From Granulicella sp. (GTDB taxonomy: Bacteria; Acidobacteriota; Terriglobia; Terriglobales; Acidobacteriaceae), in contig DAHXNO010000185.1 in the NCBI GenBank assembly GCA_027365345.1, positions 1-53,294 of the forward strand: a stretch of DNA of 53,294 bases, in the 5' to 3' direction. Positions within the stretch are counted from its first letter, which is position 1. Each line of letters begins with the position of its first letter. Positions 1-53,294 of the stretch are shown piece after piece. The notes under the pieces were generated by a model, which ran no database searches, was not told the DNA's origin, and saw only the letters and a program-made list of their open reading frames with translations. The position numbers and the translations under genes are program-made.

Positions 1-169
1 GGCCGTAGATCACCTCCGGCAGGCCACTGCGCAGACTGCGATGATGATCCACCCGCGCATCGCCCAAGTCCTCAAACGGCAGTTTGGCCAGCCGCTCGGC
101 CGCATCCGCGCAGGAGACCTCTCCACGTTCCACAGCGGACACCAGACGCAACAACGCCGAAGCCGTCAT
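1..169 (-). CDS. larB: LarB, nickel-pincer cofactor biosynthesis carboxylase (N-terminal part, runs off the window)
   Basis: From the ATG at 169, 56 codons run leftward off the window edge. The translation contains LPFEDLGDARVDHH and LRSGLPEVIYG, which match the start of LarB, a protein related to AIR carboxylase (PurE). In the known pathway LarB carboxylates the pyridinium ring of nicotinic acid adenine dinucleotide and releases AMP, giving the biscarboxylate that LarE then thiolates. The ATG overlaps the larC stop codon as ATGA, so the two genes are translationally coupled. The catalytic domain lies outside the window. The identification rests on about 55 residues plus the larE-larC context. 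Confidence 0.85.
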   Translation of the reverse strand, partial: MTASALLRLVSAVERGEVSCADAAERLAKLPFEDLGDARVDHHRSLRSGLPEVIYG

Positions 170-1599
170 CACCCAGCCCTCTTTCCAGATCCGGCCTTCG
201 CTGCATAATCGTCTCTGGCGAGACCGCTCGCGTCGGCACGCTCCCGCTCATAGGCGGCCACCGCAGCCTGCTGCACCCGCTTCAGCGGAACGCCGCAACG
301 CTCCGCCGCGGCACGGCAGTCCTCAAACTCCGGCGCCGCGTTCCACTCCTCACCGTCCTGCTCCCCCACCTTGATGCGGATCTCCCCATACGCTGTCGGC
401 ACCGCAGTGTGATGTCTCTCCAGGGTTACCCTCTGCTCCTGCCGGACACGCACCCCTAACGTGCTCGTCTCGCGTAGCATCAACTTCTCCAGCGCCTCGC
501 TCTGCGCCGGGTCACACAATACGGTCAGCAGAGTACCCGGCCTTCCTTTCTTCATGATCACCGGCGTCAGCATCACATCCAACGCTCCGGCGGCCCGCGC
601 TGACTCCGCTACCCAGGAGAGAATCTGCGGGGACAGGTCGTCGAGCGCAGTCTCCAGAATGCTGACGGCGCTGCTTCGCCGTCCCGCTTCAGCCGTCTCC
701 CCCACGCTCAGCCGCAACGCATTGGGAAACCCCTTCGGATTTCTGGAGCCGGCGCCGTACCCGATCCGCTGCACCCGCATCCCCGGCTGCACTCCAAAGA
801 CAGGTTCCAGGACTCGCACCAGCGCCGCGCCGGTTGGGGTCACCAGCTCCTGCTCCACGTGGGCCGCATAGGTTGGAACCCCGCGCAGCAGATCCGCCGT
901 AGCCGGGGCCGGCACCGGAAAGGTTCCGTGCGCGCACACCACCATTCCTGAGCCGACGTTCAGCGCCGAGCAGTACCAGGCGTCGATCGCAAGAGCCTCT
1001 ATCCCCGCGCAACTGGCGACGATATCGACGATCGCATCTACCGCGCCCACCTCATGAAAATGAATCTCCTCTATGCCGACATTATGAATTTTGGCCTCAG
1101 AGGCCGCCAGCAACTCAAAGGCGCGCACCGCCCGGAGCTGCACCGGCTTGGCCAGTGAAGAGGCCTGAATCAACCCTTGGATCACACCCAGCGAGCGTCC
1201 ATGATGATGCTCGGAGGCTGCCTTGACGCCGCTGGCGGAATCACCCTGCGGAATATGAGGATCAGTATGGGCATGGGTATGCGAATCTGTGTGGGTCTGG
1301 GTAGGGGTATGGGCAAGTTCATGCTCATGCGTGTGCGCGTTGGAGGCATCATGCGCATGGGTATGCTCCTGCCCAGACACCGGATCGCTGGGTTCTACCG
1401 GCTTCCCATCCTCCAGCACGCGTACCCGTGTACAGGAGATTCCGCTTCGATCCACCCGCTCCACGCTCAGGCTGGCTCCAAGGCCCAGCCCTGCAACCGC
1501 CTCCTGCAGCGCCTCAGTTGGAACTCCCGCATCTATCAACGCGCCCAGAAACATATCGCCGGAGATCCCAGCGAAACAATCAAGATATGCAATCCGCAT
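169..1599 (-). CDS. larC: LarC, nickel insertion protein for the nickel-pincer cofactor, single uninterrupted frame
   Basis: A 476-residue protein beginning MRIAYLDCFAGISGDMFLGA, the typical LarC (formerly DUF111) N-terminus. LarC inserts nickel into the dithiolated pyridinium mononucleotide in a CTP-dependent reaction, completing the cofactor used by lactate racemase LarA and relatives. Residues about 79-133 form a low-complexity His-rich linker (HTHAHD, HTHEHE, HTHAHTDPH, HHH), a plausible nickel-binding or storage segment. The frame is continuous; in Lactiplantibacillus plantarum the gene is split and joined by ribosomal frameshifting. A purine-rich GTGAGAGAGAGAG stretch precedes the ATG. 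It lies 60 bases after larE and overlaps larB by four bases. No larA is visible, so the client enzyme is elsewhere. Confidence 0.93.
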   Translation of the reverse strand: MRIAYLDCFAGISGDMFLGALIDAGVPTEALQEAVAGLGLGASLSVERVDRSGISCTRVRVLEDGKPVEPSDPVSGQEHTHAHDASNAHTHEHELAHTPTQTHTDSHTHAHTDPHIPQGDSASGVKAASEHHHGRSLGVIQGLIQASSLAKPVQLRAVRAFELLAASEAKIHNVGIEEIHFHEVGAVDAIVDIVASCAGIEALAIDAWYCSALNVGSGMVVCAHGTFPVPAPATADLLRGVPTYAAHVEQELVTPTGAALVRVLEPVFGVQPGMRVQRIGYGAGSRNPKGFPNALRLSVGETAEAGRRSSAVSILETALDDLSPQILSWVAESARAAGALDVMLTPVIMKKGRPGTLLTVLCDPAQSEALEKLMLRETSTLGVRVRQEQRVTLERHHTAVPTAYGEIRIKVGEQDGEEWNAAPEFEDCRAAAERCGVPLKRVQQAAVAAYERERADASGLARDDYAAKAGSGKRAG

Positions 1600-1659
1600 G
1601 AACTCTCTCTCTCACCGGGAACCCAGCGGGTCTTTCTCAACTCCCAGCATGTCTCTTCA

Positions 1660-2526
1660 CTATAGCGGTTTCTCAGCCCTCGTCTTCCGCGGCCCAGCCA
1701 GCGCGGAAACGGGCAGCACATCATTCATCGAACCCGACCGATAGCCCTGCATATCCAGCGTGACATACAGGAATCCGGCGCCGCGCACCGCCGTCGTCAT
1801 CTCATCCAGCACCACCAGCGAGAGCGCCCGCGGCAGATCCTCGCGCGCAATCTCCACCCGCGCCAACTGGCCGTGATGGCGCACGCGCACCTGGGGAAAC
1901 CCCAAAGCATGCAGCGCCTCCTCAGCCTGCTCCACCTGCGCAAGATTCTCCGGGGTAACCCTGCGCCCGTACTCAATGCGCGATGAGAGACAGGCGCTGG
2001 CCGGCTTCTCGGCAATCTCCAGCCCAGCCTGCCGAGCCAGCGTTCGAATCTCCGCCTTGCACAACTCTGCCTCCGCCAGCGGCGCCAGGACGCCAAGGGT
2101 CTCGGCAGCGCGCTGGCCGGGCCGGAACTCGCCCCGATCATCCAGGTTCATGCCATACGCGAGGTGCTGGAACCCCAGCCGCTGGCGCTCCTCTTCCATC
2201 CGGGTAAACAGTTCACTCTTGCAGTGGAAGCAACGCTCGGTATCATTGCGCGCATAGGCCGGATCTTCCATTTCACCGGTCTTGAGTGACTGCACCGGAA
2301 TCCCGTGATGGTGGGCAAATGCCAAGGCATCCGCCAACTCCTTGCGAGGGAGCGATGGCGAGTCCGCAATCACCGCCAGCATCCGTTGGCCCAACGCCTG
2401 ATGTGCGGCATACGCCAGATAAGCCGAGTCCGCGCCTCCGGAATAGGCCACCAGCAGAGATCCCAACCCTCCCAGCCTTTCCTGCAGGAGTTGTGATTTG
2501 GCCGCTAATTCCATTGTTCTTTTCAT
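1660..2526 (-). CDS. larE: LarE, ATP-dependent sacrificial sulfur insertase
   Basis: A 288-residue PP-loop ATP pyrophosphatase with SGGADSA at residues 29-35. LarE adenylates the biscarboxylated pyridinium mononucleotide made by LarB and replaces the carboxylate oxygens with sulfur. In the characterised L. plantarum enzyme the sulfur comes from the enzyme's own cysteine. The matching residue here is Cys179 in ASACLSSRIEYG, so the single-cysteine sacrificial type is likely rather than the iron-sulfur type with three clustered cysteines. A conserved CFHC pair lies at residues 99-102. It is the first gene of larE-larC-larB in transcription order. The ATG at 2526 has only a weak upstream GGGAA; a second ATG four codons in is an alternative. 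Confidence 0.93.
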   Translation of the reverse strand: MKRTMELAAKSQLLQERLGGLGSLLVAYSGGADSAYLAYAAHQALGQRMLAVIADSPSLPRKELADALAFAHHHGIPVQSLKTGEMEDPAYARNDTERCFHCKSELFTRMEEERQRLGFQHLAYGMNLDDRGEFRPGQRAAETLGVLAPLAEAELCKAEIRTLARQAGLEIAEKPASACLSSRIEYGRRVTPENLAQVEQAEEALHALGFPQVRVRHHGQLARVEIAREDLPRALSLVVLDEMTTAVRGAGFLYVTLDMQGYRSGSMNDVLPVSALAGPRKTRAEKPL

Positions 2527-2825
2527 GCTGTTCCCAGAGCCCCTTGGCTCCGCTCAAATTCCTGCACCCGACAAGCTCCGACGGAATTCCCGGACACTAC
2601 AGGCTGCAGCCAAAGCGGTAGCTGCTCCCTACCCTGATCCCGAATCCTGGCGCTGTCCCCTCTGAGAAGCATTCTAGGGCAGTTCTTTGCGCCTGTGGAG
2701 TGCGTAACCGTCACCCACGGAAAGCGCAGCCGCAATACCCCAGCGGGCCTCGGTCGTCATCGGGAGCAGCAGCAGTACCCCCGCAGCGCTCCGCCCCCGC
2801 GCAACAACAGAGCTGAAAGCCGGTT
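2527..2825. other. Intergenic region upstream of larE
   Basis: About 300 bases between larE and the end of the neighbouring minus-strand secreted-protein gene. It must contain the lar promoter reading leftward, but I see no convincing -35/-10 pair, riboswitch fold or operator. Short open frames here lack a ribosome site and any recognisable protein character. Confidence 0.4.
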
Positions 2826-3854
2826 CTAAGGCATCACGCCGCCCGCAAACCCAACCCGATCCTCGGTCTGATAAGCCGTCTCGGCAGCCTGTTCGCTCAG
2901 GGGGATTCTTCGCAATGGGTCGTCGGAAGAGTCCGGCACTCCCCTGATTTTTTCGTCGAGCGGATGAAAGACTCTGGTTTGTGACGGCAAATCCAGGCGC
3001 CCATCGGCCAGGTAGGCCACCACCGCTCCCCCCGCCAGTTCAGGATTCAGAACCGCCAGCGGAATGATGTACTTCTTGCTCTTGACGAGCGACTCCGCAA
3101 CGCCGTCCACCGGGTGACTGCGGGGAATCGACCCGGGAACCTGTGGGATCACAAAAACCTGCATGTCCAGTTGAGGATTCTTGTGGTCGTACTTCATCAG
3201 CGATCGCGCCACCTGTTTCGGGGTCATCAGCCCAACATCGGCGATAAAGTTCCGATGTACCGCATGCGGCATATAGGTATTCAGCACCACCCGCGAAAAA
3301 TCTGCGCAGTTGTGAAATAGCAGATTGAAGTGTCCAACATTCCTGCGGTCATTGAAGAGGGCGATAAACCGCTCATCCTCCTCCGGCGTGCTGTCAAACT
3401 GAAAGCCGTACATCTTGCGGATGTAAGACTCCCCTACCAACTGAATCCACTCGCCCTTGGGTGGCCGGCCGTTATGGTCCGGGGCCAGCGCCAGCAGATG
3501 CTCTCTGCGGTAGGCATTCTGCAAGGCCAGCATCTGCGCGCGATCCGCGGTGGCAGGTACCTGGTCCAGATGGTCCACCGCATACAGATAACCCAACAAC
3601 GGAATCGCAATCCAGTCATAGCCATCCACCTTGTGATAGCGGCTGATCACCACCCCATACTCGCCGTCGTGGCAAGGCCGAAGCTGGAGGGGTGATTCCG
3701 CGCAGACATGATTGAGATAGATTGCCGCGTGTCCGGTGGGATTGACGGCGCCGAAAAAGCCATAGGGTTCTTCCATCAACAGGGCCACTGCGGCATGGGC
3801 TGAGGCGCAAACCGCCATGAAGCAGAGAAAAGCCGCCAGCCTTTTGTCCAGCAT
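2826..3854 (-). CDS. Secreted protein with permuted papain-like (NlpC/P60- or DUF4105-like) His...Cys pattern
   Basis: I start this at the ATG at 3854 because it begins a clean signal peptide (MLDKRLAAFLCFMAVCASAHA) and has GAGAGTGAG just upstream; the frame stays open to 4040, giving a possible 404-residue form. The mature protein has TGHAAIYL near residue 42 and FHNCADFSR near residue 183. A His before a Cys in an NC-[AST]-[DEF] context is seen in circularly permuted papain-fold families such as YiiX and DUF4105. These include amidases and lipid hydrolases, but no activity can be assigned. Expected location is periplasm or outside. It is transcribed toward larE but is separated from it by about 300 bases. 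Family assignment is inference from motifs. Confidence 0.7.
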   Translation of the reverse strand: MLDKRLAAFLCFMAVCASAHAAVALLMEEPYGFFGAVNPTGHAAIYLNHVCAESPLQLRPCHDGEYGVVISRYHKVDGYDWIAIPLLGYLYAVDHLDQVPATADRAQMLALQNAYRREHLLALAPDHNGRPPKGEWIQLVGESYIRKMYGFQFDSTPEEDERFIALFNDRRNVGHFNLLFHNCADFSRVVLNTYMPHAVHRNFIADVGLMTPKQVARSLMKYDHKNPQLDMQVFVIPQVPGSIPRSHPVDGVAESLVKSKKYIIPLAVLNPELAGGAVVAYLADGRLDLPSQTRVFHPLDEKIRGVPDSSDDPLRRIPLSEQAAETAYQTEDRVGFAGGVMP

Positions 3855-4103
3855 CCAACTCACTCTCAAGCCGTCGCTCCTGAAGCGTAGACTCCAACGG
3901 CCAGGCCTCTCAGCTCCGGCCATCTTTGATCCTTGGGATGGAAAACCAGACCTGCCTTCCGGTGGAAGCTCGTTTTTCTTAGCCTGCCCCAGCCCCAGGA
4001 AGCAAAGTAGGGCTCTCCCGACGAGTTTGAGTAACTCCATTCAGTCAAAACAAACTGGGAACCGCAGAAGAGGGGAACAGCCGTCCAACAGGAGGTTAGA
4101 GGC

Positions 4104-4292
4104 ATGTTTGTGCGGATTGGTTTTCCGGAGCGGCGCCGCAGCAGTATCTTTTTTGCGGAGAACCACCCTGAGCAGGGGTGCTACGGAGAAGGCATGCAGA
4201 GAGAAGAGTTTACGCCGCTATGGGCGGCGGAGACGGACGCCGAGACCTGCCCAGGGGTAGGGCGGAGAAAGACGGCAGGACTGTGCATCTAA
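4104..4292 (+). CDS. Possible small protein of 62 residues with a strong ribosome binding site
   Basis: An ATG at 4104 is preceded by ACAGGAGGTTAGAGGC, a near-perfect Shine-Dalgarno at good spacing. The 62-residue product is basic at the start (MFVRIGFPERRRSS), has three cysteines, and resembles no family I know. It lies in the gap between the signal-peptide protein and gnd, on the opposite strand to both. The final codons overlap an imperfect inverted repeat at 4278-4335. The ribosome site is the only positive evidence, so it may be spurious. Confidence 0.25.
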   Translation: MFVRIGFPERRRSSIFFAENHPEQGCYGEGMQREEFTPLWAAETDAETCPGVGRRKTAGLCI

Positions 4293-4335
4293 GCTGCCCG
4301 ATCCGACCTGGGAGGGGAAGACTTGATGCACAGCC
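4278..4335 (-). terminator. Imperfect inverted repeat downstream of gnd, possible terminator
   Basis: GGACTGTGCATC (4278-4289) pairs with GATGCACAGCC (4325-4335) with one bulged base, around a loop of about 35 bases. It lies 34 bases past the gnd stop codon in the direction of gnd transcription. No U-run follows, so intrinsic termination is uncertain. Confidence 0.3.
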
Positions 4336-4368
4336 CTGAGTTGACCTGCGCAGAAGCTACGCGGAGGA

Positions 4369-5829
4369 TTACGCGTTATAGGTAGAAGAAGAGACGCGGC
4401 CTCCGTGCCCGGTCCAGTTGGTATGGAAGAACTCTCCGCGGGGCTTGTCGACCCGCTCATAGGTGTGCGCTCCAAAGAAGTCGCGCTGGGCCTGGAGCAG
4501 GTTGGCGGGCAGATTGGCGGTACGGAAGCCATCAAAGAAGGTCAACCCAGCGGAGAGAGCCGGGGTCGGCACGCCCAGTTCAATCGCCTGGACGATGGCC
4601 TTGCGCCAGTCTTCCTGATACTTATTGAGAGCGCTGGAGAAGAACTCGTCCAGAAGCAGATTGGTCAGGTCCGGATTCTTGTCATAGGCTGCCTTGATGT
4701 TGCCCAGGAAGATGCTGCGAATAATGCAGCCGCCGCGCCACATCAGTGCGATTCCGCCCATGTTGAGCTTCCAACCGAACTCCTTTTCGGCCGCGCGCAG
4801 CAGCATATAACCCTGCGCGTAGCTGACCATCTTGGAGCAGTACAGAGCGCGCCGCACCATCTCAATAAACGCCGCGCGCTCGGCTGTGGTCTTCTTCTTC
4901 TTTGGTCCCTGGAGCACTTTGGAAGCTTCTACACGTTGCTCCTTGAGCGCAGACAGACAGCGCGCAAAGACGCTCTCTCCGATCAGCGTAACCGGCATGC
5001 CCAAATCTAATGCGGAGATTGCCGTCCACTTGCCGGTACCCTTCTGCCCCGCAGTGTCCAGAATCTTGTCCAGCAGCGGGGTTCCATCCTCGTCCTTCTT
5101 GGCAAAGATCGTCTTGGAGATCTCAATCAGATAGCTATCCAGTTCACCCTTGTTCCACTCTCCGAAGACCTCGGCAAGCTCGTCCGGGCTCAGCCCCAAT
5201 CCATCCTTCAGCAACTGATAGACCTCGCAGATCAACTGGATATCGCCATACTCGATGCCATTGTGAACCATCTTGACGTAATGGCCGGCGCCCTCTTCGC
5301 CCACCCAGTCGCAGCACGGCGAACCATCTTCCACCTTGGCTGAGATGGCCTGGAAGATCTGCTTCACATGCGGCCAGGCCGCCGGATCGCCGCCCGGCAT
5401 GATCGAAGGACCGAATCGCGCACCCTCTTCCCCGCCGGAGACGCCGGTTCCGATAAACAGAATGCCCTTTGCCGCCAGTTCCTTGGTCCTACGATTCGAG
5501 TCTGTAAACAAGGAGTTGCCGCCATCGATGATGATGTCGCCCTTCTCCAGGTAGGGAAGAATCTGCGCGATGTTCTGGTCCACCACGCTGCCGGCCTTCA
5601 CCATAATCATCACCCGGCGAGGCCGCTTCAGCATCCCGCACAACTCTTCTATCGAATGCGCACCCTCTATCTGGGTTCCCTTCGCCTCCTGCTGGAGGAA
5701 GTCATCGACCTTGGATACGGTGCGATTGAAGACCGCAACCTTGAATCCATGGTCGTTCATGTTCAGAACCAAATTCTGCCCCATGACGGCCAGACCAATC
5801 AACCCGATATCACAGCTTCCCTTCGACAT
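4369..5829 (-). CDS. gnd: 6-phosphogluconate dehydrogenase, decarboxylating
   Basis: 486 residues, the usual length of the long (homodimeric) form. It oxidises 6-phosphogluconate to ribulose 5-phosphate and CO2, reducing NADP+, in the oxidative pentose phosphate pathway in the cytosol. Visible landmarks are the nucleotide-binding GLAVMGQNL at the start, SGGEEGARFGPSIMPGG in the substrate site, HYVKMVHNGIEYG with the catalytic Lys, RGGCIIRSIFL in the helical domain, and the Gly/Ser-rich C-terminal tail WTGHGGRVSSSTYNA. GGAG lies eight bases before the ATG. It diverges from valS across about 380 bases and is probably monocistronic. Confidence 0.97.
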   Translation of the reverse strand: MSKGSCDIGLIGLAVMGQNLVLNMNDHGFKVAVFNRTVSKVDDFLQQEAKGTQIEGAHSIEELCGMLKRPRRVMIMVKAGSVVDQNIAQILPYLEKGDIIIDGGNSLFTDSNRRTKELAAKGILFIGTGVSGGEEGARFGPSIMPGGDPAAWPHVKQIFQAISAKVEDGSPCCDWVGEEGAGHYVKMVHNGIEYGDIQLICEVYQLLKDGLGLSPDELAEVFGEWNKGELDSYLIEISKTIFAKKDEDGTPLLDKILDTAGQKGTGKWTAISALDLGMPVTLIGESVFARCLSALKEQRVEASKVLQGPKKKKTTAERAAFIEMVRRALYCSKMVSYAQGYMLLRAAEKEFGWKLNMGGIALMWRGGCIIRSIFLGNIKAAYDKNPDLTNLLLDEFFSSALNKYQEDWRKAIVQAIELGVPTPALSAGLTFFDGFRTANLPANLLQAQRDFFGAHTYERVDKPRGEFFHTNWTGHGGRVSSSTYNA

Positions 5830-6208
5830 GAATCATCTCCATTTTCTTGTTTTCGGCAACTCTTGGCATTGTGGTTCCGCATCACAGCGCCGCGCCATGA
5901 TCCGGTATCTGATTGGACGCAAAAATCGCTACGCATGGATCAGACCAGATCCGAATTCACTCGGCCAGGCCAGCCGCTGTTCGGAAACCGGCTACTCCCT
6001 GCCCCGCCGTGGCGAAGGCCCGTCAACCAATCCAATTCCGTCCCACCGCCCATTCTTATCATAGGCGTCCCATCTCCTGCGGTGATCAGACGCACTGCGT
6101 CGGCAGACGATCTACCCTATTCATTCCGATCTGCGGTCGATATCATCCCGCCGCCCATCGTCCGGCCTCGTCTTGTCGACTCTCGGCGATCTCCTGTCTA
6201 CTGTTAAG
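5830..6208. other. Divergent promoter region between gnd and valS
   Basis: About 380 bases separating two divergently transcribed housekeeping genes, so promoters for both must lie here. I see no T-box-like leader before valS, no strong terminator hairpin and no clear sigma-70 pair. Open frames crossing it on the plus strand are extensions of antisense frames of gnd. Confidence 0.5.
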
Positions 6209-9007
<2,799 letters not shown>

Positions 9008-9109
9008 CCCTGCGCAGCTTCCCAACCTGTTCCGGCTTCGTCCAACGGTTGCAAAGCGTGTTACCCATCACGCGCCTTGCCCCCAACAACCTCACCCGGA
9101 GTTCTACCG

Positions 9110-9319
9110 ATGGCCTTTCCCATAAAAACCTGTGTCATCTGCGAAGAAGAGTTTGAACTGCGTCCGGACAAGCCGGGCTACGCCAACCGCTGCCCCTCCT
9201 GCTCTACGCCGGAGTCGGCCGAGTCCGGCGGGCAGAGCCCTCTTGCCTTCGGCGACCGCGAGGCCAACGCCGCCCGCCGCGAGGCCATGCGCAACCTGCT
9301 GTACCGCAGGGACAGTTAA
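9110..9319 (+). CDS. Small zinc-ribbon-like protein, 69 residues
   Basis: The ATG at 9110 starts MAFPIKTCVICEEEFELRP; upstream in-frame starts only add a non-conserved-looking tail. Two CxxC pairs (Cys8/Cys11 and Cys28/Cys31) are spaced as in a rubredoxin-like zinc knuckle. The C-terminal half is charged, with Arg and Ala prominent (NAARREAMRNLLYRR), consistent with a helix and possible nucleic-acid contact. It lies about 100 bases after valS on the same strand and converges with the GH78 gene. No precise function can be assigned. Confidence 0.7.
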   Translation: MAFPIKTCVICEEEFELRPDKPGYANRCPSCSTPESAESGGQSPLAFGDREANAARREAMRNLLYRRDS

Positions 9320-9366
9320 TGCAGCTCGCGAAACTGAACCTCGCGCATCGCAACCGCGAACCATTT

Positions 9367-12108
9367 TCACGCAACCGTAAATCTGTACTGCCCGGAGCGC
9401 ACTTCCAGCACAATGTTCCCGCTGGTCTCCACGGCGGACACAATTCCCTCCGCGCGCATGAAACTCTGCTCCTTCCAAAGAATGTGGTCTCCTTCAGAGA
9501 TGCGCGTGCGGTGCCGTTGCAGCTTCGGCAGGTAGATTCGCGCCCGGCTGTTGGGAGGAATCTCGGCCGTCAGAACCAACGTGTTCGGGCTGGGCTTCTC
9601 CCATCCCGTCTTCAGCACTCCCTTCACCGTGGAAATCTCGGACTGGGCCCACGCCAGGCCCGAGAAATCAGGTCGAATATCCAGCGTGCTGAATCCGCCG
9701 CCGGTGGGTTGAATGCCGCAGATGTACTTGTGAAATAAATAGCCCGGATAGGAAGTCCACGCATGGTTGTACTCCCCGCTGTGGAAGGTCTCCCAATTGG
9801 TGTCATTGCCTGCCAGCATATCTTCGTAACGCGCCAGGTCCCGCACCACAAACTCTCCGAGCTGCCCGCTGTTCAAAGCGCCGCTATACCATGCGTCCCC
9901 GCCATAGCCGCCTATGTTTACCGGACCGGAGGTCTTGATGGAGCGAACCACCGCGTCTACCGCATCCTCCGGCGCCAGGTTGAATCGCAGGGCCCAGGCG
10001 CTGGCCAGAGCAAAATGGTCTCTTCGATCCGTCCGCGAGTAGTAATAACTCCCGCCGAACAGGTGCGTATTGATTCCCTTTTTTATGATCTCGCTCTGCC
10101 TGCGAAGATCCTCCGCCTCGCGGGTCTTGCCCAGAACGGCGGCAGCCTTGCCGGCAACGCATACGTTCTCGTAGTATTGGCAGTTCGTGGCGATGTTGTA
10201 CCCTCCACTGGGCATGGAGCCGCCGGCGTAATCGGAGATACGCCAATCATGCGGTTTCAGAACCGGGTTGATTAAGCCGGTCTTCTTGTCCTGGTACTGG
10301 CGGATCCATTTCAAAAAGGCCATCAGGTTGGGATAGTGGCTCTCTAAACATTGCCGGTCGCCGGAGAAAAGATAGTGCTGCCACAGCAGCATGGGCCAGT
10401 ACATCGACCACTCGGGGATCTGATAGATGGCGGCTGGGCTGCACGCGTAGAAATTACCTATGGGCAGTTGCTCGGCGGCGTAGTCCTGTAGAACCTTGTC
10501 GATGACCATCGTGTTCTTGTGGTTGTAGAGCAACACGCCGCCTACGTTCCAACTGTCGGCAAGCCACGGTGACTGCTCACGGTTGGCGTCGACGCTGATG
10601 ATCCCTTGCTGCACATTCTGCCGGGCGCTGCGCTCGCACATGGCAAAGATGTTGTTCAACAGATCGCTCGAGCAACGAAAGCAGCCTTTAACGTCCGCGC
10701 CCGTGTAAGCCCATACGGCACAGACGTCTGCTGAAGAGAGTTCGCCCTCGTATCCGGTGATTCGCAGCGTACGAAAGGTGGCATGTCTACCGACATTGGG
10801 TCGCCACGTCTCCACTCCGCCCTTGCAGGTGTACTGGTCCCATCCGGCCGATCCGCCTGTTCCTTGGAGCTGGAAGTACTCCACTCGAATCAGATCGCCG
10901 GGGCGATTGTTGCGCATCACCAACTGGAACCAGCCGTCATAGCACTTGCCAAAGTCCACCGACCAGATCGCGCCATCCTGCTTGATCCCGATGGGCCGAA
11001 GCTCTTGTTGCTCGGCCTGTTGCGCCACGAGCTGCGCGTGCAGTCTGTAATCCGAGCAGTCGACAGGGTTGGCCTTGCGCCACGCTGCATCGTCAAAGTG
11101 CAGCCCCGTCCATCCTTCCGGCTCCAATCGTGCGTCGTACTGGATGGCCGCGCGATTTCTACTTCCCCCGGCGCCGCCAAAGTACGTTGGGTTCGATTCC
11201 ACAAATCCGGTCCTGGGCGCTACCTTCCAGGTATCATCCGTCAAGACATCCAGGCGCGTGCCATCGGCGAATTCGATGTGGGCCTCAAGAATGAAGCAGG
11301 GTCGTGCGTTCACTCCAGAGTCATTCCAAGTGCCAAGCCAGTGGCCAACGGCAGCGAAGACGTTCGTGCCTTCGAGCAGCTTTTCTGTAATGTCATACGC
11401 AATGTATTGGCCAAAGCGAAACGGATCGCTTCGCGCTGGCCCCATGCCCAGGGACGCGCCGTTCAGGTACAAGAGATAGTCATTGTGAGCGCTCACGTAA
11501 GCGCGTGCCCGGCAGGGCTTCGCCGGAACCTGGAACACCTTGCGAACATAAGCGAAATGATCTTCGGATTCCGTCCCATCCCAGATATAGCTTGCCTTCC
11601 ACTCACCAACTGGCAAGCCGATGTCGAAGGTAGCGGTTTCGCTGTAGCGGCTCCTGCGGCCTCGGCCATCCCAGACGCAGACCTTCCACCAGTACCGCGA
11701 GCCGAAAATTAGAGGCCGGCCTCGATAGACCACCCCGGCAGACTGTCCGGAGACCACCTTGCCGCTGTCCCATAGATCGCCACGCCCCTGTGCCAGAAGT
11801 TGCGGAGCGGATGCCACCAACACCTGGTAGGCAGCCTGCACTTGGCTGCGGCCCGTGGGTGGAATCAGCCATGCTAGGCGAACGGCGCCGTTGTCGATCG
11901 CCAATGGGTTCTGAACGCCATTGGCCAGTAGACCCGCCGGCGCGGGAACCTCTTCTTTCGAAGTCCCGGCAGGACCTTGTATGGAGCCACTGGACAAACT
12001 TCCTTGGCGAAGCAGCCAATCAAGCGTTGGCGATCGGCCCATCAGCAACTGGGCGCAAACCAAAAAGCGGCGGCGGCTAAACCGTGCGAGCTTGGATGGT
12101 TCGAACAA
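9367..12108 (-). CDS. Alpha-L-rhamnosidase, GH78 family, probable Tat export
   Basis: A roughly 913-residue protein with the GH78 layout: N-terminal beta-sandwich (AWLIPPTGRSQVQAAYQVL...), a carbohydrate-binding-like domain (YVSAHNDYLLYLNG, LEGTNVFAAVGHWLG), an (alpha/alpha)6 catalytic domain with SVDANREQSPWLADSW in the place of the usual DCPQRDER..W..D region, and a C-terminal sandwich. It should release terminal alpha-L-rhamnose from pectin side chains, glycosides or bacterial polysaccharides. I propose the TTG at 12108: GGGAG lies seven bases upstream and it puts the twin-arginine motif SRRRFLV near the N-terminus. The frame is open to a GTG at 12183. It is divergent from the GH38 gene, suggesting a shared glycan-degradation locus. 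Confidence 0.9.
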   Translation of the reverse strand: MFEPSKLARFSRRRFLVCAQLLMGRSPTLDWLLRQGSLSSGSIQGPAGTSKEEVPAPAGLLANGVQNPLAIDNGAVRLAWLIPPTGRSQVQAAYQVLVASAPQLLAQGRGDLWDSGKVVSGQSAGVVYRGRPLIFGSRYWWKVCVWDGRGRRSRYSETATFDIGLPVGEWKASYIWDGTESEDHFAYVRKVFQVPAKPCRARAYVSAHNDYLLYLNGASLGMGPARSDPFRFGQYIAYDITEKLLEGTNVFAAVGHWLGTWNDSGVNARPCFILEAHIEFADGTRLDVLTDDTWKVAPRTGFVESNPTYFGGAGGSRNRAAIQYDARLEPEGWTGLHFDDAAWRKANPVDCSDYRLHAQLVAQQAEQQELRPIGIKQDGAIWSVDFGKCYDGWFQLVMRNNRPGDLIRVEYFQLQGTGGSAGWDQYTCKGGVETWRPNVGRHATFRTLRITGYEGELSSADVCAVWAYTGADVKGCFRCSSDLLNNIFAMCERSARQNVQQGIISVDANREQSPWLADSWNVGGVLLYNHKNTMVIDKVLQDYAAEQLPIGNFYACSPAAIYQIPEWSMYWPMLLWQHYLFSGDRQCLESHYPNLMAFLKWIRQYQDKKTGLINPVLKPHDWRISDYAGGSMPSGGYNIATNCQYYENVCVAGKAAAVLGKTREAEDLRRQSEIIKKGINTHLFGGSYYYSRTDRRDHFALASAWALRFNLAPEDAVDAVVRSIKTSGPVNIGGYGGDAWYSGALNSGQLGEFVVRDLARYEDMLAGNDTNWETFHSGEYNHAWTSYPGYLFHKYICGIQPTGGGFSTLDIRPDFSGLAWAQSEISTVKGVLKTGWEKPSPNTLVLTAEIPPNSRARIYLPKLQRHRTRISEGDHILWKEQSFMRAEGIVSAVETSGNIVLEVRSGQYRFTVA

Positions 12109-12788
12109 CGGCGATCTCCCGTCTCCGGCCCAACTCTGCCTTGGACCAAGGCTTGCCTTCCTTATCCCTCTTGTACGTCCCACCCGAAATGCGGATCAAG
12201 ACCAAAGAAAAGAACCAGCTTGTTGTGTTCAAAGTCTACAACCCTGCCGGGATCGCGGCCTTTGCTGGCTACCGTTCCTCTAGCGCAAGCACAGTTCGTC
12301 TCAAATCGCGCCCTGTCTGCTCCTTCTCTCGCGGACAATCACCAGCTCTGGCGGAAAATTACAAGCCTTGCTCGGCATGCCTCAAGCGAACCGTCTCACT
12401 GGCAAATACCACTCTTCGGACCTCCTACCAGAACGGCTCGTGAAGCGGACGACTCCTCGTTCCTGTTCGGGCAAAACAGAACCCGCACGGGTTCACAAAT
12501 TCATCGCTTCACCAAGCCGGGCTGGGGCGTCATTCCGGTGCCCCTCCGTGCTCCGGAGTCATCGCTATCCAGCAAGTTCCATTCCTACCCGGGCTCGCAT
12601 GCAACAAACAGGCAGATCCCCTGAACACAGGAGTAATCTACAGGCAAGAACTCCTCTCAAAAGGGAGAAGCTCTTCCCCATGCTGCGCCTGGCCAGCCTG
12701 TGCAACACCCTCATAACATTGCGCGGACACTTCCAAATCAAGCAGCAGAGTTCCTTTGGTAAATTGTGGATCGTGGAGAAACCTGATC
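12109..12788. other. Long divergent intergenic region between GH78 and GH38 genes
   Basis: About 600-680 bases (depending on the GH78 start) separate the two divergent glycosidase genes. It must carry both promoters and probably operator sites for a glycan-responsive regulator, but I could not pick out a palindrome or promoter with confidence. No gene-like frame with a ribosome site is present. Confidence 0.5.
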
Positions 12789-15700
12789 ATGTCGAAGAGA
12801 TTTCTAGTCGGAGTCGTTCTGTTATCTTCCGCCCTTCTGGCGGCCCGCGGCGCCTTTGGGGACCAGACCGCCGGAAACCAGAACTCTGTCATCTTCAAGC
12901 TGGGAAAGTTTGACCGCTCCTCATTCGAGTTCTCCTCCGGCGCTCCCAAACAACCGGTAACCTTCATCGTCGGTGAGAGCAACCCGGCAAAGGACTGGTA
13001 TGCCACGCAGCCGGCGGTCTTCAAATCCGTCTCTGGAGAAACCGGCGCGGATGCAGCTTCAGCGCCCAGAGCGATCCAGTTCTCTCTTGAGAGCGTCCCT
13101 CACGGGACCTTTCGGCTTCGCATCTCTTTGCTCATCGAGTCCCCCAGCGTGCCTGCACTTCGCGTTGATATCAACGGCCGCCAAGGTCTGCTCTACCTGC
13201 ACCCCAGGCTCGACTACAACAACGGCGAGCAGGGAGATTCCTTTTACGCGGCCTACTCCCATGCAGACGTGAGCTTCGATCTTCCCGCACGCTACTTGAA
13301 AAAAGGTAAAAATACCATCGCGTTCCAGGCGGTGGAAGAGGCCAGCCAGACCATCCCCGGCGCCAGCCTCACCTATGACGCCCTGGAACTCGATCGCATC
13401 CCCGGCCATCCCAGTCCCTCTTCAGCTCGGATCGAACCTACCATCTTCTTTCATCAGCAGAACGGCAGCGCCGTGGAACAGGTGAACGTCTTCATCACCT
13501 CCGCTGGCCCGCTGCAAGCCGGAGCCGAGGTAGAGCTCACACTTAACGGCAAAACCTATCGCCAGGCTGCTCCCGGCAATCAGGATCTCGGTGACGAGAA
13601 GCTCGTCTTTTCGCTGCCTGCCTTTCCCAGCGGTGCAGAGGCGCAGCTTCGCTGGAGCGCTGGGGGACGCCACCAGCATCTTGAAGCAGCCATCAGCCCG
13701 CAGAAGAAGTGGACCATCTTTCTAGTGCCGGAGATCCACCTCGACGTAGGCTACTCAGACTACCAGGGCAAGGTGGCCGCCATTCACAGCCAGGATATCG
13801 ATGAGGCGCTGGGAATGATCCAACGCAATGCCAACTTCCGATACAGCCTGGATGGAGAGTGGGACCTGGACCAGTTCTTTCGAACCCACACCGTCGCCGA
13901 CCAGGATCGCGCCATCCAGGCTATCCAGAACCACCAGGTCTACGTTCCCGCACAGTATGCCAATCTGCTCACCGGCTTTCCCACCGCTGAAACGCTGATT
14001 CGCTCTCTCTATCCCAGTGCAAACTTCAGCCGCGAGCATCAAACTCCCTTCAACTACGCGAACATCACGGATGTTCCCTCCTTTTCCTGGTCCTACGCCT
14101 CCATTCTGGCCGCTGCGGGAGTTCAGGATCTTGCCGCTGGCAGCGACAACTACCGTGGTCCCGTGCTGCTTCAGGGCCGGTTAAACCAGAGTTCGCCCAT
14201 GTGGTGGCAGGGTCCGGACGGAGGCAAAGTGCTTCTCTGGTACTCCCGCCACTACATGCATATGCAGCTTTTCTTTGGGCTGCCGCAGGTGCTGGATGCC
14301 GGCCGCGACACCTTGCCGCTCTTCCTTCAGATGTATGAGCATCCCAGCTACGTCGGCAATCAGACCCTGATGTACGGGACCCAGGTAGAAAACTCGGACC
14401 TCTTTCTCCAGCAGGCGCAACTGGTTCAGCAATGGAATCAGGTCTACGCGTATCCTCACCTGGAGTACTCCGGCTTCCACCACGCGCTGCGATCCATCCA
14501 GCAGCAGTTTGGGAGCAACATTCCCACCATCCAGGGAGACGGCGGCCCCTACTGGGAGGACGGTATCGCGTCAGATGCGTACTATGCGGGCATGGAGCGC
14601 TGGAATGAAGCACTCGCCCCCACAGCGGAAAAGTTCGCCACGCTCACGTCGATCGTGAATCCGCGGCTGCAAGCCGACAAGAGCGCTCTGGACCGCATGT
14701 GGCGAAACATGGTCCTGATGGATGAGCACACCTGGGACTCGTACAACAGCATCACCGACCCCACCAGCATGGAAGCGGTCGATCAACTGGCGCTCAAGGA
14801 TCAATACGCCGTCCGCGCTCGCAGCCTGGCGGACTTCATCACCCGGAACAGTATGGCGAGCCTCGCCAACGCCATTCCGGCAGGTGCGGGGAAGGTCATC
14901 GTCTTCAACAGTCTCAACTGGAAGCGGAGCAATCTCGTTGCGATGGATATCGGGAAGAAATCCGATCTGGTCGATACAGCAACCGGGCAGAAGGTTCCAT
15001 TGCAAATCCTCAGCAGCGGGCCAGACTTTAACCACATCCAGTTTGTAGCCGCCGATGTCCCCGCGATGGGCTACAAGATATACAAGACGCAGTCTGCAAC
15101 TTCTCCGGCTCCCGTCCCTGCCACAAACCACAGCCTCACGATGGAGAACTCGTTCTACCGGATTACTCTTGATCCCACAACGGGCTCCGTCAGAAGCATC
15201 TTTGACAAGCAACTGCAACGCGAGCTGGTCAACGCCAACAGCCCCTATCGATTCGGACAATACCTCTACGTCACGGGCGGCGATAAAGCGCCGAACACCA
15301 TCCTGCAGTACAGCCACGTCTATCCCACGCCAAACCTCGTCGTCCACCCTGCGGTAGAGGGCAGCCTCATCTCCGTCTCCCGTACGCCCTATGGATGGGT
15401 AGCGCGGATGCGGAGCCAAGACCTCAACACTCCCGAAATCGACACCCGGATCCGGCTCTTCGATGCAACCAAAAAAATTGAGTTTATCGAAGACATTCAG
15501 AAGCGGAACGTCGATACCAAGGAGGGTGTGTACTTCGCCTTCCCCTTCTCCATGGATCATCCGCAGTTCCAATACGAGATTCAAAATGGAGTAGTCAACC
15601 CGGCGAAGAACATGTACCCCGGTGCTGGGCATGAGTGGTTCTCCGTGCAGCACTGGATCGCGCTACAGCAGAACGGGCTCTCGGTGGCCCTGCTCCCGCT

Positions 15701-16340
15701 CGACGCTGCGCTGGCGACCTTCGGCGACATCAACCGCGGAGCGTGGCCACAGCAGTTTGGCGACCGGCCCGGCAATGTCTTTTCCTACATCATGAACAAC
15801 TACTGGGACACGAACTATCGAGCCGGACAAGGCGGCCACTTTGAGTTCCATTACGTCCTCACCAGCGCCTCTGCCACCAACCCACCTGCGCTGAGCCGGC
15901 TGGGATGGGAGGAGATCACTCCTCTTGAGGCGGACACCGTAACCACTCAGGACAAAGCGTTGACGTCCTCTGAAGAGGAGGAGCGAAGCAGTCTGCTGGC
16001 CAACAACATGGTGGCGCAGTCGGGAGCGGCCTGTGTTCTGAATGCGCATCAGGATAGCTTTCTGGATGGGAATGATCCGGATCTTCTGTTTGATACCTGG
16101 AAGCCGGCGGAGGATGGGAATGGCTCAATCCTGCGCTTTCTGGATCTGGGCGGAGGGCCGCGCACGGTCTGGGTGCGGTTGCCGTATCTGCATCTGAAGG
16201 CGGCGTGGCAGACTGACTCCGTGGAGAAAGAAGAGCAGCAGCTTCCGCTGAGCGGGGACAGCGGCTTCCACTTTATGGTTCACCCACATGAGATTGTCTC
16301 TGTGCGGGTTGTCGGCACGGACGTCTGCGAGGCAAAGTGA
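12789..16340 (+). CDS. Secreted GH38-type alpha-mannosidase with N-terminal rhamnogalacturonan-lyase-like domain
   Basis: 1183 residues from the ATG at 12789, with GGAGA just upstream and a signal peptide MSKRFLVGVVLLSSALLAARGA. Residues about 30-200 (FKLGKFDRSSFEF..., YLKKGKNTIAFQAV) resemble the carbohydrate-binding-like domain III of PL4 rhamnogalacturonan lyases. The catalytic part has PEIHLDVGYSD with zinc-ligand candidates His317 and Asp319, Asp428 in ITDVPSFSWS as candidate nucleophile, and DEHTWDSYNS later. The C-terminal third is the GH38 beta-sandwich region. It likely removes alpha-mannosyl or similar units outside the cytoplasm. It diverges from the GH78 gene. Substrate is unknown; family placement is from motifs. 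Confidence 0.85.
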   Translation: MSKRFLVGVVLLSSALLAARGAFGDQTAGNQNSVIFKLGKFDRSSFEFSSGAPKQPVTFIVGESNPAKDWYATQPAVFKSVSGETGADAASAPRAIQFSLESVPHGTFRLRISLLIESPSVPALRVDINGRQGLLYLHPRLDYNNGEQGDSFYAAYSHADVSFDLPARYLKKGKNTIAFQAVEEASQTIPGASLTYDALELDRIPGHPSPSSARIEPTIFFHQQNGSAVEQVNVFITSAGPLQAGAEVELTLNGKTYRQAAPGNQDLGDEKLVFSLPAFPSGAEAQLRWSAGGRHQHLEAAISPQKKWTIFLVPEIHLDVGYSDYQGKVAAIHSQDIDEALGMIQRNANFRYSLDGEWDLDQFFRTHTVADQDRAIQAIQNHQVYVPAQYANLLTGFPTAETLIRSLYPSANFSREHQTPFNYANITDVPSFSWSYASILAAAGVQDLAAGSDNYRGPVLLQGRLNQSSPMWWQGPDGGKVLLWYSRHYMHMQLFFGLPQVLDAGRDTLPLFLQMYEHPSYVGNQTLMYGTQVENSDLFLQQAQLVQQWNQVYAYPHLEYSGFHHALRSIQQQFGSNIPTIQGDGGPYWEDGIASDAYYAGMERWNEALAPTAEKFATLTSIVNPRLQADKSALDRMWRNMVLMDEHTWDSYNSITDPTSMEAVDQLALKDQYAVRARSLADFITRNSMASLANAIPAGAGKVIVFNSLNWKRSNLVAMDIGKKSDLVDTATGQKVPLQILSSGPDFNHIQFVAADVPAMGYKIYKTQSATSPAPVPATNHSLTMENSFYRITLDPTTGSVRSIFDKQLQRELVNANSPYRFGQYLYVTGGDKAPNTILQYSHVYPTPNLVVHPAVEGSLISVSRTPYGWVARMRSQDLNTPEIDTRIRLFDATKKIEFIEDIQKRNVDTKEGVYFAFPFSMDHPQFQYEIQNGVVNPAKNMYPGAGHEWFSVQHWIALQQNGLSVALLPLDAALATFGDINRGAWPQQFGDRPGNVFSYIMNNYWDTNYRAGQGGHFEFHYVLTSASATNPPALSRLGWEEITPLEADTVTTQDKALTSSEEEERSSLLANNMVAQSGAACVLNAHQDSFLDGNDPDLLFDTWKPAEDGNGSILRFLDLGGGPRTVWVRLPYLHLKAAWQTDSVEKEEQQLPLSGDSGFHFMVHPHEIVSVRVVGTDVCEAK

Positions 16341-16482
16341 GTGCCCTGTGCTTGAGCATGGGCCTGGTTGCTTGCAGCCGCGGCGACAAAGGACGACCGT
16401 CGAGACGACGTTTAAGTTCTGCCTGCGACGGGGCGTGGAAGAAGCAGTTCGGTCACTCGATGCTGCTCCAGTCCAAAGCGTC

Positions 16483-16535
16483 TTGGGGGGAGAAAAGGTG
16501 TTCCGGATAAGCTCCAGAGCCTTTTCTCCCCCAAA
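16483..16535. terminator. Long hairpin between convergent genes, probable bidirectional terminator
   Basis: TTGGGGGGAGAAAAGG (16483-16498) pairs with CCTTTTCTCCCCCAAA (16520-16535) at 15 of 16 positions around a 21-base loop. It lies between the GH38 gene (plus) and the lipoprotein gene (minus), whose ends converge. The A/T-rich outer bases are not a clean U-run. Confidence 0.5.
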
Positions 16536-16595
16536 GGTCGTTAGCGAACGTTCTTCGCGCCGACGGGCTTTCTCTAGCCTGAGGGTTTGCTCCCG

Positions 16596-16627
16596 CCGCC
16601 CTTGAACCTTGTGTTTGCCAAGGGCGG
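16596..16627. terminator. Second hairpin in the same convergent gap
   Basis: CCGCCCTTG (16596-16604) and CAAGGGCGG (16619-16627) form a perfect 9-bp stem with a 14-base loop. With the hairpin at 16483-16535 it accounts for most of the structure in the roughly 400-base gap 16341-16744, where I see no gene. Confidence 0.4.
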
Positions 16628-16744
16628 TTGGATTAAGGGACAGAGAGTCAGATTATCGAAGCGGATCCAGGCCATCCCTTTAAGGTGCGGTCTGCGTGCG
16701 GCAGGCCGCTTGAGTGAAGCTACGGCAACCACATTGTTGCAGCA

Positions 16745-18556
16745 CTACCAGTTCCAGCCCTGACTCTGGTTCATCGTCTGGAGGGCGGTGAGCACCTGAG
16801 CTGGTGAGCCGACAAGGAGGAAGACATCACACGTGACGCTTTCATCAATGTTTGGACCGGCATGGTTGGGCGCCAGCAATCCACTAAAGCGAACCACCGG
16901 CACAATTGTTGTGAATTTGGCGTTGTATGTAACTCCGTTCAATGTCTCCGTGTTCGGAGCTGCCACAGGTGCATAGCTTGTGATTCCCATATAGGAGGGA
17001 ACGGTAGAAACTCGACGGTCTAAGGTGATGCTCTTGCCAGTGGTGACGTCTGTTTCCGTGATCTGCTGCGCGTTCACCGGATCCGTCTGGGGAAGATACA
17101 TGGCAATGATGGTATTTGGCTGGGATGGATTTTCAAGGGCCACGACGGATGCACAGGGTGAGGTGGCAGTGCCGGGAGTGATGTAGGCGTGATAGACGAG
17201 ACCGCCTGTTTGTAGATTCACAGGCTGAGGGTTCGACCATCCAGTGCAGGTTGAATTCAGCGTGAGATAGTCCGTGTAACCGGCGTTGAGCTGGATGCGC
17301 ATGCCGGTGTCAAACTGCCCAATGCCCAGGTCTATATCGGTCAACGTTACTGTGGAGAGCGAGTTGGAGCTGGCAACGTTGCTATAGGCTTGGAGGCCCT
17401 CATAAGATGCGGTGTTTTTGAGAACCGGGGTGTTTGGGTTGGTGGGGGTGGCATAAGTGGCGGCAGGACCAAACTCATAGATTGGGCTGAAATTGGAGCT
17501 TGTCTGCGGTGTTTGCCATGTTGTGGCTCCAGGATTGACGGTTCCACCGGGATCCTGCAGATAGGTCAGCATGAAGTCATACTCAAATATAGACGCCGTG
17601 TTGCCACCGAGGTTGCTGGCATCCTGATAGAAACCCTGGAAACTAAACTCGCTGGCGAGCTGCTGGTTACCGGAGATATTGGCTGATTGCTCCTGGGTGA
17701 ATATCCCATTGGTGACAGTGCTGGTGTTGCATGAGGGGATGGGATTGGTGGCACTGGGATCGTAGTAGCTGAGCGGGAAGAAGCAGAAACCGGGATTGAG
17801 GAAGAGCGGCAAAGAGTATGGAGCGATGTTGATGCGACCGCCGGGACCTTCTGAGGATGGGGTGAGGGTGAGGGTGACTGGCGTACCGACTCCATCTATA
17901 ATGCCCGCCTGGGTGGGGTTATAAAAGCTAGAGTGGAGGCTATCGCGGAGATCGCTCTGGAAGCCACGGCCGTAAGCGATGGCAATGAGGTTTCCATTGG
18001 CGTCGGAGCCCATGTTGAGGTAGTCTACGTAGCCGCCCCCATTACAGTCCGCGCCGAGGGTGACGCCCTGGCTGGTGATGGTGGCTTGATGGGCTGAAAA
18101 GTCACTGACGGCGTATTCGACCTGGGGATTCCAGCCTGCACAGGAATTGGCTGAGGCTGTATTGGCAGTATAGGTTTGGGTGGTTACTGTGGAGATGCTT
18201 CCGCTGGAGTCTTGAGCGACGGCGTTGATGGTGGCTCCGCCCAGCAGGGTGAAGCAGGGGGTGGTGGCGCTGGCAGTGCATGTGGTTCCATTGATGGCTG
18301 AAGGCGTGCTTCCGTTCAGGGTGTAGATGATGGTGGTTCCGGATTCTGTATCGGTTATGTAGACCGGTGTGTTACCTGAAACCGTCGTATTGGTCGGGGA
18401 GATAGTGGGCGCAGTGACGGAAGACACCGGAGGCGTGGGTGTCGTGCTTCCGGATGAGGCCGAGCTACTGCAACCCGATGAGCCAAAACACGCGATGAGC
18501 ACAAGGCTAGATAAACCAGCGCGGCACAAGAGATTGATTCGTAGGGCGTGATGCAA
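16745..18556 (-). CDS. Large secreted lipoprotein with chitobiase C-terminal-like (CHB_HEX) repeat, function unknown
   Basis: I place the start at the TTG at 18556: AAAGGAGG lies nine bases upstream, and the product then starts with a compact lipoprotein signal ending ACFGSSGC; the frame is open to 18607. After a Ser/Thr/Pro-rich linker, residues near 50-135 (ISPTNTTVSGNTPVYI, TIIYTLNGSTPS, GATINAVAQDSSG) match the small beta-sandwich often labelled CHB_HEX_C, common as a spacer in secreted proteins. The remaining 450 residues are rich in Asn, Thr, Ser and Tyr, suggest beta structure, and are not recognised. It is probably an outer-membrane or surface protein. An IS4-type element ends only 67 bases upstream of the start codon, so the native promoter may be displaced. 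Confidence 0.8.
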   Translation of the reverse strand: MHHALRINLLCRAGLSSLVLIACFGSSGCSSSASSGSTTPTPPVSSVTAPTISPTNTTVSGNTPVYITDTESGTTIIYTLNGSTPSAINGTTCTASATTPCFTLLGGATINAVAQDSSGSISTVTTQTYTANTASANSCAGWNPQVEYAVSDFSAHQATITSQGVTLGADCNGGGYVDYLNMGSDANGNLIAIAYGRGFQSDLRDSLHSSFYNPTQAGIIDGVGTPVTLTLTPSSEGPGGRINIAPYSLPLFLNPGFCFFPLSYYDPSATNPIPSCNTSTVTNGIFTQEQSANISGNQQLASEFSFQGFYQDASNLGGNTASIFEYDFMLTYLQDPGGTVNPGATTWQTPQTSSNFSPIYEFGPAATYATPTNPNTPVLKNTASYEGLQAYSNVASSNSLSTVTLTDIDLGIGQFDTGMRIQLNAGYTDYLTLNSTCTGWSNPQPVNLQTGGLVYHAYITPGTATSPCASVVALENPSQPNTIIAMYLPQTDPVNAQQITETDVTTGKSITLDRRVSTVPSYMGITSYAPVAAPNTETLNGVTYNAKFTTIVPVVRFSGLLAPNHAGPNIDESVTCDVFLLVGSPAQVLTALQTMNQSQGWNW

Positions 18557-18623
18557 AAATAAGGTCCTCCTTTGAGGTTCAATGATATGTCCCATGGACT
18601 GCGCCATTGAGTCAACATAAGTC

Positions 18624-18643
18624 CAGGACTTTTCCCAGAATTT
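18624..18643 (+). repeat. Left terminal inverted repeat of the IS4-family element
   Basis: CAGGACTTTTCCCAGAATTT; the reverse complement of the right end differs only at position 10 (T versus G). Confidence 0.85.
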
Positions 18644-18767
18644 GCAGGTCTTGGAGCGTAACTACTTTAGAACGAGAGAGATGTCTTGATCTGGAAGTGG
18701 CAGGGGCGCGATTCGTGGTAGAAGGGATTTTCAACCAAGAAAATTCATCTACCCAGAGGCGCCCCCG

Positions 18768-20030
18768 ATGCACGATAGCAAAGTTCGTTCCCGTTTGAAA
18801 GCCCAGCTTTCGAAGTTCACCTCCGAGCTGTGCGGCGGGCTATCCAAGCCCCTGACGAAGTTTGTTTCCGAGATGCTCTATGGCATCCAGTCCAGCCAGG
18901 ACGTGAAGCTCAGTAACATCGGCCGCGCGCTCTGTGAGGCTATTCCCTTGATCCGCACCGAGAAGCGATTGTCGCGGAACTTGAAGCACGCAGAGATCGA
19001 AACGGAAGTTACGTCCAAGCTAATCGCGATGGCCAGCACGCGCATTGGTGTAGATACCGTGCTGGCGCTGGACCTGAGCGATATCCGCAAAGAGTATGCC
19101 CAGAAAATGGAACATCTGGCGACGGTCTGGGACGGTTCGACGGGGGAGACACATGCTGGCTACTGGCTGGTGGACGTGACCGCAGCCGAGGTGAACGGCA
19201 ACGACATCGTGCCTGTATGTCAGAAGCTGTTCTCGACCCAAGCCAAAGAATACGTGAGCGAAAACGCTGAGATTCTCTCTCTAGTCGACGCGGCGAACCG
19301 TCACCTCAACGGCCGCGGCATCTGGACGATGGATCGTGGCTGCGATCGCAAGAAACTTCTGGAACCCTTGCTGGACAAGCATTTGCGCTTTGTCATCCGC
19401 TCCACTGGAGAGCGCATGGTGCGCGACCGACGGGGGCGGTTACGCAGCATCGCCGAGGTAGCCGCCCGTTGTAGCCTGCGCCATCAGGCGCGCGTGGTGA
19501 AGGTGGACAAGGGGCAGGAGAAGACGTACGAGCTGCATTACGGCGCCGAGCCTTTTCACCTTGTGGGCCGCAACGAACCTCTCTGGCTGGTGGTGGTGGC
19601 CGGCTTCGGCCAGCAGCCCATCCTGCTGCTCACCAACCTCAAATTGCGAGCCAGGGACTCGGAAAGCATATGGTGGGCGGCACGAATCTATTGGACGAGG
19701 TGGAAAATTGAGCAGACTTTCCGCTTCATCAAGCAGAGTTACAACCTGGAAGACGTCCGGGTGATGAAGTATCGGAGACTGAAGAACTTAGTCGTTCTGG
19801 TGACTGCCGCGGCTTACTTCGCCGCCACCTTTCTCGGACAGCAAATGAAGCTGCGCATCCTCACCGAGAAGTTGCTGATCATCTCGCAGCGATTCTTCGG
19901 CATCCCGCCCTTCCACTTTTATGCCTTGGCCGACGGAATCCGACGCCTTCTCTCTGGCAGCGCCTTCCAGTCAAGGAAAAAATCACCGCCAGACCCACAA
20001 CTGGAACTCGCCCTCATCTGGCAGGGCTAA
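18768..20030 (+). CDS. IS4-family DDE transposase
   Basis: 420 residues, intact. The catalytic acidic residues are visible as Asp in LALDLSDI, Asp in WTMDRGCD, and Glu in YWTRWKIEQTFRFIK, which satisfies the Y-x2-R-x3-E-x6-K signature of IS4-family transposases. It catalyses cut-and-paste movement of the surrounding element. The ATG lies about 125 bases inside the left repeat, after a GC-rich inverted repeat (GGGGCGC / GCGCCCC) that could limit read-through translation from outside. No frameshift or stop is seen, so it may be active. Confidence 0.93.
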   Translation: MHDSKVRSRLKAQLSKFTSELCGGLSKPLTKFVSEMLYGIQSSQDVKLSNIGRALCEAIPLIRTEKRLSRNLKHAEIETEVTSKLIAMASTRIGVDTVLALDLSDIRKEYAQKMEHLATVWDGSTGETHAGYWLVDVTAAEVNGNDIVPVCQKLFSTQAKEYVSENAEILSLVDAANRHLNGRGIWTMDRGCDRKKLLEPLLDKHLRFVIRSTGERMVRDRRGRLRSIAEVAARCSLRHQARVVKVDKGQEKTYELHYGAEPFHLVGRNEPLWLVVVAGFGQQPILLLTNLKLRARDSESIWWAARIYWTRWKIEQTFRFIKQSYNLEDVRVMKYRRLKNLVVLVTAAAYFAATFLGQQMKLRILTEKLLIISQRFFGIPPFHFYALADGIRRLLSGSAFQSRKKSPPDPQLELALIWQG

Positions 20031-20031
20031 G

Positions 20032-20051
20032 AAATTCTGGGCAAAGTCCTG
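20032..20051 (-). repeat. Right terminal inverted repeat of the IS4-family element
   Basis: AAATTCTGGGCAAAGTCCTG on the plus strand, the inverted partner of 18624-18643. Confidence 0.85.
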
Positions 20052-20200
20052 CTTTACCGTTCTTGACAACAGAACGGCGTGTGGAGAAGAATCGTTTCAA
20101 TCTGAAGCTCGTGCTGAACGCGCTGTTGTTGGTGTAGGTGCGGCATGGAGCCAGATCCGATCTGGACACTGCGCATAACCGTAAGAAAGCAGGTGCATCC

Positions 20201-21334
20201 ATGGGAAATATGAATGCACAGCCCTCCGCAGCCAGGCGGCTTGTTTCGCTGGATGTCCTGCGCGGGCTGGACATCGCGTTTATGATCGCCGTGAACAATA
20301 ACGGCGAAGCGGCGTATCGGCCGTTCACACACTCGCCGTGGAACGGATGCACCCCGACTGATGTCGTCTTTCCGGCCTTTATCTTCATGATGGGCGTTTC
20401 GCTGGTGTTTTCGTTTTCGGCTCGTCTGGCGCGAGGAGAATCGAAAGGCTCGCTGCTTGGTCACACGATTCGCCGCTTCGTGATCCTGTTTTTGCTGGGT
20501 TTGGTGGTGAACGGGTTTCCGTTTTTTCCGCTGCACACGCTGCGAATCTACGGTGTGCTCCAGCGCATAGCTATCTGTTTTCTGTTTGCGAGTCTGCTCG
20601 AACTATGGACGACCAGTGTGCGTAGCAAGGTTGCGGTATTGTCCGTCTGCCTGGTTGGCTACTGGATCCTGATGCGCTACGTTCCTGTTCCGGGTTATGG
20701 CATGCCAGGCCACGCGGTTCCCTTTATGGATCAGAATCGGAACCTGGTTTCCTGGATCGATCGCAGACTCTTCCCCGGAAGGCTCTATGTGGGAACGCGA
20801 GATCCGGAGGGACTGCTGAGTGATCTTCCGGCAATAGGCTCCGCCGTGCTAGGCATGCTGACCGGAACCTGGCTCCGCACCAGCCGGAGTTTGCGGCAAA
20901 AGTGCATGGGCATGCTGCTGGCGGGCGTCGTCTGCCTTCTTTCGGGCTGGCTTTGGAGTCTGTGGTTCCCCCTCAACAAGAACCTCTGGACCAGCTCCTT
21001 TGTCCTGTTCACGGCAGGTTGGTCGTTGCTTGCGCTTTCCCTGTTCTACTGGATGATCGAGGTGAAGGACTGGACGGGGAGTTGGATGACGTTCTGGCTG
21101 GTGTTTGGAACCAACGCCATTACCGCCTATGTATTTTCTGAGTTATTGAGCTCCACGGTCTACGCAATTCATGTTGCCCCGAAAGTGACGCTTGAGCACT
21201 GGTGTTATGTGCGCACCTTTGCCTATATTCATCCGCCGGGAATCGGCTCTCTGACTTACTCCATCTGTTTTGTTCTTGTCTGCTGGCTCCCGATACTGGC
21301 GCTTTATCGCAGAAAGATCTTCATAAAGATTTAA
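20201..21334 (+). CDS. Heparan-alpha-glucosaminide N-acetyltransferase-like membrane protein (HGSNAT/NagX family)
   Basis: 377 residues from the ATG at 20201, with about ten predicted membrane helices. The start RRLVSLDVLRGLDIAFMI followed by THSPWNGCTPTDVVFPAFIF matches the core of human HGSNAT; the His in THSPWNG aligns with the active-site His that carries the acetyl group in that enzyme. The family moves acetyl groups from cytosolic acetyl-CoA across a membrane onto a terminal glucosamine. It is followed 125 bases later by a GH89 alpha-N-acetylglucosaminidase, the enzyme acting next in the lysosomal heparan pathway. The true acceptor here is unknown. It starts 150 bases after the IS4 element, which may affect its promoter. 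Confidence 0.85.
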   Translation: MGNMNAQPSAARRLVSLDVLRGLDIAFMIAVNNNGEAAYRPFTHSPWNGCTPTDVVFPAFIFMMGVSLVFSFSARLARGESKGSLLGHTIRRFVILFLLGLVVNGFPFFPLHTLRIYGVLQRIAICFLFASLLELWTTSVRSKVAVLSVCLVGYWILMRYVPVPGYGMPGHAVPFMDQNRNLVSWIDRRLFPGRLYVGTRDPEGLLSDLPAIGSAVLGMLTGTWLRTSRSLRQKCMGMLLAGVVCLLSGWLWSLWFPLNKNLWTSSFVLFTAGWSLLALSLFYWMIEVKDWTGSWMTFWLVFGTNAITAYVFSELLSSTVYAIHVAPKVTLEHWCYVRTFAYIHPPGIGSLTYSICFVLVCWLPILALYRRKIFIKI

Positions 21335-21459
21335 GACCGCAGCGGTTTGAGACGGCAGAGCGGAGCATGAGGCCCGTCGCTTTTCGGAACTCGTGCCGGG
21401 TGGATGGCGGGACACATGCTCTTGCTCTGAAGTTGATTTATCCTGACAAGGAGTTACGC

Positions 21460-23667
21460 GTGAGATGGAAGTGCGCAGTGGTGGTTGCCGTGGCTCTGGC
21501 CGGAGCGAGTGGCTTATCTTCATTGGAAGCGTTGGGGGAGACCTTCAGCGTCACGCGCGCGCGCCAGGCTCTTGAGGAGCTGGTTCCCCAGCGGATTGCC
21601 CATCAGGTGCGTTTCACCGTTCTTCCGGAAGAGAGCGGCAGAGACGTTTTTACCATCTCTGGAAGACCCGGAGCGATCGTGATTGCGGGCAGTTCGGATG
21701 TTGCGTTGCTCACAGGCTTCAACTGGTATCTGCAGCGTGTGGCGCATGGGCAGTTATCCACGAACGGAGATCAACTGAATCTGCCGGCAAAGCTCCCTGC
21801 TCCGGCCGCGCCCATTCACGTTCAATCGCCGTACCGATTCCGCTACGCCTTCAATGAAAATGTCGATGGATACAGCACTCCCTATTGGCGGTTTGCGCGA
21901 TGGAAGCATGAGATCGATTTACTCGCCGCAAGCGGCGTCAATACGATCCTGATCGAGCGTGGCGCAGACATGGTGCTGTACCAGACGTTCCGGGACTTTG
22001 GATATACCGACCAGCAGATTCGGGAGTGGATTACGTTGCCGGCGCACCAGAACTGGCAGCTTATGGGAAACATGTGCTGCTTTGCAGGCCCTATCAGCAT
22101 GTCTCTGCTGGAAGAGCGGGCAAAATCGGCCCAGAGGATCCTTGCCTACATGCGTAGCCTCGGAATCACGCCTGTTTTGCCGGGTTATTACGGAATCGCG
22201 CCTACCAATTTTCAGCAGAAATATCCCGGCGTTCACGTGATTCCGCAGGGGAGATGGCCTGGAAAACAGGGATTCATGCGCCCCGATTGGCTGGACCCGC
22301 GCGACCCGCTCTTTGCGAAGATTGCCGCCGATTTTTATCGTCGGCAAAGGGAACTGTTTGGCGACAGCTCGATCTACAGCATGGAGGTTTTCCAGGAGGG
22401 CGGCACGGCGGGCGACGTTCCGGTGGGGGCTGCGTCGGTTGCGATTCAGCGTTCGCTGGAAGAGAGTCATCCTGGGGCTTTTTGGATGATGCTGGCATGG
22501 GGAGGGAATCCCAAGCCCGCGCTGATCGATGCGGTGGACCGAAGCAGACTGATGATTGTGGATGAGGCGCTGAATACAAACCTGCATCATGATCCGGAGA
22601 CCGAGTACAAAGGCGCTCCCTACCTGTACAGCGCGATATGGGACTTCGGTGGACGCAATACCCTGGGCGCGCACTTGCAGACCTATGCGGCGCGGGTGCC
22701 CACGTTCGGCATGGCGCCCGGCAGCCACATGGAAGGCATCGCTTTCTACAATGAGGGCCTGGATACCGATCCGGCGGCCTTCGCCTTCTTTATGGAGATG
22801 GCCTGGCATACGAAGCCGGTAGACGTGCAGAGGTGGCTTTCCGCCTATGCCAAAAGCCGCTATGGGGTCTACGATCCGCATGCCGATCGAGCCTGGCAGA
22901 TCCTGGCCAGGACGGCTTACCACATGCCCGCCGATAAGGAGGCTGCGCAGTCCTCCCTGTTCAACACGCGGCCGGGCCTTGCGGTCAACGCAGCCTGGGG
23001 CGGAACAGAGGTCGGTTACGATCTGGCGGAGTTTGAACGCGCTCTGCCAGAGTTGCTGGCTGTAGCGCCCAACCTGCGCGCCTCTCAGACCTACCAATAC
23101 GACCTGGTGAACATCACGCGGCAGGTATTGGATAACCGGGGCTACGGTTTGCTGCCTCAGATCCAGGCGGCGTACATCGCCAAAGACGAACCACGGTTTG
23201 CAGTCTTGACGAAGCAGTGGCTGCATCTGATGAGCGAAGAGAACAGCCTGCTGGAGACCAATCGCTGGTTCCTGCTGGGGCCGTGGCTGGAGGGGCCCAA
23301 GCGATGGGCCGGCAACAGCGCCGAGGAAGAGGCATTGGAGTACGATGCCCATTCGATTCTGACAACCTGGGGAGGCCGCAGCGAGAGCGCGGACCTGCAT
23401 GACTATGCCAACAAGGACTGGGCTGGCCTGGTTGGCACGCTCTATTCCCAGCGCTGGAGGCTCTATTTCGAGAGCCTTGATCGAGCCTTGAAGACGAACA
23501 ACGAACCCGAGCCTATCGATTGGTTTGCCGTGGAGGATAGGTGGAACCGGGAGCCAGACCACTTCGCTTTGACTTCCAACGGGGACGCCTATGCGCAAGC
23601 CTCAGCGATATATAACGATCTGCTTAGCCAGCCAGCCGATTGGAGCAAGGTGAGTTACATTCACTAA
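21460..23667 (+). CDS. Alpha-N-acetylglucosaminidase, GH89 (NAGLU-type), secreted
   Basis: I use the GTG at 21460: AAGGAG lies seven bases upstream and the product begins with a signal peptide (MRWKCAVVVAVALAGASG...). The longer open frame back to 21202 would overlap the previous gene. The 735-residue protein shows the GH89 order: N-terminal alpha/beta domain (IVIAGSSDVALLTGFNWYL), TIM-barrel with YSMEVFQEGG (candidate acid/base Glu) and GMAPGSHMEGIAFYNEG (candidate second Glu), then the helical domain with QYDLVNITRQ, NRWFLLGPWLEG and HDYANKDWAGLVG, all close to human NAGLU. It should cleave terminal alpha-linked GlcNAc from glycans in the periplasm or outside. Confidence 0.93.
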   Translation: MRWKCAVVVAVALAGASGLSSLEALGETFSVTRARQALEELVPQRIAHQVRFTVLPEESGRDVFTISGRPGAIVIAGSSDVALLTGFNWYLQRVAHGQLSTNGDQLNLPAKLPAPAAPIHVQSPYRFRYAFNENVDGYSTPYWRFARWKHEIDLLAASGVNTILIERGADMVLYQTFRDFGYTDQQIREWITLPAHQNWQLMGNMCCFAGPISMSLLEERAKSAQRILAYMRSLGITPVLPGYYGIAPTNFQQKYPGVHVIPQGRWPGKQGFMRPDWLDPRDPLFAKIAADFYRRQRELFGDSSIYSMEVFQEGGTAGDVPVGAASVAIQRSLEESHPGAFWMMLAWGGNPKPALIDAVDRSRLMIVDEALNTNLHHDPETEYKGAPYLYSAIWDFGGRNTLGAHLQTYAARVPTFGMAPGSHMEGIAFYNEGLDTDPAAFAFFMEMAWHTKPVDVQRWLSAYAKSRYGVYDPHADRAWQILARTAYHMPADKEAAQSSLFNTRPGLAVNAAWGGTEVGYDLAEFERALPELLAVAPNLRASQTYQYDLVNITRQVLDNRGYGLLPQIQAAYIAKDEPRFAVLTKQWLHLMSEENSLLETNRWFLLGPWLEGPKRWAGNSAEEEALEYDAHSILTTWGGRSESADLHDYANKDWAGLVGTLYSQRWRLYFESLDRALKTNNEPEPIDWFAVEDRWNREPDHFALTSNGDAYAQASAIYNDLLSQPADWSKVSYIH

Positions 23668-23709
23668 GGCTGGCGGCGGGAGAGGCAGCGCCATGCCGGA
23701 GCGGCGTAG

Positions 23710-24508
23710 CTATGCAGCGGCGCGAGCGGGAGCACATGGACGGCCTGCTACGCCTACGATCTGAACGGCAACCTGGCGTCAAAGGAGGACAACCGGGCGA
23801 TCACGGCCACCTACGCCTACGACGATCTCGACAGGCTCACGGAGCAGAGCTACAGCGACGGTGTTACGCCGGTGGAGGAGTTCGGGTATGACGGGTTCAA
23901 TGAGAATGGCGCGCAGATTCCTGGGCTGAGCAACTCGATTGGGCGGCTTTCGCATTCGTCGAACGAGACTGACGCCGCAGCAACTTACTCCTATGACCCA
24001 ATGGGCCGCACCACACTTAAATCGTTGTGCCGGCCCGGCGACTGCTCCTATGACATCAATGTAGAGGCGACGTACGACTTAGCCGGGGATGTGGCCATGC
24101 TGACCAACGGTTCGGCCCTGCAGCCAATCACGTTCACCTATGGCTATGACAACGCCGATCGTCTCGACCTGCTCAGCAGCAACTGGAGCCCGAATTCGAA
24201 CCATCCTGCGACGCTGCTCAACGCGACCCCGGCGAGCTGGTCCGGATCATCCCCGGCGTATGGGCGGATCGGATTGGAGAATGCCTACCTCGGGGTCAAC
24301 AGCAGTACGCAGGCGCCCACAGTCACAATGGCGCGCACCTACGATGCGCGCCAGAGGCTGGACTCTGAGCCGGATGACGCCACGGCCGTTCTGACCTCCC
24401 CGGCCACGCAAAGCTCCGGAAGCATCTCGGTTTCGGGGAGCGAAGCTTCCTACCCCGTCGTTGAGTCGCCGCCGGTTGGGGCCACGGGCTGGGCGTCGGT
24501 GAACGCCG
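23710..24508 (+). pseudogene. RHS/YD-repeat protein remnant
   Basis: The frame opens after a TAG at 23707 without a start codon and reads CYAYDLNGNLASKEDN, TYAYDDLDRLTEQSYSDG, YSYDPMGRTT, YGYDNADRLDLL and YDARQRLDS, the classic YD/RHS repeat pattern. It then runs into an Ig-like tail (GSISVSGSEASYPVV) as found in long acidobacterial RHS proteins. Around 24510-24600 the translation loses protein character and becomes Arg-rich. Full RHS proteins are many hundreds of residues longer, so this is a decayed internal piece with neither the N-terminal secretion part nor a toxin tip. A GTG at 23872 gives a nominal 325-codon frame. Confidence 0.75.
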
Positions 24509-24836
24509 CGAACTCCACGCCCGCCGATTGCATTGGCGGCAATGCCTTCAGTTCCATAACGATTAACGGTGCCGCGTTGGGAAGATCGCCACGAGGCTGC
24601 GTTGGATCGGACTGCGCCTGGATCCGCGGCGATGCGCCGCAGAGCCAGGCAGCCAGAAGGATCGTCGCAACGGTTGCGCGAAAGAGGGTTCGGGAGAGAG
24701 AGGGCGGGGTGGGCTGCGCCCAGCAGCGACGGCCTCGCGAAGGGCGGCTCCAGGTGGGCGCGCACAGCGTGTTGGCAAGGGAGCAAGATGCGTGGCAGAC
24801 GGCCAAACCAGCCCGGTGGAAGCTCGTGGTCCGCAT
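24450..24836 (-). CDS. Doubtful minus-strand frame with a signal-peptide-like segment
   Basis: On the strand opposite the RHS remnant, about 128 codons from an ATG at 24836 contain a strong secretion-signal-like stretch (TLFRATVATILLAAWLCG followed by ASPRIQA-QSDP) near 24615-24692, then a short tail that stops inside the RHS region. It could be the 5' end of a secreted-protein gene truncated when the RHS piece was joined to it, or chance coding on the antisense strand. No ribosome site was recognised. Confidence 0.25.
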   Translation of the reverse strand: MRTTSFHRAGLAVCHASCSLANTLCAPTWSRPSRGRRCWAQPTPPSLSRTLFRATVATILLAAWLCGASPRIQAQSDPTQPRGDLPNAAPLIVMELKALPPMQSAGVEFAAFTDAQPVAPTGGDSTTG

Positions 24837-24849
24837 CGCAAAGGCGTAG

Positions 24850-25285
24850 TTTCCGCCTTCCGGCTTGCCCCAGCATGTTTCTGCAAGGCTTCTGCTTCCT
24901 CTTCGCCGGCAATGACAACTCCATAGAAGGTTAAGATGCTTGCGATCTGCCGGTGATCGCTTGGTCTGATGGGAAAAGTCGATCTCGCCGTGTGAGCGAG
25001 AAGATGCATGGACGGCCCAGAGCAACTCTGGAATGACCCGTGGCTGGATGCGAGGAGGCGTGTACGAAGGCGCGCTTTGCCGACAGCGGGTGGCGTTGAC
25101 CCGCCGATGCCGGAGGGTGATGGATAGAAAGGCGGATTCTGAAGCGCGGCCGAGAGGCGCTTGTGGAAAACAAGCTTGCGGAGCACGGGTATCCAGCTAG
25201 GCACTTACGGCGGCTCCAGCGTTGACGGCGGCATGCACAGCACCGAATGATGAAGATTGGATCTTCAGCGAAAGGGACCCCGTCC
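24850..25285. other. Gene-poor stretch before the RlpA-like gene
   Basis: About 400 bases after the RHS-derived sequence with no recognisable gene. Short hairpin-forming runs occur (for example TCTCGCCGTGTGAGCGAGA near 24985), but nothing I can name. The promoter for the rlpA-M48 gene pair should lie here. Confidence 0.4.
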
Positions 25286-26110
25286 ATGTCGAGCATCCCG
25301 GATGGCAAGATGCACGACGGCTCGCGTTGCAAGATGCACATCGGCTCCCATTGCACGATACTGGTGAGGAGCAGTTGGCGGCGAAGGCTGCGGCGCGGCG
25401 GGCTGATCGCTGCGACCGTGCTGATGCTGTTTGGCGGCGGATGTCATCATCGCAGACAACATCCGTACGCTCCGCCGCCGCCGCCGCTGGGCAGCGAATC
25501 CAACTCCTTGAGGCCAAGCGAACCTGGTCGGTCCGAACGCGCGCCGATTCCTGAGCCCAAGGGTCGGCCGGATTTTGTTCAGGTCGGTATGGCTAGCTGG
25601 TACGCTCCCAGCGGCCATCGTGCAGCCGACGGCTCCAGATACGATGGCGAGGGAATGACGGCGGCGCACAAGACGCTGCCGCTAGAGACGATTGTGCGGG
25701 TGACGAACCTGGCTAACCATGAGTCCGTGCTGGTGCGCATCACCGATCGCGGCCCGTTTGTGCATGGACGCATCCTTGACCTCTCGGAGAAGGCGGCCAA
25801 GAAGATTGACCTGTATCGCATGGGTGTGGCGAAGGTGCGCGTGGAAGCGTACCTTAAGACATCGGCGAGCATCGAGTCGAGATGGTGCGTGCAGACAGGC
25901 GCTTTCCGCACGAAGAAAGATGCGCTTGATCTGAAGAGCGCGCTGTTGCGCCGCTACGCCGGCTCTCAAGTGATCGAGTTCGCCGGGGCGACAGGCTACT
26001 GGGTGCGCATCCATCCCGCCAATCCCGATCGCGCCGAGGCGGTAGCGATCATGAATTGGATTGGAAGACCTTTTCCGCATGTGGTTCCTTATCTGGTTCG
26101 GCTAAATTAG
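25286..26110 (+). CDS. rlpA: RlpA-like septal-ring lytic transglycosylase lipoprotein with SPOR domain
   Basis: A lipoprotein signal ends LMLFGGGC, then a Pro-rich linker, a double-psi beta-barrel (GMASWYAPSGHRAADGSRYDG, TAAHKTLPLETIVRVTNL, VRITDRGPFVHGRILDLS) and a C-terminal SPOR domain (WCVQTGAFRTKKDALDLK...GYWVRIHP). RlpA cleaves denuded peptidoglycan glycan strands, and SPOR directs it to division septa. The start is uncertain: the frame is open from 25247. I chose ATG 25286 for the AAAGGGA eight bases upstream, but 25310 and 25334 would give shorter, more usual signal peptides. The short sequence GCAAGATGCAC is repeated in the 5' coding end. The M48 protease gene starts 10 bases after the stop, so they are co-transcribed. 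Confidence 0.88.
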   Translation: MSSIPDGKMHDGSRCKMHIGSHCTILVRSSWRRRLRRGGLIAATVLMLFGGGCHHRRQHPYAPPPPPLGSESNSLRPSEPGRSERAPIPEPKGRPDFVQVGMASWYAPSGHRAADGSRYDGEGMTAAHKTLPLETIVRVTNLANHESVLVRITDRGPFVHGRILDLSEKAAKKIDLYRMGVAKVRVEAYLKTSASIESRWCVQTGAFRTKKDALDLKSALLRRYAGSQVIEFAGATGYWVRIHPANPDRAEAVAIMNWIGRPFPHVVPYLVRLN

Positions 26111-26120
26111 GAGCACTGAG

Positions 26121-27491
26121 ATGCACTCGATGTTTTGGCAATTGGGTTGTGCGCGCACTTCTTTCCTTCTGCTTCTGCTGCTGGGGGTGTTGCCCATGAA
26201 CCTGGCCGGCTGTGCAAGCCAGACCGCGGCCGAGCATGCGGCCGATGTGGAAGCCACGCAGGAGCTAGCGGCTGCTCCACGCCATGGCAACACTCTGGAT
26301 TACTCGCTGGCTCCAGCCGATCTGGTCAAGGCCGACCATCTGGGCAGGGTCGGCGAGTTGCTGCACTTTGGAGATGAGGCGTGGGGCATTCTTAGCCTGG
26401 TGCTGCTACTGGGCTCCGGCGCCATCGCGTGGATGCGGGATCGCGCGGTGAAGCTGAGTTCCAATCGATGGGCGCAGGGCTACAGCTTTCTGTTCCTCTT
26501 CTTGCTGATGACGACGCTGCTGGAGTTGCCTGTGGATCTGTATGGTCATCACCTCTCGCTGCGCTATGGCCTCTCCGTGCAGCACTGGCCGAGTTGGTTT
26601 TGGGACCAGGCGAAGATGTTTGCGCTGACATGGGGGATCGGAGGGCTGCTGGTGATGTTGCTCTTCTGGATCATTCGCAAGCTGGAGCGCATGTGGTGGC
26701 TGGCGTTCTGGTGTGTCTCCATTCCCATTTTGTTCTTTGGCATCTTTGCCGCTCCCTACCTAGAGCCGTTGTTCTTCAAGTACCAGCCGCTGGAGAAGAC
26801 CAACCCCGCGCTGGTGGCCCGGCTCGAACAGGTGGTACAGAAGGGCCACATGAATATTCCGCCGGAGCGGATGTTTCTGATGAAGGCTAGCGCCAAGCTC
26901 TCCACGCTGAACGCGGATGTGGAGGGCTTCGGTTCCAGCAAACGTGTGGTGGTGTGGGACACCACCCTTGCGCGGATGACTCCGGATGAGATCGTCTTTG
27001 TGTTTGGGCATGAGGCCGGTCACTATGTGCTGCATCACATTCTCAAGACCATCGTCTTTGTGCTGGCCGTGCTTCTGGTGACCTTCTACGTTGGGTATCT
27101 GTTTGTGCAGTGGTCGATTGCCAGGTTTGGCCCCGGTTGGGGTGTGAGTTCGCAGAACGACTGGGCTGCGCTGGCCGTTCTGTTGTTGGCCTTTTCCATC
27201 TTCGGGACGCTGCTGGAGCCGATCGAGAACACCTATAGCCGCGGGCATGAACATGCCGCCGACATCTATGGAGAAGAGGCGATTCATGGACTGGTGGCGG
27301 ATCCGCAAGGTACAGCCAGAGGCGCCTTCGATGTGTTGGGCAAGGCCTCTTTGGACGATCCGAATCCGAACCCGGTGTATGTGTTCTGGACCTACACGCA
27401 CCCCTCCATTGGCTACCGCGCGGCGTTTGCCCAACACTATGATCCATGGGCGCCGGGCATGCAGCCCAAATACTTCAAGAGCAAGAGATAG
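26121..27491 (+). CDS. M48-family membrane metalloprotease (Ste24-like) with lipoprotein-type N-terminus
   Basis: 456 residues; AGGAG lies nine bases before the ATG. The zinc-protease motif is HEAGH (His297, Glu298, His301) with the third ligand likely Glu377 in GHEHAADIYG. Five to six hydrophobic helices surround these, as in Ste24/CAAX-type M48 proteases. The first 32 residues (LLLLLLGVLPMNLAGC) end in a canonical lipobox LAGC, unusual for an integral-membrane M48 member. This suggests that the N-terminus is processed and lipid-anchored on the periplasmic side. It probably degrades or processes membrane or envelope proteins. It is coupled to rlpA, 10 bases upstream. Confidence 0.88.
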   Translation: MHSMFWQLGCARTSFLLLLLLGVLPMNLAGCASQTAAEHAADVEATQELAAAPRHGNTLDYSLAPADLVKADHLGRVGELLHFGDEAWGILSLVLLLGSGAIAWMRDRAVKLSSNRWAQGYSFLFLFLLMTTLLELPVDLYGHHLSLRYGLSVQHWPSWFWDQAKMFALTWGIGGLLVMLLFWIIRKLERMWWLAFWCVSIPILFFGIFAAPYLEPLFFKYQPLEKTNPALVARLEQVVQKGHMNIPPERMFLMKASAKLSTLNADVEGFGSSKRVVVWDTTLARMTPDEIVFVFGHEAGHYVLHHILKTIVFVLAVLLVTFYVGYLFVQWSIARFGPGWGVSSQNDWAALAVLLLAFSIFGTLLEPIENTYSRGHEHAADIYGEEAIHGLVADPQGTARGAFDVLGKASLDDPNPNPVYVFWTYTHPSIGYRAAFAQHYDPWAPGMQPKYFKSKR

Positions 27492-27550
27492 CGGGCGAGA
27501 GTTTCGGGGGTGCTTGGTCACGGCGCATCGGCTGGGTTTAAGATGCAGCC

Positions 27551-27916
27551 ATGGCTACTCCATTTGATTGCCTGTTCTGCAAGATCGCGAGCGGCGCCAT
27601 CCCGGTGACGCGGCTCTATGAGACCAGTGAGGTGCTGGCCTTCCCGGATATCCATCCGCAGGCTCCGGTGCACATTCTGGTGATCCCCAAACAACACTTC
27701 GGTTCTGTGGCCGACTGCACTACGGGAGAGGAGGCGCTGCTGGGGAGCTTGCTGCACGCCGCGGCCATGGTGGCAAAGCAGCAGGGTCTGAGCTTGCGTC
27801 CAGGCGGAGGCGGTTTCCGGGTGGTGATCAACACCGGTCCCGACGGAGGGCAGACTGTGGATCATCTGCATCTGCATCTGTTGGGTGGGCGGCCGATGGG
27901 ATGGCCTCCAGGCTAG
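27551..27916 (+). CDS. HIT-family nucleotide-binding hydrolase (HINT type)
   Basis: 121 residues beginning FDCLFCKIASGAIP, with the histidine triad in DHLHLHLLGGRPMGWPPG at the C-terminus (His-x-His-x-His). Proteins of this group hydrolyse purine nucleoside phosphoramidates such as AMP-lysine; the physiological role in bacteria is mostly unknown. It has the CxxC pair near the N-terminus that binds zinc in some members. It is 60 bases after the M48 gene on the same strand and may belong to the same transcript. Full length for the family. Confidence 0.93.
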   Translation: MATPFDCLFCKIASGAIPVTRLYETSEVLAFPDIHPQAPVHILVIPKQHFGSVADCTTGEEALLGSLLHAAAMVAKQQGLSLRPGGGGFRVVINTGPDGGQTVDHLHLHLLGGRPMGWPPG

Positions 27917-28440
27917 AGGATCTCCTACATTGGTGTTGCGTTGCGGCGCGAGTTTGGCCTGAGTTTTCCACAAGGAGGCGTCTTGCGCCATCGCGCGGAG
28001 TGCAGAGCGCAGCCAGGCTGGAGAATCGCATGGATGACGGCAGAATCCATCTTTCCCGTTTTGGGTTAGGCGCTTATGCAGTTGAACAAAGGTAATCTAA
28101 TTTGAGTGAAAAAAGTAACCAAGAAAATGAAGTAAGGTCACCTAGAATCCTTAGTGATTTCAAACACTTCAAGTGAGCCTTTAGGGGGAGTTAACTCGCG
28201 TGGTTCACTCGCTGAAACCCCTGTGATTGCTGGTGATTTGTGACTTTGCGCTTAAGATTCGCAGGGTCTGCTGGAAGATCGGAAGGGAGACGAGAAAAGT
28301 TTTTCCCAGGGTGCAGTGGAGGGTCTGTTGTTTGGCGGTACTGATAGGAAAAAACTTTCCACTGACGATCGACAGCCTTGCATCCAACACGAAGCGAGAT
28401 GCAACGCAGGAAATAGTGGAAGAGCGATGGAGGCTCTAGC
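27917..28440. other. Non-coding gap before msrA, relatively AT-rich
   Basis: Over 500 bases without a convincing gene. The part from about 28080 to 28190 is visibly richer in A and T than its surroundings. GAAAAGTTTTTCC (28294-28306) and GGAAAAAACTTTCC (28347-28360) form an approximate inverted repeat. The msrA promoter should lie in this stretch. A 21-codon open frame starting near 28030 has no support. Confidence 0.4.
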
Positions 28441-29067
28441 ATGATGACAACAACAGGCAAACGCCGTGTCCCCGCTCCGCTGGAGGATGTTGTGCCCCCT
28501 GTGGGCGGATGGCCGCGGGACACGCGTGATCGGGCTGTGTTTGCGGGAGGATGTTTCTGGGGAGTGCAGTCCGTGTTTCAGCGGGTAAAGGGTGTGGTAA
28601 AGACCACGGTGGGATACTCCGGGGGCTCTGCGGAGACTGCGAACTACCGAGCGGTTTGCAGCCAGGAGACGGGACACGCGGAGGCCATCGAGATTCTCTA
28701 CGATCCCAGCGTGGTGAGCTACGGCACACTGTTGCGGGTGTTCTTCTCTGTAGTCCATGATCCGACGCAGCTTAACCGCCAGGGTGCGGATGTGGGCGCG
28801 AGCTATCGCTCCGCGATCTTCTATATGAGCGAGGAACAGCGGGCGATAGCGCAACGATATGTGCGGCAGCTTGATGCGACCGGGGTTTTTGCAAAGCCGA
28901 TTGTGACCCAGATTGTTCCACTCGCAGAGTTCTTTAGCGGTGAGGAGTATCACCAGGACTATGCGATGAAGAACCCGCACAACCCTTACATCCAGGTGTG
29001 CGACATTCCCAAGATCGGAGCGCTGAAGGCGGAGTTTCCTGAGCTCTTCGAGGAGTATGTTGGATGA
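28441..29067 (+). CDS. msrA: Peptide methionine-S-sulfoxide reductase MsrA
   Basis: 208 residues; GGAGG lies seven bases before the first of two ATGs. The active-site motif is AGGCFWGVQ with the catalytic Cys, followed by TVGYSGG and GHAEAIEILYDP. A later Cys in YIQVCDIPKIG may act as resolving residue. MsrA reduces the S epimer of methionine sulfoxide in proteins using thioredoxin, repairing oxidative damage. An extra N-terminal segment of about 30 residues precedes the catalytic domain without a signal peptide, so it should be cytosolic. It converges with the metallophosphoesterase gene. Confidence 0.95.
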   Translation: MMTTTGKRRVPAPLEDVVPPVGGWPRDTRDRAVFAGGCFWGVQSVFQRVKGVVKTTVGYSGGSAETANYRAVCSQETGHAEAIEILYDPSVVSYGTLLRVFFSVVHDPTQLNRQGADVGASYRSAIFYMSEEQRAIAQRYVRQLDATGVFAKPIVTQIVPLAEFFSGEEYHQDYAMKNPHNPYIQVCDIPKIGALKAEFPELFEEYVG

Positions 29068-29159
29068 GGCAGCGACAGTGCGAAGAGGGTGAGGCCCTGG
29101 CGGGCGCGGGCGGTTGAGTGGAGGCGTGGCCGGCGGCTCGGCCAGGCATGGAAGTTGCT

Positions 29160-29939
29160 TTACCTGCCGGTGGTGAGGCGGGCGGCCAGCCGTTCCGGCA
29201 GTCTGGCTTCGCGGATGGCTGCCTGCGCGGCCTGGACATCATACGGCGTGCGGAAGAAGGTCACTTGACGCTCGGTCTGGTCGTAGATGGCGAATGCCGC
29301 TCTCCAGTCGCCATCGCGCGGCTGACCGACTCCGCCGGGATTGATGAGGTATCGCGCGCCGACAGGCAAAGGAAGGGTGAAGTGCTGCACCTGACTGCCG
29401 GAGCCGTGGACATAGGCGGGAGGATCCTCTGACCAGAACTCTGCGCGGCAGGAGAAGGCTCCTTGCAGGTGGGTATGGCCAAAGAAGGCGATATCGACCG
29501 GCATGCGTTGCAGAGGGATCCAGGCGTCGCGCATGGAGGCGATGTACTGATCCTCATGCAGGGGTGAGCCGTGCACGCAGAGCACGCCGTCGCCGGCCGG
29601 GACTGGTCCCATGGGCAGCGCGCGCAGCCAATCCAGGTTCTCTGGACGCAGGTGCTGGCGAGTCCAGTTGGCGGCCTGGGCGGCGACGGGGTTGAAACCC
29701 TGTGAGCTGCTGAGGCCGCAGCAGACGCGGTCATGATTGCCGCGAACATGGATGACGCGGCTGGCCGGGGTGGAACGCAGGGTGTCAATGACCTCGTTGG
29801 GACGAGCTCCATAGCCAACCACATCGCCGAGGTTCCAAAGCTCGTCGAAGCCCGGACCGCTGCAACTCCGCGCTACCTTGAGGACAGCCTCCAGGGCGTG
29901 CAGATTGCCGTGAATATCAGAGACTACCAGGGCGCGCAT
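29160..29939 (-). CDS. Calcineurin-like metallophosphoesterase (YfcE/MJ0936-like)
   Basis: 259 residues with the full metal-binding set: VSDIHGN at the N-terminus, GDVVGYG, RGNHD, and FFGHTH in the C-terminal half, plus a Gly-containing NPGGVGQPRDGD segment typical of the YfcE-like subgroup. It will hydrolyse a phosphoester using two metal ions in the cytosol; the substrate cannot be read from sequence. The ATG at 29939 is the natural start, as the first motif begins six residues later. It is monocistronic, 128 bases from the ABC ATPase gene on the same strand. Confidence 0.92.
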   Translation of the reverse strand: MRALVVSDIHGNLHALEAVLKVARSCSGPGFDELWNLGDVVGYGARPNEVIDTLRSTPASRVIHVRGNHDRVCCGLSSSQGFNPVAAQAANWTRQHLRPENLDWLRALPMGPVPAGDGVLCVHGSPLHEDQYIASMRDAWIPLQRMPVDIAFFGHTHLQGAFSCRAEFWSEDPPAYVHGSGSQVQHFTLPLPVGARYLINPGGVGQPRDGDWRAAFAIYDQTERQVTFFRTPYDVQAAQAAIREARLPERLAARLTTGR

Positions 29940-30067
29940 AGACAGCCAGGCGGCGGAGCAGAAGATGCTCTCCTATACGTGTATACGCGGAAATGGTGGC
30001 AGAGACCATACGGACCTGAGGAGCTGCGCGCTGGAGGGAGCGAGGTTGCCATGATGCGATTGTCCTT

Positions 30068-31063
30068 CTAACCGGCGGGGGTTTGGGAGACCGGTTGCCG
30101 GGAACCTGCGCCGGCGATGGTGGCCAGGGGCTGGCCGCGAGCGGTGGTCATGGTGGGCGCGGAGGCCAGAAGGTTGCGGGTGTAGGGATGCCGCGGACGG
30201 GTGAGCACCTGTTGCACGTCTCCCTGCTCGACGATCACTCCATGGCGCATGACGGCGACCCGGTCAGCGATTTGAGCCACGACCGCAAGGTCATGCGAGA
30301 TGAAGAGCATAGAGAGCTGATGCTCGCGCTTGAGCTTGCGTAGCAGCTCCAGAATCTGCGCCTGCACGGTTACATCCAGAGCGGTGGTCGGCTCATCGGC
30401 GATCAGGAGCCGCGGCTTGTTGATGAGCGCCATGGCGATCATGATGCGCTGGCGCTGGCCGCCGGAGAACTGATGGGGATAATCGCCGATGCGCCGTTCG
30501 GGATCAGGCAGCGCGACCTCACGCATCGCGTGCAACACGCGCTGGCGAATCTGGCGGCGGGTGAGCCCGTTGCCGGCAAAGAGGGTGGTGCGAGGCGCAT
30601 GGGCCAGCAGGCCCTCGGCGATCTGACGCCCCACCGTCATCACCGGATTGAGGGCCGTCATGGGCTCCTGAAAGATCATTGCGATGGATGCTCCACGATG
30701 CCGGCGCATGGCCTCTTCGGGGAGTTGCAGGAGATCGTCGCTGCAGCCTGCACTCTGGGGGCCTGCACTCTGGGAGCTGGCTGCGTGGTCTGGCCTGCGA
30801 GGAATATCTGGGGTGTTGGTGGGGCGGGTGGTGAGCGCGAGACGAATGTTTCCGCTGGCTTCGGCGCTGGGTGGCAACAGCCGCAACAAAGCCAGGGCGG
30901 TAGCCGATTTCCCGGATCCGGACTCGCCGACCAGGCCCAGCGTCTGACCTGGCGCGATGGCGAAGGAGACGCCACGCACGGCGTGATGACCGGAGAAGTC
31001 GATGCAAAGATTTTCTACCGAGAGCAGTGGCGCGGCTGAATCAACTTGCTGGATGGGACTCAC
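30068..31063 (-). CDS. Peptide/nickel-type ABC transporter ATP-binding protein (DppD/OppD-like), lone gene
   Basis: 331 residues from a GTG. The Walker A GESGSGKS (46-53), Q-loop FQEP, signature FSGGQRQ (199-205), Walker B LLIADEP and H-loop His257 are all intact. The C-terminal [13 protein letters not shown] is the oligopeptide-transporter hallmark. Residues about 76-107 form an insertion rich in Pro, Ala and Ser between the Walker A helix and the Q-loop that the family lacks; it contains a 15-bp tandem duplication giving [10 protein letters not shown]. No permease, binding-protein or partner ATPase gene is nearby, so its partners must be encoded elsewhere. Confidence 0.9.
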
Positions 31064-31087
31064 CCTTTGAGCATAGCGGATCAGCGT

Positions 31088-31147
31088 GGGTTCTAGCGGA
31101 CGCCAGCGGGTTCTAGCGGACGCCAGCCGATCCTAGCGGACGCCAGC
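31088..31147. repeat. Three tandem copies of a 20-bp repeat
   Basis: The unit GGGTTCTAGCGGACGCCAGC occurs at 31088-31107 and 31108-31127 exactly, and at 31128-31147 with three changes. It occupies the gap between the Phe/Tyr-Gly repeat protein gene and the ABC ATPase gene, both on the minus strand. Each unit has the short inverted element GCGGACGC, so it could affect transcript structure. Confidence 0.9.
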
Positions 31148-31203
31148 GGATCGCTGTTTCTCGGAGCGCGGATCGGTGACGATGCGAGGCGCGAGAAGGA
31201 AGG

Positions 31204-32925
31204 TTATTGCGAGAAGTAGAATTCGCTCCAGTGACTGATCTTGACCTGCCCACGCGCGCCGACACTCCATACGCGCCAGCGATAGCGCCCGTAGGTGTCA
31301 GCGAACCTTGCCATGACCTGGGTGCGCAAGGTTGGATTCTGATCCTCTGCGAAGTACAGACGGGACTCTGACCAGCCCCGGTCCTCGCCTCGCTGCCACT
31401 CCACCACCTCCAGGCCCGCGCCACCATGGTTTACCCAGAGCAGTTGGGGCATCTGGATGACATTCTGCCCGTCGGAGGGCGAGAGCAGGGAAACTCCCTT
31501 TACTCCGCCGTGCTGTTCGGTGGCGGTGGGAGGATCGCTGATCATCAACGTCTGTCTCTCCTGCGTCTGTTCATACTGAGGAAGGTCCAAGGTGAGCTGC
31601 AGGACCCTCCATGGGCCAGGCTTCCTGGAGGTCTGGTTGCCGGTCTGGCTGCTGATTTGGGTCTGGCGCAGAACCACCAAGGGGTGCAGCACACCAAAGA
31701 CGGCGGGGGTAGAGACCAGGACGCGCAACGCAACGGCTGCCAGGCTGCCATGAGCCGATGCCTGTTCCACCTGCACGTCCAGGCCTCCGTTGGAGGCAGA
31801 AGCGTCGCCGATGACAGCCAGCAAATGGCGCTGCGCCTTGGAGGAGTTCGTAGCCAAGTCCGGATCCGCCAGGTTGCCCAGCGGCTCGCCGCCGACCAGC
31901 CGTTGGATGGCTTTACGGGCCACGGCCGCCGCGGCTGTGACGGGACCGGAGAAACTCTTCTGGACGCAGCCTGGGCAGTCTGAGAAGGGCTCGCTCATCC
32001 AGAGGGCAAAGGCGCGAGCGGGCTCCATGTGCGGCGCATCAGCAAGGATGGCGACCTCCTGGGCGGTCTGGGGTTGATCGAGAACGCCGTTGGGATAGAA
32101 GACCGCGGGCCGCAACGTGGTTATGCCAAATTCGCTGTCCAAGCCCGCCCACCAGGCAGCGGGCAAGGCTCCGACGAGAACGTCTGGATAATCCTTCGAT
32201 CCCTGCGCTGACGAAAGCAAGGCTTGCAACTGGCCGGGGGGCACGGCATAGAAGTGCATCTGAAGATTTGGGTAGGCCTGGCTGAGGCTCTGGCGTATCT
32301 TTTCCTCCGCGGGCGTGGTGGTGAGTTGCAGAGACTGGCTCACGCTGCTGTTGGACGCGACCTGACCCTGCGACTCTGCAAAGTTGGTAGAGTCCTGGCC
32401 GAAGTTGGATGCCTCTGTGCCATAGCTCCCCGCGGTTTGGCCAAACGAGCCGCTGGTCTGGCCGTAGCTGCCACTCTCCATTCCGTAGCTGCCTGCAGTG
32501 CTGCCGTAGTTGGACGCGCTTTGGCCGAAGGTGGTGCTGCTCTGTTCCTGGTACCCGATGCCGTTGGGCGTGGCGGTGGTGGCATCCTTGTTTGCCGGAA
32601 TGGAGGGGACGCTGATACTGCGGCTGTCTGAGTTGACGCCGAAGTTGGTTGCGCTTTCGCCGAAGGTAGAGACGCTCTGGCCGAAGTTGTCGGCGCTGTG
32701 TTCGGTGTAGTTCAACGGCGTGAAGTTGTTCAACGCCGCCACGGCCTGAATCGCCATCTCCTGCGAATGCGCGGAGGCCGTGACATACCAGACGACGAGA
32801 GGCCCATGGCGCAGAGCATCCAGCGGGTCTGCGCCGCCCTGGGCGCGCAGAGGAACAGACGGCAGGGCATAGGTGAAGAGCATCGACGCCAGGATGGCCT
32901 TCGCTTTATACCGCTTGCTGCCCAC
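31204..32925 (-). CDS. Secreted protein with Phe/Tyr-Gly heptad repeats, family unknown
   Basis: About 573 residues. I use the GTG at 32925 because GGAGG lies five bases upstream; a GTG at 32931 is also open. A signal peptide ends SVPLRA-Q. Then come a short alpha/beta-looking segment (GPLVVWYVTASAHSQ) and a low-complexity region made of seven-residue units of form xx[NST][FY]Gxx: three units, a 31-residue spacer, then eight units. The remaining 380 residues include DVLVGALPAAWWAGLD and a C-terminal beta-sandwich-like domain (LLWVNHGG, YRWRVWSVGARG, SEFYFSQ). No catalytic motif is recognised. The repeats resemble aromatic-Gly cohesive sequences, and a surface, matrix or self-assembling role is possible. 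No obvious operon partner. Confidence 0.8.
   Translation of the reverse strand: MGSKRYKAKAILASMLFTYALPSVPLRAQGGADPLDALRHGPLVVWYVTASAHSQEMAIQAVAALNNFTPLNYTEHSADNFGQSVSTFGESATNFGVNSDSRSISVPSIPANKDATTATPNGIGYQEQSSTTFGQSASNYGSTAGSYGMESGSYGQTSGSFGQTAGSYGTEASNFGQDSTNFAESQGQVASNSSVSQSLQLTTTPAEEKIRQSLSQAYPNLQMHFYAVPPGQLQALLSSAQGSKDYPDVLVGALPAAWWAGLDSEFGITTLRPAVFYPNGVLDQPQTAQEVAILADAPHMEPARAFALWMSEPFSDCPGCVQKSFSGPVTAAAAVARKAIQRLVGGEPLGNLADPDLATNSSKAQRHLLAVIGDASASNGGLDVQVEQASAHGSLAAVALRVLVSTPAVFGVLHPLVVLRQTQISSQTGNQTSRKPGPWRVLQLTLDLPQYEQTQERQTLMISDPPTATEQHGGVKGVSLLSPSDGQNVIQMPQLLWVNHGGAGLEVVEWQRGEDRGWSESRLYFAEDQNPTLRTQVMARFADTYGRYRWRVWSVGARGQVKISHWSEFYFSQ
32371..32538 (-). repeat. Eight tandem heptad units (STTFGQS-like) in the secreted protein
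   Basis: A 168-base stretch encoding eight consecutive 21-base units, such as STTFGQS, ASNYGST, AGSYGME, SGSYGQT, SGSFGQT, AGSYGTE, ASNFGQD and STNFAES. The aromatic at position 4 is always Phe or Tyr and is followed by Gly except in the last unit. Confidence 0.9.
32632..32694 (-). repeat. Three further heptad units in the same protein
   Basis: Encodes ADNFGQS, VSTFGES and ATNFGVN, in register with the same pattern as the eight-unit block and separated from it by 31 residues without repeats. Confidence 0.88.
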
Positions 32926-33407
32926 GGACACCTCCAGAGCCTGGAAACCTTGGATGATCTCGGCTTGACGACAGAGATCCTTGATGCTCTGCGGTAGAGA
33001 TTGGACGGTGCCTGAAGGTTAAGGTTCCGGCGTCCGCCGATCTTGCATACCTCCTGTTTAGAATAATCTTCCTGCGAGTGGTGAGGGGCCGGGATAGGCG
33101 GTGGGTGTCTACGCGAAAGCTGGGGTCTTGCAAGAGCCGTCTGAATGATAGGGAAAGGGGAAGCGGGGCGGACCCGCGCCTTGCTGCGTCAGCGTGGGTT
33201 GGGGCGAGCGCCCGCACTGCATGCAGGCGAGGCCGGGTGATGAGCGAGTGGTGGAGCGCGCGAGGGGTTCGAAGGCCAGAGAGGCCTGAGCTGAAGGCCA
33301 AGGAGTGCGGCGCAGAGAATGAGGAGGGCTGACGGAGAAGAGAGGGCCGAGGCGGAGGCATGAAGTGCTCGTCGGGGACGGAGATCCGAACTACACTGAA
33401 GTCACGC
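32926..33407. other. Divergent intergenic region
   Basis: About 480 bases between the divergent heptad-repeat protein gene and the flavoprotein gene. A TATTCT hexamer near 33057 on the minus strand precedes AGGAGG, but the ATG right after it opens only ten codons. No other feature is convincing. The stretch 33100-33360 is purine-rich on the plus strand. Confidence 0.4.
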
Positions 33408-34748
33408 ATGACCCTTGACTTCGAGATTCTGATCGTGGGGGCCGGGCCGGCCGGGTGTGCGGCGGGCTACGATTTGGCCAGCGCCGGAAAACACGTCCTG
33501 CTGCTGGACAAGAGCGCCTTTCCACGCCACAAACCCTGCGCCTGCGGCCTGACCCAGAAGACGCTGAAGGCGCTGCGTTATCCGGTGGATCCGGTGATTG
33601 AGCGCGTATGTTCCGAGGTGGTGCTGGAACCTATGAAGAACCGGGAATCAGCGGACAGCCATCAGCCGATACACAGCCATGGCGCGGTGAGCAGCCCGGG
33701 ACCGGCCAGGGAGACAGAGGAGAGCGGGCTCCGCGAAGCCGCCCCTGCCGACCGGATCCGGCTGCACGCACGCAGCCCCATCTGCGCGTTGGCCGTGCGA
33801 GAGCGCTTTGACGCCTTTTGCCTGGAGAAGACACTGGCTGCCGCGCGCGACGGAGGCGCCATCTCGCTACGGAAGATTGACCACATTGCCGCGCTGCGCG
33901 AGGGCGAAGAGTGCGTAGAGGTGGACGTGGTGCGCTCTGAGGGCCAGGAGACCCACATGGAGACGCTGCGCGCACCCATTGTCCTGGGCGCGGACGGCGC
34001 CAACGGCCAGATGCGCCGCCTGACAGCCAGGCACGCCAACTCACCGGATGGAGCGCGGGAGGAGATGGAGGCGTTCGAGCAGGATGGATTCGCGCTGGAG
34101 GCGACAGTGCCGTACACTGCCCTGCCGGGATGCTTGCCGGGCGGTGTCGCGCCCCAGGATCTGGAGATGGTGTTCGACTTTACGCCCGTGCCCCACGGCT
34201 ACGGCTGGCTGTTTCCCAAGGCGGACCACGTCAACATCGGTGTGGGTGTGTTTACTCCTGCTCAGGAAGCCGGCAGCGGGCGGCAGAAGGAAATTACCCG
34301 GGAGCTGCTGAAGAGCTATGCCGAACAGAAGCTGGGCGTAACCACCTTGGATCATGTGAGGGGCATGCGACTGGGAATGGGTGGCCACGACTATGCGCCG
34401 CGAGGACGGGTGCTGCTGACCGGTGATGCAGCCGGGTTGGTGGACCCGCTGACCGGTGAAGGGATTCATTCGGCCATCTTCAGCGGCCAGGCCGCAGCGG
34501 CAGCCATCCTGGCCAGCCCTGAGGCGGAACGATCGAGCGGAGTGGCCGCAGCATACGCTCGGAACCTTCGCCCGCTGCAGCGAAGCCTGACGTTCTCGCT
34601 CCGCGCCGCAAAGGCGTTTTATGCGCGGCCGGAGCGAGGCTTCAGAGCCATGCGCACACCGCTTATGCGCTCTTTGATCCTGAAGACATACGCGGAGGGC
34701 GTTCCCTATACCCGACTGGTTTCCGCGCTGGCCAAACTAACAGCGTGA
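33408..34748 (+). CDS. Geranylgeranyl-reductase-family FAD-dependent oxidoreductase
   Basis: 446 residues from the ATG at 33408, chosen because MTLDFEILIVGAGPAG places the FAD-binding Rossmann motif at the N-terminus; an upstream ATG at 33360 has a poorly spaced GGAGG. Other landmarks are FPRHKPCACGLT (the KxCxxGL-type motif of this family), GADGANGQMRR, GYGWLFPKADHVNIGVG and GDAAGLVDPLTGEGIHSA. Members reduce isoprenoid chains of lipids or quinones or act as related hydroxylases/dehydrogenases. The N-terminal third has an unusually long Ser/His/Pro-rich loop around residues 78-115. Substrate is unknown. A possible link to menaquinone side-chain saturation is inference only. Confidence 0.88.
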   Translation: MTLDFEILIVGAGPAGCAAGYDLASAGKHVLLLDKSAFPRHKPCACGLTQKTLKALRYPVDPVIERVCSEVVLEPMKNRESADSHQPIHSHGAVSSPGPARETEESGLREAAPADRIRLHARSPICALAVRERFDAFCLEKTLAAARDGGAISLRKIDHIAALREGEECVEVDVVRSEGQETHMETLRAPIVLGADGANGQMRRLTARHANSPDGAREEMEAFEQDGFALEATVPYTALPGCLPGGVAPQDLEMVFDFTPVPHGYGWLFPKADHVNIGVGVFTPAQEAGSGRQKEITRELLKSYAEQKLGVTTLDHVRGMRLGMGGHDYAPRGRVLLTGDAAGLVDPLTGEGIHSAIFSGQAAAAAILASPEAERSSGVAAAYARNLRPLQRSLTFSLRAAKAFYARPERGFRAMRTPLMRSLILKTYAEGVPYTRLVSALAKLTA

Positions 34749-34920
34749 AGCGGGCGATGCCCGGATAAGGAAGCACCACCCGAGGCTCCGGCGCGAGGCT
34801 GGAGCAGAGGGTTTGGCAGGCAGCGCGGCGACCGGCACCGGGCGCTTGCAGGAGGCGGCGCGGCGGAGACGTTTGCAGAGGGAAGATACAGAGGCAACGC
34901 GCTGCGGGTGAAAGCTGGAG

Positions 34921-35232
34921 ATGGCAGGGGTGATGGGCAATTGCGGGACGCCCAAGACCAAGCTGATTCAGAACTGGATGGCCAAGCGCCGCCGCTTCCA
35001 TGTCCACTTCACGCCCATCTCGGTCAGTTGGCTGAACCTTGTGAAACGCTGGTTCACCTTGCTTACAGAACGCCGACTTCGACGCGGCGTTCACCGCTCA
35101 GCCAAAGAACTGAAATCCGCGATCGACAACTTCATCGAACACCACAATCGCGGTCCAGTACCCTTGATCCGGCACAGGACCGCGAAAGCAGATTCTCCAT
35201 TCACTCGCCAGCTTTTGGAAGCGAATTCATGA
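34921..35232 (+). pseudogene. IS630-family transposase, C-terminal fragment
   Basis: Encodes MGNCGTPKTKLIQNWM, RFHVHFTPISVSWLNLV and RWFTLLTERRLRRGVH, the end of the catalytic domain of IS630-type (DDE_3) transposases, including the NxGTHK-like and WLNxxERWF-like motifs. A stop lies four codons upstream, and no N-terminal part or first catalytic Asp is present. The changes VDNYGTH to MGNCGTP and VERWF to VKRWF (loss of the expected Glu) show decay. No terminal repeat was identified. Confidence 0.85.
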
Positions 35233-35248
35233 TTCTGCACACTAGTTA

Positions 35249-35959
35249 CTAGTTGCCGCTGTTATTTCCGCTCATTCCGCTCATCTGGTTCATGCCCTTC
35301 ATGTGGCGATGTTGTTCTGCGATGGCGAGCGCAAACTCAGTTCCAGAATCTAGCTTCATGTTGTGTTTCTTGGTCGAAACAAGGACGCCGGAATTCATGC
35401 TGCCAATCTTACTGTGAAGATCAACTCCGGAAAGAACGCCGATTTGATCGACTTGAAGGATTCTGTCGCTCCAACTATTCGGCACCTGATCGCCGGGGGA
35501 GATAGGATCGTCGCTTGAGTTGGCGCTTTCGGGTTGATAGACACCGACGATGGTGGCCTTGATGGGTATGACCTGACCGTCTTTGAGTTTGGCTTGGGTG
35601 AAGCGGAGCGCTAGCTTGGAGGCGCCGGATTCATTCATGTCGTCGGTTGTGATCTTGCCGATGAGGACTGTTCCTTTGGGGAGCAATGGCCCGTTGTCGA
35701 GCTGGACTTTTTTAGCGAGTATTGCGCGAAAGTCTTCGCCGGGCTTTGCTTTGTCGGCGTTGAGAGAACGGTTGAGCGCGGCGCGGGCGGGCACCATGCG
35801 CATGGCCTCGCCCATGCCGCTGGGAGGCATGTTGGCGGACTGCGAGGAGGTGGAACCTTGCATGCTTCCGTATTGGTCAGCGGTTTGGGCGGACGCGGAA
35901 AGCAGCATTGCAAGAGAGAGGGCTGCGATCGAAAGAGGAAGCGTGGTCTGAAGTTTCAT
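35249..35959 (-). CDS. Secreted protein of unknown function, Met/Ser-rich tail
   Basis: 236 residues with a signal peptide (MKLQTTLPLSIAALSLAMLLSASA). The core (KPGEDFRAILAKKVQLDNG, LPKGTVLIGKITTDD, LKDGQVIPIKATIVGVY) predicts a small beta-barrel, similar in pattern to TrbI/VirB10-like or SH3-like segments, but I cannot assign a family. The C-terminus is rich in His, Met, Ser and Asn (HRHMKGMNQMSGMSG), a possible metal-binding tail. It is flanked on both sides by IS630 remnants. It is transcribed away from the electron-transfer cluster but on the same strand, separated from it by the IS fragments. Confidence 0.75.
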   Translation of the reverse strand: MKLQTTLPLSIAALSLAMLLSASAQTADQYGSMQGSTSSQSANMPPSGMGEAMRMVPARAALNRSLNADKAKPGEDFRAILAKKVQLDNGPLLPKGTVLIGKITTDDMNESGASKLALRFTQAKLKDGQVIPIKATIVGVYQPESANSSDDPISPGDQVPNSWSDRILQVDQIGVLSGVDLHSKIGSMNSGVLVSTKKHNMKLDSGTEFALAIAEQHRHMKGMNQMSGMSGNNSGN

Positions 35960-36024
35960 GCGGGGATCTCCGTGGAACCTCCGCTGCGTTGCTTCGTTCG
36001 GGCGGGAGGCTACCTACTAGTACG

Positions 36025-36462
36025 TTAGAGGAGATTTAGCGTTGACCAGTTGCCTTGTGAGCGAGGGCAATCCTTCGAGCGAGCGCACTCATCTTTCTTT
36101 GCTTCAGTTACGATAGCACTGCGCAATTGCGATCCTTTCGCTTCCAGCTTGCGCCAGACAAAGGGATTAGCGTCAGGGCCGTAGGCGGCGACGAAATCTT
36201 CAATTGTCTGGCGCAACGGTTCGGTGTTCTTAGAACGAGACTCTGCGCAGAGCCTTTCGACTCAAAATCCCAAACCAGATTTCCGCCTGATTGAGACGAC
36301 TAGCCGAGGTCGGCATGAAGTGGAAGAAGACGTGGGGATGAGCCGCCAACCGGGTGCCGTTCTTCTTGTGGATGAAGTAGTTGTCCAGGATGATCTGGAT
36401 TTCCTTTTCAAACGGAGAGATCGGCGACCACACGGTCCATGAATTCCAGAAACTCCTGAATG
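36025..36462 (-). pseudogene. IS630-family transposase remnant with at least two frameshifts
   Basis: Reading leftward, three frames give SDFIQEFLEFMDRVVADLSV, then FEKEIQIILDNYFIHKK with FHFMPTSASRLNQAEIWF, then LRQTIEDFVAAYGPDANPFVWRK. In order these make up the C-terminal half of an IS630-type transposase. Frame changes are needed near 36410 and near 36225. The subgroup differs from the fragment at 34921-35232. It is joined directly to an IS5-type end at 36463. Confidence 0.88.
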
Positions 36463-36586
36463 AAGTCGCTCGAGTTCGATTTTCTCTGCACCCTCCTTAC
36501 TTGATAATCACCAGCCTGAGCCGGCTGCATAGAACTGCCTGGTATCTGGCGCCATCCAGGCTGCAAGGTTCGTAAACAGACTTTTA
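36463..36586 (-). mobile_element. Fragment: 5' end of an IS5-family element, homologous to the one at 46246
   Basis: The reverse complement reads TCTGTTTACGA, then TTGCAGCCTGGATG, GGCAGTTCTAT, GCCGGCTCA and GCAGAGAAAATCG in the same order and spacing as 46250-46373, at roughly 80 percent identity by eye. The outermost bases CGTAAACAGACTTTTA resemble the right terminal repeat of that element. Only the left end and the first codons of the transposase remain before the sequence switches to IS630. Confidence 0.8.
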
Positions 36587-36617
36587 GACTGCATTGAATT
36601 TCCGCAGAGGTTGCGCG

Positions 36618-37976
36618 TCAAAAGAGAAACCTCACATCCAAATACAATGTGTTATTGGCGCTGGCGCTGCGCTTAAAGCCGTCATAGTTGGTCGAACCGC
36701 CATTGAAACGCGTGTACCCAGTGTATTGCGGAGTGATTTGCAGGTTTTGCCATGGCCAGTATGACAAATTCACAATATAGCCGGCACTCCTCGGGCTCCC
36801 GTTGGCGCTGCCGAAAACCGGAGCCGGGGCATACAGCGTCTGATCGGGCGTTCCACTGGTGTCAAACCACGCAAATGTTCCCGTGTACTTATTGCCAATG
36901 TGGTACTCGGCATTAGCCGTAAACGTGTTCAGATCATGCCCTCCTCGAGCGGCCAATCCCTGGCTCAGGCTGGCGAGCAGGTTGGAATTCTCGCGAATAT
37001 AAGTGCCTCGGAATGACAATACATCCGTCCGAAACAGCGTTCGGTCGATTTGAGTATCAAAGGCATAGTCGGTGTAATCATTTTCAGGTCCGGTAGCTGA
37101 ATTGGGACTGCTGCGCACATGCATACCGTAGGTTCCGATTTCATATTGCGTTGAATTGGTAAGCTTTTGGTAGGCAAGACGCCAGTAGGGAGCGGCTCCA
37201 CGGATGTTATAAGGGAAATTCACTCCCGAGTTCGGCTGTTGGCCGCCCGCGTGCTCTGAAGTGTAGGCTGTCACATCGAGATACAGATGATTGTCCCACA
37301 TAGAGTAGCCGCCGAATCCGGCAACGTCCTGCGCCAGAGGGCCGTCGATGATGGGGACGGCTGCCGGCGTAGGCGCAAAGTCGCTTTCGACCCAGGGAAA
37401 GCCCCATGCCGGCGTGCTGTTCCAAAGATCTTCCACGGTTGGATTGTTATTGAAATCAAGCCCGTATACTAGGCTCTTGCCATCTAGCTTGGTCTGGTTT
37501 GCGTAACGGATGTCGGTGTTATCTATTCCGAAATGGTCGTCTTGCGTGTCATAAGTGACCTGGAGAAAGCTGCCGACGTTGCTCGTCCAGGCTCCCGAGA
37601 GATAAAGAGAGATATCTTGAGGAAGCTCAAAATTACCATTTTGCTGGTTTGGCTCTGGACTATTCAATGATGTGTATGAAGTCTCCAGCATAACCGAAAG
37701 GGGTAGTGATTTGAGCAGATCCAGCCCCGCGGTCTTCTTACCACCCTCCGTTACTATGCCTTCTGTGAGGTTCGAGCGTTGCACATAGGCCAACAGCTTG
37801 AATAGCCGTCCGGCTGGATTGAGCTCCGGAGGATCGTAGTGACAACCACTGCAAGGCAAACCTGTCTGCCGCGCGAAGCTCGGGACGGCCTCCGCTCGCT
37901 GCGGGGCAAGGGCGGCAAAGCATATCAAAACTGGCGCCGGAATTACGGCAATCAATCTGCGCATGGTGCTCTTCAC
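36618..37976 (-). CDS. Cyc2-like outer-membrane monoheme cytochrome-porin fusion
   Basis: 452 residues from the GTG at 37976 (AAGGAG seven bases upstream; the frame is open to 38015). The signal peptide ends PQRAEA-V. Then comes VPSFARQTGLPCSGCHYDP, a single CxxCH heme site near residue 42, followed by PAGRLFKLLAY; this N-terminal motif is shared with Cyc2-type fused cytochrome-porins. About 390 residues of alternating aromatic/hydrophobic strands follow, ending LDVRFLF with a terminal Phe as in outer-membrane barrels. Cyc2 passes electrons from external ferrous iron across the outer membrane; here donor and direction are unknown. It is last in the electron-transfer cluster, after a 202-base gap that may hold its own promoter. 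Related non-iron families cannot be excluded. Confidence 0.75.
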   Translation of the reverse strand: MKSTMRRLIAVIPAPVLICFAALAPQRAEAVPSFARQTGLPCSGCHYDPPELNPAGRLFKLLAYVQRSNLTEGIVTEGGKKTAGLDLLKSLPLSVMLETSYTSLNSPEPNQQNGNFELPQDISLYLSGAWTSNVGSFLQVTYDTQDDHFGIDNTDIRYANQTKLDGKSLVYGLDFNNNPTVEDLWNSTPAWGFPWVESDFAPTPAAVPIIDGPLAQDVAGFGGYSMWDNHLYLDVTAYTSEHAGGQQPNSGVNFPYNIRGAAPYWRLAYQKLTNSTQYEIGTYGMHVRSSPNSATGPENDYTDYAFDTQIDRTLFRTDVLSFRGTYIRENSNLLASLSQGLAARGGHDLNTFTANAEYHIGNKYTGTFAWFDTSGTPDQTLYAPAPVFGSANGSPRSAGYIVNLSYWPWQNLQITPQYTGYTRFNGGSTNYDGFKRSASANNTLYLDVRFLF

Positions 37977-38178
37977 TTGGATTCTCCTTGTTTCTGGCTT
38001 CGCTACTCCGGCCACTTACGTGTTCTGCCCGTACGTGTGCTGGGAGGCGTCATTCCTGACTCGCGCCCGGCGCTCGGGAAGCATCGCATCAGCCCCAGCG
38101 CCGCCGGATACGCTGGAGGAGAGCCCAAGCCGCAGCCCTATTCCCAGCCTTGACTTACTGTCGATGACGAATCCCTAA

Positions 38179-38910
38179 CTATCGCATCGCGTACACCATC
38201 CCTGGCGCCTCAAAGGGTGGATTTGAAACCAGCCGGATATATGCAATCACCGCACGGATATCCGCTTTGCTGAGAGTGGAGCCGTAGGCTGGCATGAGAG
38301 CAGAAAGATTCATAGCCGGGCCTCCATGACTGATAATCGATGTCAGATCGGCATCGTCCAGCTTGTTGAATGTGTTCCCCTGGTCAAAAGAGTGCGGCGC
38401 AACGGCAAGATTGTCGTAATTTGAGACCTGTTCCGGTGTGGAATTGGGATCATGGCAGCGGGAGCAATATTTTCTTTGTACCTGGTAACCCAGCATCTCT
38501 TGATAGCCGGCCGCCATTTCGTTGACCTCCAAATGAAGTGCCTTTCCCTTTTTGTCCGTGGTGATGGCCTCGACTGGGTAACGCCCCGAGCTGTCGCCGA
38601 CTGTCACGTTGGTGCTCACCTCCCCGTTGGAGTCAGAGAGAGCCTCGGCAGGATCAAAGCGAACACCGTCAGGCCCACTGAATTTCACCAGCGCGCCCTG
38701 CACCCCGTTGCCCTGATCGTCATTCACGTCCACGACGAGCGGCTGCGGCAGCGGTGCTCCTGGCGTTCCTAGCTGCTTGTCGCCGCTGGAGACGGCCAGC
38801 GCTGAACCGGAAGCGGTGGCCTGCAGCGCGGGAGCGGGCGGGGCATGGTGCGAGCAGCCGGTGCAGATCGTCAACGCGAGCATTTCCAGGATCAGCAAAT
38901 ACCTGGTCAT
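38179..38910 (-). CDS. Lipoprotein monoheme cytochrome c with Ig-like domain
   Basis: 243 residues. The N-terminus (MTRYLLILEMLALTICTGC) is a lipoprotein-like signal with Cys19 as likely lipidation site. Residues about 45-130 (PLVVDVNDDQGNGVQGALVKF, EALSDSNGEVSTNVTVG) form a bacterial Ig-like (Big_1-type) domain. The C-terminal 110 residues are a class I cytochrome c with CSRCH (149-153) and a likely Met ligand in ALMPAYG. Its ATG overlaps the stop of the octaheme gene as ATGA, indicating translational coupling. It could shuttle electrons between the inner-membrane bc-type complex and the outer-membrane cytochrome; this is inference. Confidence 0.88.
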   Translation of the reverse strand: MTRYLLILEMLALTICTGCSHHAPPAPALQATASGSALAVSSGDKQLGTPGAPLPQPLVVDVNDDQGNGVQGALVKFSGPDGVRFDPAEALSDSNGEVSTNVTVGDSSGRYPVEAITTDKKGKALHLEVNEMAAGYQEMLGYQVQRKYCSRCHDPNSTPEQVSNYDNLAVAPHSFDQGNTFNKLDDADLTSIISHGGPAMNLSALMPAYGSTLSKADIRAVIAYIRLVSNPPFEAPGMVYAMR

Positions 38911-40976
38911 TGGTTTGCCTCCTTCCCAGAGCCCTTCTGCGCCATCAGGAAGGCGGTAAGGGCGCGCGCATCGGCGTCGCTCATATTGCGGTTGGGTTCA
39001 ATGGCGCCGGGGCGCAGAGCCTGCGGATCCTTTAGCCATGCATAGATCCACGCCGCAGTAAGACGCGAACCCACCGTTGTAAGGACCGGTCCGATATACC
39101 CCCGATCCGTATTGGGGTTGACCATGTGACATGACTGGCAAGCGTATTTTGAATAGAAGATCTCCTTGCCTTGCTCCACCAGCGCTTGCGGATAGCCGCT
39201 ATCGGGCATGGAATCGCGATCGATCTGCGGAATTTGATAGACGGTCATGATGTAGTCGGTCAGGATGGCGCGTTCGGGGTCAGAAAGATTGAATTTCGGC
39301 ATGCGGCGAATCAGCGTGGGGCGGATGGTATTTGGATTTTTCAGGAAGTTATCGAGCCATTGGCGCTGCACCGAGCTGCCCTCCGCGCTCAGGTCTGGAG
39401 CTATATCTCCTCCATTCCCGTTGATGCGGTGGCAGGTCTGGCAATTCAGATCAGCCATGAGCTTGCCGGCCTGTCCGGCTGGGCGGTAGTTCGATGGCGT
39501 TGGAGTTGCGAGCTGCCATTTGCGTGGCATGGTAAAGCTGCGATCAGTTAAGGCGAGCAGGGCGGTTGCCAGCGCATCCACCTGGGCGGGAGTAAAGGTG
39601 TATTGCGGCATGCGCAATCCGGGAACAAACTCGCGGGGATGCTGAAGTTTGGCGGTCAAGTAGGCGGGCAGCGTGTGGGCCATGCCGGCTACGAACACGA
39701 TCTGCGCCAGCGGCTTGCTTCCAATGCGGCTCAGATCAGGAGCAAAGTTGTCGGGTTTAGAGACACCGCGGATCGCGTGGCACTCAGCGCACCCATATTC
39801 GTTGACCAGTTGGCGTCCGTGTGCGATCTGGCCGGGCGTTGCCGGATCGAGGTGTACGTTGGCCGTGAAGCTGGAGTTGGTCTGGCTCTCCAGGAAGTCC
39901 ATGAGCGGGGTGAGTTGTTGGCTGGTCCAACGGAAATGGGGCATTAAAGTCTTCGGATCGTACACATGCGGATCGCTGAGCCATGACTTGAGCCATTGCG
40001 GCTTTACCTTGCTCCCAATCCCCGTAAGTTCCGGACCGAGATTTCCGCCCACCACATTGCCTGCCGCATTCTGCATGGCGTGGCACGAGGCGCAGAAGGA
40101 CTCCCCATACAGAGCCTGGCCTGCGGCTATCTGCGCTGCGCTCGCAGCGGAGGAATCAACGGCTGGGGTGGGCGCGGGCGGCGAGCCGCTATCCGGCTGA
40201 GGCGCGCTGTTGGCGATGAGAAACGCTGAGATATCTCTGGCTTCCGCGTCACTCAGAAGAAAATTAGGCATGGTTGCGGCTGCGGACCAACTTTGCGGAT
40301 CCTTGAGCCAGGCATATATCCATTGGCGGGAGGTCTTCTCCGCTATATGAGTTAGTGGAGGCGGGTCGTCCGTTGGGGTCATCGTGCTGCCATCCGGCAG
40401 ATTGACTGTATGGCACCGCAGGCACCCGTAACCGGCGAGCAGAGCGCGGCCCTGATTGAGAGTCGGCGTTCCCATCAGCGGCGAATGGTGGCACTGTCCG
40501 CAGGAAGCCTCCATATACCGTGCCGGCAGAAGGGGTTCATCAGGCTCTTTGGTGCTGTCGTGCGCGCCGGTGACAGTAGTGGCGACGCCTTGGCCGAGGT
40601 GGCACACGACGCACCCAAACTCCGTAAGCTGGTGAGGGATGGGCGGATGGCTGCCAAATGGCTCAGTTTTAACATCCCCAAGGCTGGATTCTTCGAGGCC
40701 GAGGTGGCAGGTCTCACAGCGATCAACGACCCCCGCCTTTGGGATCCAGATCTGATGGATACCCGGCCGGAAGTTCCGCATGAGCTTGACGCTATCGCGG
40801 CGTATATGGATCATCTGCACATATTGCTGCTGGTAGCGCCGCCATTCGCTGAAGTGATCCTTTAGCGGAGCAATGGCGAGAACCACGAGCAAAACAAAAC
40901 TCGCGGCGCCGAATAGCTGGATGGGGTCATGAAACAGCGCACCCCAGGAGAAACGGGTTTTTTCAGGCGCTCTCAC
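38907..40976 (-). CDS. Membrane-anchored octaheme c-type cytochrome
   Basis: 689 residues starting at a GTG directly after the stop of the subunit-IV gene, whose end supplies GGAGGAG as ribosome site. One membrane helix (residues 19-38) anchors it. Eight CxxCH sites follow: CETCH 87, CVVCH 122, CGQCH 159, CLRCH 185, CASCH 295, CAECH 396, CQTCH 512 and CQSCH 613. The first three are close together; the last five each begin a mono-heme cytochrome c domain with a distal Met (MPNF, MPHF, MPQY, MPKF, and a Met near NMSDADA). It probably replaces cytochrome c1/f as electron outlet of the adjacent Rieske/cytochrome b complex and extends it as a periplasmic wire. The domains look like products of tandem duplication. 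Confidence 0.93.
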   Translation of the reverse strand: MRAPEKTRFSWGALFHDPIQLFGAASFVLLVVLAIAPLKDHFSEWRRYQQQYVQMIHIRRDSVKLMRNFRPGIHQIWIPKAGVVDRCETCHLGLEESSLGDVKTEPFGSHPPIPHQLTEFGCVVCHLGQGVATTVTGAHDSTKEPDEPLLPARYMEASCGQCHHSPLMGTPTLNQGRALLAGYGCLRCHTVNLPDGSTMTPTDDPPPLTHIAEKTSRQWIYAWLKDPQSWSAAATMPNFLLSDAEARDISAFLIANSAPQPDSGSPPAPTPAVDSSAASAAQIAAGQALYGESFCASCHAMQNAAGNVVGGNLGPELTGIGSKVKPQWLKSWLSDPHVYDPKTLMPHFRWTSQQLTPLMDFLESQTNSSFTANVHLDPATPGQIAHGRQLVNEYGCAECHAIRGVSKPDNFAPDLSRIGSKPLAQIVFVAGMAHTLPAYLTAKLQHPREFVPGLRMPQYTFTPAQVDALATALLALTDRSFTMPRKWQLATPTPSNYRPAGQAGKLMADLNCQTCHRINGNGGDIAPDLSAEGSSVQRQWLDNFLKNPNTIRPTLIRRMPKFNLSDPERAILTDYIMTVYQIPQIDRDSMPDSGYPQALVEQGKEIFYSKYACQSCHMVNPNTDRGYIGPVLTTVGSRLTAAWIYAWLKDPQALRPGAIEPNRNMSDADARALTAFLMAQKGSGKEANQ

Positions 40977-41681
40977 CTAACTCCTCCACGGCCAGACCCA
41001 CGACCAACCGGGTCCACGGAAAAATGTACCCACGAGAGTGAGAACAATGAATACGAAGATGAACCATGTCATAATCCACCAGGACACCGGTCTTGCCGCG
41101 AGATAGCGGCCAAGCCGATGGGGAGATTGCGGTGAACTGATGGCCGCCAGCAGCATGAAAGCGGCGATGATCAGGGTTGGCGCCAAGGCATCGTACATGG
41201 CGAAAAACCAGAGAAAGATCGAGAGAGCCCCGGCCACGGAAGCGAAGATAGTGAGATTGCGCCGGCGATTTCTTAGGAACAGGCCGCTGCCCCGAATGTT
41301 GATATTGAAATATGGAATTACTACCAGGGCCATCACCAGCAGCCCTGGAATGAGAACGCCGGCAACCACCGGCGGAAAGTAGTGCAATGTTTCCTGCAGT
41401 CCAAGAAAATACCAAGGCGCCTTGGCAGGATTGGGAGTCACCGTTGGATTGGCGACGCCTTCCAGCGGCGCATTGAAGACAAGTGACATGAGCACAAGAG
41501 CAATTACCAGGAGTTCGACCGCCAGGGCAGCCCGGAATAAGGCTTCTGGATAGGTCTGGACCTGCTCTTCATCCACGCTCTTGACCTGCGCGGAGGTTCT
41601 GCGCGTGACGAAGACCACGCGTCTGGGCGCCTTGCGCGCATCCGAATCCACTCCAACCACGAAATCCTTGGGTTCTGTCAT
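40977..41681 (-). CDS. Cytochrome b C-terminal (subunit IV-like) protein of a Rieske/cytochrome b complex
   Basis: 234 residues with a soluble N-terminal segment of about 45 residues, then four hydrophobic helices. [22 protein letters not shown] is the quinol-oxidation-site loop; the usual PEWY is replaced by APWY, so the conserved Glu is missing. This variant is seen in several menaquinol-type bc complexes. With the b6-like subunit it makes a split cytochrome b as in b6f complexes. Its ATG overlaps the b6-like stop as ATGA. The extra C-terminal helix ([21 protein letters not shown]) is not part of the minimal subunit IV. Confidence 0.92.
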
Positions 41682-42499
41682 GGTTTCTCCACCGCCTCCG
41701 CGACTGCGACGCCCTTCGCGACACTCGTCTGGGAGGGTGTATCGGCGTGCTGCCGTCCGTCAGAGTTTCCGTTTCCCACGTAGAGGCCTCCATCTTTGCG
41801 GATCCTCCAGAAATGGACGGCGATAAGGAGAACCGCCGCCAGCGGCAGGACCACGCAGTGCAGCACGTAGAAGCGCAACAGGGCATTGGCGTTAACCAAA
41901 TCGCCGCCGAGTAAGAGAAAGCGGATTTTCGGCCCGACGAGGGGAACATACTTCGCGATATTCGTTCCCACGGTGATGGCCCAGAACGCCAATTGATCCC
42001 AGGGCAGAAGATAGCCCGTATAACTGAGCAGAAGAGTTACCAGCAGCAGGATGACGCCGATGACCCAGTTGAATTCGCGCGGCGGCCGGTAAGCGCCGCG
42101 GTAAAACACCCGGAACATGTGGGCAAATACCAGCACCACCATCGCATGGGCTGACCAGCGGTGCAGGTTGCGGAGAAAGAGGCCGGCGGAGACAACGTAG
42201 CGCAGGTCCTTCATGTCCGCGTAAGCCTGCGGCACAGATGGATGGTAGTAGAACATCAACAGAGTCCCGGTTGTCACGAGAACCAAAAAGGTTCCCAGGG
42301 TGAGCGTACCGAGATACCAGGTGGCGTCCAAGCGCAACATGCGCCGCCGCACCTTGGTGGGAAGAATGTGCAGAAACACGTTCTGCTGAATCTTCTGAGC
42401 GCGGTGCAGCGAACTGTCGCCGGGACCACTCCGGAAGATGGAGCGCCACAGGCGGCTCTTGGTTATGTTATCGAAATAGAAATCCAATTTTCCCGCCAT
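41678..42499 (-). CDS. Cytochrome b6-like diheme subunit
   Basis: 273 residues, four core helices. Helix B has [16 protein letters not shown] with two His 14 residues apart; helix D has [17 protein letters not shown] with two His 15 residues apart, the b6f-type rather than mitochondrial spacing. These bind the two b hemes that pass electrons across the inner membrane. The first 60 residues are basic and lack the Cys that anchors the extra heme c(i) in b6f complexes. [13 protein letters not shown] is the quinol-site helix. It starts one base after the Rieske stop and overlaps subunit IV by four bases. Confidence 0.95.
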
Positions 42500-42500
42500 T

Positions 42501-42992
42501 TCAAATCCTCAGGAACTGCATCGGAGGGATGACCGTTGCGCGGTCGACCATGATGTCGCCACCGTCGCTGAGCCAGGTGCGGTACCACGGCAAAGGTTTG
42601 GGGGCAGGACCGGCGATCTTCTTGCCGTAACGAGTGAAGCGGCTACCGTGGCAGGGGCAGGCAATAATGCCCAAATCCTGCCTCCAGGCCGTCATGCAAC
42701 CCAGGTGCGTGCATATAGCGCTCAATGAAAAGAAGCCTTCCTGGAGGTGAATGAGATAAATTCCCGTAACCTGATCTTCGGTGACGGAGTTCATGGCGTA
42801 TTTCTCTGGGCTGCCGGCGTTGACAATAGGCGAGGGTTCATAGAGAACATTCGGCGACATGTACTGATAGGAGAAACTCAGCGTCCCTGCCGCGGCCAGA
42901 CCAAGTGAGCTGAGCCCTAACCGGGCGAAGAAGGCTCTGCGGTCAACCTTCCTTTCCGGTTGAGCCGACCCGGGTTTGCTATCCTCTGCCAT
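42501..42992 (-). CDS. Rieske iron-sulfur protein with Tat-type signal anchor
   Basis: 163 residues from the ATG at 42992, which follows AAGGAGGGGAGTG; the frame is open further upstream but would overlap the flavoprotein gene. The twin-arginine motif [13 protein letters not shown] precedes a hydrophobic helix. The [2Fe-2S] ligands are in CTHLGC (94-99) and CPCHGS (112-117), with [10 protein letters not shown] in the usual proline loop. It extracts electrons from quinol in the bc-type complex. It starts 11 bases after the flavoprotein stop and ends one base before cytochrome b. Confidence 0.95.
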
Positions 42993-43003
42993 CACTCCCC
43001 TCC

Positions 43004-44974
43004 TTATTTGGTTTTGCCCGCGGCGGCTTGCAACGGCGCATTGATAGCGGCAATTGAGATCAAACCGGAGGGCTCGCCAGGCTTTAGGCTGTAAGCCTCC
43101 ATCGTGATCATGTCCACGGGGCAACGAGCTGCGCACAGGCCGCAGCGAATGCAGCGCGTCTCGTCTTTGAGCATTACCGAGCCGGAGATCACGCCCAGTT
43201 CCTCAGCCTTGATTTCGTCCAGCTCTACACGCAGCAAGGATTCCTGCGCGACGAGTTGTTCCACAACTTCAGGTTCAAAGCGGAAGCGATCAAGACTCAC
43301 CAGTTCCAGGCAATCTTCCGGGCAAACGTCAACACATCCGCCACACAGAATGCAGAGACTGCCATCCTCTAAATTTCCCTCGAACACGGTGTTAACCCAG
43401 CAGTGCAAGCATCGCTGTGCCTCCCGTTGGGCGCTGGCCTCATCTAGCACCAGTTCAACTTCGGTCATGCCGCCGCGCCGGTCGACGGGCAATGTAGGTA
43501 TGGGCTGGCGAACGAGATCCAGCAGATCGCTGGGCATGGAGTGCCGCGGGAGCACTTCAACCGTTATTGCTGGCTCAGGGTGGATCACCCCGCGCAAAAA
43601 TTCATCAATGCCTATCGCCGCGCGCTTGCCGTCGGCTACGCTGTCGATGATCAGGCGTGGCCCAAAGACACAATCGCCTCCGGCGAAGACCCCCGCGGCG
43701 GAGGTCATGAGGTTGTTGGGAGCCACCGCGATCAAGCCGCGGCGGGAGATCTCCACGCCGTCTTCGGGCGTAAGAAAGTCGAGCCGGGGCGCTTGGCCAA
43801 TCGCCATGATGACGGTATCGCAGTCGAAGATCGTCTCGCTGCCTTCGTAGAAGCTCGGATTGAAGCGGCCGGTCTCATCGAAGACTCGCTTGGTCTTCAC
43901 GGCTTCAAGGCCGGTAAGACGGCCACCGTCTCCGATGAAGCGTTGGGGGCCGAAGCCAGGGTGCAGGATGATGCCCTCTTCTTCAGCGTCCGTGATTTCT
44001 TCCAGAGCGGCGGGCATCTCTCCACGTCTCTCGATGCAAACCAGATGCACCTCTCGCGCTCCCATGCGCAGAGCAGAGAGGGAAACATCCATCATCTCCC
44101 GCGCTGCGACCGTGTCGATGTTCTCCTGCGACGGCTCCTGGCCTTCAACGGCGGCGTGCTGGCGGACCACTTCGCGCGCGGCGGAGCGGGCTACGTCCAT
44201 GGCCACATTTCCCCCGCCGATGACGATGACTTTCTTGCCGATTGTGAACTGATAGCCCAAGTTGACGTTGAGCAAAAAATCAATTCCCTTGTGCACGCCG
44301 TCGAGGTCCACGCCGGGTATGGAGAGATCGCGGCTGCGATGCGCTCCGACCGCAATCAGCACCGCATCGAAACCTTGATTGCGCAATTCCGCAACGGTAA
44401 AGTCGCGGCCGACCGCCTGATTGAGTTTGAGGGTGATATCGCCGGTAGCCAGAATCTCTCTTACCTGCGCCTGAATCACGCTGCGCGGCAAACGATATTC
44501 CGGCACGCCAAGATAGAGCATGCCCCCGGCCACCGGGGCAGCCTCAAAGATGGTGACCGAGTAGCCCAGCACCGCCAGATCGTGGGCTGCGGAGAGGCCA
44601 ACAGGGCCGGCTCCGACGATCGCTACGCGGTAGGGCAGCTTCTTCTGGATTCGGCCTGCGTTCACATCCACTTTGCGCCGCGATTCTGGGCCGTAGCGCT
44701 CGGTAAGGAACCGTTTGAGGGCGCGAATTGCTATGGGCTGATCGATCGCCCCGCGCCGGCAAGCGGTTTCACACGGATGCGCACAGACGCGTCCGCAGAT
44801 GCTGGCCAGAGGATTGGGTTCGCGCGCATAGCGGTAGGCATCTTCGTACTTTCCTTCCGCAATGAGGGCGACATATCGACCTGCATTGGTGTGCGCAGGG
44901 CAGGCCATCATGCAGGGGAAGTTGGTGTTCAGCCACTGCGCGTCCACCGTTTTGTCTTCGTAGCGCTTCAACAT
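43004..44974 (-). CDS. GltD-like FAD/NAD(P) oxidoreductase fused to N- and C-terminal iron-sulfur domains
   Basis: 656 residues from the ATG at 44974 (GAGGGGAAGG upstream; a GTG at 44992 is also open). The N-terminal segment CMMACPAH...CGRVCAHPCETACRRG is the two-cluster domain of glutamate synthase small subunit. VAIVGAGPVGLSAAHDL binds FAD, and VIVIGGGNVAMDVARSA binds NAD(P)(H). The C-terminal 150 residues hold a CLHC pair and two ferredoxin motifs, CILCGGCVDVCPEDC and CIRCGLCAARCPVD. No glutamate-synthase large subunit is present. Its place in a Rieske/cytochrome b operon suggests electron exchange between NAD(P)(H) and the quinone or complex, perhaps on the cytoplasmic face of the membrane. 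Not exported. Confidence 0.9.
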   Translation of the reverse strand: MLKRYEDKTVDAQWLNTNFPCMMACPAHTNAGRYVALIAEGKYEDAYRYAREPNPLASICGRVCAHPCETACRRGAIDQPIAIRALKRFLTERYGPESRRKVDVNAGRIQKKLPYRVAIVGAGPVGLSAAHDLAVLGYSVTIFEAAPVAGGMLYLGVPEYRLPRSVIQAQVREILATGDITLKLNQAVGRDFTVAELRNQGFDAVLIAVGAHRSRDLSIPGVDLDGVHKGIDFLLNVNLGYQFTIGKKVIVIGGGNVAMDVARSAAREVVRQHAAVEGQEPSQENIDTVAAREMMDVSLSALRMGAREVHLVCIERRGEMPAALEEITDAEEEGIILHPGFGPQRFIGDGGRLTGLEAVKTKRVFDETGRFNPSFYEGSETIFDCDTVIMAIGQAPRLDFLTPEDGVEISRRGLIAVAPNNLMTSAAGVFAGGDCVFGPRLIIDSVADGKRAAIGIDEFLRGVIHPEPAITVEVLPRHSMPSDLLDLVRQPIPTLPVDRRGGMTEVELVLDEASAQREAQRCLHCWVNTVFEGNLEDGSLCILCGGCVDVCPEDCLELVSLDRFRFEPEVVEQLVAQESLLRVELDEIKAEELGVISGSVMLKDETRCIRCGLCAARCPVDMITMEAYSLKPGEPSGLISIAAINAPLQAAAGKTK

Positions 44975-45020
44975 CGCGGCCCTTCCCCTCACTCTTCCGG
45001 CGCCGATAGGGCGCCTACCC

Positions 45021-45602
45021 TCACTTGCCGACCGTTACATCCGTCGTCATATCTCCCGAGACCGTGATGGACTGTGAGTGAGGTCTCTTTCCCTCATGCC
45101 AGGCGATCAGAGTGTAGGCGCCATTGGGAACGTTCTTGATCGTATAGTTCCCGGATGGGTCGGTTTGCGCGTAATAGGGAGTGGGCGACACAATGATGTA
45201 GCCCGACATGTCCGGGTGCACGTAGCAATACAGGGGAACGACCCCCGGGTTCTGGAACGTGAAGCTGCGGTCGCCACCCTGGGGCCAGGTGCCCATGTTG
45301 TGGCCGAGTTTCTTGTTGCCGTTGATCGATGGCCAGTAGACGTTGTGCTCTACCGCATCGCTGTTGTGGAATACAACCGTCATTCCCTGCTGGATGACAA
45401 GGATATGAGGGACAAACATCAGGTTTTTCTGATCCATCACTGCGTGCTGCGCCGGCGCCGGAAAGCTCTTGGCCGGATTGGCTTCGAGATACACCACAGA
45501 CTCACCCTTGACTCCGGAGACCTTACCGTGAATCGTTCCCGCCCAGGCGCTGGCCGTTATCGTCAATGCCGCCGCTGCGACCGCTAACATCCCAAATTTC
45601 AT
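45021..45602 (-). CDS. Periplasmic cupredoxin (plastocyanin-like) with carboxypeptidase-regulatory-like domain
   Basis: 193 residues with a signal peptide (MKFGMLAVAAAALTITASAWA). Type 1 copper ligand candidates are His86 (EHNVYW) and Cys126, His129 and Met132 in LYCYVHPDM, the normal His-Cys-His-Met order. The last 45 residues (TDPSGNYTIKNVPNGAYTLIAWHEG) form a carboxypeptidase-regulatory-like beta-sandwich. It is the first gene of the electron-transfer cluster, with GGAG seven bases before the ATG and a CRP/FNR-type palindrome about 140 bases upstream. It could be a mobile electron carrier like plastocyanin or rusticyanin (inference). Confidence 0.9.
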   Translation of the reverse strand: MKFGMLAVAAAALTITASAWAGTIHGKVSGVKGESVVYLEANPAKSFPAPAQHAVMDQKNLMFVPHILVIQQGMTVVFHNSDAVEHNVYWPSINGNKKLGHNMGTWPQGGDRSFTFQNPGVVPLYCYVHPDMSGYIIVSPTPYYAQTDPSGNYTIKNVPNGAYTLIAWHEGKRPHSQSITVSGDMTTDVTVGK

Positions 45603-45731
45603 AAATTCTCCTCAAGCGAGCAAATGGTGAACGTTGCTGTGTAAGAATTCGCCTCCCCCCCCTCGCCAGCCTTGGTGGGGGGATCGGGAAACCTCAATGC
45701 ACTCAAGACTGGCACAAGCAAAATTGGCCGG

Positions 45732-45751
45732 AATGTGATCTCGGTCACATT
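45732..45751. promoter_or_regulatory. CRP/FNR-superfamily operator, perfect TGTGA-N6-TCACA
   Basis: AATGTGA, six bases, TCACATT: seven-base arms that pair perfectly and match the CRP consensus half-sites. The centre lies about 140 bases upstream of the cupredoxin start codon, within reach of the cluster promoter. The sequence fits CRP/Vfr-type better than FNR (TTGAT-N4-ATCAA). No regulator gene is in the window. No confident -10/-35 pair was found. A G/C-run hairpin (around 45655-45682) lies between the site and the gene. Confidence 0.6.
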
Positions 45752-45791
45752 GCAATTCGATTCTTTGCGAGAGTCTATAGGGACGTGTGTT

Positions 45792-46100
45792 TTAGGCGAC
45801 TTTCTGGAAGGCGACGAGTTGGGTTCTGGTGGCAGCCAGCGGTTGCTCTTTGAGTAGATAGGCCTTCATCACTCGCCGGTGCAGTGCAAACAGCGCATTG
45901 GGTTGCCTCTTTTTGCGTGCTCAGGGTTGCCCAGCAATGCAGCAGCAGCCAGCGTTTGCCCTTCACCACCGCACCCGCCGTGTCGCCTTTGCGAAAGAAC
46001 TCGGCCCGGCGCACTTCATCAACCGCTGCTCCTGCGTGCTTCATGATGTGCAAGCTGTCGCGGAGGAAGCGGCACTTCGGCAGCCACAGTTCGATGCTGC
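45792..46100 (-). pseudogene. ISL3-family transposase remnant with frameshift
   Basis: Reading leftward, LHIMKHAGAAVDEVRRAEFFR and KGKRWLLLHCWATLSTQK match the central part of ISL3-type transposases (DxFHxxK..., KGxRWLLLRNxxNLS). After a frame change near 45895 the text continues NALFALHRRVMKAYLLKEQ and stops at 45792. The N-terminal half and the C-terminal end are missing. It lies immediately upstream of the cupredoxin operon promoter region. Confidence 0.85.
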
Positions 46101-46245
46101 GGGAACGGATCCCACCTGGTCCACGCAGGCCGCCTCAACCGCATCCCACTGGAAGGCACTGAGATGCTTCCGAAAAACACTCATCCAGAGTCTCCTTTTT
46201 CCGCTCCCGTCCGAAGCCCAACGGATCCCCCGGCCGCAGCATTCC

Positions 46246-47133
46246 TGAGAACGTGTTTACGATGTTTGCAGCCTGGATGACACGAGACACCTGGCAGTTC
46301 TATCTAGCCGGCTCATCGGGGCGGTAATCAAGAAGAATGGCGCAGAGAAAATCGTACCCGAGCGACATCACCCGGGAGCAGTCCGAGCAGATGCAGCCCT
46401 TGCTGGAACGTGTACGCGTGCGCACCAAGCCGCGCACGGTGGATTTGCATGAAGTCTTCAACGCCGTGCTCTATCTGCTGAAACGTGGCTGACCATGGCG
46501 CATGCTCCTCGATGGGTTTCCCAACTGGGCCACGGTGTATTCGTACTTCGCCAAGTGAAGCGCGCGTGGCGAGAATTGTAAAGATCAGTTGGCGCGGCAA
46601 GCGAGAAACAGCGGCGCGACGGCTCAACCAGCGTCTTGATCCTGGACGCGCATCGCGTAAAGAAAACCGACAGCGCTGAGCGGAAGAGATGGAACACGGG
46701 CAAGAAGGCGACGGACATGAAGCGTCCCATGGCCGTGCACCAGCAGGGACATCTTCATGCCGTGGCTGTGGCTGTGGCCGTGGCTGTAACCACGGCCGAG
46801 GTGAGCGATCGGGACGGAGCTTCAGCGGCCTTCGACCGCTGCAAGGCGGATCTTGGCCGTGTGGAAAGCGTGCTGGTGGATGGCCTACAGCGGCCAACCC
46901 TTCGCCCACGGCATCATGGTGCGGCTGCAGGCCACCAGCCAAGTCGTCAAACGCGATGAACTGCACGCCTTCGCGTTGCTCGCCAAGCGCTGGGTCGTCG
47001 AACGTTCGTTCGTGGGGCTGGAAAAGTACCGTCGGCTGTGGAAGAACGGTGAACGGAAGCTCAATACCACCTTGCAGTTCGTCCACCTCGCCTTCCTCGT
47101 CCTGCTACTCAGAAGATCGTAAACAGGTTCTTA
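46246..47133 (+). mobile_element. IS5-family (IS427-like) element, ends intact, transposase decayed
   Basis: An 888-base element with terminal repeats TGAGAACGTGTTTACGAT (46246-46263) and ATCGTAAACAGGTTCTTA (47116-47133) matching at 16 of 18 positions. The length is typical of the group. The right end overlaps the stop codon of the neighbouring TonB-dependent receptor gene by three bases. No target duplication could be defined. A homologous left end lies at 36463-36586 in inverted orientation. Confidence 0.85.
46338..47122 (+). pseudogene. IS5-family transposase with several frameshifts and stops
   Basis: Starts MAQRKSYPSDITREQSEQM and VDLHEVFNAVLYLLKRG followed by an in-frame TGA; then WRMLLDGFPNWATVYSYFAK and a stop. 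In other frames follow VILDAHRVKKTD-like text, TGKKATDMKRPMAVH, TTAEVSDRDGA, RCKADLGRVESVLVDG, and finally LLAKRWVVERSFVGLEKYRRLWKNG up to the end. All landmarks of an IS5/IS427-type transposase are present in order but not in one frame, so the element cannot move by itself. A GGCTGTGGC-type run (46763-46790) appears to have expanded. Confidence 0.88.
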
Positions 47134-50100
47134 GAAGGTGATGTGCAGCTCCATGTCCATCATGCGCTGGCTGCCGATGGTGCCGGTGACCGAGCCGAGT
47201 TGCGCGTTGTTGTTCGCACAGCCCGTAGAGGTAACCTCTGTGGCGACCGTACAGCCATTGACGCCAAGCGGGAGCGTGAGCGGGACCTCCGTGGCCCTCC
47301 CGTTGGTTCCGTTGGTGAAGGGCTTCTCGTAGAGGTTGTTTCCGGCAGAGCCGCCTCCGGCTGGACCTGCTCCGGCCGCGGCTGTTCCTTGATCCGCCTG
47401 GCTGGTGATGACCAGGCCGTAGTTTTCGTAACCGTTCACGCAGTCATAGAGAGCCTGAGAGCCAGCCAGATAGCTGTTCGCGCAGCCGCCGTGCTGACCG
47501 ATGGTTGCCGAGTCCTGGGGAACGTCCATGCTGGTGGTATTGGTGATGTTATAGACGTCGAATTGGTAGAGCATGGCGACTCTGCCTTTGATATGAAATT
47601 CTTTGCGAAGGGAGAGATCGAGGCTGCGCTGCGGTCCCTGGCGGAAGATATTGCGCTGGTCTCCGGGAGCGAAGGCAGTCTCATACACGTCGACCGGATC
47701 TGTTGAACCGCCGGCCGAGGCTGGAGGAACTCCGCCCTGACCCGGCGCCAGATAGTCGATCGCAATCTGGTTGGGATTGAGTGTTGGGGTGTACTCTCCA
47801 CCGATGCCGCGGTAGCGACCCGAATTTCCGGTGAGGGCGGATTTGGGATTGCCCGGGTTTGCGATGGAGAGAATGGGATTGATGAGGTTTGGAAAGTAGC
47901 CCAGTTGCGCGCTGGCCACCGCGCCGTTGAACTCATAGAGCGAGTAGGGCTCGCCGCTCTGCAGAACGGTCATGCCTGTGAGGCTCCAGTCGTTGGTGAG
48001 ATAGGCCAGCGGAGAGTGCTTGGCGGCGGCATTGGGGAGCAGGACCTCAAAATTAGCGGTGAAGTCATGGGTGCGGTCGAAGTCCGCTGAGGCGTAGGAC
48101 TGCTTGAGGTCGTCCGGGTTGTCGCCGGTGAAGAAGAGGCCGATATCGCTCTGTTCATCGAGCGCGTGGCTCCAAGTATAGCTGGCGCCGACCAGGAAGG
48201 AGTGGGACAGCCGTTTTTCCAGATGCGTGTTGAGCGCGTTGTAGGAGGAGTTGCCCACCGTTTTGAACGAGGCGGCATAAGGGCTGTAACCGACGTAGGG
48301 AACGCGGAAGTCAGAGTTGCCGCCGTCGTAGGTGCCCCAGGGCTCAGAGGCGATGGGGCATGGATCGCCGTAGGCTCCACAGCTCGTATTTCCATTCATC
48401 ACGGTATAACCGTAGCTGTAGATTTCTCCGCTGGAGTGCGGCTCCTTGCCTTGAATCATGGCGGGGTTGCCGGGGGTAGCGACCTGCGGCATGTTGAAGG
48501 GCAGGGGGATGACGGCATGCCTGCCCAGATTGCCTGCATAACCGATGGTGATGGCCAGATCGTTCCTGGGCTGCCATTGGATGTTCAGGGTGTAGTTCAT
48601 GGTGTAGGGCAGAACGTTGTTCTTGTCATAGAAGCCGATGTACAGGGGGGTCTGGGTACACTCGTCCTCGACGCTGCCGACGCCACCGCAGTTCAACCCG
48701 AAGTTGGTGGTGCTGCCCGTCATGTAGTTGAGTTGATTCTGCAGCGCAGCGGTCTCCACGGCGGGATTCTCACTGGGTGCGGGAGGGGTTGTGGTGCTGT
48801 TGAGCGCGGCGGCCGCTCCCAGAGGATTCTGGATGGAGGTGCCCGTACCGCTAACGGCGCTGACCAGCGGCGCCTCCTGCGTGACGCCGAAGGGGCCGCC
48901 AACCCCGCCGCCCGCTGGGGGAGAGAGATAGGTGAAGAGTTCGCCGCGATCGTAGTAGATACCCGCTCCGCCGTTGACGACGAACTTGCCGCCATACACT
49001 TTAGGCGACCACGCAAAGCCGATGCGCGGCGATATGCCCCACTGGCGGCCAGTGAGGGTGGAGGCGCTGACGCCCGGCGTGGGCGCGGTTGGGTTATTGC
49101 CGGCGACGATCAGGCCGTCGTTGACTACGGTGAAGCCGCTGCCACCCACCGCGGGATCCGTGCCGGTGACGTCATAAGCAGAGGGGTCAAAGTTGAAGAA
49201 GTTGCCATACTTCTCCGTCATGCCGCCGTGGTAGTCCCAACGCACACCGGCGGTGACGGAGAGGGTGGGAAGCGCCTGCCACTTGTCCTGTACGTACGCT
49301 GCGCCCTCATTGGTGCGGTAGTAGCGATTGGCGAGGTTCTTGTTGGTGGAGGAGAGCGTCTCCAGCACGCTGGAGGTGTGCACTTTGCCTTCGAGGAAGT
49401 CGGTGAGGTTGGTAGCGTCTTCCGTAATGAGGCCGTTGCGATTGTTTTCAATGTTCAGTTGGGTGTAGCTGTATCCCCCGCCGAAGATCAGCGTGTGATT
49501 CCCGAGGATCAGGATGGCGTTGCTGGAGGGATTGATGCGGTTCTGGTAGTAGCCGGTGTTGACGAAGGTGCTGTTGGGGCCGAGGTCGAGGCTGGGTGTG
49601 CCGGATTCGTTGACGGCGAACCTGCCGATATTGAAGCTGGGAAGAACGCCGGGAGCGCCGGGAACATCATTGGTGATGCCGAAGGTTGGACCACCATTGG
49701 CCCCGGTGGCATTGTTATCGACCGTCTGGTTGTACGTGGTGTAGGTGCCGGTGCGGACGTAACCGATGCGCTGCTCCCAGTTGAGCCGCTGGCCAATCTG
49801 GGTGGTGTTATCCAGAGCTGCCACTTGAGCGGTGTTCTGGGTGTCTGAGGGGAAGCCTCCCACCTCTGAGCTGAAGCCGTAGGGCATGGTGACGGGGTCC
49901 GTTTGATAGTAGTACTTGAAGCTGAGCCGGTCGGTGGTGGTAACGTCATAGTCCAGGCTGGCCGCCGCCTGGTCGCCTTTGAAGAGCGAGGTGCCCTGCA
50001 AGGTGACGTTGGGAACGTCATACGCGAAGGGCGTGCTGATCTGGGCATAGGGGATGAGATATTGCCCGTTGGGGAGGGTGGCGTTGAAGAGCGCCTCTAC

Positions 50101-51324
50101 GACGCCAGAGGGATCAAGGGTGATGGGTGTGGTTTTGCCACTGTACCCCTCGTACAAGTTTTCCAGGCAGGCGCTGGTGCGGCCGTTGGGACAGTTGGTG
50201 GCGTTGAATGCCTGGGGCACGGTGAACTGGGCGAGGCCGGTCGCCTGATCCGAGTCATACAGATGCTGATAGGCCACAAAGAAGAAGAGTTTGTTCTTGA
50301 TGATGGGGCCGCCCAGCGTGCCGCCGGCGGTCCAGCGGTGCAGCAGGGGATTGCGCAGGGACATGGGGAAGGCTCCCACGCCCTGCTGGGCTAGAACAGC
50401 ATCCTGATTGAAGAAGAAGGGCGCCGAGTTGAACGCACTGTTGGCGTAGCTGCTGTAGGCCTGGCCATGGAGGCTGTTGGTGCCGGTCTGGGTGTTGACG
50501 TCGATCTGGGCGCCGCTGGTGGCTCCCTCCTCGGAGTCATACATGGAGGCGTCGACGCGCAGCTCCTGCATGAACTCCGGCGGAGGAGCGGGCAGGCTGT
50601 TTCCGTTGGAACCATAGACCGAGCTGCCTTCGGTGATGGCCCCGCCAACGGTTTTCCCTTCGCCGATGTTGAAGTTGTAGCGCTGGGAGGTGTCACTGCT
50701 GGAGCTCTTGCCGTTGAAGAGGTTGTCGGAGTCGACGCCGTTCACCTGAAAGGTGTTGGAGGTATCACGCTGGCCGTTGGCCCAGATGGGCTGATTGCCG
50801 AGGCCGGCGTTGACCCCTTGGCCGCTGAGCAGCTCAGCGTTGACCCCCGGGGAGAGGATGGCGAGTTGCGTAAAGCTGCCGGTGGCGAGCGGCGTAAGGG
50901 CGATCTGCCTCTTGTCCAGCGTGTAGCCGTTGGTGGTATCGGTGGCGTTCAGCATGGGATTCGCTGTGACCGTGACGGCCGTGGCGACGTGGCCCACGTT
51001 GAGCTTCACCGTGAGCGTGCGGGCCGCGGCCTCCTGAACGTGAATGCCGGTGAGATCCGTGGTATCAAAGCCCTCGTGGGTGGTCGTGACCTCATAGGTG
51101 CCCACGGGAAGGTCAAAGATCTGAAAGTATCCGTTGGCCTTCGCCTTGGTGGTGCGAGTGATGCCGATGGCGGAGTCGGTAGCGGTTACGACGGCGTTTG
51201 GGACGGCGGCCCCGGAGGCATCTTCCACCGTTCCGTTCAGAGATCCGAGGGTCTGTTGCGCGTTCGCCAGACCAACGCAGGTAAAGAGGCAAAAGTACCA
51301 GACCGCTGCAAGAAGCTTTCGCAT
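47131..51324 (-). CDS. Large TonB-dependent receptor-like outer-membrane protein (Oar/CarboxypepD_reg type)
   Basis: 1397 residues from the ATG at 51324, with AGGAG nine bases upstream and a signal peptide (MRKLLAAVWYFCLFTCVGLANA); the frame is open to 51441. Residues about 27-100 (GSLNGTVEDASGAAVPNAVV, FQIFDLPVGTYEVTTTHEGF) are a carboxypeptidase-regulatory-like domain. A plug-like region follows (SFTQLAILSPGVNAE, NTFQVNGVDSDNLFNG), then roughly 1100 residues of beta-barrel rich in Asn, Thr, Tyr and Gly ending ELHITF with a terminal Phe. Such proteins, abundant in Acidobacteriota, are thought to import or bind glycans or other large ligands, but no TonB box is clear. The stop codon lies inside the right repeat of the IS5 element. 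Confidence 0.92.
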   Translation of the reverse strand: MRKLLAAVWYFCLFTCVGLANAQQTLGSLNGTVEDASGAAVPNAVVTATDSAIGITRTTKAKANGYFQIFDLPVGTYEVTTTHEGFDTTDLTGIHVQEAAARTLTVKLNVGHVATAVTVTANPMLNATDTTNGYTLDKRQIALTPLATGSFTQLAILSPGVNAELLSGQGVNAGLGNQPIWANGQRDTSNTFQVNGVDSDNLFNGKSSSSDTSQRYNFNIGEGKTVGGAITEGSSVYGSNGNSLPAPPPEFMQELRVDASMYDSEEGATSGAQIDVNTQTGTNSLHGQAYSSYANSAFNSAPFFFNQDAVLAQQGVGAFPMSLRNPLLHRWTAGGTLGGPIIKNKLFFFVAYQHLYDSDQATGLAQFTVPQAFNATNCPNGRTSACLENLYEGYSGKTTPITLDPSGVVEALFNATLPNGQYLIPYAQISTPFAYDVPNVTLQGTSLFKGDQAAASLDYDVTTTDRLSFKYYYQTDPVTMPYGFSSEVGGFPSDTQNTAQVAALDNTTQIGQRLNWEQRIGYVRTGTYTTYNQTVDNNATGANGGPTFGITNDVPGAPGVLPSFNIGRFAVNESGTPSLDLGPNSTFVNTGYYQNRINPSSNAILILGNHTLIFGGGYSYTQLNIENNRNGLITEDATNLTDFLEGKVHTSSVLETLSSTNKNLANRYYRTNEGAAYVQDKWQALPTLSVTAGVRWDYHGGMTEKYGNFFNFDPSAYDVTGTDPAVGGSGFTVVNDGLIVAGNNPTAPTPGVSASTLTGRQWGISPRIGFAWSPKVYGGKFVVNGGAGIYYDRGELFTYLSPPAGGGVGGPFGVTQEAPLVSAVSGTGTSIQNPLGAAAALNSTTTPPAPSENPAVETAALQNQLNYMTGSTTNFGLNCGGVGSVEDECTQTPLYIGFYDKNNVLPYTMNYTLNIQWQPRNDLAITIGYAGNLGRHAVIPLPFNMPQVATPGNPAMIQGKEPHSSGEIYSYGYTVMNGNTSCGAYGDPCPIASEPWGTYDGGNSDFRVPYVGYSPYAASFKTVGNSSYNALNTHLEKRLSHSFLVGASYTWSHALDEQSDIGLFFTGDNPDDLKQSYASADFDRTHDFTANFEVLLPNAAAKHSPLAYLTNDWSLTGMTVLQSGEPYSLYEFNGAVASAQLGYFPNLINPILSIANPGNPKSALTGNSGRYRGIGGEYTPTLNPNQIAIDYLAPGQGGVPPASAGGSTDPVDVYETAFAPGDQRNIFRQGPQRSLDLSLRKEFHIKGRVAMLYQFDVYNITNTTSMDVPQDSATIGQHGGCANSYLAGSQALYDCVNGYENYGLVITSQADQGTAAAGAGPAGGGSAGNNLYEKPFTNGTNGRATEVPLTLPLGVNGCTVATEVTSTGCANNNAQLGSVTGTIGSQRMMDMELHITF

Positions 51325-51693
51325 AGCTGACTCTCCTGAAGGTGAGTACGGACAACTGCAGCGCGAGCCGGAGGAAGCATGCCGCATCGCGGCCCGCATG
51401 GACAGATTTCGACTCTTGTCTGTTGCTTGGAGGGTAGACACGTAGACCTATCGACACACGACGCGTCAGACGCCAGCTCATCCAGTACAAGGTCTCTGAA
51501 TAGTCTGAACATACAGCATTACAGGCCTGTGAACAAATGGAATTGTGCGCTTTTTGCCGCCTGCAGCCTGAAGATTTGGAGAGTCTGCGCGCGGAGGGGT
51601 GGGCGGTAGTGAGGATAAAGGGCATGAGGACGACCGGGCTTCCTGGGCCAACGCGGACAGTCCAGTTCTGTAAACTTTCAGTTGAGGCCTTAG
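51325..51693. other. Divergent intergenic region between the receptor gene and obg
   Basis: About 370 bases holding promoters for both divergent genes. The part 51490-51560 is more A/T-rich. No operator, hairpin or small gene is convincing. Confidence 0.4.
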
Positions 51694-52896
51694 ATGTTTA
51701 TTGATGAAGCACGAATCCGGGTGAAGGCCGGCGATGGCGGCAACGGCTGCATGGCCTTCCGCCGAGAGAAGTTTGTGCCCAGGGGCGGTCCCTCCGGCGG
51801 CGATGGAGGGCATGGCGGCGACATCCTGATGCGCTCCTCGCTCTCCCACAACACGCTGGTACACTTCCGATTCAATCCGGAGTGGAAGGCCGGGCGCGGG
51901 GGGCACGGTCTGGGCTCCAACATGAGCGGCCAGGCAGGAGAGCACACGGTGCTGAGCGTCCCGGTAGGCACACTGCTCTACGACGACCTGACGGGTGAAC
52001 TGGTGCATGACTTTGCGCGCCCCGACGAGGAGTTGGTAATCGCCCGCGGTGGGCGTGGGGGGCGTGGCAACCAGCACTTTGCTACCCCCACCCATCAGGC
52101 TCCCAGGGAGCATGAGTTGGGCCGGGCCGGAGAAGAGCGCCACTTTCGACTGGAGCTCCGTCTGCTGGCCGATGTAGGCCTGGTAGGGTATCCGAATGTG
52201 GGCAAGTCGACCCTGATCAGCCGCATCTCAGCGGCCCGGCCAAAGATCGCCGACTACGCTTTCACCACGCTGGAGCCCAACCTTGGGGTGGTGCGGGTTG
52301 GCGATGCTCCCTATGAGCATTCCTTTACGGTGGCCGATATGCCGGGGCTGATTGAAGGAGCCCACCTAGGCTCCGGGCTGGGCGTGCGGTTCCTGAAACA
52401 CATTGAGCGGACTAGCGTGCTGGCCCACCTGATTGATGTCTCCGACGCGAACGACATTGTGGATGCTGCGGAGAGCCGGGGCAGCGGGCGGTCTGAGGGG
52501 GAGGAGACAGAGACGCCGACCGCGAGCCGATCCGGCTCTCCCCGTCCCGACCCGGTTGAGGACTATAAGGTGATTACCACGGAGCTGAGGTCCTTTCACC
52601 CGGCGCTGGCCGCCAAGCCCACTCTACTGGTGGCTACGAAGGCCGACGCGGCCAACCCCGAAAAGCTGAAGCGGCTGACGGCCTTTGCGCGGCGCAAGAA
52701 GTTGCCGCTGTACAAGATCTCCGCGGTGACCGGTGAGGGTATCGAAGAGCTGAAGTTCGCTCTGGCCGAGGCGGTGAAGACCCACCGCAGCATTGAAGCT
52801 GTGGACCATCCGCCAGAGCCGGCGCTCTACAAGCCCGGCCGACGCAAGCCCAACTACCCGCCTCCACCGCCCTCAGCGAAGACGCGCTCCCGTTGA
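51694..52896 (+). CDS. obg: GTPase Obg (CgtA), without OCT domain, with an insertion in the G domain
   Basis: 400 residues. The N-terminal glycine-rich Obg fold ([27 protein letters not shown]) is complete. The GTPase motifs are GYPNVGKST (165-173), TTLEPN, DMPG (215-218), TKAD (315-318) in place of the usual NKxD, and SAVTGEG. Obg binds the large ribosomal subunit and is involved in ribosome assembly and stringent response. Between G3 and G4, residues about 258-287 form a charged Ser/Gly/Glu/Thr/Pro-rich insertion. The C-terminal tail is short and Pro-rich ([14 protein letters not shown]) with no OCT domain, as in several phyla. GAGG lies upstream of the ATG. Confidence 0.96.
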
Positions 52897-52972
52897 GAGT
52901 GCCGAGGGTTGCGGATCTGGAGGCTGCGCGCCCTTGGCGGCGGCGTGGCGCCGAGGCGCAGGCGTGTGAGAG

Positions 52973-53080
52973 TTAGTGCATGGGATGAAAGACATCCAGG
53001 ATCGTCACACACGCAACTCCGAAGACAATCAACAACAGGGGCCACCAGCGGTCTATCCAAGGTTGCTTGGGTGAACTCAT
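52973..53080 (-). CDS. Small single-span membrane protein, 35 residues
   Basis: The ATG at 53080 follows AAAGGATGGTGCGTAG, a fair ribosome site. The product has a charged/Trp-rich start (MSSPKQPWIDRWWPLL), one hydrophobic helix (LLLIVFGVACVTILDVF) and a short tail ending HPMH. No family is recognised. It converges with obg and precedes nothing on its own strand. The protein-like composition and ribosome site argue it is real. Confidence 0.5.
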   Translation of the reverse strand: MSSPKQPWIDRWWPLLLIVFGVACVTILDVFHPMH

Positions 53081-53183
53081 CTACGCACCATCCTTTCCTC
53101 TCGTGACGAATTTTACCCGATTCGAGCGACTGGCGGCAGAGGTGAGCCCTGGAGGGGTGCTGCGGAGCACACCGAGGAAGGGT

Positions 53184-53294
53184 TCAGGCGAGGATGCCGG
53201 CAAACTCGGCCGACCTGGGATAACGCTCTCCCCCGGCCAGCAGCGCTTCAATCTCCGCGACCGTGCGGATTCCGCCGCGGGCTCCGCTGGCCAT
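53184..53294 (-). CDS. C-terminal tail of a gene entering from beyond the window
   Basis: The last 37 codons (including stop) of a minus-strand frame that runs off the right edge. It reads GGIRTVAEIEALLAGGERYP and ends SAEFAGILA. The ATG exactly at the edge may be internal or may be the start. The GGIRT...A phrase is found near the ends of several TIM-barrel enzymes, but this is too short to assign. Confidence 0.45.
   Translation of the reverse strand: MASGARGGIRTVAEIEALLAGGERYPRSAEFAGILA

Follow-up and report, generated by a model that had tools for sequence, protein, structure and literature searches.

The window analysed here is a 53,294-nucleotide stretch, contig DAHXNO010000185.1 of a Granulicella sp., in which eight minus-strand open reading frames occupy positions 36618..45602. 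They lie where the initial annotation had placed them, and its gaps and overlaps were likewise confirmed by the ORF positions. From the first gene onward, they are:

45021..45602, minus strand: periplasmic type-1 cupredoxin with a CarboxypepD_reg-like C-terminal part (Pfam Copper-bind and CarboxypepD_reg, above cut-off)
43004..44974, minus strand: GltD/NfnL-like NAD(P)/FAD flavoprotein, putative cytoplasmic NAD(P) module (Pfam)
42501..42992, minus strand: Rieske [2Fe-2S] protein (Pfam Rieske)
41678..42499, minus strand: N-terminal half of cytochrome b, b6-like (Pfam Cytochrome_B)
40977..41681, minus strand: subunit IV, the C-terminal half of cytochrome b (Pfam Cytochrom_B_C)
38907..40976, minus strand: membrane-anchored octaheme c-type cytochrome (eight CxxCH motifs, one hydrophobic segment at residues 18-36)
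38179..38910, minus strand: mono-heme cytochrome c, probably a lipoprotein, with an Ig-like domain (Pfam Cytochrome_CBB3 above cut-off, Big_1 below)
36618..37976, minus strand: Cyc2-like fused cytochrome-porin, type B (published motif and structure prediction)

From the cupredoxin to the lipoprotein cytochrome, the intergenic distances are 46, 11, 1, -4 (ATGA overlap), 0 and -4 (ATGA overlap) bases. The probable start of cyc2 is a GTG at 37976, preceded by an AAGGAG-like site; with this start, the gap between the lipoprotein cytochrome gene and cyc2 is 202 bases. Pattern scans at 36400-38300 found no terminator-like site and one promoter-like site, on the opposite strand, and promoter and terminator scans gave no signal exceeding chance. 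Short IS remnants lie on both sides of the locus, and rhamnosidase and NAGLU glycosidase genes are present in the same window.

The locus recurs widely in the Acidobacteriota. Relatives chosen by octaheme similarity gave 114 distinct loci, of which 37 were left out for short flanks, leaving a synteny set of 77 in which the upstream flank is 6.8 kb or longer and the downstream flank 2.5 kb or longer. Rieske and cytochrome b genes are present in 77/77 of these loci, the lipoprotein cytochrome in 76/77 and the cupredoxin in 75/77; the GltD-like flavoprotein is found in 71 and absent from 6. A Cyc2 signature, counting motif variants such as AFPIFARKY, lies within 6.5 kb in 72 of the 77 loci (absent in L106, L118, L124, L146 and L148), an association that is partly built in, since most loci, like most rows of the Cyc2-B tree, were chosen by octaheme similarity. 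Because the gene order is repeated in loci of 16 families of the phylum, it reflects more than chance; exceptions among these loci are L057, L059 and L067, without GltD, and L051, without the whole inner-membrane core. The conserved synteny of octaheme, GltD-like and Cyc2-like genes that the initial annotation had suggested looking for in other genomes was thus found. In G130, the single further genome from this genus that was searched, there was no octaheme match. Neighbour groups recurring near the loci include two-component or NtrC-like regulators at 18 loci and Crp/Fnr-like regulators at 7.

A search that did not select for the complex, started from Cyc2-B and covering 396 genomes, returned 13 matches in 10 genomes. 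Six lie in the present locus type and five adjoin a compact locus with a Rieske protein and a fused cytochrome b-tetraheme protein, so that a Rieske/b locus of one of these two types adjoins 11 of the 13 matches; one further match adjoins lipoC at a contig end, and one is without any such neighbour. The compact Rieske/b operon with adjoining Cyc2 was found in the host's family and also in the host genome. The place of cyc2 is variable, at the 3' end of the block in the window lineage and at the 5' end in most other loci, and the Cyc2-B tree suggests that it shifted several times, with four changes for the 3' class, three of them forced by well-supported branches. In other loci, Cyc2-A stands in place of Cyc2-B. 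Cyc2-A also occurs without the complex: for 15 of its 41 strongest matches, no octaheme match lies closer than 10 kb.

The published Cyc2 criterion asks for AXPXFAR[Q/K][T/Y], a single CXXCH some 5 aa further on and then PXL, in a protein of at least 365 aa (PMC8406198). In the present protein, EAVPSFARQTGLPCSGCHYDPPEL fits the strict motif AXPXFAR[Q/K][T/Y]..CXXCH..PXL. Of the 87 porin candidates (window counted, duplicates L070 and L095 dropped), 28 fit the strict and 85 a relaxed form. No Pfam or NCBIfam family was matched at E 0.001, and no solved relative was found among PDB sequences. The AlphaFold2 model has 16 long strands (pTM 0.67, mean pLDDT only 61.7), and its top Foldseek matches were outer-membrane porins (E 1.3e-9). 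These results point to a Cyc2 signature on a predicted 16-strand barrel. Cyc2 of Acidithiobacillus ferrooxidans sits in an oxidase operon. The present protein shares the signature motif, single heme and (here predicted) 16-strand barrel of the Cyc2 and Cyt572 fused cytochrome-porins (PMC8406198), but the genes beside it are those of a putative Rieske/b-NAD(P) complex and not of an oxidase.

The remaining redox proteins retain their cofactor ligands. The cupredoxin copper ligands H86, C126, H129 and M132 are kept in 73-75 of 75 relatives, and all eight heme histidines of the octaheme cytochrome, whose solved relatives in a PDB search were short c-type domains only, in 76-77 of 77. The N-terminus of the mono-heme cytochrome has, by eye, a lipobox-like CTGC|S. 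In the GltD-like flavoprotein, an N-terminal Fer4_20 domain is combined with a C-terminal two-[4Fe-4S] domain, and each of 17 cluster-type cysteines is conserved in 68 or more of the 71 relatives. Its nearest solved chains are 9bov and 9n5u (called NfnA), with Nfn subunits among the others. The protein has the Fer4_20, FAD and NAD(P) fold of NfnB/NfnL, GltD and PRK12771 flavoproteins, but it scores under the cut-off of PRK12771, its best NCBIfam family (444.9 versus 516 bits), and its gene lies within a Rieske/b operon.

The Rieske protein has a twin-arginine-like N-terminus (by eye). Among solved chains it comes closest to 9rk4, the Kuenenia protein Kuste4569 (E 2e-20); 9rk3, Kustd1480 (E 7e-18), is third, with the b6f-type Rieske 8hn2 ranking between. 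Its ligands and the serine of CPCHGS are kept in 77/77 relatives, and phenylalanine occupies the tuning tyrosine position in 76/77. Among 113 cytochrome b rows (these, and the 117 Qo-motif loci, include the window and two duplicate loci), the heme histidine columns 113, 127, 214 and 229 are kept in 110-113 and H44 in 109. H44 may correspond to Kustd1481 His62, the histidine of the proposed interface heme b, but the match is by residue spacing only, and H44 is not specific to NAD(P) coupling because it is also found in L067, a locus without GltD. Subunit IV has five hydropathy peaks in the window; among five relatives, one has five and four have four.

The usual Qo motif of bc1 and b6f complexes is PEWY. 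Here it reads APWY in 111 of 117 loci and AAWY in 1, and no motif was found in 5; compared with bc1/b6f, the four b-heme histidines and the Rieske ligands are present, but a PEWY-type Qo motif is absent. At the alignment position that we take to be that of the b6 heme-cN cysteine, a placement supported by a b6-like stretch in L067, cysteine occurs in 1 of 113 cytochromes b (L067 itself); the others have Y, W, F, G or A, or a gap (2). Loss of heme cN was considered as a mark of the NAD(P) module and rejected, since the cysteine is also missing in L057, L059, L103, L126 and L136, all without GltD, and L067 is the only one of the GltD-less loci compared to have it. Since both the Qo glutamate and the heme-cN cysteine are absent, quinol oxidation may differ from that in studied complexes.

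The putative Cyc2-type porin, cupredoxin, lipoprotein and octaheme cytochromes, Rieske protein, split cytochrome b and flavoprotein thus form a conserved gene unit in which cofactor ligands are kept, and the eight genes very probably share a function. Synteny, the kept ligands and the repeated Cyc2-Rieske/b association lend good support to the proposal of the initial annotation that a single unit links the outer membrane and periplasm to the inner membrane and NAD(P).

The inner-membrane part of this unit resembles, in its predicted proteins, the anammox Rieske/b-NAD(P) oxidoreductase complexes. Those of Kuenenia stuttgartiensis, Kustd1480-1485 and Kuste4569-4574, include an NAD(P) oxidoreductase (PMC12954380), and the likeness, which rests on the parts list and the Rieske sequence, extends to a Rieske protein, a four-helix b6-like cytochrome b, a five-helix subunit IV and an FAD/Fe-S NAD(P) oxidoreductase. 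The c-type subunit is hexa- or octaheme in Kuenenia (PMC12954380) and octaheme here. The Rieske Ser/Phe pair is that of Kustd1480, for which +335 mV was measured (PMC12954380). The 17 conserved Fe-S-type cysteines of the flavoprotein here compare with four clusters in the anammox models (PMC12954380); they and the nearly invariant H44 of cytochrome b are counted in favour of an anammox-like core. Among the differences, the Kuenenia models hold heme cN (PMC12954380), whereas the window and nearly all relatives are without its cysteine. The APWY Qo motif is a feature of the present locus, no HAO-like octaheme was seen in it in comparison with Kuenenia, and Cyc2, the cupredoxin and the mono-heme lipoprotein are joined to the core here, unlike in the Kuenenia complexes. 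The initial annotation did not recall this exact combination, which holds in part: the Rieske, cytochrome b, subunit IV, octaheme and NAD(P) portion is known from Kuenenia (PMC12954380), but no description of Cyc2 and a cupredoxin joined to such a complex was found among the literature matches listed.

In our best reading, to which we assign a probability of about 0.5, the complex bifurcates between quinol and NAD(P), with Cyc2 at the end of the high-potential arm and electrons flowing outward. The locus would encode one envelope-spanning electron-transfer machine, with a membrane core working like the proposed anammox complexes; whether the core is of this bifurcating, anammox-like kind is, by analogy, an even call. 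Menaquinol would be oxidised at an outer-side Qo site, from which one electron would pass to the high-potential Rieske cluster and the octaheme; the lipoprotein cytochrome or cupredoxin would then relay it to Cyc2, and perhaps also to an oxidase. The other, crossing the membrane by way of the b hemes, would reach the GltD-like subunit in the cytoplasm and reduce NAD(P)+. In the least certain step, Cyc2 would pass electrons outward to Fe(III) or another external oxidant. A more doubtful extension is that external Fe(III) pulls the high-potential electron through the cupredoxin and Cyc2 and thereby drives the other uphill onto NAD(P)+.

The outward direction, somewhat favoured given an anammox-like core, was chosen because flow the other way would not make NAD(P)H along this path. 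According to the scheme published for anammox bacteria, quinol is oxidised, the Rieske/octaheme arm takes electrons away and NAD(P)H is made, the NAD(P)H role by bifurcation being itself a proposal (PMC12954380). Since NAD(P)H is made while that arm drains electrons, Cyc2 would be an exit, and the reverse electron flow to NAD(P)H raised in the initial annotation seems doubtful if an external donor is to drive it by way of this complex alone. Outward flow is also favoured by discussion of A. ferrooxidans Cyc2 as a ferric reductase and by Fe(III) reduction under low oxygen in Acidobacterium capsulatum and Acidicapsa, both in the part of PMC8790237 considered here, as well as by unenriched RuBisCO.

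Alternatively, electrons may flow inward, a reading we consider somewhat less probable than the outward one. Cyc2 would oxidise Fe(II), the activity demonstrated for Cyc2, which argues for this direction; the rusticyanin-like cupredoxin and cytochromes would supply a terminal oxidase. The Rieske/b complex would run in reverse and reduce quinone uphill, with the flavoprotein joining this branch as is thought for the PetI bc1 complex and SdrA in A. ferrooxidans. Cyc2, a cupredoxin and a bc complex make up the A. ferrooxidans parts list and, with an NAD-linked accessory gene, serve one iron pathway there, though the sections considered of PMC10654088 and PMC8790237 describe two separate operons (rus and pet), a bc1 complex, and SdrA in place of a GltD-like Fe-S flavoprotein. 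Cyc2-A and a cupredoxin are also paired without the complex, at most two genes apart in 11 of 18 further loci (four genes apart in 1, no cupredoxin in 2, and 4 cut by contig ends). Against inward flow, a b-heme-linked flavoprotein complex working in reverse would spend NAD(P)H, along with a high-potential electron, on making quinol and would not yield NAD(P)H, the glycosidase genes of the window are a heterotroph's equipment, and no oxidase was noticed among the 22 recurring neighbour groups (10 named by eye only). Nor is RuBisCO enriched: of 59 genomes, 9 carry PF00016 (RuBisCO or RuBisCO-like). Six of these belong to the 39 genomes in which an octaheme was matched (39 of the 42 such genomes, one of the six being a partial PF00016 match) and three to the 20 genomes of the same family without one. 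Autotrophy, tried as a guide to direction, was hence of no help.

It is also conceivable, though unlikely, that the complex does not bifurcate and is a fused complex I/III for external respiration, in which NAD(P)H electrons enter the quinone pool from the GltD-like protein by way of the b hemes, and quinol in turn feeds the Rieske protein, octaheme and Cyc2. The missing heme cN and changed Qo motif leave room for such quinone chemistry, and the absence of GltD from 6 of 77 loci is expected of an optional input module. However, the Rieske residues match a protein whose potential is higher than a plain menaquinol chain would lead one to expect, and the anammox authors regard analogous use as a waste of energy where NADH dehydrogenases exist (PMC12954380).

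It is improbable that the unit comprises the seven-gene operon only, with cyc2 beside it by accident. The 202-base gap, the IS remnants, the shifting 5' or 3' place of cyc2 and the occurrence of Cyc2-A apart from the complex would fit an accident, but the signature near 72 of 77 loci and the adjoining Rieske/b locus at 11 of 13 Cyc2-B matches, found regardless of the complex, argue against it. Least probable is metal or metalloid detoxification by a locus of the Geobacter ExtHIJKLMNOPQS type (porin, multiheme c, Rieske ExtO, cytochrome b ExtP/ExtQ, lipoprotein c ExtS): that cluster also joins a porin to a Rieske/b set, ExtP (on the N-terminal half of cytochrome b) and ExtQ are the best NCBIfam matches of the b subunits and ExtS scores on the octaheme, but all three fall under their curated cut-offs (267/290, 50/150 and 80.5/100 bits), and the part of PMC5877670 considered names no NAD(P) flavoprotein and describes no heme-fused porin.

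What is proposed about the link between external iron and the bacterial NAD(P)H pool has mostly been pieced together from genes at separate sites. In the present locus, genes for the outer-membrane, periplasmic, quinone and NAD(P) components lie side by side, an arrangement that is repeated in many members of the Acidobacteriota, a phylum common in soils. The anammox complexes, for which an NAD(P)H role has been proposed, gain look-alikes in another phylum, and synteny names a partner for the high-potential arm of such complexes. The missing heme-cN cysteine and Qo glutamate offer natural variants for testing Rieske/b bifurcation. If the more doubtful extension, with external Fe(III) as the driving oxidant, is true, bifurcation would take place at a Qo site that has neither the usual glutamate nor heme cN, and respiration on external iron would be coupled mechanically to the formation of NAD(P)H, independently of complex I. 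Recurrence in many relatives makes this candidate form of iron-linked energy metabolism testable.

The eight minus-strand genes proposed in the initial annotation are real, with order and spacing as claimed:

36618–45602, minus strand: cupredoxin; GltD-like NAD(P)/FAD Fe-S flavoprotein with Fer4_20 and an extra Fe-S domain; Rieske protein; split cytochrome b; membrane-anchored octaheme cytochrome c; mono-heme lipoprotein cytochrome c; barrel protein (Pfam/NCBIfam assignments for all but the last).

From the cupredoxin to the lipoprotein cytochrome, successive junctions measure 46, 11 and 1 bases, an ATGA overlap, 0 bases and a second ATGA overlap, with 202 bases between the lipoprotein gene and the Cyc2-like barrel gene when the latter's start is set at GTG 37976. 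Short, weak transposase remnants of three types (DDE_3, ISL3-like and DDE_Tnp_1_2) lie on both sides of the block (34921–35232, 45775–46053 and 46853–47122), so the block may have been mobile in the past. One further genome of this genus was searched and lacked an octaheme match.

The co-occurrence of octaheme, GltD-like and Cyc2-like proteins, suggested earlier as a check, recurs across genomes. Of 396 genomes from the phylum, 42 had an octaheme match at E ≤ 1e-40, in a few cases covering only half the protein's length. Among the best 80 of at least 564 confirmed relatives in a public-genome scan with 588 stretches listed, 78 bore Acidobacteriota names and two Bacteroidota names. Removing two duplicates reduced 116 relative loci to 114, and leaving out 37 that were short of flank gave 77. 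Rieske and cytochrome b genes occur in 77/77 of these loci, the lipoprotein cytochrome in 76/77, the cupredoxin in 75/77, the GltD-like flavoprotein in 71/77 and a Cyc2-signature protein on the same strand within 6.5 kb in 72/77; the loci were selected by octaheme similarity and are weighted toward close relatives. One survey of such loci spans 16 families, with octaheme identity as low as about 32%.

No description of a Cyc2–cupredoxin–Rieske/b–octaheme–NAD(P) unit appeared in the titles, abstract openings and passages of the open-licence PMC matches listed, and a paper said to treat multiple Rieske/cytochrome b complexes in single organisms could cover part of it. In the excerpt of one paper, Leptospirillum Cyc572 is grouped with homologues from Acidobacteria and Nitrospira. 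The closest described system found has a parts list identical to the window's: passages of one study describe a complex of the anammox bacterium Kuenenia stuttgartiensis comprising a Rieske protein, a cytochrome b resembling b6, a subunit IV with five helices, a cytochrome c with six or eight hemes and an NAD(P) oxidoreductase carrying four Fe-S clusters. In the scheme proposed there, electrons from menaquinol are bifurcated to a high-potential acceptor and to NAD(P)+ (PMC12954380). Among solved Rieske structures, the window's protein is closest to Kuenenia Kuste4569 (E 2e-20), then to the b6f-type 8hn2 and then to Kuenenia Kustd1480. It shares with Kustd1480, whose measured potential is given in the same passages as +335 mV (PMC12954380), a Ser/Phe pair kept in the relatives (Ser 77/77, Phe 76/77).

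Cofactor ligands are also conserved: the eight heme histidines of the octaheme protein (76–77 of 77 relatives), 17 cluster-type cysteines of the flavoprotein (at least 68/71) and the four copper ligands of the cupredoxin (73–75 of 75). Subunit IV has five hydrophobic peaks in the window and four in 4/5 relatives tried. At the heme-cN position, which we take from b6, only 1/113 cytochromes b has a cysteine, and APWY replaces PEWY, the usual Qo motif, in 111/117 loci. Cytochrome b retains His44 in 109/113, and residue spacing suggests that it is the counterpart of a Kuenenia histidine for which binding of a new heme b has been proposed; it is no proof of NAD(P) coupling, since it also occurs in L067, a locus without the GltD-like gene. 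Because the heme-cN cysteine is nearly absent, the Qo motif is APWY and His44 does not prove NAD(P) coupling, we do not assign the complex to the anammox family, though it appears built for an anammox-like way of working. Cytochrome b and subunit IV are fused (421–517 aa) in L057, L059, L064, L065, L066 and L068 and split in most other loci. In L068, from the window's family, a shorter multiheme partner (8535–9932, G171:C9; 465 aa, 6 CxxCH) accompanies the GltD-like, Rieske and fused cytochrome b genes.

The window's barrel protein, for which neither Pfam nor NCBIfam gave a match at E 0.001, contains EAVPSFARQTGLPCSGCHYDPPEL, in agreement with the Cyc2 signature quoted from print (AXPXFAR[Q/K][T/Y], then a single CXXCH, then PXL; PMC8406198). 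An AlphaFold2 model of modest quality (alignment of 13 rows; pTM 0.67, mean pLDDT 61.7) places 16 long strands, as many as Cyc2 is described to have, after an N-terminal heme segment, and Foldseek with this model returned outer-membrane porins. Most relatives have a divergent porin (type A, as opposed to the window's type B) with R[QK]Y in place of RQT; these also carry the signature in strict or relaxed form, and the one modelled (L043) has about 16 long strands (pTM 0.61, pLDDT 61.0).

When the type-A matches were compared with the octaheme matches, 26 of the 41 strongest (at least 288 bits) had an octaheme match no more than 10 kb away; 12 of these 26 were themselves rows of the query alignment, so that 14/29 is the fair figure. 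Type-A Cyc2 is also found separate from the complex: among 18 inspected neighbourhoods (15 away from the octaheme and three weaker matches), a cupredoxin lay within two genes in 11 and four genes off in 1, with none seen in 2 and contig ends cutting 4. Cyc2 plus cupredoxin is therefore a separate module, to which the complex can be added. The type-B search (E ≤ 1e-30) gave 13 matches in 10/396 genomes: six in loci of the window's type, one beside a lipoprotein cytochrome at a contig end, one (G072) in neither setting, and five in compact operons that combine type-B Cyc2 with a Rieske protein and a cytochrome b–tetraheme c fusion (862–910 aa, four CxxCH). All five operons belong to the window's family (the window's own genome, G007, G382, G394 and G313):

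L167, 6569–11608 (G000:C55, window's own genome): compact operon.
L169, L171, L172 and L174: the other compact operons.

A model search found no flavoprotein gene within or next to these five. A third Rieske/cytochrome b locus in the window's genome (L168, 3147–11405, G000:C201), with a diheme c protein, is unlike the other two. When 33 type-B proteins were placed on a tree, location of the gene 3' rather than 5' of the block required four changes, three forced by well-supported branches; since 26/33 rows came from octaheme-found loci, the tree shows repeated rearrangement and not, alone, constant linkage.

A conserved, roughly 430-aa protein with a signal-like N-terminus (by eye) ends the block in 38/77 loci (e.g., L036 13242–14594 and L037 12199–13458), accompanying type-A Cyc2 in 37/53 loci and type B in 0/19; the copy scanned, from L036, matched no Pfam family. 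It also occurs in L051 (9198–16086, G313:C59), a reduced version with type-A Cyc2, two cupredoxins, a 6-CxxCH multiheme protein and the lipoprotein cytochrome, and no Rieske, cytochrome b or flavoprotein match. Regulatory genes also recur in the neighbourhood: a similarity-linked group of 37 NtrC-like/two-component ORFs (L133 2111–3526 and kin) at 18 loci, and Crp/Fnr-type regulators (L088 18169–18885 and kin) at 7. Each group was named by eye from a single copy; they hint at redox or oxygen control.

If the anammox scheme applies, the flavoprotein would be reachable only via the b hemes, which would fill when the Qo site splits quinol and passes the partner electron to the Rieske protein, and NAD(P)H would form only as long as electrons leave outward through the Rieske/octaheme arm. 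Because of that requirement, Cyc2 would be an exit, with Fe(III) or some other oxidant receiving the electrons; run in reverse, the complex would spend NAD(P)H. Excerpts in print report Fe(III) reduction by Acidobacteria and a candidate role for A. ferrooxidans Cyc2 in ferric reduction (PMC8790237), and Cyc2 as an Fe(II) oxidase is likewise in print. RuBisCO distribution was uninformative on direction. If the core is anammox-like, outward flow from quinol to an external oxidant, with NAD(P)H formed alongside, is judged slightly more likely than inward flow.
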